Made by a program: the position numbers and the translations under genes | The notes under the pieces: generated by a model | The model's input: only the letters and a program-made list of their open reading frames with translations | Databases searched by the model: none | Told to the model about the DNA's origin: nothing | Assembly: GCF_016722765.1 (NCBI RefSeq) | Contig: NZ_JAEQND010000012.1 | Span: forward strand, 124,001 to 188,000 | Length of the DNA stretch: 64,000 bases | Source: Ramlibacter alkalitolerans | Lineage (GTDB): Bacteria > Pseudomonadota > Gammaproteobacteria > Burkholderiales > Burkholderiaceae_C | Direction of reading: 5' to 3' | Shown here: positions 1 to 64,000 of the stretch, one piece after another | Layout of the letters: every line of letters begins with the position of its first letter | Position numbering within the stretch: the first letter of the stretch is position 1

Positions 1-507
1 CAGGCACAGCGGCACCCACCAGTAGAGGAACTCCAGCGGGAACTCCCACGCCGGACGGGTCGCCAGGAAGAAGGCCGTGCTGCCGGCATAGCCGCCGACG
101 ATCATCAGCAGCGTGTTGCGCCAGTCGGTCAGCAGCACCACCAGCACCGCGCCGATCATCATGTTGACCACGGTGTTGGGCGCGCCATGGTTCTCCAGCA
201 GCGACAGCGGCATGAAGAACGCGAGGCAGTAGAAGACCGTGGCGTACGAGTAGGGCAGGTAGAAGCGCGCCACCGGCGCCGGCCACCAGCGGCGCAGCGC
301 CAGCAGCAGGCAGCTCACGATCGCGGGGATGCGGAACCAGACGTCGTCCCAGCGCGGCGGCAGCTTGCCGGTCAGGCGCACGAGGTAGAGCGCGGAAAAC
401 GCGACGACGCCGACCACGCCGATCCAGTCCAGCAGGGTCGAGTTGGTCTCGTGGTGGAAGCGGTAGGAACGCGCCAGCCCCCGGGTGAAGCGCTTGATGG
501 CGTTCAT
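1..507 (-). CDS. CqsS-like membrane sensor kinase, N-terminal part only
   Basis: The visible 169 residues begin MNAIKRFTRG and are mostly hydrophobic, with about five or six membrane segments; the gene continues past the left edge of the window, so no kinase core is visible. The order and spacing of segments (an IKR start, a GVVG segment, a YLP..FYCLAFFMPL segment, a LLTDWRNTLLM segment, then a WEFPLEFLYWWVP segment) resemble the sensor domain of CqsS/LqsS/PhcS, inner-membrane hybrid kinases that detect small lipid-derived autoinducers. The start is 25 bp after the stop of the FeeM-like gene, so the two are probably co-transcribed. The CqsS assignment rests on remembered similarity of the membrane domain; another multi-pass membrane protein remains possible. 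Confidence 0.6.
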   Translation of the reverse strand, partial: MNAIKRFTRGLARSYRFHHETNSTLLDWIGVVGVVAFSALYLVRLTGKLPPRWDDVWFRIPAIVSCLLLALRRWWPAPVARFYLPYSYATVFYCLAFFMPLSLLENHGAPNTVVNMMIGAVLVVLLTDWRNTLLMIVGGYAGSTAFFLATRPAWEFPLEFLYWWVPLCL

Positions 508-532
508 GCGTTGTCCCTGGCCCGGCACCGCT

Positions 533-1243
533 TCAGACAGAGGCCACCGCCGCGACGCCCGTTTCGCGGTGCGCGCAGGCGGCCTGCGGCCGGACGCCGG
601 GCACGCGCAGGTGCAGGGCGGCGGCGACGTCCTCGACCCGGCCATGCACGAGCGCGTAGCGGCCACCGCTTTCGCCGGTGGCGGTGACCACCGTGTGCAG
701 GCCCACGCGGCGCCACAGGCGCGCCATGGCCAGCGTGGTCGTCGCATGGAAGTGGCGCACGTCCTCCATCTGCATCAGATCCTTGAGCGTGACCGTCAGG
801 CATTCCAGCAGCAGGTCGGGGGCGCGGTCTTCCGGTTCCATGATCACGCGGCCGACCTCCCAGCTGCCCGCGCCGAGGATGGACGCGTCGAAGGGCATCT
901 TCTCGAGCAGGCGCTCGGCCCCGGTGAGTCCCTGGCCGGTGGGCACGAAACGCAGCGTGGCGAGCGGGCGCTCGTCGCGGTAGACGGCGGTCACCAGGCC
1001 CATTTCGTCGCGGATCTGCTCGAAGGGCTGGAGCCCCAGGCCGAGATCCTGCTCGACGCGGAAAGCGGCATGGCGGCGCAGCCCGGCAATGGCCTCCCGC
1101 TCCTGGGCGGTACGCAGCACGCGCAGCCGCAGTCCGGGGATGCAACCCGCCCTCTCGGGATCGAGCCCTGCCAGCGGCAGCAGCAACGCTTCGTCACGCC
1201 AGTCGGCGTGACCCACCGAGGGGAAGTTGCTCATCGTGCTCAT
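533..1243 (-). CDS. FeeM-like N-acyl amino acid synthase (GNAT fold)
   Basis: A 236-residue cytosolic protein. The middle and C-terminal parts (LRVLRTAQEREAIAGLRR, then SWEVGRVIMEP, then the LARLWRRVGL-type stretch) match the GNAT-fold acyltransferases related to LuxI-type synthases and FeeM, which join a fatty acyl group from acyl-ACP to an amino acid. I chose the ATG at 1243 because GGAGG lies 8 nt upstream; the open frame extends 33 codons further without a ribosome site. The gene leads a probable two-gene operon with the CqsS-like sensor, and a CRP-type palindrome lies 34-49 bp upstream. A role in making the ligand of that sensor is inferred. PEP-CTERM-associated acyltransferases are a related family, but no exosortase is nearby. 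Confidence 0.7.
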   Translation of the reverse strand: MSTMSNFPSVGHADWRDEALLLPLAGLDPERAGCIPGLRLRVLRTAQEREAIAGLRRHAAFRVEQDLGLGLQPFEQIRDEMGLVTAVYRDERPLATLRFVPTGQGLTGAERLLEKMPFDASILGAGSWEVGRVIMEPEDRAPDLLLECLTVTLKDLMQMEDVRHFHATTTLAMARLWRRVGLHTVVTATGESGGRYALVHGRVEDVAAALHLRVPGVRPQAACAHRETGVAAVASV

Positions 1244-1276
1244 TGTTCTATTCCTCCCTGTATTGCCTTGTGTTTC

Positions 1277-1292
1277 TGTGATGCGCGTCACA
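1277..1292 (-). promoter_or_regulatory. CRP/Vfr-type binding site upstream of the FeeM-like gene
   Basis: TGTGA-TGCGCG-TCACA is a perfect 5-bp-arm palindrome with 6 bp spacing, identical in its arms to the CRP consensus. It sits 34-49 bp upstream of the ATG at 1243. The rest of the 410-bp gap from 1244 to 1653, shared with the divergent FadB/J-like gene, holds one further small palindrome near 1618 and no recognisable gene. Confidence 0.55.
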
Positions 1293-1617
1293 CGGGCGAG
1301 CGCACAGCATGCAGCATGCCAAGAAAGGGCCGAGATGGCCACGAGGCTCAGGCCTGTTTAGGGAAATCGACTAGGGATCAGAGCGTCAATTTGATGCGAA
1401 AAGACGTCTGACCCGGGCGGGCGCAGCAGCACGACGACCTTCGTATGACATCCCTCGCGCCGGAAAGATCCCGCGCCGGAAACGCCGCCGTCCGCGCCTG
1501 CAGCCCCGCCTCGCGCTGGCATTGCTGCCTTCGTTGTGATAGACCCGGCCACTCTTGTCCCGGTTGCGACATCCGCGCAGGAGTCCCTGGCGCATCGAAC
1601 TTTAGAATCGCAAAAGC

Positions 1618-1629
1618 GAACGACCGTTC
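1618..1629 (+). promoter_or_regulatory. Candidate operator GAACG-AC-CGTTC
   Basis: A short inverted repeat with perfect 5-bp arms and 2-bp centre lies 24 bp before the ATG of the FadB/J-like gene and 9 bp after a TAGAAT hexamer (1603-1608) that could be a -10 element. TetR-family fatty-acid repressors bind palindromes of about this form, but the assignment is a guess from position. Confidence 0.25.
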
Positions 1630-1653
1630 TATTCTCACCCGAAGGAAGCAGGC

Positions 1654-3753
1654 ATGACGGCTGAATACCAGGTCCACGGCGACGTGGCCGTGATCACCAT
1701 GAACAACCCGCCCGTCAACGGGCTGGGCTACGCCACCCGCAGCGCGATCGCGTCCGGCATCGACCAGGCCAACGCCGATCCCGCGGTCAAGGCCATCGTG
1801 ATCACCGGCGCGGGCAAGGCCTTCTCCGGCGGCGCGGACATCAAGGAATTCGGGACGGCCCGGGCCACGCAGGACCCGAACCTGCTCTCCGTGATCCTTG
1901 CCTGCGAGAACTCGTCCAAGCCGATCGTGGCCGCCCTGCATTCCGTGGCGATGGGCGGCGGGCTCGAACTGGCCCTGGGCTGCCACTACCGCATCGCGGC
2001 GCCGGGCGCCAACATCGCGCTGCCCGAGGTGAAGCTGGGCCTGATCCCCGGCGCCGGCGGCACGCAGCGGCTGCCGCGCGTGCTGGGGGTGGAGCCCGCG
2101 CTGAACATGATCGTCAGCGGCGAGCCGGTCAAGAGCGACATGCTGGCGAAGCTCCCGGGCCAGAAGCTGTTCGACCGCATGGCGGCCTCTCCCGAAAGCC
2201 TGCAGGAGGAGGCGATCGCCTTCGCCCGCGCGGTCGCCGACACGCGCCCGCTGCCGCTGGTGCGCAACATGCCGTGCAAGCATCCGATGGGCGACGCCTA
2301 CTTCGGCTTCGCGCGCAACATGGTCAAGGGCATGGCGAAGAACTTCCCGGCCCCCGGCAAGTGCGTGGACGCCATCGAAGCGGCCACGAAGAAGAAGTTC
2401 GACGAAGGCATGGCCTACGAGCGCGAGATCTTCACGGCGCTGATGTTCACGCCGGAGAGCCGGGCGCTGCGCCACCTGTTCGTCGCCGAACGCGCGGCCT
2501 CCAAGATCGCCGACGTGCCGGAAGACACGCCCAAGCGCACGATCGAGCGCGTCGCCGTGCTCGGTGCGGGCACCATGGGCGGCGGCATCTCCATGAACTT
2601 CCTGAACGCCGGCATTCCGGTCACCATCCTCGAGATGAAGCAGGAGGCCCTGGACCGCGGCATCGCCACCATGCGCAAGAACTACGAGTCGCAGGTCAAG
2701 AAGGGCAAGCTGAAGCAGGACAAGTACGACGAGCGCATGGGCCTGCTCAAGACCACGCTCTCCTACGACGACATCAGGGATGCCGACCTGGTGATCGAGG
2801 CCGTGTTCGAGGACATGGCCGTCAAGCAGAAGGTGTTCGAGATGCTGGACGCGGTGATGAAGAAGGGCGCGATCCTGGCCTCCAACACCTCCACGCTCGA
2901 CGTGGACAAGATCGCCGGCTTCACCCGCCGGCCCGAGGACGTCGTCGGCCTGCACTTCTTCAGCCCGGCCAACGTGATGAAGCTGCTGGAGGTGGTGCGC
3001 GGCGCGAAGACGGGCAAGGACGTGCTGGCCACCGTGATGGCGCTGGCCCGGAAGATCCGCAAGACGGCGGTCGTCTCCGGGGTGACCGATGGTTTCATCG
3101 GCAACCGCATGATCGAGCAGTACAGCCGCCAGGCCGGCTTCCTGCTGGACGAGGGCGCCACGCCGCAGCAGGTGGACAAGGCGATCGAAAAGTTCGGCTT
3201 CGCCATGGGACCGTTCCGCATGGGCGACCTGGCCGGCAACGACATCGGCTGGGCGATCCGCAAGCGGCGCGCGCAGGAGCGTCCGAACATGCTGTACAGC
3301 CGCAGCGCCGACAAGCTGTGCGAGCTGGGCCGCTTCGGCCAGAAGACCGGCGCCGGCTGGTACGACTACCAGCCCGGCAAGCGCGACGCGATCCCGTCGA
3401 AGCTGGTGGAAGACATGATCGTCGAACACCGCAAGTCGCTGGGCGTGGAGCCGCGCAGGATCTCCGACGAGGAGATCGTGCAGCGCCTGGTGTTCGCCCT
3501 GGTCAACGAGGGCGCGCGCATCCTGGAGGAGGGCATCGCCGCCCGCGCCAGCGACATCGACATGGTCTACATCACGGGCTACGGCTTCCCGGTGCACCGC
3601 GGCGGCCCGATGCTCTATGCGGACCAGGTGGGGCTGTTCAACGTGGCCCAGGCCATGAAGCGCTTCCAGAAGAACCCGCGCGACGACGCGAAGTTCTGGG
3701 AGCCCGCGCCGCTCTTGCTCAAGCTGGCCTCCGAAGGCAAGACCTTCAACTGA
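1654..3753 (+). CDS. Bifunctional enoyl-CoA hydratase / 3-hydroxyacyl-CoA dehydrogenase
   Basis: A 699-residue multifunctional beta-oxidation protein. Residues 1-270 are a crotonase domain (SGGADIKEF oxyanion-hole stretch, then GGGLELALGCHYRI); residues about 295-480 are the NAD-binding part of 3-hydroxyacyl-CoA dehydrogenase (VLGAGTMGGGI), followed by its helical C-terminal domains with the HFFSPANVMKLLEVV stretch. It hydrates trans-2-enoyl-CoA and oxidises the product to 3-ketoacyl-CoA. The length fits the FadB/FadJ family. AGGAAG precedes the ATG. With the thiolase and acyl-CoA dehydrogenase downstream it would give a full beta-oxidation turn. FadB versus FadJ cannot be settled from sequence alone. 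Confidence 0.93.
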   Translation: MTAEYQVHGDVAVITMNNPPVNGLGYATRSAIASGIDQANADPAVKAIVITGAGKAFSGGADIKEFGTARATQDPNLLSVILACENSSKPIVAALHSVAMGGGLELALGCHYRIAAPGANIALPEVKLGLIPGAGGTQRLPRVLGVEPALNMIVSGEPVKSDMLAKLPGQKLFDRMAASPESLQEEAIAFARAVADTRPLPLVRNMPCKHPMGDAYFGFARNMVKGMAKNFPAPGKCVDAIEAATKKKFDEGMAYEREIFTALMFTPESRALRHLFVAERAASKIADVPEDTPKRTIERVAVLGAGTMGGGISMNFLNAGIPVTILEMKQEALDRGIATMRKNYESQVKKGKLKQDKYDERMGLLKTTLSYDDIRDADLVIEAVFEDMAVKQKVFEMLDAVMKKGAILASNTSTLDVDKIAGFTRRPEDVVGLHFFSPANVMKLLEVVRGAKTGKDVLATVMALARKIRKTAVVSGVTDGFIGNRMIEQYSRQAGFLLDEGATPQQVDKAIEKFGFAMGPFRMGDLAGNDIGWAIRKRRAQERPNMLYSRSADKLCELGRFGQKTGAGWYDYQPGKRDAIPSKLVEDMIVEHRKSLGVEPRRISDEEIVQRLVFALVNEGARILEEGIAARASDIDMVYITGYGFPVHRGGPMLYADQVGLFNVAQAMKRFQKNPRDDAKFWEPAPLLLKLASEGKTFN

Positions 3754-3778
3754 TGGCGGAATGACCTCGCTGTGCTCG

Positions 3779-3807
3779 ATGACGGAATGACCGGATCATT
3801 CCGTCAT
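3779..3807. repeat. Perfect 12-bp-arm hairpin after the FadB/J-like gene
   Basis: ATGACGGAATGA and TCATTCCGTCAT form a perfect inverted repeat around a 5-base loop, 25 bp after the stop of the FadB/J-like gene. No T tract follows, so it is not a classical intrinsic terminator. A near-copy of the left arm (GGCGGAATGACC) lies at 3755-3766. It may protect the 3' end of the message or be a small repeat element. Confidence 0.6.
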
Positions 3808-3837
3808 GGAGCGCCGCAGGCGCAACGTCGTTTCGTC

Positions 3838-5316
3838 ATGCGTAGCCTCAAGCGCGTCCTTGTCGTCCTCGCCGTCCTCGTGCTGCTGCTGGCCGCCATC
3901 CTGGCGGCCAACACGCTGCGCCAGGGCTCGCGCCAGCTCGCCGTGCCGCCGGCGCCGCCGCTGGCGGTCGACGCGAATGCGGTCGCGGACAAGCTGGCCG
4001 GCGCCGTCCGCTTCCAGACCGTCGCCAGCCAGGCGGATCCGCAGGCCAACGCCGATCAGTTCCGCGCCCTGCATGCCTGGCTGCAGGAGCGCTTCCCCCG
4101 CGTGCACGCCAGCCTCCAGCGCGAGGTCATCGGCCTGTCGCTGCTCTACACCTGGCCCGGCACGGACCCGGAGGCTCGCAGCGTCGCGCTGCTCGCCCAC
4201 CAGGACGTGGTCCCGGTGGAGCCCGCCACCGAATCGCAGTGGAAGCACCCGCCGTTCTCCGGCACGGTCGGCGAGGGCTTCGTCTGGGGCCGCGGGACCT
4301 GGGACGACAAGGCCAACATCGTCGCCCAGCTCGAAGCCGTGGAGATGTTGCTGGCGGCCGGGTTCCAGCCGCGCCAGACGGTGTATCTCGCCTTCGGCGC
4401 CGACGAGGAAGTGGGCGGCCTGCGCGGCGCGCAGCAGATCGCCCGCCTGCTGCAGGAGCGCCAGGCCAGGCTGGAGTTCGTCCTCGACGAAGGCATGTTC
4501 ATCGGCGAAGGCCTGGTGCCCGGCGTGGCCCGGCCCGTGGCATTGATCGGCGTCGCCGAGAAGGGCTACCTGTCGGTGACGCTGAAGACCCGCGGCGTGG
4601 CGGGGCACTCCTCGGCGCCGCCGGCGGCCGCGCAGACGGCGGTGGGCCTGCTGAACGCCGCCCTGCGCCGGCTCGAGGAGGATCCCTTCCCCGCCGGGCT
4701 GCAGGGCGTGGCGCGCGAGATGTTCGAGACGGTCGCGCCCGAGATGCAGGGCTTCCAGCGCGTCGCGCTGTCCAACCTGTGGCTGTTCGGGCCCCTGGTC
4801 ACGCGCCAGCTGGAACGCGCGGCCAGCAGCAACACCGTCCTGCGCACCACGACCGCGGTGACGATCGTGCGGGCCGGCACCAAGGAGAACGTGATCCCGG
4901 CGCAGGCCGAGGCCGTCGTGAACTTCCGCATCCTGCCCGGCGAGACGCGCGCCAGCGTGCTCGCGGCCGTGCGCGGCAAGGTCGGCCCGGGTGTCGAAGT
5001 GAGCGAGCTGCCCGGCGCCGTGGAGCCGTCGCCGATCGCACCGACCGGCGCCCCCTCGTTCCAGCTGCTGAACCGCACGCTGCGTTCGCTCGACCCGCAG
5101 CTCGTGGTCACGCCCGCGCTGTTCGTGGCTGCCGCGGATGCCCACCACTTCGTCGGCCTGACCGAGAACGTCTACCGGTTTTCGCCCGTGCGCGTGCAGG
5201 CCGCCGACCTGCCGCGCCTGCACGGCACCAACGAACGCATCGCCGTCGCCAACCTGGCGGAGCTGGTGCGCTTCTATCATCAACTGTTGCGCAACCTGAA
5301 CGCGCCCACCGCCTGA
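3838..5316 (+). CDS. M20-family metallopeptidase with N-terminal membrane anchor
   Basis: A 492-residue protein. Residues 1-25 form a hydrophobic anchor or signal segment; the rest is an M20 zinc peptidase with the [16 protein letters not shown] and FGADEEVGG stretches that carry the metal ligands and catalytic Glu, and a lid domain around GHSSAPP. It resembles CPS1/PM20D1-type carboxypeptidases and N-acyl amino acid hydrolases, which act outside the cytoplasm. The ATG at 3838 was chosen because it directly precedes the anchor; an upstream GTG (3772) would run through the hairpin. The substrate is unknown. PM20D1 relatives cleave N-acyl amino acids, which is worth noting given the FeeM-like synthase 2.6 kb away. 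Confidence 0.85.
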
Positions 5317-5338
5317 ACCCGCACGAAAGGCCATCACC

Positions 5339-6514
5339 ATGACCAACGCCGTCATCGTCTCCACCGCCCGCACCCCCCTCTGCAAGAGCTGGAAGGGAGC
5401 GTTCAACATGACGCACGGCGCCACGCTCGGCGGCCACGCCGTGAAGGCCGCGCTCGAGCGCGCGGGCGTCGCGCCCGATGCGGTGGAGGACGTCCTCATG
5501 GGCTGCGCCAACCCCGAAGGCGCCACCGGCGCCAACATCGCGCGCCAGATCGCGCTGATGGCCGACCTGCCCATCACCGTCTCGGGCGCGACGGTCAACC
5601 GCTTCTGCTCCTCCGGCCTGCAGACCATCGCGATGGCCGCGCAGCGGATCATCGCGGGTGAGGCCGAGGTCTACGTCGCCGGCGGCGTCGAAAGCATTTC
5701 CTGCGTGCAGCAGGAGATGAACCAGCACATGCTGCGCGACCCGGCGCTGAATGCGAAGAAGCCGGAGATCTACTGGTCGATGCTGCAGACGGCGGAACAG
5801 GTGGCCAAGCGCTACGACATCTCGCGCGAGCGGATGGACGAATACGGCGCGGCCAGCCAGCAGAAGGCCTGCGCCGCGCAGGAAGCCGGCCTGTTCAAGG
5901 ACGAGATCGCGCCGATCACCGTGAAGGCCGGCGTGGCCGACCCGGTGATGGGCCTCATGACGAAGGAAGTGACGGTGTCGCAGGACGAGGGCCTGCGTCC
6001 GGGCACGACCAAGAAAGGCATTGCCGGCATCAAGCCGGCGCTGCCCGGCGGCGTGATCTCCGCCGGCAATGCGAGCCAGTTCTCCGACGGCGCCGGCGCC
6101 TGCGTGGTGGTGAGCGAGGAGTACGCGGGCCGCAACAACCTCAAGCCGATCGGCCGCTTCCTGGGCTTCGCGGTGGCGGGCTGCGAGCCCGACGAGATGG
6201 GCATCGGCCCGGTATTCGCGGTGCCGAAGGTGCTCAAGCGCCTGGGCCTGACGGTGCAGGACATCGACCTGTGGGAGCTGAACGAGGCCTTCGCGGTGCA
6301 GGTGCTCTATTGCCGCGACAAGCTGGGCATCCCCGCCGACCGCCTGAACGTCAACGGCGGCGCCATCGCCGTCGGCCACCCCTACGGCGTCTCCGGCCAG
6401 CGCCTGACCGGCCACGCCCTCATCGAAGGCAAGCGCCGCGGCGCCAAGCGCGTCGTGGTGACGATGTGCATCGGTGGCGGGATGGGGGCGGCGGGGGTGT
6501 TCGAAGTGCTCTGA
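5339..6514 (+). CDS. Acetyl-CoA C-acyltransferase (thiolase)
   Basis: A 391-residue thiolase. The nucleophile Cys90 is in NRFCSSGLQ; the C-terminal pair His347 (VGHPYG) and Cys377 (CIGGGMG) completes the active site. It cleaves 3-ketoacyl-CoA with CoA to acetyl-CoA and a shortened acyl-CoA. It lies 22 bp after the M20 peptidase gene and before an acyl-CoA dehydrogenase, a typical degradative setting. A biosynthetic role (acetoacetyl-CoA for PHA) is less likely from the context but not excluded. Confidence 0.94.
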
Positions 6515-6536
6515 GGCAGATCGAGAGAGAAAGAGG

Positions 6537-6626
6537 AACGCAGAAGCCGCAAAGGTTTCGCAAAAGCCGCAAAAGAATCCCAAGGTTTTTTTCGTGGCTT
6601 TTGCGTGCTTTCGCGGCTTTTGCGTT
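6537..6626. repeat. Intergenic GCAAAAG-unit inverted repeat, copy A
   Basis: The left arm starts AACGCAGAAGCCGCAAAGG and is built from repeated GCAAAAGCC-like units; the right arm is its approximate reverse complement and ends GGCTTTTGCGTT. The transcript would fold into one long imperfect stem. It begins 22 nt after the thiolase stop codon. Three relatives lie at 16666, 26623 and 44865. Confidence 0.85.
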
Positions 6627-6655
6627 GAGATTGCCTGATCAGCCGCCACGCTGCC

Positions 6656-8482
6656 ATGTCCACGCTTCGTTCCACGCTCGACTTCCTCCTCTACGACTGG
6701 CTGCACGCCGATGCGCTGGTGCAGCGGCCGCGGTTCGCGGAGCATTCGCGCGAGACCTTCGGGGCGGTGTTCGATACCTGCGAGCGGATCGCGCGCGAGA
6801 AGTACGCGCCGTTCAACCGGCTGGTCGACACCGAGGAGCCGCGCTTCGACGGCGAGCGGGTGATCCTGCCGCGCGCCACGCACGAGGCGCATGACGCCTA
6901 CGTCGCCTCCGGCATGCTCGGTGCCGCGCAGGACTACGCCATCGGCGGCATGCAGCTGCCCTACACCATCGAGGCCGCGGCCGGGACCTTCTTCGCCACC
7001 GCGTCGGTCAGCATCGGCGGCGGCCTGCTCACGACAGGCAACGCCAACCTGCTGATGGCGCACGGCACGCCGCTGCAGCAGGAGGTCTTCGCGCGCAACG
7101 AATTCAGCGGCCGTTTCTCCGGCACGATGTGCCTGTCGGAGCCGCAGGCCGGCTCGTCGCTGTCGGACGTCGCCACCCGCGCCACCCCCGACGGCGCGGA
7201 CTTCGAGGCCGATCCGCTCGGGCCGCGCTACCGCCTCAAGGGGAACAAGATGTGGATCTCCGCCGGCGAGCACGAGCTGGCGGAGAACATCGTGCACCTC
7301 GTGCTGGCCAAGATCCCCGGCGCCGACGGCAAGCTGGTCCCCGGCACGCGCGGCATCTCGCTGTTCATCGTGCCCAAGAAGCTGGTGGACACCAAAGGAC
7401 AGCTCACCGGCGAGCGCAACGACATCGCGCTCGCGGGCCTGAACCACAAGCTGGGCTGGCGCGGCACGACCAACACGCTGCTGAATTTCGGCGAAGGCCG
7501 CTACCCGGTGCGCGGCGGCGCCGGCGCCATCGGCTATCTCGTCGGCCGTCCCGGCGAAGGCCTGCGCTGCATGTTCCACATGATGAACGAGGCGCGCATC
7601 GGCATCGGCATGGCGGCCACCTCTCTCGGCCTCGCCGGCTACTACGCCTCGCTCGAATACGCCAGGCAGCGGCCGCAGGGCCGCCCCGTGGCGCCGGCGG
7701 GGAAGGATCCCGCGCAGCCGCAGGTCCGCATCATCGAGCACGCCGACATCAAGCGCATGCTGCTGGCGCAGAAGTCGACCTGCGAAGGCGCGCTGGCGCT
7801 GCTGCTGCAGTGCGCGCGCCTGGTGGACGAACAGCACACCGGGGAGCCGCAGGCCGCCGACGAGGCCCGCCTGCTGCTGGAGGTGCTGACGCCGGTGGCC
7901 AAGAGCTGGCCCAGCGAGTTCTGCCTGGAGGCGAACTCGCTGGCCATCCAGGTCCACGGCGGCTACGGCTACACGCGCGACTTCCCGGTGGAGCAGTACT
8001 GGCGCGACAACCGCCTGAACATGATCCACGAGGGCACCCACGGCATCCAGGCCGCGGACCTGCTCGGTCGCAAGGTGGTGATGGAAGGCGGCAAGGGCCT
8101 GCTGCTGCTGGCCGGCCGCATCAATGCCACGATCGAGCGCGCCATCCAGCAGCCCCACCTGGCCGAACACGCCAACGCGCTCGGCCAGGCGCTGCAGAAG
8201 GTCGGCTCCGCCACCAAGGCCGCGTGGGCCACCGGCAACCCCGCCGATGCCCTGGCCAACGCGGTGCCGTACATGCAGGCCTTCGGCCACCTGGTCATCG
8301 CCTGGACCTGGCTGGACGTGCTGCTCGCGCTGCCGGCGCAGCCCACGCACGCCGCCGACGAAGGCCGCCTGCGCGCAGCCCGGTATTTTTTCCACTACGA
8401 GCTGCCGAAGATCCCGGCATGGCTGCGGGTGGTGGAGACGCGCGACGCCACCTGCGCCTCCATGCCGGAGGACGCGTTCTGA
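6656..8482 (+). CDS. Acyl-CoA dehydrogenase (DmdC/long-form FadE type)
   Basis: A 608-residue FAD enzyme of the long acyl-CoA dehydrogenase group. It has the SGTMCLSEPQAGSSLSD flavin and substrate stretch, KMWISAGEHE, the GYGYTRDFPVEQYWRDNRL stretch, IHEGTHGIQ with the catalytic Glu, and a C-terminal extension typical of the 3-methylmercaptopropionyl-CoA dehydrogenase-like subfamily. It introduces the trans-2 double bond. It follows the thiolase after repeat copy A and overlaps the next small gene by the TGATG junction. The natural acyl chain cannot be read from the sequence. Confidence 0.9.
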   Translation: MSTLRSTLDFLLYDWLHADALVQRPRFAEHSRETFGAVFDTCERIAREKYAPFNRLVDTEEPRFDGERVILPRATHEAHDAYVASGMLGAAQDYAIGGMQLPYTIEAAAGTFFATASVSIGGGLLTTGNANLLMAHGTPLQQEVFARNEFSGRFSGTMCLSEPQAGSSLSDVATRATPDGADFEADPLGPRYRLKGNKMWISAGEHELAENIVHLVLAKIPGADGKLVPGTRGISLFIVPKKLVDTKGQLTGERNDIALAGLNHKLGWRGTTNTLLNFGEGRYPVRGGAGAIGYLVGRPGEGLRCMFHMMNEARIGIGMAATSLGLAGYYASLEYARQRPQGRPVAPAGKDPAQPQVRIIEHADIKRMLLAQKSTCEGALALLLQCARLVDEQHTGEPQAADEARLLLEVLTPVAKSWPSEFCLEANSLAIQVHGGYGYTRDFPVEQYWRDNRLNMIHEGTHGIQAADLLGRKVVMEGGKGLLLLAGRINATIERAIQQPHLAEHANALGQALQKVGSATKAAWATGNPADALANAVPYMQAFGHLVIAWTWLDVLLALPAQPTHAADEGRLRAARYFFHYELPKIPAWLRVVETRDATCASMPEDAF

Positions 8483-8703
8483 TGGCCGCGCAGCGCACGC
8501 TCGCCCGCATGGACACCATCGCCTGGTCGCTGATCTACGGCGGCCTGTTCGTGCTGGCGCTGGGCATCGCGTCGCACGGCCGGACGGCGATCGGCGGCTG
8601 GAGCCTCGGCGTGCTGGGGGGGCTGGCCACGGTCGCCGGCGTCGTGCTGATCGTGGTGCGGGCCCGCCTGAGCCGCGAGGAGCCCCCGCGCGGCCGGGGG
8701 TGA
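8482..8703 (+). CDS. Small two-helix membrane protein
   Basis: A 73-residue protein whose ATG overlaps the last base of the acyl-CoA dehydrogenase stop codon, implying translational coupling. Two hydrophobic segments (about residues 14-30 and 40-60) are joined by a short HGRTAIGG loop, and the tail is Arg-rich. I recognise no family. Its coupling to an acyl-CoA dehydrogenase suggests it belongs to that transcript but says nothing sure about function. Confidence 0.7.
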   Translation: MAAQRTLARMDTIAWSLIYGGLFVLALGIASHGRTAIGGWSLGVLGGLATVAGVVLIVVRARLSREEPPRGRG

Positions 8704-8843
8704 CCTGACCTGCGTTAAGCCGGCAGCAATGATTCTGTTGCATACTTTGGCGCGATAAGGTCCACCATACCGGCCGACGGCAGGCTCGCAGCCTGGTTTC
8801 GCGGCCGCGGGCCACTCTCCTTGTTCGTTCCTCCCCCCGGCGC

Positions 8844-9863
8844 ATGAAGATCCTGCTCACCGGTGCGGCCGGTTTCATCGGCATGCACGTCGCGCTGCGC
8901 CTGCTGGCGCGCGGCGACGAGGTCGTCGGCATCGACAACCTCAACGATTACTACGACCCGGCGCTCAAGCTGGCGCGGCTGGCGCGGCTGCGCGCGCATC
9001 CGGACTTCCGCTTCGAGCAGGTCTCGCTCGAGGACGGCATGGCCCTGTCCGAGGCCTTCCACCGCGCCACGCCGCAGCGCGTGGTGCACCTGGCTGCGCA
9101 GGTGGGCGTGCGCCATTCGGTGGTCGCACCGCACGCCAGCGCCGGCTCGAACCTGCAGGGTTTCGTCAACGTGCTGGAAGGCTGCCGCGCCATGCGGGTG
9201 GAGCACCTGGTGTACGCCAGCAGTTCCAGCGTCTACGGCGCCAATGCGCAACTGCCTTACGTGGAGGAGCAGGGCGTCGACCACCCGATGAGCCTGTACG
9301 CCGCCACCAAGCGCGCCAACGAGCTGATGGCGCATGCGTACAGCCACCTGTTCCGCATCCCGACCACCGGCGTGCGCTTCTTCACGGTGTACGGTCCCTG
9401 GGGCCGGCCCGACATGGCCATGTTCCGCTTCACGAAGGCGATCCTGGAAGGCCAGCCGCTGGACCTGTACAACGACGGCAACATGGTGCGCGACTTCACC
9501 TATGTCGACGACGTCGCCGACCCGGTGCTGCGCCTGCTGGACAAGCCCGCCACGCCGGACCCGGCCTTCGATCCGGCCCGACCCGATCCGGTGAGCAGCG
9601 ACGCGCCGTTCCGCGTCTTCAACGTCGGCGGCGGCCACCCGGTGCACCTGCTGGAACTGATCTCCGCGCTGGAGGACACGCTGGGCCGCAAGGCGCAACG
9701 TCGCCTCATGCCCCTGCAGCCGGGCGACGTGCTGGCCACCGGCGCCAACACGCAGCGCCTGCACGACTGGATCGGGCCCTGTCCCGCCACGCCGCTGCGC
9801 GTCGGCCTGCGTCGCTTCGCCGACTGGTACCTGACCTCCTACCAGGGGGCAGCGCGGGCATGA
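8844..9863 (+). CDS. UDP-glucuronate 4-epimerase-like NAD-dependent epimerase
   Basis: A 339-residue extended SDR. It has the GAAGFIGMH nucleotide-binding loop, the SSSSVYG strand and the YAATK catalytic motif. The IDNLNDYYDPALK stretch and the GPWGRPDMA / NDGNMVRDFTYVDD stretches are typical of UDP-glucuronate 4-epimerases, which make UDP-galacturonate. It opens a five-gene cluster (epimerase, PAP2, flippase-like, GT2, GT39) joined by 4-8 base overlaps, so the product is probably consumed by the downstream glycosyltransferases. Confidence 0.85.
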   Translation: MKILLTGAAGFIGMHVALRLLARGDEVVGIDNLNDYYDPALKLARLARLRAHPDFRFEQVSLEDGMALSEAFHRATPQRVVHLAAQVGVRHSVVAPHASAGSNLQGFVNVLEGCRAMRVEHLVYASSSSVYGANAQLPYVEEQGVDHPMSLYAATKRANELMAHAYSHLFRIPTTGVRFFTVYGPWGRPDMAMFRFTKAILEGQPLDLYNDGNMVRDFTYVDDVADPVLRLLDKPATPDPAFDPARPDPVSSDAPFRVFNVGGGHPVHLLELISALEDTLGRKAQRRLMPLQPGDVLATGANTQRLHDWIGPCPATPLRVGLRRFADWYLTSYQGAARA

Positions 9864-10717
9864 GCACGCTGCAGGTTTCACCCCGCCGCGCGCTGGCCTG
9901 GCTCGGCGGCGCCGGCCTCGTTCTCGTGCTCGCCGGCATCGCCGTGCACTTCGCCGGCGCCGATCCGGCCCTGCTGCTGCGCGCGCATGCCAGCGCACCC
10001 ACGGCCTTCGACACCGTGCTGTGGTCCTGCCTCACGGTGCTGGCCCTCGGCTGGTGCGCCCTGATCGTGGTGCTGGCCGCGGACCGCGGAGCAGGGTGGC
10101 TGGCCGCCCTGCTGCTGCCCGTGTTCATCGTCGGCGGCCTGCTCACCCACGTCACCAAGTGGCTGCTGGCCGTGCCGCGGCCGGCCGCCAGCGGGCTGCT
10201 GCCGCAGATGCACGTCATCGGGGAGACCTTCCGCGGCTCCGTGTCCATGCCGTCGGGCCATTCCGTCACGGCCGCTGCCATGGCGGCGCTGCTGTGCCTC
10301 GTGGTGCCGGGGCGCCGGCCGGCCTGGCGGGCGCTGCTGCTCGCAGGCGCGGCCCTCATGGCGGCCTCGCGCGTGGTGGTCGGCGCGCACTGGCCCTCCG
10401 ATACGCTGGTCGGCTTCGGGCTGGGCCTGCTGTCCGTTGCGCTGTGCCTGGCCGCCGTTCAATCCGGCCCCGGCCAGCGCCTGCACCAGGGGCTGGCGCG
10501 GCGCATCCGTACGCGCGCGGGCCAGCGCTGCGTGGCCGTGGTGGAAGTGCTGGGCGCCGTCGGCCTGCTGGCCGAGCGCACCGGCTATCCGGCCGCCCGG
10601 ATGATGGTGATCGCCGTCGCCGTCCTGGCCTGCGCCAGTGCGGCCTGGCGCTGGCGCGCGACCCGCGCGGCTCGGCCCTTCCCCGCGCTGCCGGACGCGC
10701 CCGCGGAGCGCACATGA
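9860..10717 (+). CDS. PAP2-family membrane phosphatase
   Basis: A 285-residue polytopic protein with all three parts of the PAP2 signature: KWLLAVPRP, SMPSGHS and SRVVVGAHWPSD. The family removes phosphate from lipid phosphates at the membrane, for example undecaprenyl diphosphate or lipid A. The ATG overlaps the epimerase stop (ATGA) and its own stop overlaps the next start. In this cluster it may recycle the polyprenyl carrier or dephosphorylate lipid A, which is inference. Confidence 0.85.
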   Translation: MSTLQVSPRRALAWLGGAGLVLVLAGIAVHFAGADPALLLRAHASAPTAFDTVLWSCLTVLALGWCALIVVLAADRGAGWLAALLLPVFIVGGLLTHVTKWLLAVPRPAASGLLPQMHVIGETFRGSVSMPSGHSVTAAAMAALLCLVVPGRRPAWRALLLAGAALMAASRVVVGAHWPSDTLVGFGLGLLSVALCLAAVQSGPGQRLHQGLARRIRTRAGQRCVAVVEVLGAVGLLAERTGYPAARMMVIAVAVLACASAAWRWRATRAARPFPALPDAPAERT

Positions 10718-11646
10718 AGCCGCTGGAAGTTGCCGCGCCCGCGCCGGCCGCGGCGCGCCCGCTGTACTGGGTGCGTGTGTCCTTCACGGTCCTGGTGTGC
10801 CTGCTCGCCTGGGCCTGGCTGCTGCGGCATGCGCAATTCGATGCGCTGGGCGCGCAGGCGGCGCAGGTGCCGGCCTGGGGCTGGCTCGCCGCCGGCGCCG
10901 CGCTCCTGGCCGGCCACAGCCTGCGGGCCGTGCGCCTGCAGCGCGACTGGCGCCACCTCGCGCACGTCCGCTGGTGGGAGTGCCTGCGCCTCGTGCTCAC
11001 CCACAACGCGATGGTCCTGATGCTGCCGCTGCGCGCCGGCGAGGCCGCGTACCTGATGGCCGTGCGGCGGCAGTGGGGCGTCGGCTGGGGCGCGGCGGGC
11101 ATCGCCCTGCTGCGCTGGCGGCTGCAGGACATGGCGGTGCTCGGGATGCTGGCGGTGCTGCTGCTGCTGCCGCTGCCCCTGTGGCAGCGCCTGGCCGGCG
11201 CCGTGCTGGCCGCCGGGGCGCTGCATTTCCTGTTGCCTCCCGTGTGGCGCTGGCTGGCCCGGCGCGCCGGCGGCGGCAGCGGTGCCGTCGGCGAGGTCGC
11301 CGATCCGTGGAAGGGTCTCGCCGTGAGCGCCGGCAACTGGTCGCTCAAGGTGCTGGCCAATGGCTGCCTGCTGGCCGCGCTGGCCGGCCTGCCGCTGCTC
11401 GACGCCTGGCGCGCCGCGCTCGGCGGCGAGCTGGCCGGCGTGCAACCCCTGCAGCCACCCGCCGGCCTCGGCACCTACGAAGGTGGCGTGTGGCTCGCCG
11501 CCGGTGCCGCGCCCGACGCGGTCGGCCTCGTCGTATCCGCCGCCCTGGCGGTGCATGCTTTCAGCCTGGCCGTGGCGCTGGGCGCCGCGGCCGTCGCCCA
11601 GTTGCGCCTGCCCGGCTCCAAACTGCGCGAGGAGTCGCCCTCATGA
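10714..11646 (+). CDS. Flippase-like lysylphosphatidylglycerol synthase TM-domain protein (UPF0104 type)
   Basis: A 310-residue protein with about seven or eight membrane segments and no cytoplasmic synthase domain. The RLQRDWRHL, LRAGEAAYLMAVRR and PAGLGTYEGG stretches match the UPF0104 / MprF flippase-domain family (compare AglD). Such proteins are associated with moving or handling lipid-linked molecules. It sits between the PAP2 phosphatase and the GT2 enzyme with ATGA overlaps on both sides, so a role in flipping a polyprenyl-linked sugar is a reasonable but unproven guess. Confidence 0.75.
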   Translation: MKPLEVAAPAPAAARPLYWVRVSFTVLVCLLAWAWLLRHAQFDALGAQAAQVPAWGWLAAGAALLAGHSLRAVRLQRDWRHLAHVRWWECLRLVLTHNAMVLMLPLRAGEAAYLMAVRRQWGVGWGAAGIALLRWRLQDMAVLGMLAVLLLLPLPLWQRLAGAVLAAGALHFLLPPVWRWLARRAGGGSGAVGEVADPWKGLAVSAGNWSLKVLANGCLLAALAGLPLLDAWRAALGGELAGVQPLQPPAGLGTYEGGVWLAAGAAPDAVGLVVSAALAVHAFSLAVALGAAAVAQLRLPGSKLREESPS

Positions 11647-12722
11647 ACTACGCTTCCCTCCCCGAGGCCGTGCTGGCCGAAACGACCGTGGAAGAGCCCG
11701 CCGTCGGCGAGCTCGCCGCGCTGCCCGCGCACAGCCTGTCGGTCGTCGTCCCCATGTACAACGAGGTGGAGAACGCCACCGCGCTGATCGACGCCGTGCA
11801 GGCCGCACTCGCTGCCTACCCCTGGCCCTGGGAGCTGATCGTGGTCGACGACGGCAGCACCGACGGCACCGGCCGCACGCTGGACCGGCGCGCGCGCGAG
11901 ACCGGCACCCACATCCGCGTGCTGCACCTGGCGCGCAACTTCCGCCAGACCGCCGCCATGCAGGCCGGCATCGACGCCTCGCGCGGCGACGTGGTCGCCA
12001 CCCTCGACGGCGACCTGCAGAACGACCCCGCCGACATCCCCCGCATGGTGGCGCGCCTGCTCGCCGAGGACCTGGACATGGTCGCTGGCTGGCGCCGCCA
12101 GCGCCAGGACGGCATGTTCCTGCGCAAGATCCCCTCGATGCTGGCCAACCGCCTGATCCGGCGCGTCAGCGGCCTGAAGTTCCAGGACCTGGGTTGCAGC
12201 CTGAAGATCTTCCGCGGCAGCGTGCTGCGGCAGGTGCGCCTGTATGGCGAGATGCACCGCTTCATTCCCGCCTGGCTCGCCACCGTGACCAGCCCCTCGC
12301 GCATGGCGGAGGAGCCGGTGCGGCACCACGCGCGCCGCGCGGGCAGCTCCAAGTACGGCATCTCGCGCACCTTCCGCGTGCTGATCGACCTGCTGGCGAT
12401 CCACTTCTTCCTGCGCTTCGGTACCCGACCCGGCCACTTCTTCGGCGGCATCGGCCTGGGGGTGCTGTTCGTCGGCTCCCTCATGCTGGCCTACATGGGC
12501 GTGCTCAAGCTGACCGGCCACGAGATCGGCACGCGGCCCATGCTGTCGCTCGGCTTCTTCCTGGTGCTGGGCGGCGTGCAGCTGCTCACCACCGGCGTGC
12601 TGGCCGAACTGCTGATGCGCGTCTACTTCGACGTCGGCCGCGCGCGCCCCTACCGCGTGCGGGCGGGCGAGGGCAGCGAGACCCCTGGCGAGGCCCCTGC
12701 CGAGGCCGGCTGGCATGGCTGA
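11643..12722 (+). CDS. Family 2 glycosyltransferase (polyprenyl-phosphate sugar synthase type)
   Basis: A 359-residue GT-A enzyme. The N-terminal catalytic domain has VVVPMYNE, VVDDGSTDGT, LDGDLQNDP and a GWRRQRQD stretch; two C-terminal membrane helices follow. This is the layout of ArnC, DPM1-like and RgtE enzymes, which load a sugar from a nucleotide donor onto undecaprenyl or dodecaprenyl phosphate on the cytoplasmic face. It overlaps the flippase-like gene by 4 bases and the GT39 gene by 8. A nucleotide-sugar made by the epimerase is the likely donor. Confidence 0.87.
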   Translation: MNYASLPEAVLAETTVEEPAVGELAALPAHSLSVVVPMYNEVENATALIDAVQAALAAYPWPWELIVVDDGSTDGTGRTLDRRARETGTHIRVLHLARNFRQTAAMQAGIDASRGDVVATLDGDLQNDPADIPRMVARLLAEDLDMVAGWRRQRQDGMFLRKIPSMLANRLIRRVSGLKFQDLGCSLKIFRGSVLRQVRLYGEMHRFIPAWLATVTSPSRMAEEPVRHHARRAGSSKYGISRTFRVLIDLLAIHFFLRFGTRPGHFFGGIGLGVLFVGSLMLAYMGVLKLTGHEIGTRPMLSLGFFLVLGGVQLLTTGVLAELLMRVYFDVGRARPYRVRAGEGSETPGEAPAEAGWHG

Positions 12723-14289
12723 TCCCGCGCCGATCGCCGCCGGCTGGGAACGCGCGTCAGCGGTGCCGGCCTGGCGTCGCATCCTCTGGGCGCTGGTGCT
12801 GGCCCTGCCGCTGCTGTGGCAGCTGGGAGGCACGCCGCTGTTCGACGTCGACGAAGGCGCGTTCTCCGAAGCCACCCGCGAGATGCTCGCCAGCGGCGAC
12901 TGGGGCCACACCACGCTCAACGGCGACAACCGCTTCGACAAGCCGATCGGGATCTATTGGCTGCAGGCCACGGCGGCCACGCTGTTCGGCTTCAACGAAT
13001 TCTCGGTGCGGCTGCCCTCGGCGCTCGCGTGCTGGGTGATGGCGCTGGCGCTGGCCGGCTTCGCGGCGCGGCGCTGGGGCGAGCGCACGGGGCTGCTGGC
13101 CGGCATGCTGACGGTCACGACGCTCGGCTTCCAGATGATAGGCCGCGCCAGCACGGCCGACGGCCTGCTGAACCTGCTGCTGGTGCTGGCCACGCTGGAT
13201 GCCTGGCGCTTCATCGAATCGGAGCGCAAGGCGCCGCTGCGCCGCACCTTCGCGTGGGTGGGGCTCGGCCTGCTGGTGAAGGGCCCGATCGCCATCCTGG
13301 TGCCGGGCGCCGCGGTGCTCGTGTGGTGCACCGGCAGCCGGCGCTGGGCGCCGCTGCGGCGCGCGCTGCTGGACCTGCCCGGCTGGGCGCTGCTGCTCGC
13401 GATCGCCGTGCCCTGGTACGCCTATGCGCTGCACCGGCACGGCATGCTGTTCGTCGAAGGGTTCCTGCTGAAGCACAACGTCGAACGCTTCACCGGCACC
13501 ATCGGCGGCCATGCGGGCTCGCCGCTGTACTTCCTCGTCGTGCTGCCGCTCCTCGCGCTGCCCTGGACGCCGCTGATGGTCACGGTGCTGGCCCGCTGGC
13601 GCGCCACCTGGGCCGATCCGCTCGGGCGCTACCTGCTGGGGTGGAGCGCCTTCGTGGTGCTGTTCTTTTCCTTCGCGTCGACCAAGCTGCCGCATTACGT
13701 GCTGTACGGGCACGCGCCGATGGTGCTGCTGATGGCGCGCGCGCTGGCCGATGCCTCGCCGCGCCTGCGCCGGGTCGTCGCGGGGGGCCTGTTCGCCACC
13801 GCCTTGCTGGTGACGGCACTGCCGTTCCTGGTGCTGCATTTCGCGCCGACGGTGCGCGATCCCTTCTACCGCGCGCTGCTGTCGGGGGCACCGGCCCCGG
13901 GCTGGATGCCGGCCGCGCTGTTCGTGCTGGCGCTGGGCCTGCTGCTGGCCTGGCGTCCGGTGCAGTCGCCCTCGCCGCTGCGGCTCGCCGGCGCCGGCGG
14001 GGCGCTGGCCCTGTTCATCGCCGGCGTGGTGCTGCCCTGGTTCGGCGAGGCCCTGCAGGGGCCCGTGCGGCGCGCTGCCGCCGTGGCTGCTTCGCGGCCG
14101 GGCACCGTGGCGCAGTGGCAGTTGCACCTTCCCAGCTTCGCGGTCTACCTGCAGCGCGTGTCGCCCAAGCGCGAGCCGCTGCCCGGCGACATGGTCCTCA
14201 CGCGCGCCGACCGCCTGCCGCCCTACGACGACAGCCGCATGCGGCTGTTCGAGGAGCGCGGCGTGGTGCTGCTGGGGCCGCGGCGGTAA
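12715..14289 (+). CDS. ArnT-like family 39 glycosyltransferase
   Basis: A 524-residue protein with about eleven to twelve membrane segments. The first periplasmic loop has DVDEGAFSEATREML, where the acidic residues mark the GT-C catalytic site of ArnT/PMT enzymes, followed by NGDNRFDKPIGIYWLQA. These enzymes move a sugar from a polyprenyl phosphate to lipid A, core or protein on the periplasmic side. It ends the envelope cluster. ArnT (L-Ara4N) and Rgt (galacturonate) enzymes share this fold; the UDP-GlcA epimerase partner favours galacturonate. Confidence 0.87.
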   Translation: MADPAPIAAGWERASAVPAWRRILWALVLALPLLWQLGGTPLFDVDEGAFSEATREMLASGDWGHTTLNGDNRFDKPIGIYWLQATAATLFGFNEFSVRLPSALACWVMALALAGFAARRWGERTGLLAGMLTVTTLGFQMIGRASTADGLLNLLLVLATLDAWRFIESERKAPLRRTFAWVGLGLLVKGPIAILVPGAAVLVWCTGSRRWAPLRRALLDLPGWALLLAIAVPWYAYALHRHGMLFVEGFLLKHNVERFTGTIGGHAGSPLYFLVVLPLLALPWTPLMVTVLARWRATWADPLGRYLLGWSAFVVLFFSFASTKLPHYVLYGHAPMVLLMARALADASPRLRRVVAGGLFATALLVTALPFLVLHFAPTVRDPFYRALLSGAPAPGWMPAALFVLALGLLLAWRPVQSPSPLRLAGAGGALALFIAGVVLPWFGEALQGPVRRAAAVAASRPGTVAQWQLHLPSFAVYLQRVSPKREPLPGDMVLTRADRLPPYDDSRMRLFEERGVVLLGPRR

Positions 14290-14404
14290 GCACCGCGGGC
14301 GGCAGGCCGCCGGGCTTGCAGCCAGCGTCCTGTCCCTCGCGCGGCAGGCGGGCGCCCGCCAGTTTGGGCATGATGCGTCCTCTACGAGAGACCCGAGGAC
14401 CACC

Positions 14405-15193
14405 ATGACACGCAGCGTTTTCCAGCTGTTCGACCTGCAGGGCAAGACTGCCCTCGTGACCGGCGGCTCGCGCGGCCTGGGCCTGCAACTGGCCCAGGCG
14501 CTGGGCGAGGCCGGGGCCCGCATCATGCTCACCGCCCGCAAGGAAGGCGAACTGGAGGAGGCGATCGCGCACCTGCAGGCCGCCAACATCGACGCGCGCT
14601 GGATCGCCGCGGACTGCGCCCGCGAGGAGGACATCCGCCGCGTCGCGGACCAGACGCTGGAGCGCATGGGCGACGTCGACATCCTCGTGAACAACGCCGG
14701 TGCCGCCTGGGGCGCGCCGGCGGAGGACCATCCGGTGGAGGCCTGGGACAAGGTGATGAACCTCAACATCCGCGGCTACTTCCTGCTGGCGCAGCAGATC
14801 GGCAAGCGCAGCATGATCCCGCGCCAACAGGGCCGCATCCTCAACGTGGCTTCCATCGCGGGGCTGGGCGGCAATCCCGAGGGCCACAACACGATCGCGT
14901 ACAACACGTCGAAGGGGGCCGTGATCACCTTCACGCAGGCGCTGGCCGCCGAGTGGGGCCGCTATGGCATCAACGTGAATGCGATCTGCCCCGGCTTCTT
15001 CCCGAGCAAGATGACCAGGCACACGCTCGACACCATGGGTGACGAACTGCTGAAGAACGCGCCGCTGCACCGCTTCGGCGACGACGAGGACCTGAAGGGC
15101 GCGTGCCTGCTGTTCGCCTCCGCGGCCGGCAAGCACATCACCGGCCAGTGGCTCGCCGTCGACGGCGGTGTCTCGTGCATCGCGGGAGGTTGA
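14405..15193 (+). CDS. Short-chain dehydrogenase/reductase
   Basis: A 262-residue classical SDR with TGGSRGLG for the cofactor, NNAGA, catalytic Ser in NVASIAG, and the YNTSK Tyr/Lys pair. The C-terminal CPGFFPSKMT and ITGQWLAVDGG stretches are usual for enzymes acting on acyl-CoA, acyl-ACP or small ketones. A thioesterase follows 5 bp later and a reductase after that, suggesting a small fatty-acid or acyl-CoA operon. The substrate is not known. Confidence 0.88.
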   Translation: MTRSVFQLFDLQGKTALVTGGSRGLGLQLAQALGEAGARIMLTARKEGELEEAIAHLQAANIDARWIAADCAREEDIRRVADQTLERMGDVDILVNNAGAAWGAPAEDHPVEAWDKVMNLNIRGYFLLAQQIGKRSMIPRQQGRILNVASIAGLGGNPEGHNTIAYNTSKGAVITFTQALAAEWGRYGINVNAICPGFFPSKMTRHTLDTMGDELLKNAPLHRFGDDEDLKGACLLFASAAGKHITGQWLAVDGGVSCIAGG

Positions 15194-15198
15194 ACGAA

Positions 15199-15627
15199 GT
15201 GCCGAGTCCCAAGCTGTTTGGCGTCGAGATCCCCTTCGTCGAGCACCTCGGCTTCGAGCTGCTGAAGATGGAGGGCGGCGAATCCATCCTGCAGTTCGAG
15301 CCGAAGCACGAACACATGAACTCCTTCCGGGTGGCGCACGGCGGCGCGATCATGACGCTGCTGGACGTGACGCTGGCGACGGCCGCGCGCAGCGTCGACC
15401 TCGAGACCGGCGTCGTCACCATCGAGATGAAGACCTCCTTCATGCAGCCCTGCCAGGGGCTGCTGACGGCCAAGGGCCGGCTGATGCACCGGACCAAGTC
15501 GATGGCCTTCACCGAAGGAACGGTCTACGATGCCGCAGGCCGGGCCTGCGCCCACGCCACCGGGACCTTCAAGTACGTCAAGCGCGCCGCGCCGACTGCC
15601 CCGGGCAACACCATTTCCACCGACTGA
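15199..15627 (+). CDS. PaaI-type acyl-CoA thioesterase (hotdog fold)
   Basis: A 142-residue single hotdog domain. NSFRVAHGGAIMTLLDVTLATAA is the PaaI-family active-site stretch, followed by VTIEMKTSFMQP. It hydrolyses an acyl- or aryl-CoA. I chose the GTG at 15199 because GGGAGGT lies 8 nt upstream; a TTG at 15190 is an alternative. It sits 5 bp after the SDR and 11 bp before the reductase, so it is in the same operon. Confidence 0.85.
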   Translation: MPSPKLFGVEIPFVEHLGFELLKMEGGESILQFEPKHEHMNSFRVAHGGAIMTLLDVTLATAARSVDLETGVVTIEMKTSFMQPCQGLLTAKGRLMHRTKSMAFTEGTVYDAAGRACAHATGTFKYVKRAAPTAPGNTISTD

Positions 15628-15638
15628 GGAGACCCCCC

Positions 15639-16652
15639 ATGCCCCAGAACCGGCAGATCTTCCTGGAGAGCCGCCCGCAAGGCGAGGCGCGCGCGGACAA
15701 CTTCAAGCTCGTGACGAGCGAGACGCCGCCGCTGAAGGACGGCGAGGTGCTGGTGCGGCACCACTACCTGAGCCTCGATCCGTACATGCGCGGGCGCATG
15801 AACGACGCCAAGAGCTATGCCGCGCCGCAGCCCCTCGGGCAGGTGATGCAGGGCGGCACCGTGGGCGAGGTGGTGGAAAGCCGCAGCGCGAAATTCAAGC
15901 CGGGCGACAAGGTGGTCGGCATGGGCGGCTGGCAGGAATATGCCGTCGTCTCCGCGGAGCAGGGCGGGCTGCGCAAGGTGGATACTGCGCAGGTTCCGTT
16001 GTCGCATTACCTCGGCGCGGTCGGCATGCCCGGCGTCACGGCCTGGTATGGGCTGACGCAGATCATCCAGGCCAGGCAAGGCCAGACGGTGGTCGTCAGT
16101 GCGGCCAGCGGCGCGGTGGGCAGCGCGGTGGGCGTGCTGGCCAAGCAACGCGGTTGCCGCGCCGTGGGCATCGCCGGCGGGCCGGACAAGTGCGGCTACG
16201 TCGAGAAGGAACTGGGCTTCGACGCCTGCGTCGACTACAAGCAGCACGCCGATGCGCCCTCGCTCGCGCGGGCGCTCAAGGAAGCCTGTCCGGACGGCAT
16301 CGACGGCTACTTCGAGAACGTCGGCGGCCTGGTGATGGATGCCGTGATGCTGCGCATGAATGCCTTCGGCCGCGTCGCCCTGTGCGGCATGATCGCCGGC
16401 TACGACGGCAAGCCGATCCCGATGGCCTACCCGCAACTGATCCTGACCAACCGTCTGCTGGTGCAGGGCTTCATCGTCAGCGAGCACATGGAGCTGTGGC
16501 CGCAGGCACTGCAGGAGCTGGGCACGCTGGTCGGCTCGGGCAAGTTCCGCCCGCGCGAGAGCGTGGCGCAGGGGCTGGAGTCCGCGCCCGAAGCTTTCCT
16601 GGGCATGCTGAAGGGGCGCAACTTCGGCAAGCAGGTGGTGAAGCTGGTGTGA
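15639..16652 (+). CDS. Zinc-independent NADP-dependent reductase (CurA/leukotriene B4 dehydrogenase type)
   Basis: A 337-residue medium-chain reductase without zinc ligands. It starts NRQIFLESRPQGE and has LSLDPYMRGRM, the cofactor-binding AASGAVGS loop and the YFENVGG strand, all typical of the CurA / prostaglandin-reductase group. These reduce double bonds of alpha,beta-unsaturated ketones and aldehydes with NADPH. GAGGAGA precedes the ATG. It closes the SDR-thioesterase-reductase operon; repeat copy B starts 13 nt after its stop. Confidence 0.9.
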   Translation: MPQNRQIFLESRPQGEARADNFKLVTSETPPLKDGEVLVRHHYLSLDPYMRGRMNDAKSYAAPQPLGQVMQGGTVGEVVESRSAKFKPGDKVVGMGGWQEYAVVSAEQGGLRKVDTAQVPLSHYLGAVGMPGVTAWYGLTQIIQARQGQTVVVSAASGAVGSAVGVLAKQRGCRAVGIAGGPDKCGYVEKELGFDACVDYKQHADAPSLARALKEACPDGIDGYFENVGGLVMDAVMLRMNAFGRVALCGMIAGYDGKPIPMAYPQLILTNRLLVQGFIVSEHMELWPQALQELGTLVGSGKFRPRESVAQGLESAPEAFLGMLKGRNFGKQVVKLV

Positions 16653-16665
16653 GGAAGACGGACTT

Positions 16666-16801
16666 CCGGACGCAGAGGACGCAAAGGGTACGCAAAGGAC
16701 GCAAAAGGACATCCATCGGAAATGGGGGGCCAGATCCCATTCAGTCTGCCTTTTTGCGTCTTCTGCGTACCCTTTGCGTCCTCTGCGTCCTCTGCGTCCG
16801 G
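16666..16801. repeat. Intergenic GCAAAGG-unit inverted repeat, copy B
   Basis: The longest copy of the family. The left arm opens CCGGACGCAGAGGACGCAAA and iterates ACGCAAAGG units; the right arm closes with TCCTCTGCGTCCTCTGCGTC followed by CGG, roughly the reverse complement. The units here are GACGCAAAG rather than GCCGCAAAAG, so the copies have diverged while both arms changed together. It starts 13 nt after a stop codon and precedes aidB. Confidence 0.85.
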
Positions 16802-16859
16802 CTGTCCGCGCCCGTCTTTGCGCGATACTCCGGCGATCACGCTCGCGACGGGGGGGGCC

Positions 16860-18506
16860 ATGCCAGACTTTGCAACGCATGAAGTGTTCAACCAGCCCGA
16901 GCCGCTGGTCGACACCAACCTGTTCGAGACCAACCGGCCGCTGCAGGATGCGCTGCGCTTCAACGCGCCCGGCCTCGATCCCGCACCGCTGCGCGAGCTC
17001 GGGGCGCTCGCCGGTTCGGCCGCCATGCAGGCGCACGCGCGGCTGGCCAACGTGCACACCCCCGAACTGCACACGCACGACCGCTTCGGCCGCCGCATCG
17101 ACGAGGTCGAATTCCATCCGAGCTACCACGCCCTGATGGCCGCGGCCGTGCAGGCGGGGCTGCACGGCGCACCGTGGGGCGCATCCGGCCCCAACCCGCA
17201 CGTGCTGCGCGCCGCGGGCTTCATGCTGTTCACCGAGCTCGAGCCTTCGATCCTGTGCCCGATCTCGATGACCTACGCCGTCACGCCCGCCCTGCGCGGC
17301 AACCCCGCGGTCTCGAAGGACTGGGCGCCCCGCCTCACCAGCCGCAGCTACGACCCGCGGCTCGTCCCGTTCTCGCAGAAGGCCGGCGTGACCATGGGCA
17401 TGGGCATGACGGAGAAGCAGGGCGGCTCCGACGTGCGCTCCAACACCACCCGTGCCGTGGCCGACGGCAGCGACGCCTGGGGCCCGCGCTTCCGCGTCAC
17501 CGGCCACAAGTGGTTCTTCTCGGCGCCGATGTGCGATGCCTTCCTGGTCCTGGCCAACACCGAGGCGGGCCTGAGCTGCCTGTTCCTGCCGCGCGTGCTG
17601 CCGGACGGCAGCCGCAACGGCCTGCGCATCCAGCGCCTGAAGGACAAGCTGGGCAACAAGGCGAACGCCAGTTCGGAAGTCGAGTTCCAGGAAGCGAGCG
17701 CGTGGCTGGTCGGCGAAGAGGGCCGCGGCGTGCCCATGATCCTGCAGATGGGAACCATGACGCGCCTGGACTGCGCCCTCGGCACCAGCGGCCTGATGCG
17801 GCAGGCGCTGGCGCTGGCCCTGAACCACACCGCGCAGCGCATGGCCTTCGGCAAGCGCCTGATCGAGCAGCCGCTGATGCGCAACGTGCTGGCCGACCTG
17901 GCGCTGGAAAGCGAAGCGGCCACCGCGCTGGCGCTGCGCCTGGCGCGCGGCTACGACCGCCGCGACGACACGCACGAAGCCGCCGTCGCGCGCCTGCTCA
18001 CGCCGATCGCCAAGTTCTGGATCTGCAAGCGCGGCAGCGCCTTCGCCCAGGAAGCCATGGAGTGCCTGGGCGGCAACGGCTACGTCGAGGAGGGCGGCGA
18101 AGGCGTGCTGGCACGCATCTACCGCGAGATGCCGGTCAACTCGATCTGGGAGGGCGCCGGCAACATCATGGCGCTGGACCTGCTGCGCGCCCTGCGCGGC
18201 GGCGATGCGGCCGCGGCGCTGGCGCACGAACTGGCGCCGGCCCGGGGCGTCCACCCTGCGCTGGACCATGTGATCGCGACCCTGCCCATGCGCATCGAGC
18301 TGCTGGCCACCGAGGTGGAGGCGCGCCGGCTGGCGCAGGAGGTGGCGCTGGCCGTGCAGGCGGTGCTGCTCGCGCAGACGGCCCCGGCGGCGGTGGTGGA
18401 CGCCTTCTGCGCCTCGCGCCTGGGCGGCGACTGGGGCCACGCCTTCGGCACGCTGCCCGCGCGGACGGGCTTCGACGTCATCCTGCAGCGCGCGCTGCCG
18501 CAATGA
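16860..18506 (+). CDS. aidB: AidB-family acyl-CoA dehydrogenase homologue
   Basis: A 548-residue protein that matches E. coli AidB along its whole length: HEVFNQPEPL start, LCPISMTYA, GMGMTEKQGGSDVRSNTT, GHKWFFSAPM, LSCLFLPRVLPDG, RLKDKLGNKANAS and REMPVNSIWEGAGNIM. AidB is a flavoprotein of the adaptive response to alkylating agents that binds DNA and is thought to deal with or exclude alkylating compounds. The ATG at 16860 lies after repeat copy B; a longer frame runs through the repeat and is not credible. An ogt gene two genes downstream supports an alkylation-defence role. Confidence 0.93.
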   Translation: MPDFATHEVFNQPEPLVDTNLFETNRPLQDALRFNAPGLDPAPLRELGALAGSAAMQAHARLANVHTPELHTHDRFGRRIDEVEFHPSYHALMAAAVQAGLHGAPWGASGPNPHVLRAAGFMLFTELEPSILCPISMTYAVTPALRGNPAVSKDWAPRLTSRSYDPRLVPFSQKAGVTMGMGMTEKQGGSDVRSNTTRAVADGSDAWGPRFRVTGHKWFFSAPMCDAFLVLANTEAGLSCLFLPRVLPDGSRNGLRIQRLKDKLGNKANASSEVEFQEASAWLVGEEGRGVPMILQMGTMTRLDCALGTSGLMRQALALALNHTAQRMAFGKRLIEQPLMRNVLADLALESEAATALALRLARGYDRRDDTHEAAVARLLTPIAKFWICKRGSAFAQEAMECLGGNGYVEEGGEGVLARIYREMPVNSIWEGAGNIMALDLLRALRGGDAAAALAHELAPARGVHPALDHVIATLPMRIELLATEVEARRLAQEVALAVQAVLLAQTAPAAVVDAFCASRLGGDWGHAFGTLPARTGFDVILQRALPQ

Positions 18507-18528
18507 ACAACGACGAACCACGAACCGC

Positions 18529-19482
18529 ATGAACGACCTGATCCTGCACCACTATCCCAGCTCGCCGTTCTCCGAGAAGATCCGGCTCGTCCTGGGCTAC
18601 AAGAAGCTGCCGTGGAAGTCGGTGCACATCCCGGCGGTGATGCCCAAGCCGGAGGTGGTCGCGCTGACCGGCGGCTACCGGCGCACGCCGGTGCTGCAGG
18701 TCGGGGCCGACATCTATTGCGACACGGCGCTGATCTGCGACGTGCTGGAACACGTGCGGCCCGAGCCCACGCTGTACCCGCCGCACCTGAAAGGCGTCTG
18801 CCGCATCTTCGCGCAGTGGGCGGACTCGACGCTGTTCTGGGCCGCCATGGGCTACAACCTGCAGCCCAGGGGCGCCGCGCACGTGTTCGCCAAGGCGCCC
18901 CCCGAGGCTGCCAAGGCCTTCTCGGACGACCGCAGGGCGATGGCCGTGAACATGGTGCGGCTGCGCCCCGGCGACGCCACCTGCGCCTACCGCTCCTACC
19001 TGCGCCGCATCGCGAACATGGCCGACGAGCACGACTTCCTGTTCGGGATGGAGCCCTGCGTCGCCGACTTCGCCGCCTACCACGGCATCTGGTACACGCG
19101 CACCCAGGTGCCGTTGCTGGCCGACGTCCTGAACGCGACGCCCTCGGTGGGCGAGTGGGCGAACCGGGTGGAGGCGATCGGGCACGGTCCGATGACGCAG
19201 CTCAGCCCGGAGGCCGCCCTCACCATCGCCGCCGGCGTGGAGCCGCAGCCGCCCGGATCCAACCTGCTGATCGACAGCGCCTTCCAGGACGATCACGGCG
19301 TCGCCCTGGGAAGCCGCGTCACGATCACGCCGGAGTCCTTCGGCAGCGAGTCGACCGAGGGTGAGCTCATTGCCGCCACTCGCACGCACTACAGCCTGCG
19401 CCGCGAGGACGCGCGGGCCGGCCTCGTGCACGTGCACTTCCCGCGCCTGGGCTACGTGCTGCGGGCAGTGGCGCCGACCTGA
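18529..19482 (+). CDS. Glutathione S-transferase-like protein with C-terminal extension
   Basis: A 317-residue protein. Residues 1-80 are a thioredoxin-like GST domain (HHYPSSPFSEKIRLVLGYK, then GYRRTPVLQVGADIYCDTALI); a helical GST domain follows to about residue 215, then an extra beta-rich tail of about 90 residues. It lies between aidB and ogt, 22 bp after the former and 8 bp before the latter, so conjugation of electrophiles is a fitting but inferred job. Substrate unknown. Confidence 0.8.
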   Translation: MNDLILHHYPSSPFSEKIRLVLGYKKLPWKSVHIPAVMPKPEVVALTGGYRRTPVLQVGADIYCDTALICDVLEHVRPEPTLYPPHLKGVCRIFAQWADSTLFWAAMGYNLQPRGAAHVFAKAPPEAAKAFSDDRRAMAVNMVRLRPGDATCAYRSYLRRIANMADEHDFLFGMEPCVADFAAYHGIWYTRTQVPLLADVLNATPSVGEWANRVEAIGHGPMTQLSPEAALTIAAGVEPQPPGSNLLIDSAFQDDHGVALGSRVTITPESFGSESTEGELIAATRTHYSLRREDARAGLVHVHFPRLGYVLRAVAPT

Positions 19483-19490
19483 GGACTTCC

Positions 19491-20039
19491 ATGGCGCGCG
19501 CGCAGGGCTGCTGCCTGTTCGACACCGCCATCGGGCCCTGCGGCATCGCCTGGACGGAGTCCGCGCTGGCGGCAGTGCAGTTGCCGGAAGCGACGCCTGC
19601 CGGCACGCTCCGGCGGCTGCTGCGCTACGTCGGCCAGGAGGTGCGGCAAGGCGATCCGCCGGGCTTCGTGCAGGCGGCGATCGTGCGCGTGCAGGCGCTG
19701 CTCGCGGGCGCGAAGGACGACCTGGCGGACCTGCCGCTGGACCTGGAGGACGTGCCGGAGTTCCATCGTCGCGTGTACGAGATCACCCGCGCGATCCCAC
19801 CCGGCGAGGTGCTCACCTATGGCGAAGTGGCGCGCCGCCTGGGCGAGCCCGGAGCCGCCCGCGCCGTGGGCCAGGCGCTGGGCAAGAACCCGTTCGCACC
19901 GGTGATCCCCTGCCACCGCGTTCTGGCCGCAGGCGGCAAGTCGGGTGGCTTTTCGGCCGAAGGCGGCGCGAACACGAAGCTGCGGATGCTGGAGATCGAA
20001 GGCACGCGCTTCGGCGGCGAGCCGGGGCTGTTCGACTGA
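19491..20039 (+). CDS. ogt: Methylated-DNA-[protein]-cysteine S-methyltransferase
   Basis: A 182-residue suicide repair enzyme. Its C-terminal domain has the methyl-acceptor Cys141 in IPCHRV, the TYGEVARRLG recognition helix region and AVGQALGKNPFAPV. It transfers the methyl group from O6-methylguanine in DNA to the cysteine. The N-terminal domain lacks the Ada zinc cysteines, so it is Ogt-like and not an Ada sensor. It ends the aidB-GST-ogt run. Confidence 0.92.
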   Translation: MARAQGCCLFDTAIGPCGIAWTESALAAVQLPEATPAGTLRRLLRYVGQEVRQGDPPGFVQAAIVRVQALLAGAKDDLADLPLDLEDVPEFHRRVYEITRAIPPGEVLTYGEVARRLGEPGAARAVGQALGKNPFAPVIPCHRVLAAGGKSGGFSAEGGANTKLRMLEIEGTRFGGEPGLFD

Positions 20040-20046
20040 ACATCCC

Positions 20047-20234
20047 GCCATTCCCGCGCAGGCTCCCCGTCATGCCCGCGAAGGCGGGAATCAAGCGGCC
20101 CTTCCGTCATTCCCGCGAAGGCGGGAATCCAGGGCTCCCCGTCATTCCCGCGCAGGCGGGAATCCAGGGCGTTGGAAAGGCGAAAGAGCGGCCGCGGCCG
20201 CTCCCCCTGGATCCCCGCCTCCGCGGGGATGACG
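20047..20234. repeat. Cluster of REP-like palindromes
   Basis: Three direct copies of CGTCATTCCCGCG-A/C-AGGCGGGAATC (starting near 20068, 20105 and 20140), a truncated piece at about 20047, and one inverted copy (20205-20234) fill the gap between ogt and a convergent gene. Each copy is itself a hairpin with arms TTCCCGC/GCGGGAA. The element type is familiar from many proteobacterial genomes as REP-like sequence; here it lies between two converging genes. Confidence 0.85.
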
Positions 20235-20254
20235 TTTCTCGTGTTCCGTGTCGC

Positions 20255-20968
20255 TCAGAACCAGCGCCGCCACCCCGACGGCTCGTTCGGCCGGTCCAGC
20301 GCCTGCCGCTCCTCGCGCCGCTCTTCCCGCCGTTCCTCGTTCCGCAGCTCCCGCTGCTCGCGCATCCTCTCCTCGCGCATGCGCTCTTCCTCGCGCATCT
20401 GCGCCAGTCGCGCTTCCTCGGCGCTCGCGTGCTCGCCTTCACGCACCGCCTGCGCCGCTTCGCTGCGCGTGACCGGCGGCACGACGGTGGCGGGGCCGTT
20501 GCCCCAGCCGGCGCGCTCGAAGCGGGAGTCGAAGCGGTGCTCCAGCTCGTTGAGGCGCGCCGCCAGCATGCGGTTCGTCGTTTCCGAATGCGTGCGCAGT
20601 TCGCGCTGCAGTTCGCTCGTGCGCATCGTCTCGCGCTCCCGCAGCTCGCGCAGGTTTTCCTCCAGGTAGGCCCGCAGCTCCGTGAAGCGCGAGGCCTCGG
20701 CCTTGTCGGCCAGCGCGCGCTGCGCTTCCAGTTCCTTGTAGTGATGGCGCGATTCGAGCAGCGCGCTGGTGCGGATGGCGCCGGCGGACAGGACGAAAGC
20801 GACGACCGCCAGGGCCAGCAGGCCCAGCAGGATGGCGCCCAGCGGCGCATCGGCGACCACGGGGCCGAACAGCAGCGGCGAGACGCGCATCACCTCGGAC
20901 CAGTTGAGGGCGGCGAAGGCGGCGACCAGCAGGATCGCCACGACGAGCAGGATCAGGCGCGAGCGCAT
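20255..20968 (-). CDS. LapA-like membrane protein with charged coiled-coil tail
   Basis: A 237-residue protein. Two membrane helices (about residues 3-20 and 42-65) surround an LNWSEVMRVSPLLFGP loop, which recalls the LapA (DUF1049) membrane domain. The remaining cytoplasmic part is a predicted coiled coil ending in a run of MREERMREQ and EERREERR repeats. The start at 20968 is set by AAGGAGA 5 nt upstream; a longer frame exists without a ribosome site. LapA-type proteins take part in envelope assembly; the coiled-coil tail suggests oligomerisation. Function not established. Confidence 0.72.
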   Translation of the reverse strand: MRSRLILLVVAILLVAAFAALNWSEVMRVSPLLFGPVVADAPLGAILLGLLALAVVAFVLSAGAIRTSALLESRHHYKELEAQRALADKAEASRFTELRAYLEENLRELRERETMRTSELQRELRTHSETTNRMLAARLNELEHRFDSRFERAGWGNGPATVVPPVTRSEAAQAVREGEHASAEEARLAQMREEERMREERMREQRELRNEERREERREERQALDRPNEPSGWRRWF

Positions 20969-21099
20969 GGATTCTCCTTGGGGGTTCCTGTCAAGTCTCT
21001 CTGCAGTACCACGCCACACGTGTCAGCCAGACACCTATTTCGATGTACGGCCCGTGTGGCAAACTCGCGCGCTCTCCGGTGCTCCGCAGTAGTAACACG

Positions 21100-23421
21100 A
21101 TGCAAAAAATCCTCCGGCAGATCGCTGCCGAACTCCGTGTCCAGGAAAGCCAGGTCCGCGCGGCCGTCGACCTGCTGGATGGCGGGGCCAGCGTCCCGTT
21201 CATCGCCCGCTACCGCAAGGAAGCGACGGGCGGCCTGGACGACACCCACCTGCGCGAACTCGAAGCCCGCCTGTCCTACCTGCGGGAGCTGGAGGACCGG
21301 CGCGAAGCGGTGCTCAAGAGCATCGAGGAGCAGGGCAAGCTCACCCCCGAGCTGCGCGCCGCCCTCGAGGCCGCGCCGACCAAGCAGGAGCTGGAGGACC
21401 TGTACCTGCCCTACAAGCCGCGGCGCCGCACCAAGGGCCAGATCGCCCGCGAAGCCGGCCTGGAGCCGCTGGCGGACCTGCTGTGGGCCGATCCGGCGCG
21501 CGACCCCGCGACCGAAGCCGCCGGTTTCGTGAAGAAGGAAAAAGGCGAAGGCGGGGAGGATTTCACGACCGTTCCCGCCGTGCTCGACGGCGTGCGCGAC
21601 ATCCTCTCGGAGCGCTGGGCCGAGGACGCGGTGCTGGTGCAATCGCTACGGCAGTGGCTGTGGACCGAGGGCCTGCTGAAATCGAAGCTTGCGGCCGGCA
21701 AGGACGAGAACCACCCCGACGTCGCCAAGTTCCGCGACTACTTCGACTACGACGAGCCGATCGGCCGGGTGCCCTCGCACCGCGCGCTGGCCGTGTTCCG
21801 CGGCCGCGCGCAGGAGATCCTCGACGTCAAGCTGGTGCTGCCAGTGGAGCCCGAGCCCGGCCAGCCCTCCATCGCGGAAGGCAAGATCGCGCTGCACCTG
21901 GGATGGAGCCACGCGAAGCGCGCGGCCGACGACCTGCTGCGCAAGTGCGTGACCTGGACGTGGCGCGTCAAGCTGTCGCTGTCCACCGAGCGCGACCTGT
22001 TCGCGCGCCTGCGCGAGGAGGCCGAGAAGGTCGCCATCAAGGTGTTCGCCGAGAACCTGCGCGACCTGCTGCTGGCCGCGCCGGCGGGCCCGCGCGTGGT
22101 GATGGGCCTGGACCCCGGCATCCGCACCGGCGTGAAGGTGGCCGTGGTCGATGCCACCGGCAAGCTGGTGGACACCGCCACCGTCTACCCGCACGAACCG
22201 CGCCGCGACTGGGAAGGCGCGCTGCACACCCTCACCCAGTTGTGCCGCAAGCACGGCGTCAACCTGATCGCCATCGGCAACGGCACCGCCAGCCGCGAGA
22301 CCGACAAGCTCGCCGCCGACCTGATGAAGCGCGTCGAAGGCGAGATGCAGCGCATCGTGGTGAGCGAAGCCGGCGCCTCGGTGTATTCGGCGAGCGAATA
22401 CGCCTCGAAGGAGATGCCCGACGTCGACGTGAGCCTGCGCGGCGCCGCCAGCATCGCGCGCCGACTGCAGGACCCGCTGGCGGAACTGGTGAAGATCGAC
22501 CCGAAGTCGATCGGCGTCGGCCAGTACCAGCACGACGTGAACCAGAGCGAGCTGGCCCGCACCCTGGAAGCGGTGGTGGAAGACTGCGTGAACAAGGTCG
22601 GCGTGGACCTCAACACCGCCAGCGCGCCGCTGCTGTCGCGCGTCTCCGGCCTGTCGCCCTCGGTGGCGCGCGCGGTGGTGCAATGGCGCGAATCGAACGG
22701 TGCCTTCAGGAGCCGCCAGCAGCTCCTGCAGGTCAGCGGCCTGGGGCCCAAGACCTTCGAGCAGAGCGCGGGCTTCCTGCGCATCCGCGGCGGCGACAAC
22801 CCGCTCGACATGACCGGCGTGCACCCGGAAACGTACCCGGTGGTCGAGAAGATCCTGGCCACCGTGAACAAGCCGGTGCAGGAGCTGATGGGCCGCGCCG
22901 AGATGCTCAAGACCCTCAAGCCGGAACTGTTCGCCAACGAGAAGTTCGGCGTGATCACCGTCAAGGACATCCTCGGCGAGCTGGAGAAGCCGGGCCGCGA
23001 TCCGCGTCCGGACTTCAAGGTCGCCCGCTTCAACGACGGCGTGGACGACATCGCCGACCTGCAGCCCGGCATGGAGCTGGAAGGCACCGTGAGCAACGTG
23101 GCGGCCTTCGGCGCCTTCGTCGACCTCGGCGTGCACCAGGACGGCCTGGTCCACGTCAGCCAGCTGTCGCACAAGTTCGTGCAGGACGCGCGCGAGGTGG
23201 TCAAGACCGGCGACATCGTCAAGGTCAAGGTGCTGGAAGTGGACGCCGCGCGCAAGCGCATCAGCCTCACCATGAAGCTCGGCGCGCCGGTGGGCGGCCG
23301 CGACCGGCCGCGCGACAACCGCTTCGAGGGGGCGGCGCGCGGGCAGCGGGCACCCAACAATCCGGCCATCGGCTCGGCCATGCAGGGCGCCTTCGCCAAG
23401 CTGCAGGGGCTGCGCAAGTAG
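21100..23421 (+). CDS. tex: Transcription accessory protein Tex
   Basis: A 773-residue cytosolic nucleic-acid-binding protein. It opens MQKILRQIAAELRVQ and has the Tex N-terminal helical region, a YqgF-like RNase H domain (VMGLDPGIRTGVKVAVVD), helix-hairpin-helix repeats (LNTASAPLLSRVSGL) and a C-terminal S1 domain (GMELEGTVSNVAAFGAFVDLG). Tex influences transcription and RNA handling. The ATG at 21100 matches the conserved family start; an upstream in-frame ATG at 21043 is rejected. Confidence 0.95.
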   Translation: MQKILRQIAAELRVQESQVRAAVDLLDGGASVPFIARYRKEATGGLDDTHLRELEARLSYLRELEDRREAVLKSIEEQGKLTPELRAALEAAPTKQELEDLYLPYKPRRRTKGQIAREAGLEPLADLLWADPARDPATEAAGFVKKEKGEGGEDFTTVPAVLDGVRDILSERWAEDAVLVQSLRQWLWTEGLLKSKLAAGKDENHPDVAKFRDYFDYDEPIGRVPSHRALAVFRGRAQEILDVKLVLPVEPEPGQPSIAEGKIALHLGWSHAKRAADDLLRKCVTWTWRVKLSLSTERDLFARLREEAEKVAIKVFAENLRDLLLAAPAGPRVVMGLDPGIRTGVKVAVVDATGKLVDTATVYPHEPRRDWEGALHTLTQLCRKHGVNLIAIGNGTASRETDKLAADLMKRVEGEMQRIVVSEAGASVYSASEYASKEMPDVDVSLRGAASIARRLQDPLAELVKIDPKSIGVGQYQHDVNQSELARTLEAVVEDCVNKVGVDLNTASAPLLSRVSGLSPSVARAVVQWRESNGAFRSRQQLLQVSGLGPKTFEQSAGFLRIRGGDNPLDMTGVHPETYPVVEKILATVNKPVQELMGRAEMLKTLKPELFANEKFGVITVKDILGELEKPGRDPRPDFKVARFNDGVDDIADLQPGMELEGTVSNVAAFGAFVDLGVHQDGLVHVSQLSHKFVQDAREVVKTGDIVKVKVLEVDAARKRISLTMKLGAPVGGRDRPRDNRFEGAARGQRAPNNPAIGSAMQGAFAKLQGLRK

Positions 23422-23518
23422 GCGCGTGACGACAACCGCTCCCCGCCTCGCGCTGGCGCCCGGCCGCGCCACGGCGGGCGCGCAGAATGGCGCGCATGCG
23501 CTCGGCGAGGGCGGTGCC

Positions 23519-24412
23519 ATGAGGCAGGACGCGCAACCGGTCGCGGGCTGCATCCTGTTCCTGCGGCCGCGCGCCGCTGCGGGAACCACGCTGCCTGCGA
23601 ACGACGCCGCGCTGCGCGCCGTGCTCCAGGCCGCAGCGCAGTCCTGGGACGGGAAGCGCCGCGTGGTGCTGCAGGCGGCCGAGGGTTTCGCCATCGTCGG
23701 GCCGGTGCTGCCGTCCGCCGCCCTCGCGGCCGCACGGCGCGCCGCCGCCCACCCGCAGGCCAAGGACGTGGCGATCGCCTTGCACCATGGCCCCCTGCGC
23801 GTGCTCGGCGATGAGGCGCGCGTCGGCGGCGAAGGCCTCACGGCCGCAGCCGTGGCGGCCGGGCTCGCGGGTCCGCGCACGCTGGTCTCCGGCGCCTTCC
23901 GCGCGGCGCTGGCGCAAGAAGCCTCGCACCTGGCCGAAGACCTGGCAACGGTGACCGATGTGGCCGGGCCGGGCGGCGCTCCGCTGTTCCGGGACGATCC
24001 GGCGCGCGCCCGCAGCCGCGGCCAGCGCCGCACGCTCCTGGCCGCCAGCGGCATGGCGGCGCTGCTGGGAGCGGGCTGGGTCGGCCGCGAGGGCCGGCAG
24101 CGCTACGAAGCCGCGCACCGGCCGGCGCTCATCCTGCTGGCGATCCGCCCCTCGGGCGAGGTCTTCGTCGACGGCGTGTCGCAGGGCACCAGCCCGCCGC
24201 TCGCGCGCGTGTCCGTGCCGCCGGGGCCGCACACGATCGAGGTGCGCAACGCGCGCGCGAAGCCGCTGCACCTGCAGGTGCAGCTGGAGCCGGGGCAGGA
24301 ACTGCCGGTGCGGCACACCTTCCCGCCGCCGCCGGCGCCGCGCCGCCAGGCACCGCCGAAGGCGAGGCCCAAGCAGGAGCCGGGCCCCTTCGAGCGCTTC
24401 AAGTTCTGGTGA
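23519..24412 (+). CDS. Degenerate cyclase-like domain, membrane helix and PEGA domain protein
   Basis: A 297-residue protein of unusual make-up. Residues about 10-165 look like a class III nucleotide-cyclase fold (IALHHGPLRVLGDEARVGG, then GPRTLVSGAFRAAL) but lack the metal-binding Asp signature, so it is probably not catalytic. A hydrophobic segment (about 175-192) is followed by a PEGA beta-domain (IRPSGEVFVDGVSQG...VPPGPHTIEVRN) and a Pro-rich end. I chose the ATG at 23519; a GTG at 23426 is possible. It overlaps the Ser/Thr kinase gene by GTGA, so the two are likely partners in signalling. Confidence 0.65.
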   Translation: MRQDAQPVAGCILFLRPRAAAGTTLPANDAALRAVLQAAAQSWDGKRRVVLQAAEGFAIVGPVLPSAALAAARRAAAHPQAKDVAIALHHGPLRVLGDEARVGGEGLTAAAVAAGLAGPRTLVSGAFRAALAQEASHLAEDLATVTDVAGPGGAPLFRDDPARARSRGQRRTLLAASGMAALLGAGWVGREGRQRYEAAHRPALILLAIRPSGEVFVDGVSQGTSPPLARVSVPPGPHTIEVRNARAKPLHLQVQLEPGQELPVRHTFPPPPAPRRQAPPKARPKQEPGPFERFKFW

Positions 24413-25512
24413 ATGCCGTGACCCCTTCGCTGCCGTTCACCCACCTGGGCCGCTATCGCATCCTGCGCGAGCTGGGGCGCGGTGCCATGGGCGTGGTGTA
24501 CCTGGCCGACGACGAGGCGCTGCAGCGCCAGGTCGCGATCAAGACGCTGCTGCTGCCGGACGACGCGAAGGAAAGCCGCGAGCTCGAAGCGCGCTTCCGC
24601 CAGGAGGCCAAGGCCGCCGGCGGGGTGAGCCATCCCAACACGATCACCCTCTACGACTTCGGCCGCGAAGGCAACTGGCTCTACATCGCCATGGAGCGGC
24701 TGCAGGGCGTGGAACTGCGCGAGCTGATGGAGGGCGGGCCGCTGCCCCTGGATGGCGCGCTGGACATCGCCGGCCAGGTGGCGCTCGGCCTGGCCGCGGC
24801 GCACGAGCGCGGCGTGGTCCACCGCGACGTGAAGCCGGGCAACATCATGGTGCTGCCGGGCGGACGCGCCAAGATCATGGACTTCGGCATCGCGCGCATG
24901 AAGAGCTCCGAACTGCGCACCGCCACGGGCACCATGATCGGCTCGCCCAAGTACATGTCGCCCGAGCAGGTGGCCGGCCACATGGTGGACCAGCGCAGCG
25001 ACATCTTCTCGCTCGGTTCGCTGCTGTACGAGATGGTGACCGGCCAGCCCGCGTTCCAGGGCAGCAATTTCGGGCAGCTGCTGGCGGCGATCATGCATGG
25101 CGCGGCCGTGCCGCCTTCGCAGCTGCGGCCGGACCTGCCGGCCTCGATCGAGCTGGTGATCACGCGGGCCATGCAGAAGAACCCGCGCTCGCGCTACCAG
25201 GACGCGGGCGAGATGGCCGGCGACCTGGCGCAGTGCCGGGCCGCATGGAACCGGGCGCACCCTTCGGGGGTGGCACCGGCGGCGGACGCTGCACCCGCCG
25301 GGTCCCGGGAAGTCGACGTCGACGTCACGGTGCCGGACGGGCAGGGCGGCTGGCCGCTGGCGCCCGGCTTCGATTCGAGCGAGGGCCTGCGCCTGCTCGC
25401 GCAAGGCCACGGCACGCCGGCGCGCCAGGGCCCCTCCTGGGGCGTCACGGCGTGGACCTGCGGCTACCTGCTGGCCGCGGGCGTGGCGCTGCTGGTCGCG
25501 TTCGGCTCCTAG
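24409..25512 (+). CDS. Hanks-type serine/threonine protein kinase with C-terminal membrane helix
   Basis: A 367-residue protein. The kinase domain (residues about 14-270) is complete: GRGAMGVVY glycine loop, AIKTLLL lysine, HRDVKPGN catalytic loop, DFG, and SPEQVAG. A linker of about 80 residues leads to a single C-terminal membrane helix. It starts with GTG, overlapping the stop of the PEGA-domain gene, so coupled translation is likely. The helix would hold the kinase at the inner membrane, near the PEGA protein. Confidence 0.92.
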   Translation: MNAVTPSLPFTHLGRYRILRELGRGAMGVVYLADDEALQRQVAIKTLLLPDDAKESRELEARFRQEAKAAGGVSHPNTITLYDFGREGNWLYIAMERLQGVELRELMEGGPLPLDGALDIAGQVALGLAAAHERGVVHRDVKPGNIMVLPGGRAKIMDFGIARMKSSELRTATGTMIGSPKYMSPEQVAGHMVDQRSDIFSLGSLLYEMVTGQPAFQGSNFGQLLAAIMHGAAVPPSQLRPDLPASIELVITRAMQKNPRSRYQDAGEMAGDLAQCRAAWNRAHPSGVAPAADAAPAGSREVDVDVTVPDGQGGWPLAPGFDSSEGLRLLAQGHGTPARQGPSWGVTAWTCGYLLAAGVALLVAFGS

Positions 25513-25522
25513 AATCGCCGCG

Positions 25523-26611
25523 ATGCAAGCCTTGCGCATCTACGCGGGGCCGGCCGCGCGCCGCCACATCGCGCAGCACGGGCTGGCCGCCCGCGACGTC
25601 GGCGTCGTGCCCGCTGCCGCCGGCGGACCGAAGGGATTGATCCTCGGGCCGCTGGACCGCTTCCTCTTCGGCCAGTGGCTGCCGGCGACCGATCACACCA
25701 TCCATCTCGTCGGCGCCTCGATCGGCGCCTGGCGCATGGCCACCGCCTGCCTGCACGAACCGGTGCGCGCCTTCGAGCGGCTGGAGCGCGACTACATCGC
25801 CCAGGACTACGACCTGCCGCCGGGGCGGCGCACGCCGAGCGCCGCCCACGTGTCGCAGCGCTTCGGCGAGGGGCTGGAGGCGTTCTACGGCGGGCGCATC
25901 CGCGAGGTGCTGGAGCATCCGCGTTTCCGGCTGCACATCGTGACGGCGCGCGGTCGCCACGTGCTGCGGCGCGAGCACCGCATCGCGACGCCGCTCGGCT
26001 ACCTCGGCGCCTTCCTCGCCAACGCGGTGCACCGCCGCGCCATGGGCGCCTGGCTGGAGCGCGTGGTGTTTTCGGCGCCGGAGCACGGTGCGGCGTCGCC
26101 GCTGCCCTTCGGCACCGGCGATTTCCCGACCCGGCAGGTGGCGCTGACCGAGGCCAACTTCCAGCCCGCGTTGCAGGCGAGCTGTTCGATCCCGTTCCTG
26201 CTGCAGGCCGTGCACGACATCCCCGGTGCGCCGCGCGGCGCCTACTGGGATGGCGGCATCACCGACTACCACCTGCACCTGAAATACGAGGGCGGCCCCG
26301 GGCCGGGGCTGGTGCTCTATCCGCATTTCCAGCAGGCGGTGGTGCCGGGCTGGCTGGACAAGGGTCTGAAGTGGCGGCACCGCGTCACGCCTTTCCTGGA
26401 CCGGATGATCGTGCTGGCGCCGGACGAACAATGGGTGCGGTCGCTGCCGAATGGGAAGCTGCCGGACCGCACGGATTTCGCGCGCTATGGAACGGACCTG
26501 CAGGCGCGCATCCGCGACTGGACGGCGGCGGCGCAGGCGAGCCGGCAACTGGCCGAGGAATTCGCGCAGTGGCTGGAGAAGCCGGAGGCGGGGCGGGTGG
26601 AGGCGCTGTAG
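25523..26611 (+). CDS. Patatin-like phospholipase
   Basis: A 362-residue protein with the patatin catalytic dyad: nucleophile Ser in GASIGAWR and Asp in WDGGITDYH. The expected oxyanion-hole glycine loop reads AAGGPKG near the N-terminus. Patatins release fatty acids from phospholipids or related esters. It begins 10 bp after the Ser/Thr kinase gene, so it may be in the same transcript; repeat copy C starts 11 nt after its stop. Confidence 0.85.
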   Translation: MQALRIYAGPAARRHIAQHGLAARDVGVVPAAAGGPKGLILGPLDRFLFGQWLPATDHTIHLVGASIGAWRMATACLHEPVRAFERLERDYIAQDYDLPPGRRTPSAAHVSQRFGEGLEAFYGGRIREVLEHPRFRLHIVTARGRHVLRREHRIATPLGYLGAFLANAVHRRAMGAWLERVVFSAPEHGAASPLPFGTGDFPTRQVALTEANFQPALQASCSIPFLLQAVHDIPGAPRGAYWDGGITDYHLHLKYEGGPGPGLVLYPHFQQAVVPGWLDKGLKWRHRVTPFLDRMIVLAPDEQWVRSLPNGKLPDRTDFARYGTDLQARIRDWTAAAQASRQLAEEFAQWLEKPEAGRVEAL

Positions 26612-26622
26612 GCCGCCGAAGA

Positions 26623-26744
26623 CGGACAACCAGAACGCAAAAGCCGCAAAAGCTACGCAGAATCCGCAAAAGAACAGCCCATTCAAACTTCTCTTCTTTC
26701 GCGGCTTTTGCGGGACCTTTGCGGCTTTTGCGTTCTGGTGTCCG
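26623..26744. repeat. Intergenic GCAAAAG-unit inverted repeat, copy C
   Basis: Flanked by matching ends (CGGACAACCAGAACGC on the left, GCGTTCTGGTGTCCG on the right), with several AAAAGCCGCAAAAG-like units in the left arm and their complement GCGGCTTTTGCG in the right. It lies between the patatin gene and a convergent alcohol dehydrogenase gene, 11 nt after the patatin stop and 14 bp before the other gene's stop. Confidence 0.85.
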
Positions 26745-26758
26745 CTTGATGGCCGGCG

Positions 26759-27895
26759 CTACATCGACGCTTCCAGCATCTCCCGATACTCCTCCCGGCT
26801 TGCCTCGCGCGGGTTCGTCTTGTGGCAGTGGTCCGCCATCGCGCCGTCGATGATCTTGTCGAACGATTCGCGCTGCACTCCCATGGCGGCCAGTCCCGAC
26901 GGCAGGTCCAGGCGCGCGTTCATGGCGCGGATCGCCTCCGGGATGTCGGCGCCGGAGCGCAGGCCCATGGCATGCGCCATGCGGTCCAGCCGACGGTCCT
27001 TCTGCACCGCCGGCGACTGCGCGTTGAAGCGCACCACGGCCGGCAGGAACATGGCGTTGAGCGTGCCGTGATGCAGCCGCGGATCGACGCCGCCCAGGCT
27101 GTGGCTCAGCGAATGCACGCAACCCAGCCCCTTCTGGAAGGCCATGGCCCCCTGCATCGACGCGCTCATGAGGTTCAGCCGCGCTTCGCGGTCGCTGCCG
27201 TCGCGCGTGGCGCGCTCGATGTGGGCCCAGCCGCGCTCCAGGCCGTCCAGCGCGATCCCATCGGCCGGCGGATTGAAGGCCGAGGACATGAAGGTCTCCA
27301 TGCAGTGCGCGATCGCGTCCATGCCGGTGGCCGCGGTCAGCTTCGGCGGCAGTCCCAGGGTGAGTTCGGGATCGCAGATGGCCGTCTTGGGCACCAGGTG
27401 CCAGGAATGGAAGCCGAGCTTGCGGTGGTCGTCGACGATCACGATCGCGCCGCGCGCGACCTCGCTGCCGGTGCCGCTGGTGGTGGGCACCGCGATCAGC
27501 GGCGCGACCCGCTCGGTGATGCGCGGCGAGCCGCCTTCGATGGTGGCGTAGCGGGTCAGCGGGCCGTCGTGCGTGGCCAGGATCGCCACGCCCTTGGCGC
27601 AGTCGATCGCCGAGCCGCCGCCGACGGCGACCAGGCCGTCGCAGCCCTGGGCGCGGTAGATTTCCGCCGCTGCGCGCACCGCCGCTTCGGTGGGATTCGA
27701 CGGCGTGCCGTCGAACACGGCATGCGGCAGGCCGCCCAGCGCATCCAGCGCCTTCTGCAGCACGCCCGCGGCGCGCACCCCGGCATCGGTGACCACCAGC
27801 GGGCGGGTGATGCCCACGCGCTCGCACTCGGATTTCAGCAGCCGGATCGCGCCGAACTCGAACTGGATCTGGGTGACGTAGTAGATGAAGGCCAT
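26759..27895 (-). CDS. Iron-containing (type III) alcohol dehydrogenase
   Basis: A 378-residue cytosolic dehydrogenase. It has VAVGGGSAIDCAKG for the cofactor, PTTSGTGSE, and the metal-site stretch with ATGMDAIAHCME, GCVHSLSHSLGG and LHHGTLNA supplying the Asp and three His ligands. The family interconverts alcohols and aldehydes or ketones with NAD(H). It is transcribed alone, divergent from an esterase gene with about 60 bp between starts. Substrate not predicted. Confidence 0.93.
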   Translation of the reverse strand: MAFIYYVTQIQFEFGAIRLLKSECERVGITRPLVVTDAGVRAAGVLQKALDALGGLPHAVFDGTPSNPTEAAVRAAAEIYRAQGCDGLVAVGGGSAIDCAKGVAILATHDGPLTRYATIEGGSPRITERVAPLIAVPTTSGTGSEVARGAIVIVDDHRKLGFHSWHLVPKTAICDPELTLGLPPKLTAATGMDAIAHCMETFMSSAFNPPADGIALDGLERGWAHIERATRDGSDREARLNLMSASMQGAMAFQKGLGCVHSLSHSLGGVDPRLHHGTLNAMFLPAVVRFNAQSPAVQKDRRLDRMAHAMGLRSGADIPEAIRAMNARLDLPSGLAAMGVQRESFDKIIDGAMADHCHKTNPREASREEYREMLEASM

Positions 27896-27956
27896 GGCCG
27901 CTGCGCTCGCTTACGATGGGAGGACCGACTGTAACGCCGCGACCCCCGTCCCCCGA

Positions 27957-28907
27957 GTGACTTTCCTTCCGCAGTTTCCCGAACTGGGCCCCGCCATGCG
28001 CTCCGTGCTGCAGGGCATGGCCCGCTCGCGCCACGTGCCGCTCTACCGCCTTGCACCGCAGGAGGCGCGCGCCGCCTACGAGAAGGCGGCCCACGTGCTG
28101 GAGCCGGCCACGCCGCAACTTCCAAGGGTGCAGGACCTGCGCATCCCGGGCCGCGACGGCGAGGCACTGCCGGCGCGGCTCTACGCCCCGTCCGTGCAGG
28201 TGCTGCCGGTGCTGCTGTACTTCCACGGCGGCGGCTTCACGATCGGCAGCGTGGCCTCGCACGACACGCTGTGCCGCATCCTCGCGCAGCGCTCCGGTTG
28301 CGCGGTGGTCTCGCTGGGCTACCGGCTCGCGCCCGAACACCGCTTCCCCACGGCCGTGGACGACGCCTGGGACGCGACGCAATGGCTGGCGGCGAACGGT
28401 GCGGCGCTGGGACTCGACCCGCACCGGCTCGCAGTGGGCGGCGACAGCGCCGGCGGCACGCTCGCCACCGTCTGCGCCACGCTGGCGCGCGACGCCGGCA
28501 TCCCCGTGCGCCTGCAACTCCTGTTCTACCCGGGCTGCGCTGCCCGCCAGGCGTCGGCGTCGCACGCGCGCTACCACCAGGGCCTGATCCTGGAACAGGC
28601 CCACATCGAATACTTCTTCGGCCAGTACATCGCCGATGCCGAGCGCGAGGACTGGCGCTTCGCGCCGCTGAACACGCCCGACGTGGAGGGCGTCGCGCCG
28701 GCCTGGTTCGGCCTGGCCGAGTGCGATCCGCTGGTGGACGACGCGATCGCCTACGCGGATAAACTGCGGGCAGCCGGGGTGGCCGTGGACCTGGAGATCT
28801 ACCGCGGCGTCACCCACGAATTCATCAAGATGGGCCGCGCGCTGCCCGAAGCCCGGCAGGCGCACGCCGACGCAGCCGCCGCCCTCCAACGTGCACTGAC
28901 ACCATGA
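27957..28907 (+). CDS. HSL-family alpha/beta hydrolase (esterase)
   Basis: A 316-residue carboxylesterase. HGGGF forms the oxyanion hole and GGDSAGG carries the nucleophilic Ser; the Asp is in ECDPLVDD and the His in GVTHEF. The chosen start is the GTG at 27957, giving the usual PxL...M...P N-terminus; ATG at 27996 is an alternative. Its stop overlaps the ATG of the thioesterase-GNAT fusion, suggesting a shared operon. Confidence 0.88.
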   Translation: MTFLPQFPELGPAMRSVLQGMARSRHVPLYRLAPQEARAAYEKAAHVLEPATPQLPRVQDLRIPGRDGEALPARLYAPSVQVLPVLLYFHGGGFTIGSVASHDTLCRILAQRSGCAVVSLGYRLAPEHRFPTAVDDAWDATQWLAANGAALGLDPHRLAVGGDSAGGTLATVCATLARDAGIPVRLQLLFYPGCAARQASASHARYHQGLILEQAHIEYFFGQYIADAEREDWRFAPLNTPDVEGVAPAWFGLAECDPLVDDAIAYADKLRAAGVAVDLEIYRGVTHEFIKMGRALPEARQAHADAAAALQRALTP

Positions 28908-29773
28908 ACAGGGAAGACTTCCGTTTCTTTCACCGGCTGCGCGTGCGCTGGGCCGAAGTGGACATGCAGAAGATCGTCTTCAATGCCCACTACCTGATGT
29001 ACTTCGACACCGCCGTGGCCGACTACTGGCGTGCGCTGGCGATGCCCTACGGGGAGGCCATGCACCTGCTGCAGGGCGATATCTACCTGAAGAAGGGCAC
29101 GGTCGAATTCCACGCGTCGGCGCGCATGGACGACCGGCTCGATGTCGGCCTGAAGTGCAGCCGCATCGGCACTTCCTCCATGCTGTTCACCGGCGCGATC
29201 TTCCGCGGCGAGGAACTGCTGATCACCTGCGAGCTGGTCTACGTGTTCGCCGATCCGGCCACGCAGACCTCGCGCCCGGTGCCGCCGCCGCTGCGCGAGA
29301 TGCTCACCGGCTACGAAGCGGGCGAGCCCATGATCCGGGTGCGCACCGGCACCTGGGCCGAGCTGGGCGAGGACGCCGGCCGCATCCGCACCGAGGTGTT
29401 CGTGCGGGAGCAGCGCATCCCCGCCGAACTGGAATGGGACGAGGCCGATGCGGGCGCGCTGCATGCCGTCGCCTACAACCGCCTCGGCCAGGCCGTCGCC
29501 ACGGGCCGCCTGCTGCCCGCCACCGAAGGCGTGGCCAGGATCGGCCGCATGGCCGTGCACCAGGCGCTGCGCGGCGGCGGCTTGGGCGAACAGCTGCTGC
29601 GCTCGCTGGCCGGCGCAGCCCACGAGCGCGGAGATCGCGCCATCGAACTGCACGCCCAGCGCACGGCGCAGGACTTCTACGTCCGCCTCGGCTTCGAAGG
29701 GCGGGGCGAGCCCTACGAGGAAGCCGGCATCCCGCACCTGACCATGACCAGCGCCTTGCCGCTGGCGCGCTGA
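28904..29773 (+). CDS. YbgC/FadM-type thioesterase fused to a GNAT acetyltransferase
   Basis: A 289-residue two-domain protein. Residues 1-140 are a hotdog thioesterase with VRWAEVDMQKIVFNAHYLMYFD, the catalytic Asp20 in the expected place. Residues about 147-289 are a GNAT domain (IRTEVFVREQRIP, RIGRMAVHQALRGGGLGEQLL, then AQRTAQDFYVRLGF) of the ElaA/YjcF kind. The sequence is continuous with no sign of a frameshift. The fusion suggests that an acyl-CoA hydrolase and an acyl-CoA-using transferase work together. It overlaps the esterase gene by 4 bases. Confidence 0.87.
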   Translation: MNREDFRFFHRLRVRWAEVDMQKIVFNAHYLMYFDTAVADYWRALAMPYGEAMHLLQGDIYLKKGTVEFHASARMDDRLDVGLKCSRIGTSSMLFTGAIFRGEELLITCELVYVFADPATQTSRPVPPPLREMLTGYEAGEPMIRVRTGTWAELGEDAGRIRTEVFVREQRIPAELEWDEADAGALHAVAYNRLGQAVATGRLLPATEGVARIGRMAVHQALRGGGLGEQLLRSLAGAAHERGDRAIELHAQRTAQDFYVRLGFEGRGEPYEEAGIPHLTMTSALPLAR

Positions 29774-29777
29774 GCCC

Positions 29778-32045
29778 GTGGCCCGCAAACGCCGTTCCGG
29801 GCCGGCGGCGCGGCCCGCCGACCGGCCGGCGGCGGATCTTCCCCGTGAAGGCGTCCCGCGCACGGCGCCACCGGCGACGGACCTCGCGCCCGAGCCCTTG
29901 AACGACGGCCGGGCCGCCGGCGTGCTGGCGATCGCGCTGTTCCTTGCCCCGGCGGTGGGCGTGCCGCACGAGGAAATGCTGCAGGACACGCTCAAGTCGA
30001 TCGTCGTGTCCTTCGGCGCGCTGGTGGCGGTGCTGCTGTTCCTGCTGGCGCAGCACGAGCGCCGCCAGCCGCTGCGCTGGCACGCGCTGCTCTGGCTGCC
30101 GCTGCTGCTGATGGCGTATGCGCTGGGCAGCATGGCGTGGTCGCATACCTTCCTGGCCGGGGTGGAGGCGATCCGCTGGTTCCTCTTCGCGGCGATCGCC
30201 TGGCTCGGGCTCAACACCTTCTCGCGCGAACGCCTGCCGATCATCGCCTGGGCCTTCCACGCCGGCGCGCTGGTCGCCACGGGCTGGGCGATGGCGCAGT
30301 TCTGGGGCGGGCTGGAGCTGTTCCCGCAGGGGCCGCGGCCGTCCTCCACCTTCATCAACCGCAACTTCTATGCGGAGTACGCGGTGAGCGCGCTGCCTTT
30401 CGGGGTGCTGCTGCTGGCGCGCGCCCGCCGCAATGCGCCGGTGCTGCTGCTGGCGCTGAGCGTCGGCCTGCTGGTCACCGGGATCCTGATGACGGGGACG
30501 CGCTCGGCCCTGATCACGCTGGCGGTGCTGGTGCTGGGCGTGCTGCCGCTGGTGGCGTGGCGTTGCGGCAGGCGGCTGGCCTGCGCCGGCTGGCCGCGCG
30601 GGCTGCAGGCCGGCGCGCTGGCCGTCGTCGCGGCGACGGTGCTGCTGCTCGGCGTGCTGCCGACGTCCAGTCCCGGCATCCTCAAGGAAGACTTCGGCAC
30701 GACACCCTTCGAGCGGGCCGTGCACCGCGCGCAGCAGATCGGGCCCAGCGACGGCTCGCTGAACCTGCGCTTCGTGATGTGGAAGGCAACGGCGGCGGCG
30801 ATCGCCGCACACCCGCTCGCGGGGCTGGGCGCCGGCGCGTGGGAGAACGAGATCCCGCGCTACCAGGCCGAAGGCTCGCAGCTCGAGACCGACTACTACG
30901 TCCACAACGAATTCCTGCAGCTCGTCGCCGAGTACGGCGTGGTCGGCTGGATCTTCCTGCTGCTGCTGGTGGCCTACCTGCTGCTGGCGGCCTGGCGCAC
31001 CTGGGCGCCGGCGGGCCGCGAGGCCGAGGCGGACCAGCCGTGGCGTGCCACCGTGCTCGCCAGCCTGTTCGCCCTGATGCTGGTGAGCAGCATCGGCTTC
31101 CCCTGGCGGCTGGCCGCCACCGGTGCGCTGTTCGCGACCTGCCTGGGCGCGCTGGCGGCCTCGGACGCTCGCATGGGCCCCGTGCGCCGCCGGCTCGCGC
31201 AGCCGCTGCGCTGGTCGCCGCGGATCGCGCACGTCGCGCTGGGACTGACCGGCGTGTGCCTGGTGCTGGCCTTCATGATCGCGCAGCAGGCCGCCCAGAG
31301 CGAGCAGAAGCTGGTGCGCGCCGCGAAGCTGGCGCTGTCGCTGACCGCCACCGGCAACCCGAACGATCCGGCGCTGGCCGGCCAGCGCCAGGAGGTGCTG
31401 CAACTGGCGCGCGAGGGCATCGCGCTCAACCCGCACTACCGCAAGATCACGCCCATGGTGGCGGACGAACTGGCCCGCTGGGGCGACTGGCGCGACGCCA
31501 CCTGGATCTGGGAGAGCGTGCTCTCCTCGCGACCCTACGTGGTCGCCATCATCACCAACGTCGCCCGCGGCTACGCCAGCATGGGCCGCGGCGACCGGGC
31601 GCAGGCCTGGCTGGAGCGCGCCAAGCGGCTGCAGCCGCGTGCGCCTGCGGTGCGCTCGCTGGAAGTGATCCTGGCGGCGCGCCACGGCGACGAGCAACAC
31701 GCCCTGGCGCTGGCGAAGGCGGCCTACGACGAAGGCATCGTCGACTACGACCTGCTCAACACGTATTTCCTGCTGGCCTGGCGCGGCCAGGACTTCGCCC
31801 TCGCGCAGCGGCTGCTGGAGGAACGCATGCAGCGCTGGCCCGACAGCCGCGCGCGCGGCCTGGTGCAGCAGGGCCTGATCGCCCTCGACATGAAGCAGCC
31901 GGAGCGCGCGCTGCCGTCCTTCCGCGCCGGGCTCGCCGCGGCCGCCACGCCGCAGGAGCGCGCGGCGCTGGAGCAGGAGGTGCCGCCGGCCCTGCGCCCG
32001 CAGCTGGCCGCTTCAGGGCCTCAGACGTCTTCGAGCAGGCGGTAG
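29778..32045 (+). CDS. O-antigen ligase / PglL-like polytopic protein with TPR tail
   Basis: A 755-residue protein. About eleven to twelve membrane segments cover residues 45-520; the large periplasmic loop has NLRFVMWKATAAAI and a YVHNEFLQLVAEYG stretch, the usual Wzy_C (O-antigen ligase) signature. Residues about 550-740 are TPR-like helices. Such enzymes transfer a polyprenyl-linked glycan to lipid A core or, as PglL/PilO types, to proteins. Start is GTG, 4 bp after the previous stop. The 3' end overlaps the convergent ygfZ gene by 25 bp. Confidence 0.82.
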   Translation: MARKRRSGPAARPADRPAADLPREGVPRTAPPATDLAPEPLNDGRAAGVLAIALFLAPAVGVPHEEMLQDTLKSIVVSFGALVAVLLFLLAQHERRQPLRWHALLWLPLLLMAYALGSMAWSHTFLAGVEAIRWFLFAAIAWLGLNTFSRERLPIIAWAFHAGALVATGWAMAQFWGGLELFPQGPRPSSTFINRNFYAEYAVSALPFGVLLLARARRNAPVLLLALSVGLLVTGILMTGTRSALITLAVLVLGVLPLVAWRCGRRLACAGWPRGLQAGALAVVAATVLLLGVLPTSSPGILKEDFGTTPFERAVHRAQQIGPSDGSLNLRFVMWKATAAAIAAHPLAGLGAGAWENEIPRYQAEGSQLETDYYVHNEFLQLVAEYGVVGWIFLLLLVAYLLLAAWRTWAPAGREAEADQPWRATVLASLFALMLVSSIGFPWRLAATGALFATCLGALAASDARMGPVRRRLAQPLRWSPRIAHVALGLTGVCLVLAFMIAQQAAQSEQKLVRAAKLALSLTATGNPNDPALAGQRQEVLQLAREGIALNPHYRKITPMVADELARWGDWRDATWIWESVLSSRPYVVAIITNVARGYASMGRGDRAQAWLERAKRLQPRAPAVRSLEVILAARHGDEQHALALAKAAYDEGIVDYDLLNTYFLLAWRGQDFALAQRLLEERMQRWPDSRARGLVQQGLIALDMKQPERALPSFRAGLAAAATPQERAALEQEVPPALRPQLAASGPQTSSSRR

Positions 32046-32926
32046 GGCAGGGGCAGCAGTTGCAGGGCAGGGCCGTCGGCGCTGGCCGCATGCAGGTCGC
32101 CGGCTTCGACTGCGGCGAGTTGCAGCGACACGATCGCGTCCCAGCCCCCCGCTGGCGAGCGCGCCGCCTCGGCGACGATGCCCGCGGGCTGCTCGGGCTC
32201 GGCGGCGCGGAACACCTCCTGGCCGGCCGCGAGTTCGGCCTCGCTGTGGGCGACGAAGGCGCGGCGCTTGAGCGTGCCGCGGAACTGGCTGCGCGCCACC
32301 ACTTCCTGGCCGGGGTAGCAGCCCTTCTTGAAGTTCACGCCGCCCACCGATTCGTAATTGAGCATCTGCGGCACGAAGGCTTCGACGATCGGCTGCGTGA
32401 TCGTGGCGACGCCGCTGCGGACCTCGGCCCACTGCCACACCGCCGGATCGAGCTCCGGGCCCGCAGGCGGCGGCGCACCGGCAGGGCCGACCCACAGCGC
32501 GCGCGGCTGGCCGTCGGCGGGATACAGCTGCACGCGCCAGCCGCCCTCAGCCTCGCGCACGCTCCAGGGCGCATCGGCCGCCGCCGCCGCTTCACCGAGC
32601 AGGCCGTAGAGCGCCTGCTCGCCGCTCGCGTCGGAGAGCTTGACCTTCGCGCGCAGCACGAACATGGACAGGCGCTTGAGGGTCGCGGGCAGCACGTCGC
32701 GGCTGCAAACGAGCAGGATGTCGTCCGCCGCGCGGCGCACGGCGATGAAGCTCGCCAGCATCCGGCCCTTGGCCGTGCAGAGGGCGGCCAGCCGCGCCTC
32801 GGTGGGCCCGAGCAGGGTGAAATCCTGGGTCAGCTGGCTGTGCAGGAAGCTCGCCGCCTCGGCGCCATGGGCGCGGATCACGCCCAGGTGTGGCAGGGGG
32901 GCGACGCCGTTCAGGGGATGGGACAT
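32021..32926 (-). CDS. ygfZ: Folate-binding protein YgfZ
   Basis: A 301-residue GcvT-related protein with the diagnostic KKGCYPGQEVVAR motif, containing the single conserved Cys. YgfZ uses tetrahydrofolate and helps make or repair certain iron-sulfur enzymes. It is divergent from mltG with only 43 bp between start codons. A GATAAT hexamer lies 7 bp upstream of its ATG (32933-32938), close enough that a leaderless message is possible. It overlaps the preceding ligase gene at the 3' end. Confidence 0.92.
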   Translation of the reverse strand: MSHPLNGVAPLPHLGVIRAHGAEAASFLHSQLTQDFTLLGPTEARLAALCTAKGRMLASFIAVRRAADDILLVCSRDVLPATLKRLSMFVLRAKVKLSDASGEQALYGLLGEAAAAADAPWSVREAEGGWRVQLYPADGQPRALWVGPAGAPPPAGPELDPAVWQWAEVRSGVATITQPIVEAFVPQMLNYESVGGVNFKKGCYPGQEVVARSQFRGTLKRRAFVAHSEAELAAGQEVFRAAEPEQPAGIVAEAARSPAGGWDAIVSLQLAAVEAGDLHAASADGPALQLLPLPYRLLEDV

Positions 32927-32969
32927 GGGTCAATTATCATGGCCCGCTGATTCCTGACGCCGGGTAAGG

Positions 32970-33965
32970 ATGCGCCGCTTCATCAAACTGCTGTTCGTGC
33001 TGGCGCTGCTGGCCGGGGCCGCCGCCGCCGGGGCGGGCTGGTGGTGGATCCACCGGCCGCTGCGCCTGCCGGCGCCGTCCCTCGATCTGTCCATCGAGCC
33101 GGGCACCCTGCCGCGCGGCGTGGCGCAGGCCGTGCGCGACGCCGGCGTCGATGTCGACCCGCGCCTGCTGTATGCCTGGTTCCGCGTCTCGGGCGAGGGC
33201 CAGCGGATCAAGGCCGGCAGCTACGAGCTGGAGCGCGGCATCACGCCGCAGCGGCTGCTGGACAAGCTGGCGCGCGGCGAGGAGTCGCTGCGCGCCGTGA
33301 CCGTGGTCGAAGGCTGGAACTGGCGCCAGCTGCGCGCCGCACTGGCCAAGGCCGACCAGCTCCGGCCCGACACGGCGAAGCTCTCCGACGCCGACCTGAT
33401 GAAGCTGCTGGGCCGCCCCGGCGTGCATCCGGAGGGCCGCTTCTTCCCCGACACCTACACGTATTCCAAGGGTTCCAGCGACGTCAAGGTGTACCAGCGT
33501 GCGCTGCGCGCGATGGACAAGCGGCTGGCGCAGGCCTGGGCGCAGCGCGCGCCGCAAGCCGTCGTCAAGACGCCCGAGGAGGCGCTGATCCTGGCCAGCA
33601 TCGTGGAGAAGGAAACCGGCAAGGCGGCGGACCGCACGCTGATCTCCGCCGTGTTCCAGAACCGGCTGAAGATCGGCATGCCGCTGCAGACCGACCCGAC
33701 CGTGATCTACGGCCTGGGCGAGAAGTTCAACGGCAACCTGCGCAAGGTCGACCTGCAGACCGACGGGCCCTACAACACTTACCTGCGCCCCGGCCTGCCG
33801 CCGACGCCGATCGCGATGCCCGGCAAGGCCTCGCTGCTGGCCGCCGTGCAGCCGGCGCCGGGCAACTTCCTGTACTTCGTGGCCAGGGGCGACGGCAGCA
33901 GCCATTTCAGCGCCTCGCTCGACGAGCACAACCGCGCCGTCAACACCTACCAGCGCGGGCGATGA
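32970..33965 (+). CDS. mltG: Endolytic murein transglycosylase
   Basis: A 331-residue inner-membrane protein with one N-terminal helix (residues 5-27), a LysM-like segment ([21 protein letters not shown]), and the YceG catalytic region with [10 protein letters not shown] carrying the essential Glu, then QTDPTVIYG and [19 protein letters not shown]. It cuts nascent glycan strands in the periplasm. It heads the run mltG-tmk-holB-pilZ, each joined by ATGA overlaps, an order conserved in proteobacteria. Confidence 0.95.
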
Positions 33966-34606
33966 CCGGCGGCCTCTTCATCAGCTTCGAGGGCATCGAC
34001 GGCGCCGGCAAGTCCACGCACATCGACGCGCTGGCCGCCGCCCTGCGCGCGCGCGGCCGCACCGTGGTGACGACGCGCGAGCCGGGCGGAACGCCGCTGG
34101 CCGAGAAGCTGCGCGCGCTGGCGCTGAACGAGCCCATGGATCCGCTGACCGAGGCGCTGCTGATGTTCGCGGCCCGGCGCGACCACCTGCTGCAGGTGAT
34201 CGAGCCGGCGCTGGCGCGCGGCGATGCCGTGCTGTGCGACCGCTTCACCGACGCCACCTTCGCCTACCAGGGCGCCGGCCGCGGCTTCGACCTCGACGTG
34301 CTGGCCGGCCTCGAGCGCTGGGTGCAGTCGGTGCCCGCGGTGCAGGCGCCGACGCTGCGGCAGCCGCACCTCACGATCTGGTTCGACCTCGCCCCGGCCG
34401 TCGCGGCGCAGCGCCTCGCCGGCGCGCGGGTGCCGGACAAGTTCGAAGCGCAGCCGCAGGAATTCTTCGCCCGCGTCGCCGCCGGCTATGCGGCCCGCGC
34501 CGCGGCCGATCCCCATCGCTTCCTGCGCGTGGACGCCGACCAGCCGCGCGAAGCCGTGTGGCGCGACGTCGAAGAGGGCCTGAAGGCCAGGGGGGTGCTG
34601 GCATGA
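33962..34606 (+). CDS. tmk: Thymidylate kinase
   Basis: A 214-residue P-loop kinase. [12 protein letters not shown] is the Walker A loop, [15 protein letters not shown] holds the DR/RE motif, and [17 protein letters not shown] is the dTMP-binding stretch. It phosphorylates dTMP to dTDP for DNA synthesis. Start and stop both overlap the neighbours by ATGA, tying it to mltG and holB. Confidence 0.96.
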
Positions 34607-35598
34607 CCGCACCCTGGATCCGCGCGCAGCTGCGCCATTTGCTCGCCCAGCGGGGCCACGCCTGGCTGCTGCAGGGCCCGTCCGGACTTGGACAGTACAA
34701 GCTGGCGCTGGAACTCGCTGCCGCCTGGCTGTGCGACCGGCCGACGCCGGACGGCGCCTGCGGCCAGTGCCACAGCTGCCACCAGGTGCAGGTGCGCAGC
34801 CACACGGACCTCGCCGTGCTGATGCCGGAAACCGAGATGCTGGCCCGCGAATGGCCGCTGGCGGAGAAGGCGCAGGCCGAGATCGACGACAAGAAGCGCA
34901 AGCCGAGCCGCGAGATCCGGGTCGAGGCGATGCGCGACGCGGTCGAATTCGCCCAGCGCACCAGCGGCCGCGGCCGCGGCAAGGTGGTGATGGTGTACCC
35001 CGCGGACCGCATGAACGCGGTCACCGCCAACGCGCTGCTCAAGACGCTGGAGGAGCCGCCCGGCGACGTGCGCTTCGTGCTCGCCACCGAGGCCGCGCAC
35101 CTGCTGCTGCCCACGATCCGCAGCCGCTGCCTGGGCCACGGCCTGGCCTGGCCGGGCCCGGACGAGGCGACCGCGTGGCTGGCGGAGCAGGGCGTTCCCG
35201 CGCCGGCGGCCCCGGTGCTGCTGCGCGCCGCCGGCGGCCGCCCGGAAGACGCGCTGCGCCTGCACCAGGCCGGCCTGGACGCCCGGGCCTGGTCGCAGTG
35301 GCCCAAGGCGTTGGTCCGCGGCGACAACCCGGTGATCGGCGACTGGGGCCCGGGCGACCTGGTCGAGGCCTTGCAGAAGCTGTGCCACGACCTGCTGGCC
35401 GTGCGCTCGGGGGCGGCGCCGCGCTTCTTCGAGGCCGCGGACCTGCCGCCCGCGGCTTCGGTGCAGGCACTGACCGGGTGGTGGCGCGCCCTGGCTGCGA
35501 CTTCTCGCACGGTCGACCACCCCTTCAACGCGGGACTGATGCTCGAGGACCTTGTGAGCCAGGCACGGGCGGCCCTACACTCGAGGAGCCCCTCATGA
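34603..35598 (+). CDS. holB: DNA polymerase III subunit delta prime
   Basis: A 331-residue clamp-loader subunit of the AAA+ type. The zinc-binding cysteines are in CGQCHSCHQ, and [11 protein letters not shown] and TIRSRC match the sensor 1 and sensor 2 regions. The P-loop reads [11 protein letters not shown], where the usual GKT is changed to GQYK, as expected for delta prime, which does not hydrolyse ATP. Position between tmk and pilZ agrees. Confidence 0.94.
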
Positions 35599-35954
35599 GT
35601 ACCGCCCCCACCACGCCCCGCCCGAGCGTCATCCAGCTCGCCATCAAGGAAAAGGCGGCCCTGTATGCCGCCTACATCCCGCTGTTCTCCGACGGCGGCG
35701 TGTTCATTCCGACCACCCGCGAATACAAGCTGGGCGACGACGTCTACGTGCTGCTCTCGCTGCCGGACGACCCGCAGCGCTACCCGGTGGCCGGCAAGGT
35801 CGCCTGGGTCACGCCGGCCCGCGCGGCGGCCAACCGCACCCAGGGCGTGGGCGTGCGTTTTCCCTCCGACGACAAGTCCAAGCTGCTGAAGGTCAAGATC
35901 GAGGAGATCCTGGGCGGGCACCTGGCCTCCGAGCGGCCGACGCAGACCATCTGA
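35595..35954 (+). CDS. pilZ: PilZ domain protein (type IV pilus biogenesis PilZ)
   Basis: A 119-residue single-domain protein. The body (LAIKEKAALYAAYIPLFSDGGVFIPT, then VAGKVAWVTP and GVGVRFP) matches PilZ proper. The N-terminal RxxxR c-di-GMP motif is absent, as in the founding P. aeruginosa PilZ, which works in type IV pilus assembly by protein contacts. ATGA overlap with holB. No pilus genes are in the window. Confidence 0.88.
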   Translation: MSTAPTTPRPSVIQLAIKEKAALYAAYIPLFSDGGVFIPTTREYKLGDDVYVLLSLPDDPQRYPVAGKVAWVTPARAAANRTQGVGVRFPSDDKSKLLKVKIEEILGGHLASERPTQTI

Positions 35955-36032
35955 GCGCGCGGCGCCGGGGCGCCTAGAATCACTTTTTCAGCGCCGCGGG
36001 TCGCGAGGCCGCGCGGCGCGCCTGCTTTTGCC

Positions 36033-36839
36033 ATGTTCGTCGATTCCCACTGCCACCTGAGCTTCCCGGAGCTCGCCGCCCAGCTGCCCCAGATCCGCCA
36101 GGCCATGGCGCAAGCGAAGGTCGACCGCGCCCTTTGCATCTGCACGACCCTGGAGGAGTTCGAGGACGTGCACGCGCTGGCGATGCGCTACGACAACTTC
36201 TGGGCCTCCGCCGGCGTGCATCCGGACAACGAAGGCATCGCCGAGCCCACGGTGGACAAGCTGCTGGAGCTGGCCGCCCGCCCGAGGGTGGTGGGCATCG
36301 GCGAAACCGGCCTGGACTACTACCAGATGGAAGAGCGCAAGGGCGGCCGCAGCATCGCCGACCTGGAATGGCAGCGGGAGCGCTTTCGCACCCACATCCG
36401 CGCCGCGCACCGGTGCGGCAAGCCGCTGATCATCCACACCCGCGCCTCCTCGGCCGACACGATCGCGATCCTGAAGGAAGAGGGCGAGGACGGCTCCGCG
36501 GCGGCGGTGGGCGGCGTGTTCCACTGCTTCACCGAGACGGCCGAAGTGGCCCGGGCGGCGCTGGACCTGGGTTTCCACATCTCCTTTTCGGGGATCATCA
36601 CCTTCAAGAACGCGGCCGACCTGCGCGAAGTCGCGCGCTTCGTGCCCGAAGACCGGCTGCTGATCGAGACCGACAGCCCCTACCTCGCCCCGGTGCCGTA
36701 CCGCGGCAAGACCAACAACCCCTCCTACGTGCCCTTCGTCGCGAAGCAGGTGGCCGAGGTGCGCGGGCTGTCCGTGGAGCGGGTGGCCGAGCTCACCAGC
36801 CGCAATTTCGAGACCCTCTTCCGGCCTGCAGAATCATGA
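36033..36839 (+). CDS. TatD-family metal-dependent DNase
   Basis: A 268-residue TIM-barrel hydrolase with metal ligands in DSHCHLSF, GIGETGLDYY, HTRAS, HCFTE and ETDSPYLAP. Members are 3'-5' exonucleases acting on DNA or RNA. A TAGAAT hexamer (35975-35980) and a GC-rich hairpin lie in the 78-bp gap upstream, so it may have its own promoter. The next gene's ATG overlaps its stop. Confidence 0.93.
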   Translation: MFVDSHCHLSFPELAAQLPQIRQAMAQAKVDRALCICTTLEEFEDVHALAMRYDNFWASAGVHPDNEGIAEPTVDKLLELAARPRVVGIGETGLDYYQMEERKGGRSIADLEWQRERFRTHIRAAHRCGKPLIIHTRASSADTIAILKEEGEDGSAAAVGGVFHCFTETAEVARAALDLGFHISFSGIITFKNAADLREVARFVPEDRLLIETDSPYLAPVPYRGKTNNPSYVPFVAKQVAEVRGLSVERVAELTSRNFETLFRPAES

Positions 36840-37495
36840 GAATCTTCTCGAAGTTCGTCTTCCATCTCCTTGCTCTGCTTTCGCTTTCCCTGGCGCACGC
36901 CGGCTCCTACGAAGACTTCTTCCAGGCCGTCCGGCAGGACGACGGGCGGCGGATCACCGAGCTGCTCCAGCGCGGTTTCGATGCCAACGCGCTCGATCCC
37001 GCCCGGACGCACGGCCTGTTCATCGCCGTCAAGGAAGGCTCGCTGAAGGCGGCCGACGCGCTGATCGCCTGGCCGAAGACCCGGGTGGAATGGCGCAGCC
37101 CGAAGGACGAAAGCCCGCTGATGCTGGCGGCGCTCAAGGGCCAGACGGAGATCGTGCGCAAGCTGATCGCCCGCGACGCGCATGTGAACAAGACCGGCTG
37201 GGCGCCGCTGCACTATGCCGCCACGGGCGGCCACGTGGAGATCATCCAGATCCTGCTGGACGAGCACGCGTACATCGATGCCGAGTCGCCGAACAAGTCG
37301 ACCCCGCTGATGATGGCGGCCAAGTACGGCACGCCGGCGGCCGTGAAGCTGCTGCTGGAATCGGGGGCCGACCCGCGGTTGCGCAACGAGCTGGGCCTGT
37401 CGGCCATCGAGTTCGCGCAGCAGGGCAACCGGCGCGATTCGGCCGAGATGATCGCTGCGGCGATCCGCGCGAAGTACCCGAAAGGCAAGTGGTGA
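36836..37495 (+). CDS. Exported ankyrin-repeat protein
   Basis: A 219-residue protein with an N-terminal signal peptide (hydrophobic residues 8-22, cleavage likely after AHA) and four to five ankyrin repeats, the clearest being ESPLMLAALKGQTEIVRKLI, WAPLHYAATGGHVEIIQILL and STPLMMAAKYGTPAAVKLLL. It would act by protein binding in the periplasm. It overlaps the TatD gene by ATGA, an arrangement common in Burkholderiales. Partner unknown. Confidence 0.88.
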   Translation: MRIFSKFVFHLLALLSLSLAHAGSYEDFFQAVRQDDGRRITELLQRGFDANALDPARTHGLFIAVKEGSLKAADALIAWPKTRVEWRSPKDESPLMLAALKGQTEIVRKLIARDAHVNKTGWAPLHYAATGGHVEIIQILLDEHAYIDAESPNKSTPLMMAAKYGTPAAVKLLLESGADPRLRNELGLSAIEFAQQGNRRDSAEMIAAAIRAKYPKGKW

Positions 37496-37533
37496 CAGCC
37501 ACTTGCCGCGGGAAGTTCAAGTGCTGACGGGCG

Positions 37534-37905
37534 CTATTGCGCGGTGCAGCCGTTGATCAGTTCGACGCCGGCGGACATCGTGCCGGTGTCGGCCCGGCAG
37601 CGCGCCATGTCCGCGTAGTGGCCCTGGACCAGCATGCCCGGCGGGTTGTAGCGCAGCGTGGCCTGCGCCTGGAAGCCGCTGGCGGGGGCGTCCTGGCAAC
37701 GGGCGGCGCGGCCGGCGAGGGTTTCGACGCGCCGGCAGATGGCATCGTCCGGATAGTCGAACTGGCGGATCACGTTGCCCGAGGTGTCGCGGTAGACCAG
37801 GTGTTTGCCCGTGCCCGCCGCCACGCCCTTGTACAAGGGGTCCTGTGAGGCGCAGCCGGCCAGTACGACGGCCGCAAGGACCGAAAGTCGCGTGATCAAA
37901 TGCAT
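37534..37905 (-). CDS. Small outer-envelope lipoprotein, unknown function
   Basis: A 123-residue protein with a lipoprotein signal peptide ending in LAGC. The mature part has four further Cys residues, which could form two disulfides, and no family I recognise. The start at 37905 has GGGAGA 4 nt upstream; a longer frame is rejected. Upstream lies a palindromic ATACG-ATG-CGTAT. Confidence 0.7.
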   Translation of the reverse strand: MHLITRLSVLAAVVLAGCASQDPLYKGVAAGTGKHLVYRDTSGNVIRQFDYPDDAICRRVETLAGRAARCQDAPASGFQAQATLRYNPPGMLVQGHYADMARCRADTGTMSAGVELINGCTAQ

Positions 37906-38005
37906 GGAATCTCCCAGATGGCGTTCGCGGAGCCACTCCGCGGCAGGATGTTTTTTACAGGGAATCGGCGCTGCCGGGGGCGCGCTGTAACCGCCGTGGT
38001 AGTTG

Positions 38006-38018
38006 ATACGATGCGTAT
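38006..38018 (-). promoter_or_regulatory. AT-rich palindrome ATACG-ATG-CGTAT, candidate operator
   Basis: This inverted repeat lies in an unusually AT-rich patch (38003-38030) in a GC-rich window, about 100 bp upstream of the small lipoprotein gene. The minus strand reads TTGATT then, 17 bp on, TATCAA, which could be a -35/-10 pair overlapping the palindrome. The regulator is unknown. Confidence 0.3.
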
Positions 38019-38095
38019 TATGTAAAATCAAAGGCACGTAGAAGCGTCAGCCAAGGTATCCACCACCCCCCGTTCCCGGGCGTCCGCTCCCCGGC

Positions 38096-38575
38096 TCAGC
38101 TCCCCTGGGCCCAAGTCTCCCCCGTGATGCGCCACGCTCCACCGATGCGCTGCAGCCGCAAGCGCTTGGCGCCGGTGTCCCGGTGCCCGCCCGCCGCATA
38201 GCGCTGGGTGAAGGAAACCTCCGCTTCGGAGTCGCCCAGCAGGCGGATGCGCAGCGACTCCAGCTCCACCGAAATCCGGCGCCGGGCCAGGCGCGCACGG
38301 CGCGTTCGTTCCCAGTCGGCGCGCGAGCGCGCATCGCCGCGGAAATCGGGCGCGTAGAAACGCAGGTAGGTGTCGGCTTCGCCCAGTTCCCAGGCCAGCT
38401 TCCAGGCCTGGAGCATCTGCTCGATTTCGCCGCGCCGCTGGGGTGCGGCCTGCAGCCCTGCGCTCGTGCCGTCGATGGCCAGCACGCGCGGGCCTGCAGC
38501 GGCCGGCAGGCAGGCGAAAGCCGCCACGGCAAGGGCGAGCAGCCGGCGCTGCCGGTGCGTGTTCCAGAAAACCAA
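38096..38575 (-). CDS. Exported NTF2-like (SnoaL-type) domain protein
   Basis: A 159-residue protein with a signal peptide (residues 10-27, AAAG end) and an NTF2-like domain: IEQMLQAWKLAWELGEADTYLRFYAPDFRG, SADWERTRRARL-like helix and a C-terminal WRITGETWA strand. This domain often occurs attached to L,D-transpeptidases in Burkholderiales, but no transpeptidase domain is present here. The only in-frame start is TTG at 38575. Function unknown. Confidence 0.65.
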   Translation of the reverse strand: MVFWNTHRQRRLLALAVAAFACLPAAAGPRVLAIDGTSAGLQAAPQRRGEIEQMLQAWKLAWELGEADTYLRFYAPDFRGDARSRADWERTRRARLARRRISVELESLRIRLLGDSEAEVSFTQRYAAGGHRDTGAKRLRLQRIGGAWRITGETWAQGS

Positions 38576-38645
38576 TCCCGTTCCCCAACGACTTCGTTCC
38601 GGCCGCGATCATGCCAGCGCGCGGAGGCGCTGGCCCTGCGCCAGG

Positions 38646-39725
38646 TCACGCCGGGCGCAGCCTTGCCCTCGCCTCGTACCAGGGCTTGCTGCGATTGACG
38701 ACCCGCACCACCAGCAGCATCACCGGGACTTCGATCAGGACGCCGACCACCGTCGCTAGCGCGGCGCCCGAGGCGAATCCGAACAGGCTGATCGCGGCCG
38801 CGACGGCCAGTTCGAAGAAGTTGCTGGCCCCGATCAGGGCCGAGGGGCAGGCCACGCTGTGGGACTCGCCGACGGCGCGGTTCAGCCCGTAGGCGAGTGC
38901 CGCATTGAAGAACACCTGGATCAGGATCGGCACCGCCAGCATGGTGATCACCAGCGGTTGCTCCAGGATCGCGCGGCCCTGGAAGGCGAACAGCAGCACC
39001 AGCGTGGCGAGCAGCGCGGCGATCGACCACGGCCCCATCCGGGCCAGTGCGGCCTCGAAGGCCTGCGGGCCGCGCCGCAGCAGCGCGCGTCGCCACCATT
39101 GCGCGAGCGCGACCGGGATCAGGATGTACAGCAGCACCGAGGCGATCAAGGTGTCCCACGGGACCACGATGGCCGACAGGCCCAGCAGCAAGGCGACGAT
39201 GGGCGCGAAGGCGAAGACCATGATCGTGTCGTTCAGCGCCACCTGCGACAGCGTGAAGAGCGGATGGCCGTTGGTCAGGCGGCTCCAGACGAAGACCATC
39301 GCCGTGCACGGCGCGGCGGCCAGCAGGATCAGCCCCGCGATGTAGCTGTCCGCCTGGCCGGCCGGCAGCCAGGGCGCGAACACGTGCCGCACGAAGATCC
39401 AGGCCAGGAGCGCCATCGAGAACGGCTTGACCGCCCAGTTCACGAACAGGGTCACGCCGATGCCGCGCCAGTGCGTGCGCACCTGGTGCAGCGCGCCGAA
39501 GTCCACCTTCACGAGCATCGGAACGATCATCACCCAGATCAGCAGCCCCACCGGCAGGTTCACCCGCGCCAGTTCCATGCGCCCCACGGCCTGGAACACG
39601 CCGGGCGCCACCTGGCCCAGCCCGATGCCCGACACGATGCACAGGAACACCCAGACCGTGAGATAGCGCTCGAAGACGCTCATGGGCGCCGCCGGCGCCG
39701 GGGCGCTCGCCGTTGCGCACTGCAT
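38646..39725 (-). CDS. Arsenite efflux transporter ACR3
   Basis: A 359-residue transporter with about ten membrane helices. The essential Cys is in AAPCTAMVFVWS and the conserved Glu in VVGVLIEVPVML; LNDTIMVFAFAP is also typical of ACR3. It exports As(III) from the cytoplasm driven by the proton motive force. It is the last gene of arsR-arsI-acr3, 12 bp after arsI. The start may be 39725 or the ATG at 39683 (MSVFERYL). Confidence 0.93.
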   Translation of the reverse strand: MQCATASAPAPAAPMSVFERYLTVWVFLCIVSGIGLGQVAPGVFQAVGRMELARVNLPVGLLIWVMIVPMLVKVDFGALHQVRTHWRGIGVTLFVNWAVKPFSMALLAWIFVRHVFAPWLPAGQADSYIAGLILLAAAPCTAMVFVWSRLTNGHPLFTLSQVALNDTIMVFAFAPIVALLLGLSAIVVPWDTLIASVLLYILIPVALAQWWRRALLRRGPQAFEAALARMGPWSIAALLATLVLLFAFQGRAILEQPLVITMLAVPILIQVFFNAALAYGLNRAVGESHSVACPSALIGASNFFELAVAAAISLFGFASGAALATVVGVLIEVPVMLLVVRVVNRSKPWYEARARLRPA

Positions 39726-39737
39726 CCGGTGCCCGCC

Positions 39738-40199
39738 CTAGCAGCAGGAGGACTTCTCCGGCACGCCCGGCGGCTGGCCGGCAGGCGCACGCGGAGTGCA
39801 GCAGGCGGCGGCGCCCTGCTCCTGTTCGTTGAACACCGGAATGGTGGCGAGCGTGTGGAAATGCTCCCACGCGATGCCTTGCGGGTCCGTGATCCAGTGC
39901 TTGTCGCTGCGGGCATAGCAGCAGCTGGTCTCGCCCTCGTCCTGCAGTGCGAGATCGGCCGCCTGGGCCCGGGCCTTCAGTTCCGACAGTTCCTCCGCGT
40001 TGTCGGCCTGGATGCCCAGGTGATCGATGCCGGCGGCGTGGCCGCGCGTGGAGATCGCGAAATTCACCGGCGGGTCCTGCAGCATCCACTTGGCGTAATC
40101 GCTCTCGCTGCGCGTGGGTTCGGCTGCGAACAGCTTCGTGTAGAAGGCCAGGCTTTGCTGGAGGTCGTCGACGTGCAGGTGGACGTGGAAGCGCTTCAT
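39738..40199 (-). CDS. arsI: ArsI/CadI-family C-As lyase
   Basis: A 153-residue vicinal-oxygen-chelate dioxygenase. Metal ligands His5, His60 and Glu112 and the vicinal pair Cys93-Cys94 (TSCCYARSDKHW), which binds trivalent organoarsenical, are all in place. ArsI breaks the C-As bond of methyl- or aromatic arsenicals to give As(III). Two extra Cys pairs lie in the C-terminal tail (AACC, SSCC). It sits between arsR and acr3, so its As(III) product would be exported. Confidence 0.9.
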   Translation of the reverse strand: MKRFHVHLHVDDLQQSLAFYTKLFAAEPTRSESDYAKWMLQDPPVNFAISTRGHAAGIDHLGIQADNAEELSELKARAQAADLALQDEGETSCCYARSDKHWITDPQGIAWEHFHTLATIPVFNEQEQGAAACCTPRAPAGQPPGVPEKSSCC

Positions 40200-40214
40200 G
40201 GGGACTCCTTCGTT

Positions 40215-40541
40215 TCAGCAGTGGGTGCAGCCGGGAACCGTGAGTTGCTCGCAGCCCGCGCCCAGGCAGCAATGCGCCGCCAGGTAGTCCATGAGTTCGG
40301 ACATGCGTTCCAGGGAGGCGCGGTAGACCAGGTTGCGCCCGTCGCGCTCCTGGCTCACCATGCCCGCGTGCACGAGTTCCTTCAGGTGGAACGACAGCGT
40401 GGACGACGCAACGCCCAGCATCTGCGCCAGCTCGCTCGGATTCAGGCCCTGCGGCCCGACGCCGACCAGGGCCCGGAAGACCCGCAGGCGAAGCGGCTGC
40501 GCCAGGGCAGCGAGGGCGGCGACGGCGGCCTTTTCTTCCAT
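40215..40541 (-). CDS. arsR: ArsR-family arsenic-responsive repressor
   Basis: A 108-residue winged-helix repressor. The recognition helix region reads NPSELAQMLGVASSTLSFHLKEL and lacks the ELCVCDL cysteines of E. coli ArsR. Instead five Cys residues (91, 92, 97, 105, 108) cluster at the C-terminus and probably form the As(III) site, as in ArsR types with C-terminal sensing. A palindromic operator lies directly before the start codon. Divergent from the RlmN-like gene. Confidence 0.92.
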   Translation of the reverse strand: MEEKAAVAALAALAQPLRLRVFRALVGVGPQGLNPSELAQMLGVASSTLSFHLKELVHAGMVSQERDGRNLVYRASLERMSELMDYLAAHCCLGAGCEQLTVPGCTHC

Positions 40542-40543
40542 GA

Positions 40544-40559
40544 TTCGACTTTAGTCGAA
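40544..40559 (-). promoter_or_regulatory. ArsR operator TTCGAC-TTTA-GTCGAA
   Basis: A perfect 6-bp-arm inverted repeat ends 3 bp from the arsR ATG. Its form matches known ArsR/SmtB boxes. A further TTCGAC half-site (on the minus strand, reading GTTCGACA) lies at about 40561-40568. Binding here would block arsR-arsI-acr3, and possibly influence the divergent methyltransferase gene 55 bp away. Confidence 0.65.
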
Positions 40560-40613
40560 ATGTCGAACGGTGTCGAGTGCCCCCTGGCGGCGCGCTTGGG
40601 CACAATCGGCGCC

Positions 40614-41639
40614 ATGACCCGGATCGAGACCCTCGTGCAGCGCCTGCGTGCCGCCGGCGCCGGCCCCACGCACGAACGCCGCATCCTGCGCCTGTGGAGC
40701 AACGCGCTGGCGATGGACAGCGGCAAGCGCCGCATCGAGGACTTCCTGCCGGCCTCGCTGCGGGCCGAACTGCCGGCGATCGAGGCCGAACTCGCGGCGC
40801 TGGCCCGCATCGTCTCGGTCCATCCCGGCAGCGACGGCTCGGAGCGCCTGCTGGTGCAACTGGCCGACGGCCAGACCGTCGAAAGCGTGCTGCTGCCGCG
40901 CGACGGGCTCTGCATCTCCTCGCAGGTCGGCTGCGCCGTGGGCTGCCAGTTCTGCATGACGGGCCGCGGCGGCCTGGTGCGCCAGCTCGGAAGCGCCGAG
41001 ATGGTGGCGCAGGTCGCCCTCGCCCGCGCTCGCCGGCCGGTGAAGAAGGTGGTCTTCATGGGCATGGGCGAGCCGGCGCACAACCTCGATGCGGTGCTGG
41101 AGGCGATCGACCTGCTCGGGACGGCCGGCAACATCGGCCACAAGAACCTGGTGTTCTCCACCGTGGGCGACCCGCGGGTGTTCGAGCGGCTGCCGCGCGA
41201 ACGCGTCAAGCCTGCGCTGGCGCTGTCGCTGCACACCACGAAGGCGGACCTGCGCGAGACGCTGCTGCCGCGCGCACCGCGCATGACGCCCGAGGCGCTG
41301 GTCGAAGCGGCCGATGCGTATGCGCGCGCCACCGGCTACCCGATCCAGTACCAGTGGACGCTGCTGGAAGGCGTGAACGACGGCGAGGACGAACTCGATG
41401 GCATCGTGCGCCTGCTGGCCGGCCGCTACGGCGTGCTGAACATGATCCCCTTCAACCGCGTCGACGGCATCGCTTTCCGTCGTCCGAGCTGGGAGCGCGC
41501 GGCGGAGATCGCCCGCACGCTGCACCGGCGCGGCATCCTCACCAAGCTGCGCCAGTCGGCCGGGCAGGACGTCGAAGGCGGCTGCGGCCAGCTGCGCGCC
41601 CGCACGCTGCGCATCGTGCCGGTCGCGGCCGCGGCCTGA
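40614..41639 (+). CDS. RlmN/Cfr-family radical SAM RNA methyltransferase
   Basis: A 341-residue radical SAM enzyme. The cluster cysteines are in CAVGCQFCM, GMGEPAHN follows, and the methyl-carrying Cys is in GGCGQLRA near the end. The family methylates an adenine in 23S rRNA (and tRNA). It is shorter than typical RlmN and is not in the usual hisS-linked operon, so it may be a second, Cfr-like paralogue. Divergent from arsR. Confidence 0.85.
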   Translation: MTRIETLVQRLRAAGAGPTHERRILRLWSNALAMDSGKRRIEDFLPASLRAELPAIEAELAALARIVSVHPGSDGSERLLVQLADGQTVESVLLPRDGLCISSQVGCAVGCQFCMTGRGGLVRQLGSAEMVAQVALARARRPVKKVVFMGMGEPAHNLDAVLEAIDLLGTAGNIGHKNLVFSTVGDPRVFERLPRERVKPALALSLHTTKADLRETLLPRAPRMTPEALVEAADAYARATGYPIQYQWTLLEGVNDGEDELDGIVRLLAGRYGVLNMIPFNRVDGIAFRRPSWERAAEIARTLHRRGILTKLRQSAGQDVEGGCGQLRARTLRIVPVAAAA

Positions 41640-41698
41640 TCCGCCTTCCGCCCTGTCGCCCGCCGGCAACAGGGCACGCAGGCACGCGGGCAGGCTCC

Positions 41699-41712
41699 TT
41701 GCGTGCCATCAA
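41699..41712 (+). promoter_or_regulatory. FNR-like box TTGCG-TGCC-ATCAA
   Basis: One half matches the FNR half-site (ATCAA) exactly; the other has TTGCG in place of TTGAT. It lies 75 bp upstream of the haem sensor kinase start. The same lopsided form recurs at 59073 and 61396. Confidence 0.4.
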
Positions 41713-41787
41713 TAGCCCTCCCCTGCCCGCGGCGCACACTCGGCGTGCCGGCCCTTTCCGCGTCCGGCCGGCCCACCATCCAGCGGC

Positions 41788-43415
41788 ATGTCGCCGAAAA
41801 GCCTACAGTTCAAGGTCAGCCTGTACCTCACCCTCGTGCTCGGCGCGGCGATGGTGCTGCTGATCGTGCTGCTGGTGCGGCAGGAGCGCAGCGAGCAGCT
41901 GCGCACCATGGTCACCCACATGTCGCAGCTGTCGCAGGTCATCGAGCGCAGCACCCGCTATGCGATGCTGCTGGACGAACCCGAGATCGTCGACAAGATC
42001 ATCGAGGACATCGGCAAGCAGGAGGGCATCCGCAGCGTGCGCGTGCTGCGCAAGAACGGCACCATCGCGCACTCCAACGTCGCGGGCGAGGTCGGCCGGC
42101 ACATCGACCGTGACGCCGAGCACTGCTCGCAGTGCCACCAGGGCACGAAGAAGGTGCTGGGCGACGCGCCCCATGCGGTCAAGTGGCGCATCTTCGACAC
42201 GCCGGAGCGCCAGCAGCTGCTCGGGAACATGGAGGTGATCCGCAACGAGCCGTCCTGCTCGGGTGCCTCCTGCCACCAGCACCCGGCCAGCCAGTCGGTG
42301 CTGGGCATCGTCGACATCACCTACTCGCTCGCGGAATTCAACCGCACGATGGCCGACCACGTGGTGAAGATGATCGCGTTCTCGGTCGGCTTCGTGCTGC
42401 TGGTCGCGATCGGCGCCGGCTGGCTGCTGCGCCGCCTGATCTACCAGCCGCTGCGCGACCTCGCACGCGGCGCCGGGCGCATCGCCAGCGGCCATTTCGA
42501 CGAGCCGATCCCGGTGCGCGGCGCCGACGAGTTCGGCCGGCTTGCCGCTTCGACCAACGTGATGATGGCGGCCGTGAGCAAGTCGCACCGGGAACTGCAG
42601 GACTGGGTGGACACGCTGGAGGAAAAGGTCAGGGAACGCACCGGGGAACTGCGCCTGGCCGAAGCCGAGGTGGCGCGCGGCGAAAAGCTGGCCTCCATCG
42701 GCCAGCTCGCGGCGGGCATCGCGCACGAACTGAACAATCCCCTGACCGGCGTGCTCACCTTCACCTCGCTGATGCGCCAGAACGCGCCCGCGGGCAGCCA
42801 GGACGCCGAGGACCTGGACCTCGTGATCCGGGAAACGCGCCGCTGCGCGAGCATCATCCGGCGGCTGCTGGACTTCGCGCGCGAGAAGCCGCCGGAGAAG
42901 ACGGTGGTGAACCTCAATGAGCTCGCACAGGAAACGGTGCGCTTCGTCGAGCGCTCGGCGGCGCTGCAGCAGGTGGACATCGTGCTGGAGCCCGACCCCG
43001 CGCTGCCGCCCGTGCACGCCGACGCCGACCTGATCAAGCAGGTGCTGATGAACATGCTGGTGAACGCGCAGCAGGCCATCGACGGGCCGGGCCGCATCAC
43101 GGTGCGCACCCGCCTGCACCCCGCGCGCCGCCTGCCGCTGCGCTCCGCGCCGGAGCCGGTGGCGGAGATCGCCATCGCGGACACCGGCTGCGGCATCGCG
43201 AAAGCCGACCTGCAGCGCATCTTCGACCCCTTCTACACGTCCAAGGAAGTCGGCAAGGGCACCGGCCTGGGCCTGTCCGTGAGCTACGGCATCGTCAAGG
43301 CCCACGGCGGCCAGATCGAGGTAGAGAGCGCGGTCGGCGCCGGCAGCACCTTCCGCATCCTCCTGCCGGCCGCCCTGCCCGTGCGCGAGCCGCACGGCAC
43401 GCCGGAGACCACCGC

Positions 43416-43419
<4 letters not shown>
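41788..43419 (+). CDS. Sensor histidine kinase with two haem-c motifs in the periplasmic domain
   Basis: A 543-residue inner-membrane kinase. Membrane helices at about 9-30 and 193-215 enclose a periplasmic domain containing CSQCH (113-117) and CSGASCH (157-163), a CX2CH and a CX4CH haem-attachment motif. A HAMP domain follows, then a coiled coil, the H-box GIAHELNNP (His313) and a complete ATPase domain (DTGCGI, GTGLGLSVSYG). Haem would let it sense redox state, O2 or NO. Its stop overlaps the ATG of the NtrC-type regulator. Confidence 0.9.
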
Positions 43420-44840
<1,421 letters not shown>

Positions 44841-44864
44841 GTTGGCAGGGGTTGGAACACCCTT

Positions 44865-44964
44865 AACGCAAAAGCCGCAGAGGCTACGCAAAAGCCGCAA
44901 AAGAAGACTTCCTCAAGGAGGATTCCTTTCGCGGTTTTTGCGCAACTTTTGCGGCTTCTGCGTT
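44865..44964. repeat. Intergenic GCAAAAG-unit inverted repeat, copy D
   Basis: The left arm opens AACGCAAAAGCCGCAGAGG and repeats CGCAAAAGCCGCAAAAG; the right arm (GCGGTTTTTGCG..., ending TGCGGCTTCTGCGTT) is its approximate complement. It starts 24 nt after the stop of the NtrC-type gene and lies in a 241-bp gap between converging genes, together with the terminator of the cytochrome operon. Confidence 0.85.
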
Positions 44965-45019
44965 GAAGGCTTTCCCGTCCGGGGAAGCATCGACTCGCCT
45001 TGCCGGCGAGGCTACAAAC

Positions 45020-45058
45020 AAAAAAGGCCCCGCCGCCGACCCCCGTCGCGGCTGGGCC
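45020..45058 (-). terminator. Rho-independent terminator of the cytochrome operon
   Basis: On the minus strand, GGCCCAGCCGCGAC pairs with GTCGGCGGCGGGGCC around a GGGG loop and is followed by TTTTTTG. It lies 24 bp after the monohaem cytochrome stop codon, at the right place to end the operon. Confidence 0.8.
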
Positions 45059-45081
45059 CTGAAAGATCCTGGCGGCCTTAC

Positions 45082-45417
45082 CTATTGCGCCAGGACCCAC
45101 TGCACCAGGTTCTTGATCTGGGCAGCGTCCTTGGTGGAGACGGCCTTGTGGTCCTCTTCGCTGCCGTCGTCCAGCTTCACCTTCGGGCTCTTGGTCACGA
45201 AGTCGACCAGCTTCGCTTCCGCGTCGGCCTTGCCCTTGTACTTGGCCGCGACCTTCTGGTAGGCCGGGCCCTTCTTCGCCTTGTCGACGGAGTGGCACTT
45301 GGTGCAGCCGTTGTCCTTCATGAGCTTCACGGCTGCGTCGCCGTCGACGGCTGCCATGGACGGCAGCGCAAACGCACACAGGACGGCGGCAGCCGCCGCG
45401 CAGGTCTTGAACTTCAT
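45082..45417 (-). CDS. Monohaem cytochrome c lacking the usual distal Met
   Basis: A 111-residue periplasmic protein with a signal peptide (SMA end) and one haem site, CTKCH. Class I cytochromes normally supply a Met as sixth ligand from the C-terminal half; none is present after the haem motif, while a His occurs in SEEDHKAV. A bis-His haem of lower potential is therefore possible. It is the last gene of the multihaem operon, 41 bp after the b-type cytochrome, and probably takes electrons from the complex. Confidence 0.88.
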   Translation of the reverse strand: MKFKTCAAAAAVLCAFALPSMAAVDGDAAVKLMKDNGCTKCHSVDKAKKGPAYQKVAAKYKGKADAEAKLVDFVTKSPKVKLDDGSEEDHKAVSTKDAAQIKNLVQWVLAQ

Positions 45418-45458
45418 CTTTCCCTCCTAAGAAGCATGGTTGCCAAAACAGGTTTCCC

Positions 45459-46103
45459 TCACGACGCCGCCGGCGCCGCGGGTTCGTCCTCGACGTCCTC
45501 GAAGCCGGTCACCATCGCCCGGATGTGCGCCGTGGGCGTGTGGCCCAGGGTCGCCAGGTACGGATGGAAGAACAGGTAGAAGACGAAGAAGATGAAGATC
45601 AGTACGTGCACCGTGGAGACGACCCGGAGGCCGCCCACCATCTCGATGACGGCGGAGAAGCGCTTGATGTCCCACATCAGCAGGCCGGTGGCGAACTGCA
45701 TCGGCAGCAGGAACAGCATCAGGATCTGGTAGAGCGTGCGCTGCAGCGGGTTGAACTTGTGGTACGGGTCGATCCGGTGCGGGTTGTGCTCGCCGCGGAA
45801 CATCCCCCAGCCGTAGTACTTCGCCTGCTCGAACGAGGCATTGGCGAGCTTCACGATGTTGAGCTCGGGGTGGTAGGCCTGGTTGCGCTCGGAGAACAGG
45901 TAGAACAGCAGCCAGACGAAGAAGTTGGCGATCAGCGCGAAGCCGACCCAGTTGTGCAGCATCACCGCGGTCTGGAACGGCATCAGGTCGACCAGGTCGA
46001 GGTAGCGGACCTGCACGCCGGTCACCACCAGCCCGATGAACAGGATGACGTTGGCCCAGTGCCAGATGCGCACCGGCAGGGGATGGACATAGACCTTGCT
46101 CAT
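45459..46103 (-). CDS. Cytochrome b561/HydC-type membrane cytochrome b
   Basis: A 214-residue protein with four or five membrane helices. Candidate haem-b ligands are the His residues in VRIWHWAN, AVMLHNWVG, TVHVLIFIF and LFFHPYLATLG, the pattern of the thiosulfate-reductase/hydrogenase cytochrome b family that exchanges electrons with the quinone pool. GAGGAGA precedes the ATG. It lies 10 bp after the nine-haem gene, suggesting one complex. Confidence 0.88.
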   Translation of the reverse strand: MSKVYVHPLPVRIWHWANVILFIGLVVTGVQVRYLDLVDLMPFQTAVMLHNWVGFALIANFFVWLLFYLFSERNQAYHPELNIVKLANASFEQAKYYGWGMFRGEHNPHRIDPYHKFNPLQRTLYQILMLFLLPMQFATGLLMWDIKRFSAVIEMVGGLRVVSTVHVLIFIFFVFYLFFHPYLATLGHTPTAHIRAMVTGFEDVEDEPAAPAAS

Positions 46104-46113
46104 GGTGATCTCC

Positions 46114-47433
46114 TCAATCGGTGTCGGATGGATGCCGGGACTGCGCGGCGCGGCGGCGGCGGGCGCTCAGGATCTTCATGGCCAGGTGCGCGCCGGGGAG
46201 CAGCACGCCGCCGGCCAGCGCCATCAGCAGCAGGGCGTCGAGGATCGCGATGCGCGTGCCGCCGATGGCGTAGAAGCCGCTCACGGAGCCGATCGATTCG
46301 ACGGAATTCAGGATGCCCTGCGTCGCGCCCTTGCGCACCGGGCGGCCGTCGGCGCCGATCATGCTGACCGTCACGGCCTGGAAGGCGGCGGCGCCCTGCT
46401 TGTGGCAGGTGGCGCAATCCTTCAGCGCCTTGCCCTTGGGGGCCAGCGCATGCGCCTCGACGCCGGTCTGCACTTCGAGCCGGCCGCGCACGAAGCTGCG
46501 GCCGTCGGAACCCTTGGCGCTGCTCAGGTCCTGCAGCAGGCTCCACAGGGCCCGCCCGTCCAGGCCGCTGTCGGCGGCCGTGAGCTGCACGAACTGCGGC
46601 ACGCCCACCTTCTCGGCGGCCTTGGCCTTGTGGCCGGCCCTGGCTTCGTAGATGCGCAGGTCCACCCGGCGCGCGGCGTCGGGGTTGTGGCAGGCGCCGC
46701 AGGAGACGGCTTCGAGGTGGTGTTCGGCGTTCGGCAGCCAGCGGGCGTGCGAGGTCACGACTTCCTTGTGGCAGGAGATGCATTGCCCGCGCAGGTGATC
46801 GCCGACCGCTGCAGCCTGCACGTCGTGCGTGCGGTGGCAGTCCTTGCACTCCAGGTTCTCGCCCTCGGTGCCGTGCACGCTGGCGGTGAAGGCCTTCGCG
46901 ATGTCCTTGTGGCACTCCTGGCACAGCGCGTTGTCGGCCGCGTTCGCCTGCTTCAGCGACTTCGTGGCGTGCGGGTCGTGGCAGTTGGCGCACAGCGGCG
47001 CCTTGTCGCTGCCGTTGCGGACCAGCGCCCAGTGCACGCTGTCGTCGTACTTCTTCATCGTCTTCTGGTGGCAGTCGCGGCAGGTCTCGGTGGACTCCAC
47101 GGCGTGGCTGCGCTTGCTGGCCATCTTCTGCTCGTTGCCGGCCTTGCCGTGCGTGGCCGTGTCGATCTGCGAGTGGCAGCCTTCGCAGCCTTCGCGCGCA
47201 TGCCTGGAAGCCGCGAAGGCCTCGGGCGCGACATACAGCGACAGGGTCTCGCCGTTGGCCAGCGTCTTGCGCGCGCCCGGTCTGGCATGGCATTCGAGGC
47301 AGGCCTGGTCTTCCTTGGAGAGCCTGGCTTCGCCGGGGTCGGCGGCCTGCACCGGCCCCGACACCAGCACGAAGGCCAGGGCCAGGGCCGCTGCCGCGAA
47401 GGCGGCGAGCTGGGATCGGTAACTGCGTTTCAT
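46114..47433 (-). CDS. Nine-haem periplasmic cytochrome c with C-terminal membrane anchor
   Basis: A 439-residue protein with a signal peptide (VQA end) and nine CXXCH motifs at residues 45, 83, 118, 148, 171, 196, 218, 245 and 340. A single membrane helix spans about 395-419, followed by an Arg-rich cytoplasmic end. Eight haems form one block; the ninth lies after a gap of 90 residues. Next to the b-type cytochrome this looks like a split form of Geobacter CbcL, where a nine-haem domain and a diheme b domain are in one chain. Likely a quinol-linked electron-transfer protein. Confidence 0.93.
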   Translation of the reverse strand: MKRSYRSQLAAFAAAALALAFVLVSGPVQAADPGEARLSKEDQACLECHARPGARKTLANGETLSLYVAPEAFAASRHAREGCEGCHSQIDTATHGKAGNEQKMASKRSHAVESTETCRDCHQKTMKKYDDSVHWALVRNGSDKAPLCANCHDPHATKSLKQANAADNALCQECHKDIAKAFTASVHGTEGENLECKDCHRTHDVQAAAVGDHLRGQCISCHKEVVTSHARWLPNAEHHLEAVSCGACHNPDAARRVDLRIYEARAGHKAKAAEKVGVPQFVQLTAADSGLDGRALWSLLQDLSSAKGSDGRSFVRGRLEVQTGVEAHALAPKGKALKDCATCHKQGAAAFQAVTVSMIGADGRPVRKGATQGILNSVESIGSVSGFYAIGGTRIAILDALLLMALAGGVLLPGAHLAMKILSARRRRAAQSRHPSDTD

Positions 47434-47465
47434 GGGTCCTCCGGGGGTCGGGTGCGTGGGCTCGT

Positions 47466-48335
47466 TCAGCTCGCCCGCACGAACACGGTCTTGACGCCGA
47501 GCCAGGCCAGGGCGGCGAGGCCGACGAAGGGCGCCACCAGGATCCAGGCCAGGCCGAGGAACGGGGCCGCGACGATGCCTGCAGCGACCTTGGCCGCACC
47601 GGCAAACCCGCGGTTCTCGGTCTCAGCGACGATGGGGCTCGCCGCCTCGGGCGCGACGGCCGGCACTTCGGCGACGGGCGCCGGTGCCGGTTCCTGCGCG
47701 ACCGCGACCTCGTCCGGCGCTTGCGCCTGGCCCGCATCCTTGCCCTTGATGGCCAGCCAGGCCAGCATGCCGAGGCCCACGAAGGGCAGCAGCACCGCAT
47801 ACAGCAGGCCGATGAAGGGCGCCGCGAGGAACAGCGCCATGTTGCGCAGCGTGCGCAGCACGCCGACCTTCTGCGGCGCTGCGGCGGCAGGGGCCGCGGC
47901 GGCCGGCGCGGCGATCGGCGACGCCAGCGGCGCCGGTTCCGTGCGCGGCGCCGTCACGCCTTCCATGACGGTGCGCACGGCCTTCTCGGCGCTGTCCTCG
48001 ATCATCTCGGGCGACAGCGGCTTGTGCAGGAACTCGCTCACGCCGCAGGCCAGGGCCCGCGCCTCGCTGGCCGGCGAGCCGTAGCCGGTGACGATCACCA
48101 CCGGCGTCCAGGGTTGTGCCGCGCGCACCCTTTCGGCCACCTGCAGTCCGTCCATGCCGGGCATGCGCAGGTCCGTGAACACGGCGTCGAACTTCTCGGC
48201 CTTCAGCCGGTCGAGGGCCTGCTGCCCGTTTTCAGCGGCCACCACCAGGTAGCCCTTGCCGGAGAGGACGCGCTTGAAGCTCGCTCCCACCACCGGATCG
48301 TCGTCGACGACGAGAAGTTTGCGCAGTGCTGTCAT
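47466..48335 (-). CDS. Response regulator with duplicated C-terminal hydrophobic hairpins
   Basis: A 289-residue protein. Residues 5-120 are a receiver domain with Asp55 (TDLRMPG) and Lys105 (LHKPL). A Pro/Ala-rich linker leads to a hydrophobic segment (166-197, APFIGLLYAVLLPFVGLGML), a second Pro/Ala linker, and a second one (250-284, APFLGLAWILVAPFVGLAAL) clearly duplicated from the first. There is no DNA-binding or enzyme domain. It would be a receiver held at the inner membrane. It lies between another response regulator and the nine-haem cytochrome gene. Confidence 0.85.
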   Translation of the reverse strand: MTALRKLLVVDDDPVVGASFKRVLSGKGYLVVAAENGQQALDRLKAEKFDAVFTDLRMPGMDGLQVAERVRAAQPWTPVVIVTGYGSPASEARALACGVSEFLHKPLSPEMIEDSAEKAVRTVMEGVTAPRTEPAPLASPIAAPAAAAPAAAAPQKVGVLRTLRNMALFLAAPFIGLLYAVLLPFVGLGMLAWLAIKGKDAGQAQAPDEVAVAQEPAPAPVAEVPAVAPEAASPIVAETENRGFAGAAKVAAGIVAAPFLGLAWILVAPFVGLAALAWLGVKTVFVRAS

Positions 48336-48344
48336 GATGTGCCC

Positions 48345-48779
48345 CTAGTGAGTGAGATGTGACGAGACCGTCCCGGCCTGGCACGCGCTGTCGTCGTGCA
48401 GGGCCCAGAGCTTGTGCAACATGGCGGCGTTGGCCGCCGCGATCACCTGGGCCGGCCCCACGGGCTTGGTCAGGTAGTCGTAGGCACCGAGCGAGACGGC
48501 TTCCTTGGCGGAAGCGACGGTGGGGTAGCCGGTGATGATGATCACCTCGCTGTCCGGCCATCGCGCCTTCAGCTCGCGCAGCACCTCCAGTCCGTCCATG
48601 CCCGGCATGCGCAGGTCCAGCAGCACGAGGTCGAAGGGTTCTTCGTCCATCGCCTGCGAGACCTGGCCCCAGGTCCACACCGCCTTGAGCTGGCAGTCGG
48701 CGCCGGCCAGGATGCGCATGTAGCTGAGGCGGACGACTTCTTCGTCGTCGACGATCAGGATCCTGGTGGCGGGCTTCAT
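48345..48779 (-). CDS. Single-domain response regulator
   Basis: A 144-residue receiver domain (ILIVDDEEVVRLSYMRILAG; Asp55 in LLDLRMPG; Lys in LTKPVGP) with a short tail and no output domain. It resembles the receiver of the NtrC-type regulator at 43416. The start at 48779 is the family start; a longer frame upstream runs through the promoter. It is the first gene of the cytochrome operon, 37 bp after a -24/-12 promoter. Confidence 0.88.
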   Translation of the reverse strand: MKPATRILIVDDEEVVRLSYMRILAGADCQLKAVWTWGQVSQAMDEEPFDLVLLDLRMPGMDGLEVLRELKARWPDSEVIIITGYPTVASAKEAVSLGAYDYLTKPVGPAQVIAAANAAMLHKLWALHDDSACQAGTVSSHLTH

Positions 48780-48815
48780 GGCGGGGTGGCTGGTGGTTGC
48801 GCTTGCCCTGCTCAC

Positions 48816-48831
48816 TGCATCACTCGTGCCA
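48816..48831 (-). promoter_or_regulatory. Sigma-54 (-24/-12) promoter of the cytochrome operon
   Basis: The minus strand reads TGGCACG-AGTG-ATGCA, with the invariant GG and GC at the required spacing (consensus TGGCACG-N4-TTGCA, one mismatch). It lies 37 bp upstream of the first start codon. The 578-bp gap 48780-49357 is shared with the divergent rubrerythrin/CoA-ligase gene and holds this promoter and two FNR-type boxes, and no gene that I can support. Confidence 0.75.
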
Positions 48832-49126
48832 CGCGCCGTGCGCGCGGCGTTTCTCCTTTCATGACAGGCACTTGCGAGTTGGAAGCGGTCCCCGTGGCGG
48901 GCCCGCGAAAGGGCGCGAAGTACATGCGGGACATGCAGCCCGCTGCGACGCTCCAGGGGATCTGCAATGGAATCAAGGACTTCGGCCGCTGCGGGGGTGC
49001 TGCGCGGCGGCATGCACCCCGTTGCGCCGGAAGGCAGTCGCTGCGAAATGTCCCTGGGGTCCACGCCGACATCGTCGCGCCGCGATCGTGCAAATGGCAC
49101 GCGCGCGCGCAGCGGGTGCATGAACC

Positions 49127-49140
49127 TTGACGTCCGTCAA
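49127..49140 (+). promoter_or_regulatory. FNR/DNR-type box TTGAC-GTCC-GTCAA
   Basis: A perfect inverted repeat with 5-bp arms and 4-bp centre, in the form bound by Crp-Fnr family regulators such as DNR/NNR. It lies in the gap between the cytochrome operon and the rubrerythrin/CoA-ligase gene, about 218 bp from the latter's start. Confidence 0.55.
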
Positions 49141-49205
49141 CGGCCCACGCGGCGCAGGGGCATCACCGCCCGACCTCGGGACTGACCCTGAGGCCGCAGC
49201 CAATC

Positions 49206-49219
49206 TTGAGGCACGTCAA
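49206..49219 (+). promoter_or_regulatory. FNR/DNR-type box TTGAG-GCAC-GTCAA with class II spacing
   Basis: Second box in the same gap, one base off a perfect palindrome. A TTTACT hexamer at 49242-49247 is placed so that the box would be centred near -41.5 of a start at about 49254, the usual position for FNR-type activation. It points toward the rubrerythrin/CoA-ligase gene. Confidence 0.5.
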
Positions 49220-49357
49220 CGTCGCCGCGGCACGCGCGCTGTTTACTGCAACGCGCAGCGACCCCAGAACAAGCAGGAGACAAAGTCTTATCCGCGCCCG
49301 CACCGCGGGCCTTGCCGCGCCCTGCTGCGGCCCGTCCCGCTGCGCGTGGAGACTGCC

Positions 49358-51487
49358 ATGGTCCGCATTGCGCCAGAGACCGAGACGACGCCCTTCCTGT
49401 GTGCCAACGCACCGACGCAGTGGCACTGCCCGGACTGCGGCGTCATCAGCATCGGCTTTGCCTTCCCCTACGGCCGCTGTCCGCATTGCGGCGGCCAGAT
49501 GGCGCTGCTGCACGAGCCGCGCCGCCTCGGCCCCGACCAGGCGGCGCAGCACGCGGTGCGGCTCGCCTTCGAGATCGAGCTCGGCGGACGCGCCTTCTAC
49601 CAGCGCGCCGCCGCCGAGACGACGGACGACACGCTGCGCCTGCTGTTCTCGCAGTTCGCGCTGATGGAGGGCGAACACATGGAGACGCTGAGCGATCGCT
49701 ACCGCGTCGACGTTCCGGTGCCCTCGCCGGGATTCCGCATCGAGCTGGCCGCCCTGTTCGCGCACGTGGAGCACCGGCCGCAGGATCCCGACAACCTGTT
49801 CCGCATCGCCATCGCGCTGGAGGAACGCGCGGCGGCCTTCTTCCGCATGCGCGCGGCGGTCGCGCCGGCCGGCTCCTCCGAGCAGCAGCTGTACCTGGAG
49901 CTCGGCGCCGAGGAGATCGAGCACGCCGACATCCTCACCACGGCCTATCAGGAGTGGCGCGCCCGCCAGCCGGCGGCCGAGGCGCCTCCCGCGCAGGAAG
50001 TGGCGCCAGCCGTCGGCCCGGCGCCGCTCAATGGCGCGGAACTGCTGCTGGCGCAGGGCGAGGCCGACCAGGTAGCGCTGGTGTGCGGGGACCAGCAGCT
50101 CACGTATGCGCAGTTGCGCGACCGGGTCGCGCGCGCGGCCGGCGCCTGGAAGGCGCGCGGGCTGCGGCCGGGCGACCGCGTCGCCGTCAAGCTGCCGGAT
50201 GGCATCGACTGGGTGGTGGCCTTCCTCGGCACCATCTGGGCCGGCGGCGTCGCGGTGGCCGTGAACCCGCACGTCCCGGCCGCCGAATGGAACTACATCC
50301 TCGACGAGGCGGGCTTCGCCATCATCCTGGCGGAGCATGCCGACGACACGCCCGCGCCGTGGGGCGGCCGTGTGATCCAGCTCGAGCCGGGCCGGCATGA
50401 AGTGACCGCCGCCGAGCCGGTGCGGGCGCACCGGGTCGACGACGACACGCCGGCGTTCTGGTGCCATTCCTCCGGCACCTCGGGCAAGCCCAAGGCGGTG
50501 GTGCACCGGCACCGCTTCGCGCGCGAGATCGAGCGCGTCTCGTGCGAGCGCCTGGGCATCACCGCGCAGGACCGCCTGTTCGCCACCTCGCGCCTGTTCT
50601 TCTCCTATCCGCAGACCAACAGCCTGTTCGCGGGGCTGAAGATCGGCGCCACCGTCATCCTCGATCCGCAGTGGCCCACCGCGGCATCGGCCGCCGCGAT
50701 CGTGGAACGCCAGCGACCCACCGTGTTCTTCAGCGTGCCCTCGCTGTACCGCAACCTGCTGCACGCCGGCCTGGCCCCCGCGATCGTCGCCGCGGGCGTG
50801 CGCCTGTGCGTCTCGGCCGGCGAGATGCTGCCGGCGAGCCTGCGCGACGCCTGGCGCAAGGCGACCGGGCTGGAGATGATCGACGGCTACGGCGCCTCCG
50901 AAACGCTGGTGCTGGTGCTGACGGCGCGCGGCGACGACGACGGCCTGCAGCCCTCACCGGGCGTCGAGGTGCATCCCCTGGACCCCGAGGCCGCGGCGGC
51001 GGGAATGCCGACCCGACTGAGCTTCCACGTCTCGACGCTGGCGCGCGGCTACCTCGATCGACCCGCCGCGCAGGCGCAGTCCTTCCGGGGCGACGCCTTC
51101 TGCCCGGCCGACCTGTTCGTGCCCACGCGCGGCGGCGGCTGGCGCTTCGCCGGTCGCGAGGATTCGCTGGTGAAGATCCGCGGCCGCTGGGTCAACCTGG
51201 TGGAGCTGGAGGAGAAGCTCGCCGCCGGCGTGCCGGGCGTGCTCGAGGCGGCGACGGTCTGCGTGCCGGACGAGGACGGCGTCGATTCGGTCGTGCTGTT
51301 CTTCGCCGCCAGGCCGGGCGAAGCGGCGCGCGCCGAAGAAGGCCTGCGGGCCCGCGCGGCGAGCCTGCGGCCGCACGAGCGGCCGCGGTCCTTCCACGAC
51401 GTGCCCGCCCTGCCCCGCACGGCCACCGGCAAGCTGCTGCGGCGCAAGCTGGCGGACGCGTTCGTCAACGGGGTGGCGGCCGCGTAG
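49358..51487 (+). CDS. Rubrerythrin-like di-iron domain fused to an acyl-CoA/benzoate-CoA ligase-like domain
   Basis: A 709-residue protein. Residues 24-44 are a rubredoxin-like CPDCG/CPHCG knuckle. Residues about 64-200 are a ferritin-like four-helix domain with two ExxH motifs (E104-H107, E186-H189) plus Glu72/74 and Glu155/156, a full di-iron ligand set. From about 225 onward is an AMP-forming ligase: SSGTSGKPKAVVH, GYGASET, FAGREDSLVKIRGRWVN and the late Lys in RTATGKLL. It resembles benzoate-CoA ligases in the second part. The ATG at 49358 has GGAGA upstream. The reading frame through the junction is uninterrupted. Confidence 0.88.
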   Translation: MVRIAPETETTPFLCANAPTQWHCPDCGVISIGFAFPYGRCPHCGGQMALLHEPRRLGPDQAAQHAVRLAFEIELGGRAFYQRAAAETTDDTLRLLFSQFALMEGEHMETLSDRYRVDVPVPSPGFRIELAALFAHVEHRPQDPDNLFRIAIALEERAAAFFRMRAAVAPAGSSEQQLYLELGAEEIEHADILTTAYQEWRARQPAAEAPPAQEVAPAVGPAPLNGAELLLAQGEADQVALVCGDQQLTYAQLRDRVARAAGAWKARGLRPGDRVAVKLPDGIDWVVAFLGTIWAGGVAVAVNPHVPAAEWNYILDEAGFAIILAEHADDTPAPWGGRVIQLEPGRHEVTAAEPVRAHRVDDDTPAFWCHSSGTSGKPKAVVHRHRFAREIERVSCERLGITAQDRLFATSRLFFSYPQTNSLFAGLKIGATVILDPQWPTAASAAAIVERQRPTVFFSVPSLYRNLLHAGLAPAIVAAGVRLCVSAGEMLPASLRDAWRKATGLEMIDGYGASETLVLVLTARGDDDGLQPSPGVEVHPLDPEAAAAGMPTRLSFHVSTLARGYLDRPAAQAQSFRGDAFCPADLFVPTRGGGWRFAGREDSLVKIRGRWVNLVELEEKLAAGVPGVLEAATVCVPDEDGVDSVVLFFAARPGEAARAEEGLRARAASLRPHERPRSFHDVPALPRTATGKLLRRKLADAFVNGVAAA

Positions 51488-51875
51488 GCACTACGGGGGA
51501 GCCGCCTTCCACCCGCAGGATGGCGAGTCGCGTGCCGGCCGGCAGTGCCGCCTGCACGGCCAGGACGGCGGCCTGCGCCGACTGCTGTTTCGGATCGAGC
51601 ACGAAGGACACGGCGGCCGGCTCCGCGGACACGCGCACGCTGCGCGCTTCGACGCCGCGCACGCGCGCCGCCGCCACGCGCGCACGCTGCACGTCGCGCA
51701 AGCCCACGACGTCGCAATAGACCACCAGGCGGCCGCGCGCCAGCGCATCCTGCACCGAGCGGTAGTCGTAGGTCGCGGCCACCTTGTCTTCGATGCAGAC
51801 CCCGCACGCCTGCGCCGGTGCGCCCAGCAGCAGCGCGAGCGCGCCGCCGAGCGCCGCACGGGCCGCCGCCTTCAT
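51465..51875 (-). CDS. Small exported protein with CGVC motif and HMA-like fold
   Basis: A 136-residue protein with a signal peptide (PAQA end) followed at once by CGVCIEDKVAATYD. The rest alternates as beta-alpha-beta-beta-alpha-beta (LVVYCDV ... VRGVEARSVRV ... VSFVLD ... LAVQAAL ... RLAILRV), the order of heavy-metal-associated domains. Its ATG overlaps the nitrite reductase stop (ATGA), so it may deliver copper to that enzyme; this is inference. Its 3' end overlaps the convergent ligase gene by 23 bp. Confidence 0.7.
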   Translation of the reverse strand: MKAAARAALGGALALLLGAPAQACGVCIEDKVAATYDYRSVQDALARGRLVVYCDVVGLRDVQRARVAAARVRGVEARSVRVSAEPAAVSFVLDPKQQSAQAAVLAVQAALPAGTRLAILRVEGGSPVVPTRPPPR

Positions 51876-53590
51876 CGCCGCGCTCCCGAGCCCGCGCCGG
51901 CAGGCGCCGAAGCGCCGCGCTGCGTCGCCGGCGCGGTCGGGCTCGGCATGCCCGAGGCTGGCGAAGCCGCCGCACCTGGCGTGGTGCCCGGCGCCGCCGC
52001 ACCCGGCGTCGTGCCCGTGGCGGGCGAGCTCGCGCCGGTGCCGCCCGCGGCCGGCGCGCTCGCCCCAGCAGCCGGCGCACTTGCGCCGGGCACGGCCGCC
52101 GCCGCCGTCGCCGTCGCCGTCGGCTGGATGTTGGCGTCGGCCCACTTGAAGTATTCGATGTAGCCCTTGATCTCCTCGTCGCTCAGGCCCTGGTTGGGCA
52201 TCGGGATCTTCCAGCGCTCCAGCATCGCCTTGGCGGTGGGGTCGGTCTGCAGCATCTGCTCGGGCGACTTCAGCCAGCGCGTGAGCCACGCGGTGTCGTG
52301 CCGCTTGGTGGTCCCCAGCAGGTCGGGGCCGAGCTTGTCGCCGCCGCCCAGCGAGTGGCAGGCCAGGCACTTGGACTGGAACGCTAGCTGGGCGCGCTGC
52401 GCGGTGGGATCGGTCGGCACCATCTGCGTCGCCGGGATGTTGTGGTGTTCCGGGTCGCCCTGCACGTTGCCGGCGGCGATGAAGCCGATGGCGCCCTGCG
52501 ACGCATTGGCGAAATGGTGGTCCACCATCACGTAGTTGCCGGCCTCGGGGATCATGAATTCCACGATCGCGCTGTTGGACGAGCCGAGCAGCACGGTCTG
52601 CGCGCCGCGCAGCTGGTTGTCCGGGTTGCCCTCGAGCCAGACGCGGTCGAAGATCGTGCCGACGACGTGGAAGCTGGAGGTGTTGGAGGGGCCCACGTTC
52701 AGCACGAACAGGCGCACGCGCTCGCCCGGGTTGGATACCAGGGGCTTGTCGACCATGCCGTTGTAGCGGCCGTTGAACACGGTGTAGGTCGGCGCCTTGG
52801 TGCGCACGCGCGCGCCGTCCAGCACGTACAGCGGCGCGCCGTCCACCTTGCGCTTGTCGGGGTCGAGCCGGGTGTAGAACTCGCTCTGCACCACCGCGTA
52901 CTCGCGGTCGGCCTTTGTCGGGTAGCCGCCGCGCGGCTCCACGATCATCATGCCGTACATGCCCGAGGCGATGTGTTCCAGCACCATCGGCGTGCCGCAG
53001 TGGTACATGTACACGCCCGCGTAGTTGAGCGTGAACTCGAAGGAGATCGTCTGCCCCGGCGCGATCGACTTGTACTTGTCCCCGGGCGAGACCATCGCCG
53101 AGTGGAAGTCCATCGAGTGCATCATCGGTGCGGCCTGCAGGCTCACGCCCGGCATCACCTCGTCGGACCGGTTGGTCATGCTGAACTTGATGCGGTCGCC
53201 CACCCGGGCACGGATCACCGGCCCCGGCACCGTGTCGCCGAAGGTCCAGGCGCTGAACTTCACGCCCGGTGCGATCTCGATGATCTTGTGCGTCGTGTCC
53301 AGCCGCACTTCCTTCACCGGTGAGGGATCCAGCGGCTGGAGCGCGGGCCCGGGACTGATCGCGTTGCCGAACGCGAAGGTGCCGGTGTGCCGGTCGGCCG
53401 AGACCACGGAAGGCGTGGGCTTCAGGTCCATCTTCGAGACGTCGTAGTCGTCGGCGGGGCCGCTGCGGGCGGCCGGCGCGGACGCCGGTGCCGATGCCGG
53501 CGTCGCCGCGGGTTGCTCCGGGATGCGCTCGCTGCACGCGGCGAGCAGTGCGAGACCGGCCAGGATGAGGAGAACGGAACGTGGCAGCAT
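51872..53590 (-). CDS. Copper nitrite reductase-like lipoprotein fused to cytochrome c
   Basis: A 572-residue lipoprotein (LLAAC lipobox, Cys19). Two cupredoxin domains carry type 1 copper ligands His158, Cys198, His206 and Met211 and type 2 ligands His163, His197 and His358; Asp161 matches the catalytic Asp. The catalytic His of NirK (in SHVVFNG-type stretches) is a Tyr here (TYTVFNG, Tyr269). A cytochrome c domain follows (CLACH, residues 408-412; Met464 in KIPMPNQG), then a long Ala/Pro/Thr/Gly-rich tail. It probably reduces nitrite to NO, with its own electron donor attached, but the Tyr is a caution. Confidence 0.85.
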   Translation of the reverse strand: MLPRSVLLILAGLALLAACSERIPEQPAATPASAPASAPAARSGPADDYDVSKMDLKPTPSVVSADRHTGTFAFGNAISPGPALQPLDPSPVKEVRLDTTHKIIEIAPGVKFSAWTFGDTVPGPVIRARVGDRIKFSMTNRSDEVMPGVSLQAAPMMHSMDFHSAMVSPGDKYKSIAPGQTISFEFTLNYAGVYMYHCGTPMVLEHIASGMYGMMIVEPRGGYPTKADREYAVVQSEFYTRLDPDKRKVDGAPLYVLDGARVRTKAPTYTVFNGRYNGMVDKPLVSNPGERVRLFVLNVGPSNTSSFHVVGTIFDRVWLEGNPDNQLRGAQTVLLGSSNSAIVEFMIPEAGNYVMVDHHFANASQGAIGFIAAGNVQGDPEHHNIPATQMVPTDPTAQRAQLAFQSKCLACHSLGGGDKLGPDLLGTTKRHDTAWLTRWLKSPEQMLQTDPTAKAMLERWKIPMPNQGLSDEEIKGYIEYFKWADANIQPTATATAAAAVPGASAPAAGASAPAAGGTGASSPATGTTPGAAAPGTTPGAAASPASGMPSPTAPATQRGASAPAGAGSGARR

Positions 53591-53761
53591 GCGGGCGTCC
53601 TTCGCGTCTTCAGGGCGGCTGAGTCTAGCCACGGACGACAGTTTCGTGGGGCGAAGGCGCGTCGCAGCGCGGCCTCAGTGTCGGCGGGAAATGAGGTGAG
53701 CGACAGTCCCGGATAGCGTGCGTTCTTTCTTCTGATGAGGGCTGCTGTCCATAATCGGCGC

Positions 53762-55270
53762 ATGCCTGCGCCCCTGACCTGCCCCTTCACGCTCGAGGAA
53801 GCCACCATCGCCGGCGTGCACGCCGCGTACCGCAGCGGTGCGCTGAGCACGGTCGAACTGGTGCGGGCCTGCCTCGCGCGCATCGAGGCCTACGACCGCC
53901 ATGGCCCTGCCCTGCGCGCCCTGCTGGCCGTGAACCCGCGCGCGCTGGAAGAAGCGGCACGGCTCGACGCGGCCTGGCGCGCCGACCCGCGGCGCGCCGG
54001 GCCGCTGCACGGCATCCCGGTGATCCTGAAGGACAACTTCGACACCTGCGACCTGCCCACCACCGGCGGCAGCGTGGCCATGCGCGAGTCGCGGCCGCGC
54101 ACGGACGCCTTCACCGTGGAGCGCCTGCGCCAGGCGGGCGCCCTGATCCTGGCCAAGTCCAACCTGCAGGAGTTCGCGCGCGGCGGCATCTCGATCAGCA
54201 GCCTGGGCGGGCAGACGCTCAACCCGTACGACCTCACGCGCACGCCCGGCGGCTCCAGCGGCGGAACCGGCGCCGCGATCGCGGCCGGCTTCGCGCTGGT
54301 GGGCACCGGCAGCGACACCGGGCAGTCGATCCGCTCGCCGGCCTCGGCCTGCTGCCTGGTGGGCGTGCGGCCCACGCGCGGGCTGGTGAGCCGCGCCGGC
54401 GTGATGCCCAACAGCCTGACGCAGGATGAAGCCGGCCCCATCGCCCGCACGGCGGAAGATGCCGCGCGCCTGCTCGACGTGATGGCGGGCTTCGATCCCC
54501 GCGATCCCGTGACCGCGCTGGGGGTCGGCCGCGCCCCCGGCAACTACGCCTCGGCCTTGCGGGCCGACGCGCTGCACGGCGCGCGCATCGGCCTGCTGGA
54601 GAACCTGTGCGGCAACGAGGAGCGGCACGCGCCGGTCAACGCCGTCATGGAGCAGGTCGTGCGTGTCATGGAGGGCCAGGGCGCGACGCTCGTGCGCCTG
54701 CGCATCGACGGGCTCGAGGAGCTCGCCAGCCGCGTCAGCACCGATCGCTGGGAGGCGCGCGCGGCCTTCGATGCCTACTTCGCCGGGCTCGGACCGGATC
54801 AACCGGTCACCAGTTTCCGCCAGCTCGTGGCGACGCAGACGGCCGTGCCGGAGATCCAGCGGGCGATGGAAGCCGAACTCGCGATCGAGGACGGCCTGGC
54901 CGACCCGGAATACCTGCAGCGCCTGGCCAACCGCGACCGGCTGCGCGTGCTGCTGGCCTCGCGCATGGCGCAGCTGCGCCTGGACGCCCTCCTCTATCCC
55001 CTGCAGCGCATCCTGGTGGTGCCCACCGGCTGCACGGAGCAGGCCGAGCGCAATGGCGTGCTCTCGCACGGCACCGGCTTTCCCGCGGTCACTTTCCCGG
55101 GCGGCTTCTCGCAGCCGACGGCGAGCGCGCCGCTGGGCGTGCCGGTCGGCGCGGAACTGCTGGGGCCCGACTTCAGCGAGGCGCGGCTGCTGTCCTATGC
55201 CCACGCCTTCGAGCAGGCGGCGCGCATGCGCAAGGCCCCGCGCAGCACGCCGCCGCTGTCAGGCTCCTAG
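53762..55270 (+). CDS. Amidase-signature family hydrolase
   Basis: A 502-residue protein with the complete Ser-cisSer-Lys triad: Lys in ILKDNFD, the [16 protein letters not shown] signature, and the nucleophile Ser in [13 protein letters not shown]. The family hydrolyses amides (GatA, 6-aminohexanoate-cyclic amide and related enzymes). The ATG at 53762 is preferred over an upstream in-frame start. Divergent from the nitrite reductase; its 3' end overlaps the aldehyde dehydrogenase gene by 4 bp. Substrate unknown. Confidence 0.9.
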
Positions 55271-56787
55271 AAGAAGCCCAGCGCCTTCGGGCTGTAGCTC
55301 ACCAGCAGGTTCTTGGTCTGCTGGTAGTGATCGAGCATGACCTTGTGGGTTTCGCGCCCGATGCCCGACTCCTTGTAGCCGCCGAACGCCGCGTGCGCCG
55401 GGTAGGCGTGGTAGCAATTGGTCCACACGCGGCCGGCCTGGATGGCGCGGCCCATGCGGTAGGCGCGGCTGCCGTCGCGCGTCCAGACGCCGGCGCCCAG
55501 GCCGTAGTGCGTGTCGTTGGCGATCTGCAGCGCTTCCGCCTCGTCCTTGAAGGTGGTCACGGCCAGCACCGGGCCGAAGATCTCCTCCTGGAAGATTCGC
55601 ATCTTGTTGTGGCCCTTGAACATGGTCGGCTGGATGTAGTAGCCCTCGACCAGCTCGCCCGGCAGCTTGGCGCGGTCGCCGCCGACCAGCACCTGCGCGC
55701 CCTCTTCGCGGCCCAGCTTCAGGTAGGACTGGATCTTGTCCATCTGCTGCAGCGAAGCCTGCGCGCCCATCATCGTCTCGGTGTCGAGCGGGCTGCCCTG
55801 CTTGATCGCCTTGACGCGCTGGATCGCGCGTTCCATGAAGCGGTCGTACATGGAAGCCTGGATCAGCGCGCGCGACGGGCAGGTGCAGACCTCGCCTTGG
55901 TTGAAGGCGAACAGCACCAGGCCCTCGATCGCCTTGTCCAGGAATTCGTCGTCGGCGGCGGCGACATCGTCGAAGAAGACGTTGGGCGACTTGCCGCCCA
56001 GTTCCAGCGTGGCCGGGATCAGGTTGGTGGCCGCAGCCTGGGCGATCGCGCGGCCGGTGGCGGTGGAGCCGGTGAAGGCGAGCTTCGCGATGCGCTTGCT
56101 GGTGGCCAGCGGCGTGCCCGCTTCCTTGCCGAAGCCGTTGACGACGTTGACCACGCCGGCCGGCAGCAGGTCGGCGATCAGCTCCATCAGCACCAGGATC
56201 GACACCGGGGTGGATTCGGCGGGCTTGAGCACCACGCAGTTGCCGGCGGCGATGGCGGGCGCGAGCTTCCACGCGGCCATCAGGATCGGGAAGTTCCAGG
56301 GAATGATCTGGCCGACCACGCCCAGCGGCTCCTGGAAGTGGTAGGCGATCGTGTCCGGATCGATCTCGCTCAGCGCGCCTTCCTGCGAGCGCAGGCAGCC
56401 GGCGAAGTAGCGGAAATGGTCGGCCGCCAGCGGGATGTCGGCGGCGAGCGTCTCGCGGATCGCCTTGCCGTTGTCCACCGTCTCGGCGTATGCGAGCTTC
56501 TCCAGGTTGGCGTCGATGCGGTCGGCGATCTTCAGCAGCACGCTGGCGCGCACGGCGGCCGGCGTGCGGCCCCAGGCCGGCGCGGCGGCATGGGCGGCAT
56601 CGAGGGCGCGCTCGACGTCCTCGGCGGTCGAACGCGCAGCCTGCGTGTACGGCTGGCCGTTGATGGGCGTCAGCACGTCGAAGTACTGGCCGCGCACGGG
56701 GGCCACGAACCTGCCGCCGATGAAGTTGTCGTAGCGGGTCTTGAAAGCGACGGGGGCGCCGGCGGCACCAGGCTTGGCAAAGATCAC
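55267..56787 (-). CDS. NAD-dependent aldehyde dehydrogenase (AcoD/ExaC type)
   Basis: A 506-residue enzyme with catalytic Cys in [11 protein letters not shown], Glu in LELGGKSP and FTGSTATGR cofactor stretch. The EVCTCPSR form is that of acetaldehyde dehydrogenase II (AcoD, ExaC). Start is GTG at 56787 with GGAGAC upstream; a longer frame is rejected. A sigma-54 promoter lies 58 bp upstream and an AcoR-type activator is divergent, so induction by an alcohol, acetoin or aldehyde is expected. Confidence 0.93.
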
Positions 56788-56845
56788 GTCTTGTCTCCGG
56801 ATGGTGGATGGAAGGAAGCGCAGCGGGCGCCTCCGTCCCTTCGAT

Positions 56846-56861
56846 TGCACGGCGCGTGCCA
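56846..56861 (-). promoter_or_regulatory. Sigma-54 (-24/-12) promoter of the aldehyde dehydrogenase gene
   Basis: The minus strand reads TGGCACG-CGCC-GTGCA, with GG and GC at the exact required spacing and one mismatch to TGGCACG-N4-TTGCA. It lies 58 bp upstream of the GTG start. A TGT-N9-ACA pair at 56960-56974, about 100 bp further up, may be the activator site. Confidence 0.75.
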
Positions 56862-57040
56862 CCGCACGGTTTCGGCGCCGGATGGCTGCAAGCGTGCAGA
56901 AAGGCAGCCGCCATACGGTGCGTGTCGTGCCAGGCCGGCGCAGTTGCGCCAGCGGGGTGTGTCAGAACGGAACAGGCGCTTGCGATTTGGCGCGAAACCG
57001 CACGCGCCGCCGCCGCACAATGCGCGACAGGAGACCCAGC

Positions 57041-58999
<1,959 letters not shown>

Positions 59000-59072
59000 G
59001 GAAAAGGAGGCCCCCCGTAAAGCCCGAGCCGGCGACCTTCTGGGAGCGAGGATGCGGGCTGGCGCCCCATCC

Positions 59073-59086
59073 TTGCTCCAGATCAA
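59073..59086 (+). promoter_or_regulatory. FNR-like box TTGCT-CCAG-ATCAA
   Basis: One exact FNR half-site (ATCAA) with TTGCT opposite. It lies 56 bp upstream of the DksA-like gene, in a 143-bp gap. Confidence 0.4.
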
Positions 59087-59142
59087 GACGCCGGACGGCC
59101 CGCTGTCCAGAATCGCCTGAGGTTCCGTCCTGCAGTTTCGCC

Positions 59143-59523
59143 ATGCCCGTTCTCGTCGCCTCGCCCGTCACGCAGCAGCTCGCCGCGAAGCTGCGCCTGC
59201 GCGCCGCCGAACTGAGCGCCCTGCTGCAGCAGCATGCCGGCGCGGCCGTGCTCGCCACGGACAATCCGCCCGACGTGCTGGACTTCAAGGACGTCGCGGC
59301 CGGGGACCGGCAGGCCATCATCGACGAGGCCGCGCTGGCCAGCGCCACCGCGGAGCTGCAGCGGATCGTCGCGGCCCTGCGGCGCCTGGGCGACGGAAGC
59401 TACGGCGAATGCCAGGACTGCGGCGAGCCGATCGACGAGCGCCGCCTGTTCGCGCTGCCGGCCACGCCGTTCTGCACCGCGTGCCAGGCGATCCACGAGC
59501 GGCCGGCCATGCCGCGCCGCTGA
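59143..59523 (+). CDS. DksA/TraR-family zinc-finger protein
   Basis: A 126-residue protein. The C-terminal zinc finger has CQDCG and FCTAC; the N-terminal half is helical, shorter than in DksA, and the coiled-coil tip lacks a clear DxxDxA acidic pair, reading DFKDVAAGD instead. Such proteins bind RNA polymerase in the secondary channel. An FNR-like box is upstream and the gene converges on phaC with 12 bp between. Confidence 0.85.
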   Translation: MPVLVASPVTQQLAAKLRLRAAELSALLQQHAGAAVLATDNPPDVLDFKDVAAGDRQAIIDEAALASATAELQRIVAALRRLGDGSYGECQDCGEPIDERRLFALPATPFCTACQAIHERPAMPRR

Positions 59524-59535
59524 GCGCTTCCCACC

Positions 59536-61293
59536 CTACTGCTGGAACACATGGGTGCCGGGCGCCGGCACCACCTTGCCGTCGAAGCGCACGTCGGGCA
59601 CCTTGCGCGCCGGCACATAGGCGCTGCCATGGTGGTGCAGCCAGGTGTTCCAGCAGGCCCACCAGGAGCCGCGCTCCGGCTGCGCCGCGGCCAGCCAGGC
59701 CTGCGGGTCGGCCGGTGGCTGTTCGTCGAGCGGGTGGTCGGCCCAGCGATAGCTCGCCTTCGCGTTGGCGGCGGGGCCGCTCACGGGGTTCACGACGCCC
59801 ACGTTGTGGCCGCCGGCCGTCAGCACGAAGCGCGCCGGCGCATGGGCCAGGCGCAGCACCTTGAACACCGACGGCCAGGGCGAGACGTGGTCCCGCTCGG
59901 TGCCCAGCACGAACAGCGGCACCCGGATCGAGCGCAGGCAGATCGGCAGGCCGCGGAAGCGGTACTCGCCGTCGGCCAGCTGGTTGTCCATGTACAGGCG
60001 CCGCAGGTACTCGCCATGCATGCGCGCGGGCAGCCGGGTGGCGTCGGCGTTCCAGGCCCGCAGCGCGTTCATGGGCGTCTCCGCGCCCATGAGGTATTCG
60101 TGCAGCAGCTTGGACCACACCAGGTCCTTCGAGTTGATCAACTGGAAGGCGCCCGCCATGCGGCGGCCATCGAGCACGCCCGACTCGGCCATCAGGTCCT
60201 CGAGGAAGGCGACCTGGCTTTCGTCCATGAACAGGCCCAGTTCGCCGGGCTCCTGGAAGTCGACCTGGCCGGCGATCAGGGTGACCGTCTTCAGCGGATG
60301 CTCCTTGCGAGCGCCGAACACGGCGGCGCCCATGGCGAGCAGCGTGCCGCCCAGGCAGTAGCCGGCGGCGTGGATGGCCGTGTCGGGGCACAGGCGCTGC
60401 ACCGCCGCGACGGTGTCGAGCACGCCGGCATCGAGGTAGTCGTCCAGCCCGATGTCGCGGTCGGCCGCATCCGGGTTGCGCCAGGACACGATGAACACCG
60501 TATGGCCCTGGTCCACCAGGTACTTGACCAGCGAATCGTCCGGCGTGAGGTCGAGGATGTAGTACTTCATGATCCACGAGGGCACGATCAGCACCGGCTC
60601 CTTGCGGACCTTGGCCGTGGTCGGTGCGTACTGGATCAGTTCGACCAGCGCGTTGCGATGCACCACCTTGCCCGGCGTGAGCGCGACGGCCTCGCCGGGA
60701 CGGAAGGCCTCGACGCCGCGCGGCGGGCCCCCGGCGGCGACGGCGAGCGCATCGCGCCACCAGTTGCCGCAGCCGTGCAGGAAGTTCACGCCGCCCTGGC
60801 GCGCGGTTTCCCGCAGCACCTGCGGATTGAGCACCGGCGAGTTCGAGGGCGACAGCATGTCCAGCCACTGGCGCACCGTGAAGGCGGTGACGTCTTCGTG
60901 GTGCTGCGACACGCCGCGCACGTCGGTCGTCGCCTCGCCCCACCATTGCTGCGTGAGCAGGAAGGCCTGCGCCAGCGCGTTGAACGGCGGCAACTGCCAC
61001 TCCGCATGGCTGAAGCGCCGGTCGTCGGGCGGCGCCTCGATGCAATGCGGCGTGTCCGGCTGCCAGCTGCTGCGCGCGACGTAGTTCCACCACCCCAGGC
61101 CCTTCAACCAGGCACTGGTGGCCAGCGCCGACTGCTTGGACGGCAGCACCGCCAGGTGCGTGAGCCAGTCCACGTGCGCCAGCGCCACCGAGGCGGGCGA
61201 GATGCCGTTCGCCATGCGCACCAGGGCGCTCTTCAGGGGCAGGTCCAGCGGATCGGGACGCGGGGCGGGCCTGCCGTTCGGGGATGCCGTCAT
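59536..61293 (-). CDS. phaC: Poly(3-hydroxyalkanoate) synthase
   Basis: A 585-residue class I-type PHA synthase. The lipase-like box GYCLGG carries the catalytic Cys, FIVSWRNPD is the usual strand before it, and the later Asp ([10 protein letters not shown]) and His ([12 protein letters not shown]) complete the triad. It polymerises 3-hydroxyacyl-CoA. The ATG at 61293 was chosen; an in-frame TTG at 61341 would lie inside an FNR-like box. No phaA or phaB is next to it, so it may be a second, condition-specific synthase. Confidence 0.9.
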
Positions 61294-61327
61294 GGGTCGA
61301 TGGTCGATGTTGCCTGCCGCGCGATGC

Positions 61328-61341
61328 TTGCCGTGGGTCAA
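61328..61341 (-). promoter_or_regulatory. FNR-like box TTGAC-CCAC-GGCAA upstream of phaC
   Basis: Read on the minus strand, one half (TTGAC) is a good FNR/DNR half-site and the other (GGCAA) is weaker. It lies 35-48 bp upstream of the phaC ATG. Confidence 0.35.
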
Positions 61342-61395
61342 GAAGGCGTTGGCTTGCCAGGGCCGCCTGTTGCGCGGACGCGGCGGGCGCGGCCC

Positions 61396-61409
61396 TTGCG
61401 ACAGATCAA
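61396..61409 (+). promoter_or_regulatory. FNR-like box TTGCG-ACAG-ATCAA upstream of the ABC transporter
   Basis: An exact ATCAA half-site with TTGCG opposite, 33 bp upstream of the ATG at 61443, in the 149-bp gap shared with phaC. Confidence 0.4.
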
Positions 61410-61442
61410 GGCATCCCCCTCCCCGCTGCCTACATTGGCTCC

Positions 61443-62147
<705 letters not shown>

Positions 62148-62151
62148 TGCG

Positions 62152-64000
62152 ATGAAGGCCCTCGATCGCAAGGTGCTGCGCGACCTGCGGCTGCTCTGGA
62201 GCCAGGCGCTGACCATCGCGCTGGTCGTGGCGAGCGGCATCGGCGGCTTCATCGCGAGCCTCTCCGCGGTCGATTCGCTCGCCGCTGCGCGCGACGGCTT
62301 CTATGCATCCGGCCATTTCGCCGACGCGTTCGCGGTCGTGAAGCGCGCGCCCGACGCCCTGGCGCAGCGCATCGCCGAGGTTCCGGGCGTGATCGAGGTG
62401 CAGACGACCGTCGAGGCCGCGGCGCGCGTGAGCGTTCCCGGCACCGTCGATCCCGTCATCGGGCAGTTGATCGGACTCGATCCGCGCCGGCCCTTGCGCC
62501 TGAACCAGCTGCGCCTGCGAAGCGGCCGCTGGCCCGAGGTCGGCCAGCGCGGCGGCGCCGAGCTCGAGGCGGTGGTGACGGTCTCCTTCGCCGACGCGCA
62601 CCGCCTGCGCCCGGGTGACGCCGTGTCGGCACTCGTCAACGGCAAGCGCCGCACCCTCCGGATCACCGGCACCGCGCTGTCGCCGGAGTACATCTTCGGC
62701 GGCGCCATGGGCCTGCCGGACATGCGCGCGTTCGGCGTCTTCTGGGTCGACCACGACGAACTGGCGGCAGCCATGGACATGCGCGGCGCCTTCAACCACG
62801 TGGCGCTGAAACTCGCGCCCTCGGCCTCGGAACCCGCGGTGCTCGACGCCGTGACGCGGCGCCTGCGCGGCCTGGGCGGAACGCCGGCCCATGGCCGCGA
62901 CGAGCAGGGTTCGCACGCGATGCTGGACAACGAGATCCGCGGACAGCGCGTGATGGGCACCGTGCTGCCGGCGATCTTCCTGGCCGTGGCCGGCTTCCTG
63001 CTGCACGTGGTCACCGCCCGCCTGGTGGCGACGCAGCGCGAACAGGTCGCTGCGCTCAAGGCCCTTGGCTACCGCGACGGCGCGATCGCCCTTCACTACC
63101 TCAAGCTGGTCGCGCCCATGGTCCTGGGCGGCTATGCGCTGGGCCTGCTGCTCGGTCGCTGGATGGGCGGCCTGCTGACCGGCCTGTATGCCGGCCTGTT
63201 CCGCTTCCCCAGCTTCGAGCACCACGTGCCGGCCGCGCTCGCGCTGGCCGGCCTGGCGATCGTGGCGCTCACCGCGGTGCTGGGCACGTTCACGGCGATC
63301 GCTTCCACGGTGCGGCTCTCGCCCGCCGAGGCGATGCGGCCGCCGGCACCGGGGCGCTACCGCCGCGCATTGCTGGAGCGCGTGCCCGGGCTGCCGGTGG
63401 CGCCGGCCGTGCGCATGATCGTGCGCAATCTCGAGCGCCGTCCGCTGCGCGCGGCGCTCACGATCGGCGGTATCGCCGCATCGGTGGCCATCGTGATCAT
63501 GGGCAACTTCTTCCGCGACGCGATCGACAGGATCGTGGAGACGCAGTTCCAGCACGGCATGCGTGCCGATGTGATCGTCTGGATGACGGAGCCGGTCGAC
63601 GCGGCCGCGGCGCGCGAGCTGGCGCGCCTGCCCGGCGTGCTGCAGGTCGAAGCCGGGCGGCGCCTGCAGGTGCGCTTCCGCCACGGCCACCGCAGCGAGA
63701 AGGGCCTGGTGGACGGCCATCCGCCGCGCGCCCTGCTGCAGCGCGTCGTCGACGTGGACCGGCAGCCCGCCGAGGCGCCACCCGACGGCCTGCTGATGAC
63801 GGACCGCCTCGCCGACAAGCTGCAGCTCGCGGCCGGCGACACGGTGGACGTCGAGCTGCGCGAAGGCGCGCGCGAAGTCGTTCCCATGGTGCTGCGCGCC
63901 ACCGTGAGCGACATGATGGGTCTGAACGCCTTCGTCCAGCGGGATGCCCTCAACCGCATGCTGGGCGACGGCGACCTCGCCAATTTCTTCAGCCTGCGCG
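62152..64000 (+). CDS. FtsX-like ABC transporter permease, 3' end outside the window
   Basis: The visible 616 codons start MKALDRKVLRDLRLLWSQAL and stay open to the right edge, so the gene is incomplete. A first membrane helix and a periplasmic domain are followed by three helices (about residues 265-400) with the VATQREQVAALKALGY and LSPAEAMRP stretches of FtsX/MacB permeases; a second half then starts (IVRNLERRPLRAALTIGG), so it is a two-FtsX-unit protein. With the ATPase it may export lipids, peptides or toxic compounds. Confidence 0.9.
   Translation, partial: MKALDRKVLRDLRLLWSQALTIALVVASGIGGFIASLSAVDSLAAARDGFYASGHFADAFAVVKRAPDALAQRIAEVPGVIEVQTTVEAAARVSVPGTVDPVIGQLIGLDPRRPLRLNQLRLRSGRWPEVGQRGGAELEAVVTVSFADAHRLRPGDAVSALVNGKRRTLRITGTALSPEYIFGGAMGLPDMRAFGVFWVDHDELAAAMDMRGAFNHVALKLAPSASEPAVLDAVTRRLRGLGGTPAHGRDEQGSHAMLDNEIRGQRVMGTVLPAIFLAVAGFLLHVVTARLVATQREQVAALKALGYRDGAIALHYLKLVAPMVLGGYALGLLLGRWMGGLLTGLYAGLFRFPSFEHHVPAALALAGLAIVALTAVLGTFTAIASTVRLSPAEAMRPPAPGRYRRALLERVPGLPVAPAVRMIVRNLERRPLRAALTIGGIAASVAIVIMGNFFRDAIDRIVETQFQHGMRADVIVWMTEPVDAAAARELARLPGVLQVEAGRRLQVRFRHGHRSEKGLVDGHPPRALLQRVVDVDRQPAEAPPDGLLMTDRLADKLQLAAGDTVDVELREGAREVVPMVLRATVSDMMGLNAFVQRDALNRMLGDGDLANFFSLR

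Follow-up and report, generated by a model that had tools for sequence, protein, structure and literature searches.

Background

It is not settled how facultative bacteria keep dearomatising enzymes that are sensitive to oxygen at work where oxic and anoxic zones meet. Among the described systems closest to the gene studied here, the benzoate-CoA ligases of the ANL family (4rlf, 4eat, and 2v7b) and the 3-hydroxybenzoate-CoA ligase HbdA share with it both ligase domains, the P-loop core, and a C-terminal lysine. Rubrerythrins, reverse rubrerythrins, and COG1633 ferritin-like proteins (2oh3 and 2fzf) have in common with its front part a four-helix bundle and a Glu/His pattern, which in the Rubrerythrin family sets out the di-iron ligands as E, ExxH, E, and ExxH across the four helices. 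In true rubrerythrins, helix 3 has a second, extra glutamate placed three residues beyond its first, and in reverse rubrerythrins, a rubredoxin-like knuckle lies at the N-terminus. A “trifunctional” Nfn-like protein with a ferritin domain (PRK12775/NF009413) ends in 190 residues that are the same module as the one described below. Finally, AadN of Rhodopseudomonas palustris, a fused Nfn of pattern B that serves anaerobic aromatic degradation, is needed by this bacterium to grow on benzoate and 4-hydroxybenzoate and has been proposed to supply electrons to benzoyl-CoA reductase (PMC9973337); an AadN-like gene stands directly upstream of many of the fusions reported here, and that paper's main text uses neither “ferritin” nor “rubrerythrin”.

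Here, we analyse a gene of Ramlibacter alkalitolerans that lies in a stretch of 64,000 nucleotides (the window) and that an earlier note, made from the letters alone, had read as a rubrerythrin domain fused to an AMP-forming CoA ligase. Familiar parts are joined in it in a new, conserved combination. A literature search of open-licence papers found no paper describing a ligase/di-iron fusion, and the words “fusion” and “rubrerythrin” have 0 occurrences in PMC10803450.

Results and discussion

Architecture of the fusion protein

The pairing of a rubrerythrin-type domain with an AMP-forming CoA ligase in a single chain was borne out by one 709-aa open reading frame, both halves of which are matched by profiles (Table 1). 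Pfam Rubrerythrin (PF02915) scored 21.6 bits against the whole protein and 23.6 bits against the domain alone, with a cut-off of 22.8 bits, and matched 60 of the 60 rows of alignment A3 at E <= 0.001. In a whole-protein search, residues 13-204 matched positions 813-1002 (of 1006) of NF009413/PRK12775 (2.1e-71, 241 bits), a score that comes from the C-terminal stretch alone and stays below the 1895 bits set for full-length members. PRK12775 carries the module behind a fused Nfn, at the C-terminal end, whereas here it precedes the ligase at the N-terminal end, and there is no Nfn part.

Table 1 Features of the fusion locus, in positions of the window
Feature	Position	Strand	Basis
Fusion gene, 709 aa	49358..51487	+	ATG at 49358, stop ends at 51487, no internal stop; Pfam and NCBIfam matches; 54 further fusion loci
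Rubredoxin-like knuckle, residues 22-46 (Cys24, 27, 41, 44)	49421..49495	+	Alignment
Four-helix di-iron (rubrerythrin-related) domain, residues 59-203	49532..49966	+	Model helices and invariant Glu/His
Linker, residues 204-222	49967..50023	+	Mostly disordered in the model; variable
AMP-binding (adenylation) domain, residues 232-566	50051..51055	+	Pfam PF00501
AMP-binding C-terminal domain, residues 619-692, with conserved K692	51212..51433	+	Pfam PF13193
FNR-type box TTGAGGCACGTCAA, kept in R. monticola	49206..49219	+	Motif scan and comparison
-10-like TTTACT, 22 nt 3' of the 49206 box in the window and R. monticola	49242..49247	+	Spacing counted by eye
Second FNR-type box TTGACGTCCGTCAA, not kept in R. 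monticola	49127..49140	+	Motif scan and comparison
Copper nitrite reductase-like neighbour with haem-binding-like C-terminal part	51872..53632	-	TIGR02376 190.6 bits, below the cut-off of 296.3; also the neighbour in R. monticola

The remainder of the chain, described earlier as a complete ligase, does contain both ANL domains (AMP-binding, PF00501, residues 232-566, 207 bits; AMP-binding_C, PF13193, residues 619-692, 31.6 bits; both above cut-off), the P-loop core, and the C-terminal lysine that mark adenylate-forming enzymes of this family. The P-loop core SGTSGxPK is invariant in the 56 fusion rows of our alignment, with variation in the adjoining letters and at its variable position (40 of the 56 rows read HSSGTSGKPKA, and the other 16 show four variants), and K692 is present in 53/53 aligned rows; positions such as 509, 511, and 613 are variable. 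Substrate-specific models scored below their curated cut-offs, with 260.7 bits for TIGR02262 (benz_CoA_lig; cut-off 375.25) and 306.7 bits for NF053567 (3-hydroxybenzoate-CoA ligase HbdA; cut-off 1000), and the nearest solved relatives of this half are benzoate-CoA ligases, at ~1e-60. Unlike the ANL benzoate-CoA ligases and HbdA, the protein adds a 200-residue N-terminal putative metal module, and its family is tied to hcr genes in relatives.

The predicted di-iron module and its candidate ligands

Candidate metal ligands in the protein are Cys24/27/41/44, E72, E74, E104, H107, E155, E185, E186, and H189. We followed them through an alignment of 56 fusion rows (the window, L038, and the 54 further loci) and 29 others (L102-L126, L040, L041, L045, and L046). 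Over the module, three of these rows are duplicates (L038 of L084, L107 of L106, and L045 of L126), and L040 probably represents the first half of a fusion that a contig end has severed. The full set of di-iron ligands suggested earlier withstood this comparison, including the possibility that its residues might vary among homologues: wherever the alignment covers them, the Glu/His residues show no variation in either fusion or other rows, with E104, H107, E155, E185, E186, and H189 found in 56/56 fusion rows and 29/29 other rows, and E72 and E74 in 55/55 aligned fusion rows and 29/29 other rows.

The rubredoxin-like knuckle proposed for the N-terminal part was likewise found, Cys24/27/41/44 forming at the sequence level a CxxC...CxxC of rubredoxin type that is kept in the aligned rows except L061. 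Cys24 and Cys27 are present in 52/52 aligned fusion rows, Cys41 in 52/53, and Cys44 in 53/54, all four being present in 29/29 other rows; L061 is the sole exception at Cys41 and Cys44, and no knuckle is seen in its frame. Ahead of the domain, most relatives have an additional CPxC...CC knuckle, which is missing from the window protein and, in the alignment listing, also from L061, L085, L087, L100, L121, and L122. In L085, judged by a loose pattern, a CxxC merely lies farther upstream.

A model of the module alone (pLDDT 86.7) has helices at residues 59-87, 91-115, 144-168, and 174-203, which therefore place the ligand groups on four helices, and the rubrerythrin-type pattern is represented there by E74, E104/H107, E155, and E186/H189. 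Position 158, which we take to be the site of the extra helix-3 glutamate of true rubrerythrins, is Ala in 56/56 fusion rows and 29/29 other rows; with this glutamate missing, peroxidase chemistry is not simply transferable to the module. Compared with rubrerythrins and COG1633 proteins, then, the module has Ala158 in place of the extra glutamate, has the further CPxC...CC knuckle in most relatives, and is joined to a ligase, and it resembles reverse rubrerythrins in the N-terminal position of its rubredoxin-like knuckle.

The full-length model (pLDDT 84.2) shows both domains, with linker residues 206-218 at pLDDT < 50. Structure comparison of the module returned ferritin-type bundles, among which 2oh3 scored best (Z 14.0) and nigerythrin reached Z 12.4, although the tool warns that Z 12-14 is a range helical bundles can attain without kinship; a Foldseek search returned nothing under E 0.001. 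By sequence, the module profile finds 2fzf, 2oh3, and 1vjx, along with a weak match to part of DNA polymerase D. Between the window and R. monticola, dN/dS obtained by a simple counting method is 0.23 for the ligase, 0.48 for the di-iron domain, 0.43 for the Cys-rich part, and 0.57 for the linker, the last from 16 codons, over which identity is 31%.

Distribution of the fusion

Each of the 200 genomes searched, which belong to the same family, has some ligase match, and five genomes besides the window's own (G193, G017, G098, G199, and G101) carry module plus ligase at 61-67% identity, the match in G101 reaching residue 588 in the family search and residue 700 by tblastn. The domain-architecture search that the earlier note had called for was a scan with one genome per species, which gave 79 loci from the best 80 of 206 relatives, some genomes supplying two loci; further architectures may be present beyond these 80. 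It brought up 54 more loci with module and ligase (L048-L101) and 25 with the module but without this ligase (L102-L126). Genes are truncated at contig ends in L053, L081, L090, L093, and L094, and the match in L089 stops at residue 609. The closest fusion relative among these best 80 of 206 is Ramlibacter monticola, at 80%. A sequencing artefact or pseudogene was ruled out because there are 54 further fusion loci and dN/dS against R. monticola is below 1.

Most of the 54 loci are labelled Ramlibacter, Rubrivivax, Ideonella, Piscinibacter, Rhizobacter, Aquabacterium, Rhodoferax, Comamonadaceae, Burkholderiaceae, or Burkholderiales, and a few merely Pseudomonadota, Proteobacteria, Gammaproteobacteria, or uncultured bacterium. 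One record, L065, is labelled “Anaerolineales”; it is near-identical to the Aquabacterium locus L067 and may be mis-binned. Judged by frame length, the module sits at the C-terminal end of a long frame in 15 of the 25 module-only loci and is a gene of its own in the other 10.

Gene neighbourhoods and co-occurrence with HcrA

The gene order in relatives is hcrC-hcrA-hcrB-(aadN-like)-fusion-ech (enoyl-CoA hydratase)-badH-like dehydrogenase, that of an anaerobic 4-hydroxybenzoate/benzoate cluster. In the scanned representatives, HcrA and HcrB exceed their NCBIfam cut-offs, HcrC falls slightly below (252.8 of 257.8 bits), and the BadH-like dehydrogenase is below the BadH cut-off; the likeness of the relatives' gene to AadN is judged from its fused Nfn make-up. 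More than 1.5 kb of upstream sequence is available for 42 fusion loci; in these, the closest reference gene on that side within 300 nt is AadN-like in 17, hcrB in 17, and neither in 8 (L048, L056, L065, L077, L080, L089, L099, and L100), an AadN-like gene lying ~1 kb away in L056. A masked stretch behind the bare upstream side of L065 was considered and ruled out, there being no N there. Downstream, an enoyl-CoA hydratase follows within 400 nt in 33 of the 50 fusion loci with more than 1 kb on that side. At least one pathway gene is present in 36/40 loci of at least 12 kb, the others being L048, L077, L089, and L099, and all 25 module-only loci have an AadN-like gene.

We defined a “ligase family” as matches of at least 395 bits (at least 47% identity over the ligase), a threshold set after viewing the list, which comprises ten genomes. 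HcrA above cut-off was found in 10/10 genomes with this ligase family and in 0/69 without it, in an enriched sample of 79 of the 200 genomes (the ten plus 69 picked by hand) and in counts that ignore relatedness; the HcrA of G101 exceeds the cut-off solely when joined to an adjacent piece. The congeners G097 and G198 have neither the ligase family nor HcrA. Linkage to hcr genes in the relatives and co-occurrence in the 79-genome sample are thus of the kind expected for a ligase of the 4-hydroxybenzoyl-CoA reductase pathway.

The ten ligase-family genomes differ in how the ligase is carried. Six have a one-frame fusion (G000, the window's own, G017, G098, G101, G193, and G199), and a fusion is probable in G094, where each half lies at a contig end and the two ends have the residues ATAAAPAV in common. 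The ligase stands behind hcrB without the module in G143 (L042) and G090 (L043), and in G027, hcrA, hcrB, an AadN-like gene, and a separate module lie in a row, with the ligase unfused and elsewhere. An AadN-like protein was searched for under 18 handles, repeats of the same genomes included. Nine of the genomes covered have a fusion, proven or probable, and in five of these (G094, G098, G193, G200, and G201) the AadN-like protein gave near-full-length matches. At E 1e-150, it had no match in G000, G199, or the fragmented assembly G101, and in G017, a 53% match was confined to the second half of the AadN-like protein. Since four of the nine fusion genomes give no near-full-length match, AadN cannot be the sole electron donor.

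The fusion in the genome of Ramlibacter alkalitolerans

In the window's own genome, HcrA is encoded at G000:C1:185981-188215 (1150.7 bits), on a different contig from the fusion, in a cluster that includes BcrA-like genes of the benzoyl-CoA pathway and further genes which, from likeness, are presumably those of a 2-oxoacid:ferredoxin oxidoreductase. Behind its hcrB lies a 207-aa ligase remnant with no P-loop and no second half, and R. monticola has a 209-aa ligase remnant at the same position behind hcrB. The intact fusion, holding the one copy of the module in this genome, is on contig C4 in a block common to R. monticola with a sensor kinase, a sigma-54 regulator, cytochromes, response regulators, and a nitrite-reductase-like protein. 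We infer that the fusion serves the hcr/bcr route in R. alkalitolerans, where, as in R. monticola, it is likely the missing ligase for the hcr cluster.

An FNR-type promoter region

FNR-type boxes had also been noted in the promoter region, and two are there. The motif TTGA-N6-TCAA occurs twice in the window (49127 and 49206), both times upstream of the fusion gene, and the boxes lie 139 to 231 bases before the start codon; shuffled sequence gave a mean of 0.14 occurrences, and 0/100 shuffles had two. By these shuffles, chance is an unlikely source of the pair, but only one box is conserved: that at 49206 is kept in R. monticola together with the 22-nt spacing to TTTACT, which we take to be the spacing of an FNR-activated promoter, and that at 49127 is not. 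The 56 kb of the organism's own aromatic region contain one more TTGA-N6-TCAA, between divergent genes (L135:7285), and its hcrCAB stretch (L136) has no FNR-type box. One such box was also seen at L139:9379, away from the aromatic pathway.

Probable gain, loss, and relocation of the module

A single clade of fusions was rejected by the ligase tree (p-AU 0.00017) because the unfused L042 and L043 group with fusions; the final tree was built without L032 (a faulty outgroup row with an end branch of 10), L047 (a decayed paralogue), L039, and the outgroup rows with stops (L014, L017, and L030). L042 stands in a starred set with 15 fusions, and its first residues, MPCPPC, resemble a leftover of the module, so that it likely lost the module. 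L043 groups with L097 and L098 alone, and one gain with two losses is therefore as parsimonious as two gains with one loss. The module tree needs 4 state changes for the fusions and, on branches that are partly weak, mixes the separate modules L126, L110, L113, and L102 with fusions. The separate module of R. monticola (L102) falls in a starred set of eight rows, seven of them fusions including the window, and likely descends from a fusion that lost its ligase part.

In the ligase tree, the window belongs to a starred set of 12 fusion rows. Ten of these are rows other than the window and L048, and nine of the ten have pathway genes nearby (L089 does not), which suggests that the fusion gene probably moved from an hcr-type cluster to its present place. 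The best reading is one or two fusion events in Burkholderiales that joined the module to the ligase gene next to it. One module is thereby seen fusing, separating, and relocating within one bacterial group.

A possible role and its alternatives

Our preferred reading, to which we give roughly even chances, is that the protein is an anaerobically induced (hydroxy)benzoate-CoA ligase of the HCR/BCR route with a separate, electron-fed domain that reduces O2 or peroxide. As read from the sequences, the architecture and its conservation, the relatives' neighbourhood, the sampled co-occurrence with HcrA, the lack of an intact ligase behind the organism's own hcrB, and the one conserved FNR-type box all point this way. 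Low oxygen would induce expression of the fusion from the FNR-type promoter, and the C-terminal 490 residues would then convert an acid, ATP, and CoA to an aroyl-CoA, with hydroxybenzoyl- or benzoyl-CoA as the presumed product for HCR/BCR. The N-terminal 200 residues would form a separately folded module whose rubredoxin-like site accepts electrons from a putative donor and passes them, in the predicted direction, to a non-haem di-iron site, where peroxide or traces of O2 would be reduced. Elsewhere, the module is found as a separate gene or a C-terminal part beside an Nfn of AadN type (a branch point of ferredoxin and NAD(P)H); here, it may travel with the ligase as an on-site scavenger guarding the oxygen-labile reductases of the pathway. 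A conserved aroyl-CoA ligase with a candidate O2/peroxide-reducing module, tied through gene order to AadN-like genes, would be a concrete candidate for protection or redox coupling, and the fusion points to an unstudied partner of the anaerobic benzoate/4-hydroxybenzoate pathway. Points against a ligase with its own scavenger are that the protein lacks both the CPxC...CC knuckle and the extra rubrerythrin glutamate, that AadN-like matches are missing or incomplete in four of nine fusion genomes, that the fold scores are in a range helical bundles can reach without kinship, that the gene is outside the hcr cluster here, that L136 has no FNR-type box, and that 4/40 of the larger loci have no pathway gene.

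A more speculative extension, which we put forward only tentatively, is that the module is an unrecognised part of the AadN-type branch point, acting as a valve that drains NAD(P)H/ferredoxin electrons to O2 or peroxide and, via its fusion to the ligase, ties the entry of aromatic acids to the redox state near oxygen-labile reductases.

The earlier note had offered a different function, a di-iron peroxide or oxygen sensor that could gate the ligase. In such a reading, the di-iron/rubredoxin module would switch the ligase on or off and admit aromatic acids solely under anoxic conditions. The single chain in 54 loci and the window, the retained ligands, the module dN/dS of 0.48, and an FNR-type box suggesting that oxygen matters would all fit a redox gate. 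However, the model shows a disordered linker, and its sequence varies; L042 (within a group of fusions) and L043 (grouped with two fusions) have a ligase without the module at the same position; and the module occurs without this ligase in 25/25 module-only loci, including R. monticola L102 among Ramlibacter fusions. With linkers that vary and each half also found without the other, gating appears unlikely.

The module might instead be an electron adaptor, a carrier or docking part between AadN/ferredoxin and HCR or BCR that does no scavenging, which we consider improbable. A di-iron carboxylate site is an odd choice as a low-potential carrier, and a near-full-length AadN-like match is missing in four of the nine fusion genomes. 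What speaks for an adaptor is the linkage to AadN-like genes and hcrB, together with the proposal that AadN supplies electrons to benzoyl-CoA reductase (PMC9973337).

It is also conceivable, at a similarly low probability, that the fusion is a by-product of adjacent genes merging and that the module is a passenger, idle where AadN is missing. L042 and L043 have kept the ligase but have no module, the module shows a higher dN/dS than the ligase, and the first (CPxC...CC) knuckle is missing from the window protein, L085, L087, and L100, all as a passenger would allow; yet the Glu/His ligands are invariant wherever aligned, even in genomes with no AadN-like match, and the module dN/dS of 0.48 is below 1.

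Least credible, in our view very improbably correct, is the earlier suggestion that the di-iron site oxidises a substrate which the ligase then activates, since against the general ability of di-iron sites to activate O2 and the presence of the oxygen-dependent BoxB in 13/15 genomes searched, R. alkalitolerans included, stand the reductive, anaerobic pathway formed by the relatives' neighbouring genes, the occurrence of each half without the other, the match of the module fold to ferritin-type bundles, and the location of the organism's own BoxB genes. These two genes are on another contig, within ~6 kb of two other benzoate-CoA ligase-like genes, which lie near boxB, unlike the hcr-tied fusion family.

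Separate modules and ligase remnants

In R. monticola, a separate module adjoins an AadN-like (fused Nfn) gene at locus L102, and because this module is placed among the Ramlibacter fusions in the module tree, its ligase part was probably lost. The anaerobic aromatic cluster of R. alkalitolerans itself contains a second ferritin/rubrerythrin-like protein gene (L135:10005-10514), which 163-aa genes in many hcr clusters resemble, and also carries an FNR-type box (TTGA-N6-TCAA) at L135:7285, in the gap between divergent genes.

The P-loop and second half are absent from both hcrB-adjoining ligase-like genes (Table), while their similar length, retained in two species, suggests that they may be more than mere pseudogenes. 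Elsewhere in the R. alkalitolerans genome, an unfused ligase paralogue (L047:9237-10514, contig C30; 45% identity across 213-603) has a degenerate C-terminal part and adjoins ABC-transporter-like genes.

Table. Truncated ligase-like genes and a regulatory gene of the window
Feature	Location	Strand	Source
Truncated ligase-like gene, 207 aa, after hcrB	L136:11351-11974		R. alkalitolerans
Truncated ligase-like gene, 209 aa, after hcrB	L139:5-634		R. monticola
Response regulator receiver domain, then repeated hydrophobic segments	47466-48335	-	Window

Further fusion copies

The fusion in L065, a MAG record labelled 'Anaerolineales', hardly differs from the Aquabacterium fusion at L067. Upstream of the L065 fusion, 10 kb are free of called genes, although this stretch is without N. 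Two Ramlibacter MAGs encode a second fusion copy (L054:18949-21015 and L089) with 65-66% identity to the window protein, the match of the L089 copy ending at residue 609. Another fusion, L038/L084, carries an Ala/Gly/Pro-rich insertion of ~45 residues within the ligase, near residue 588.
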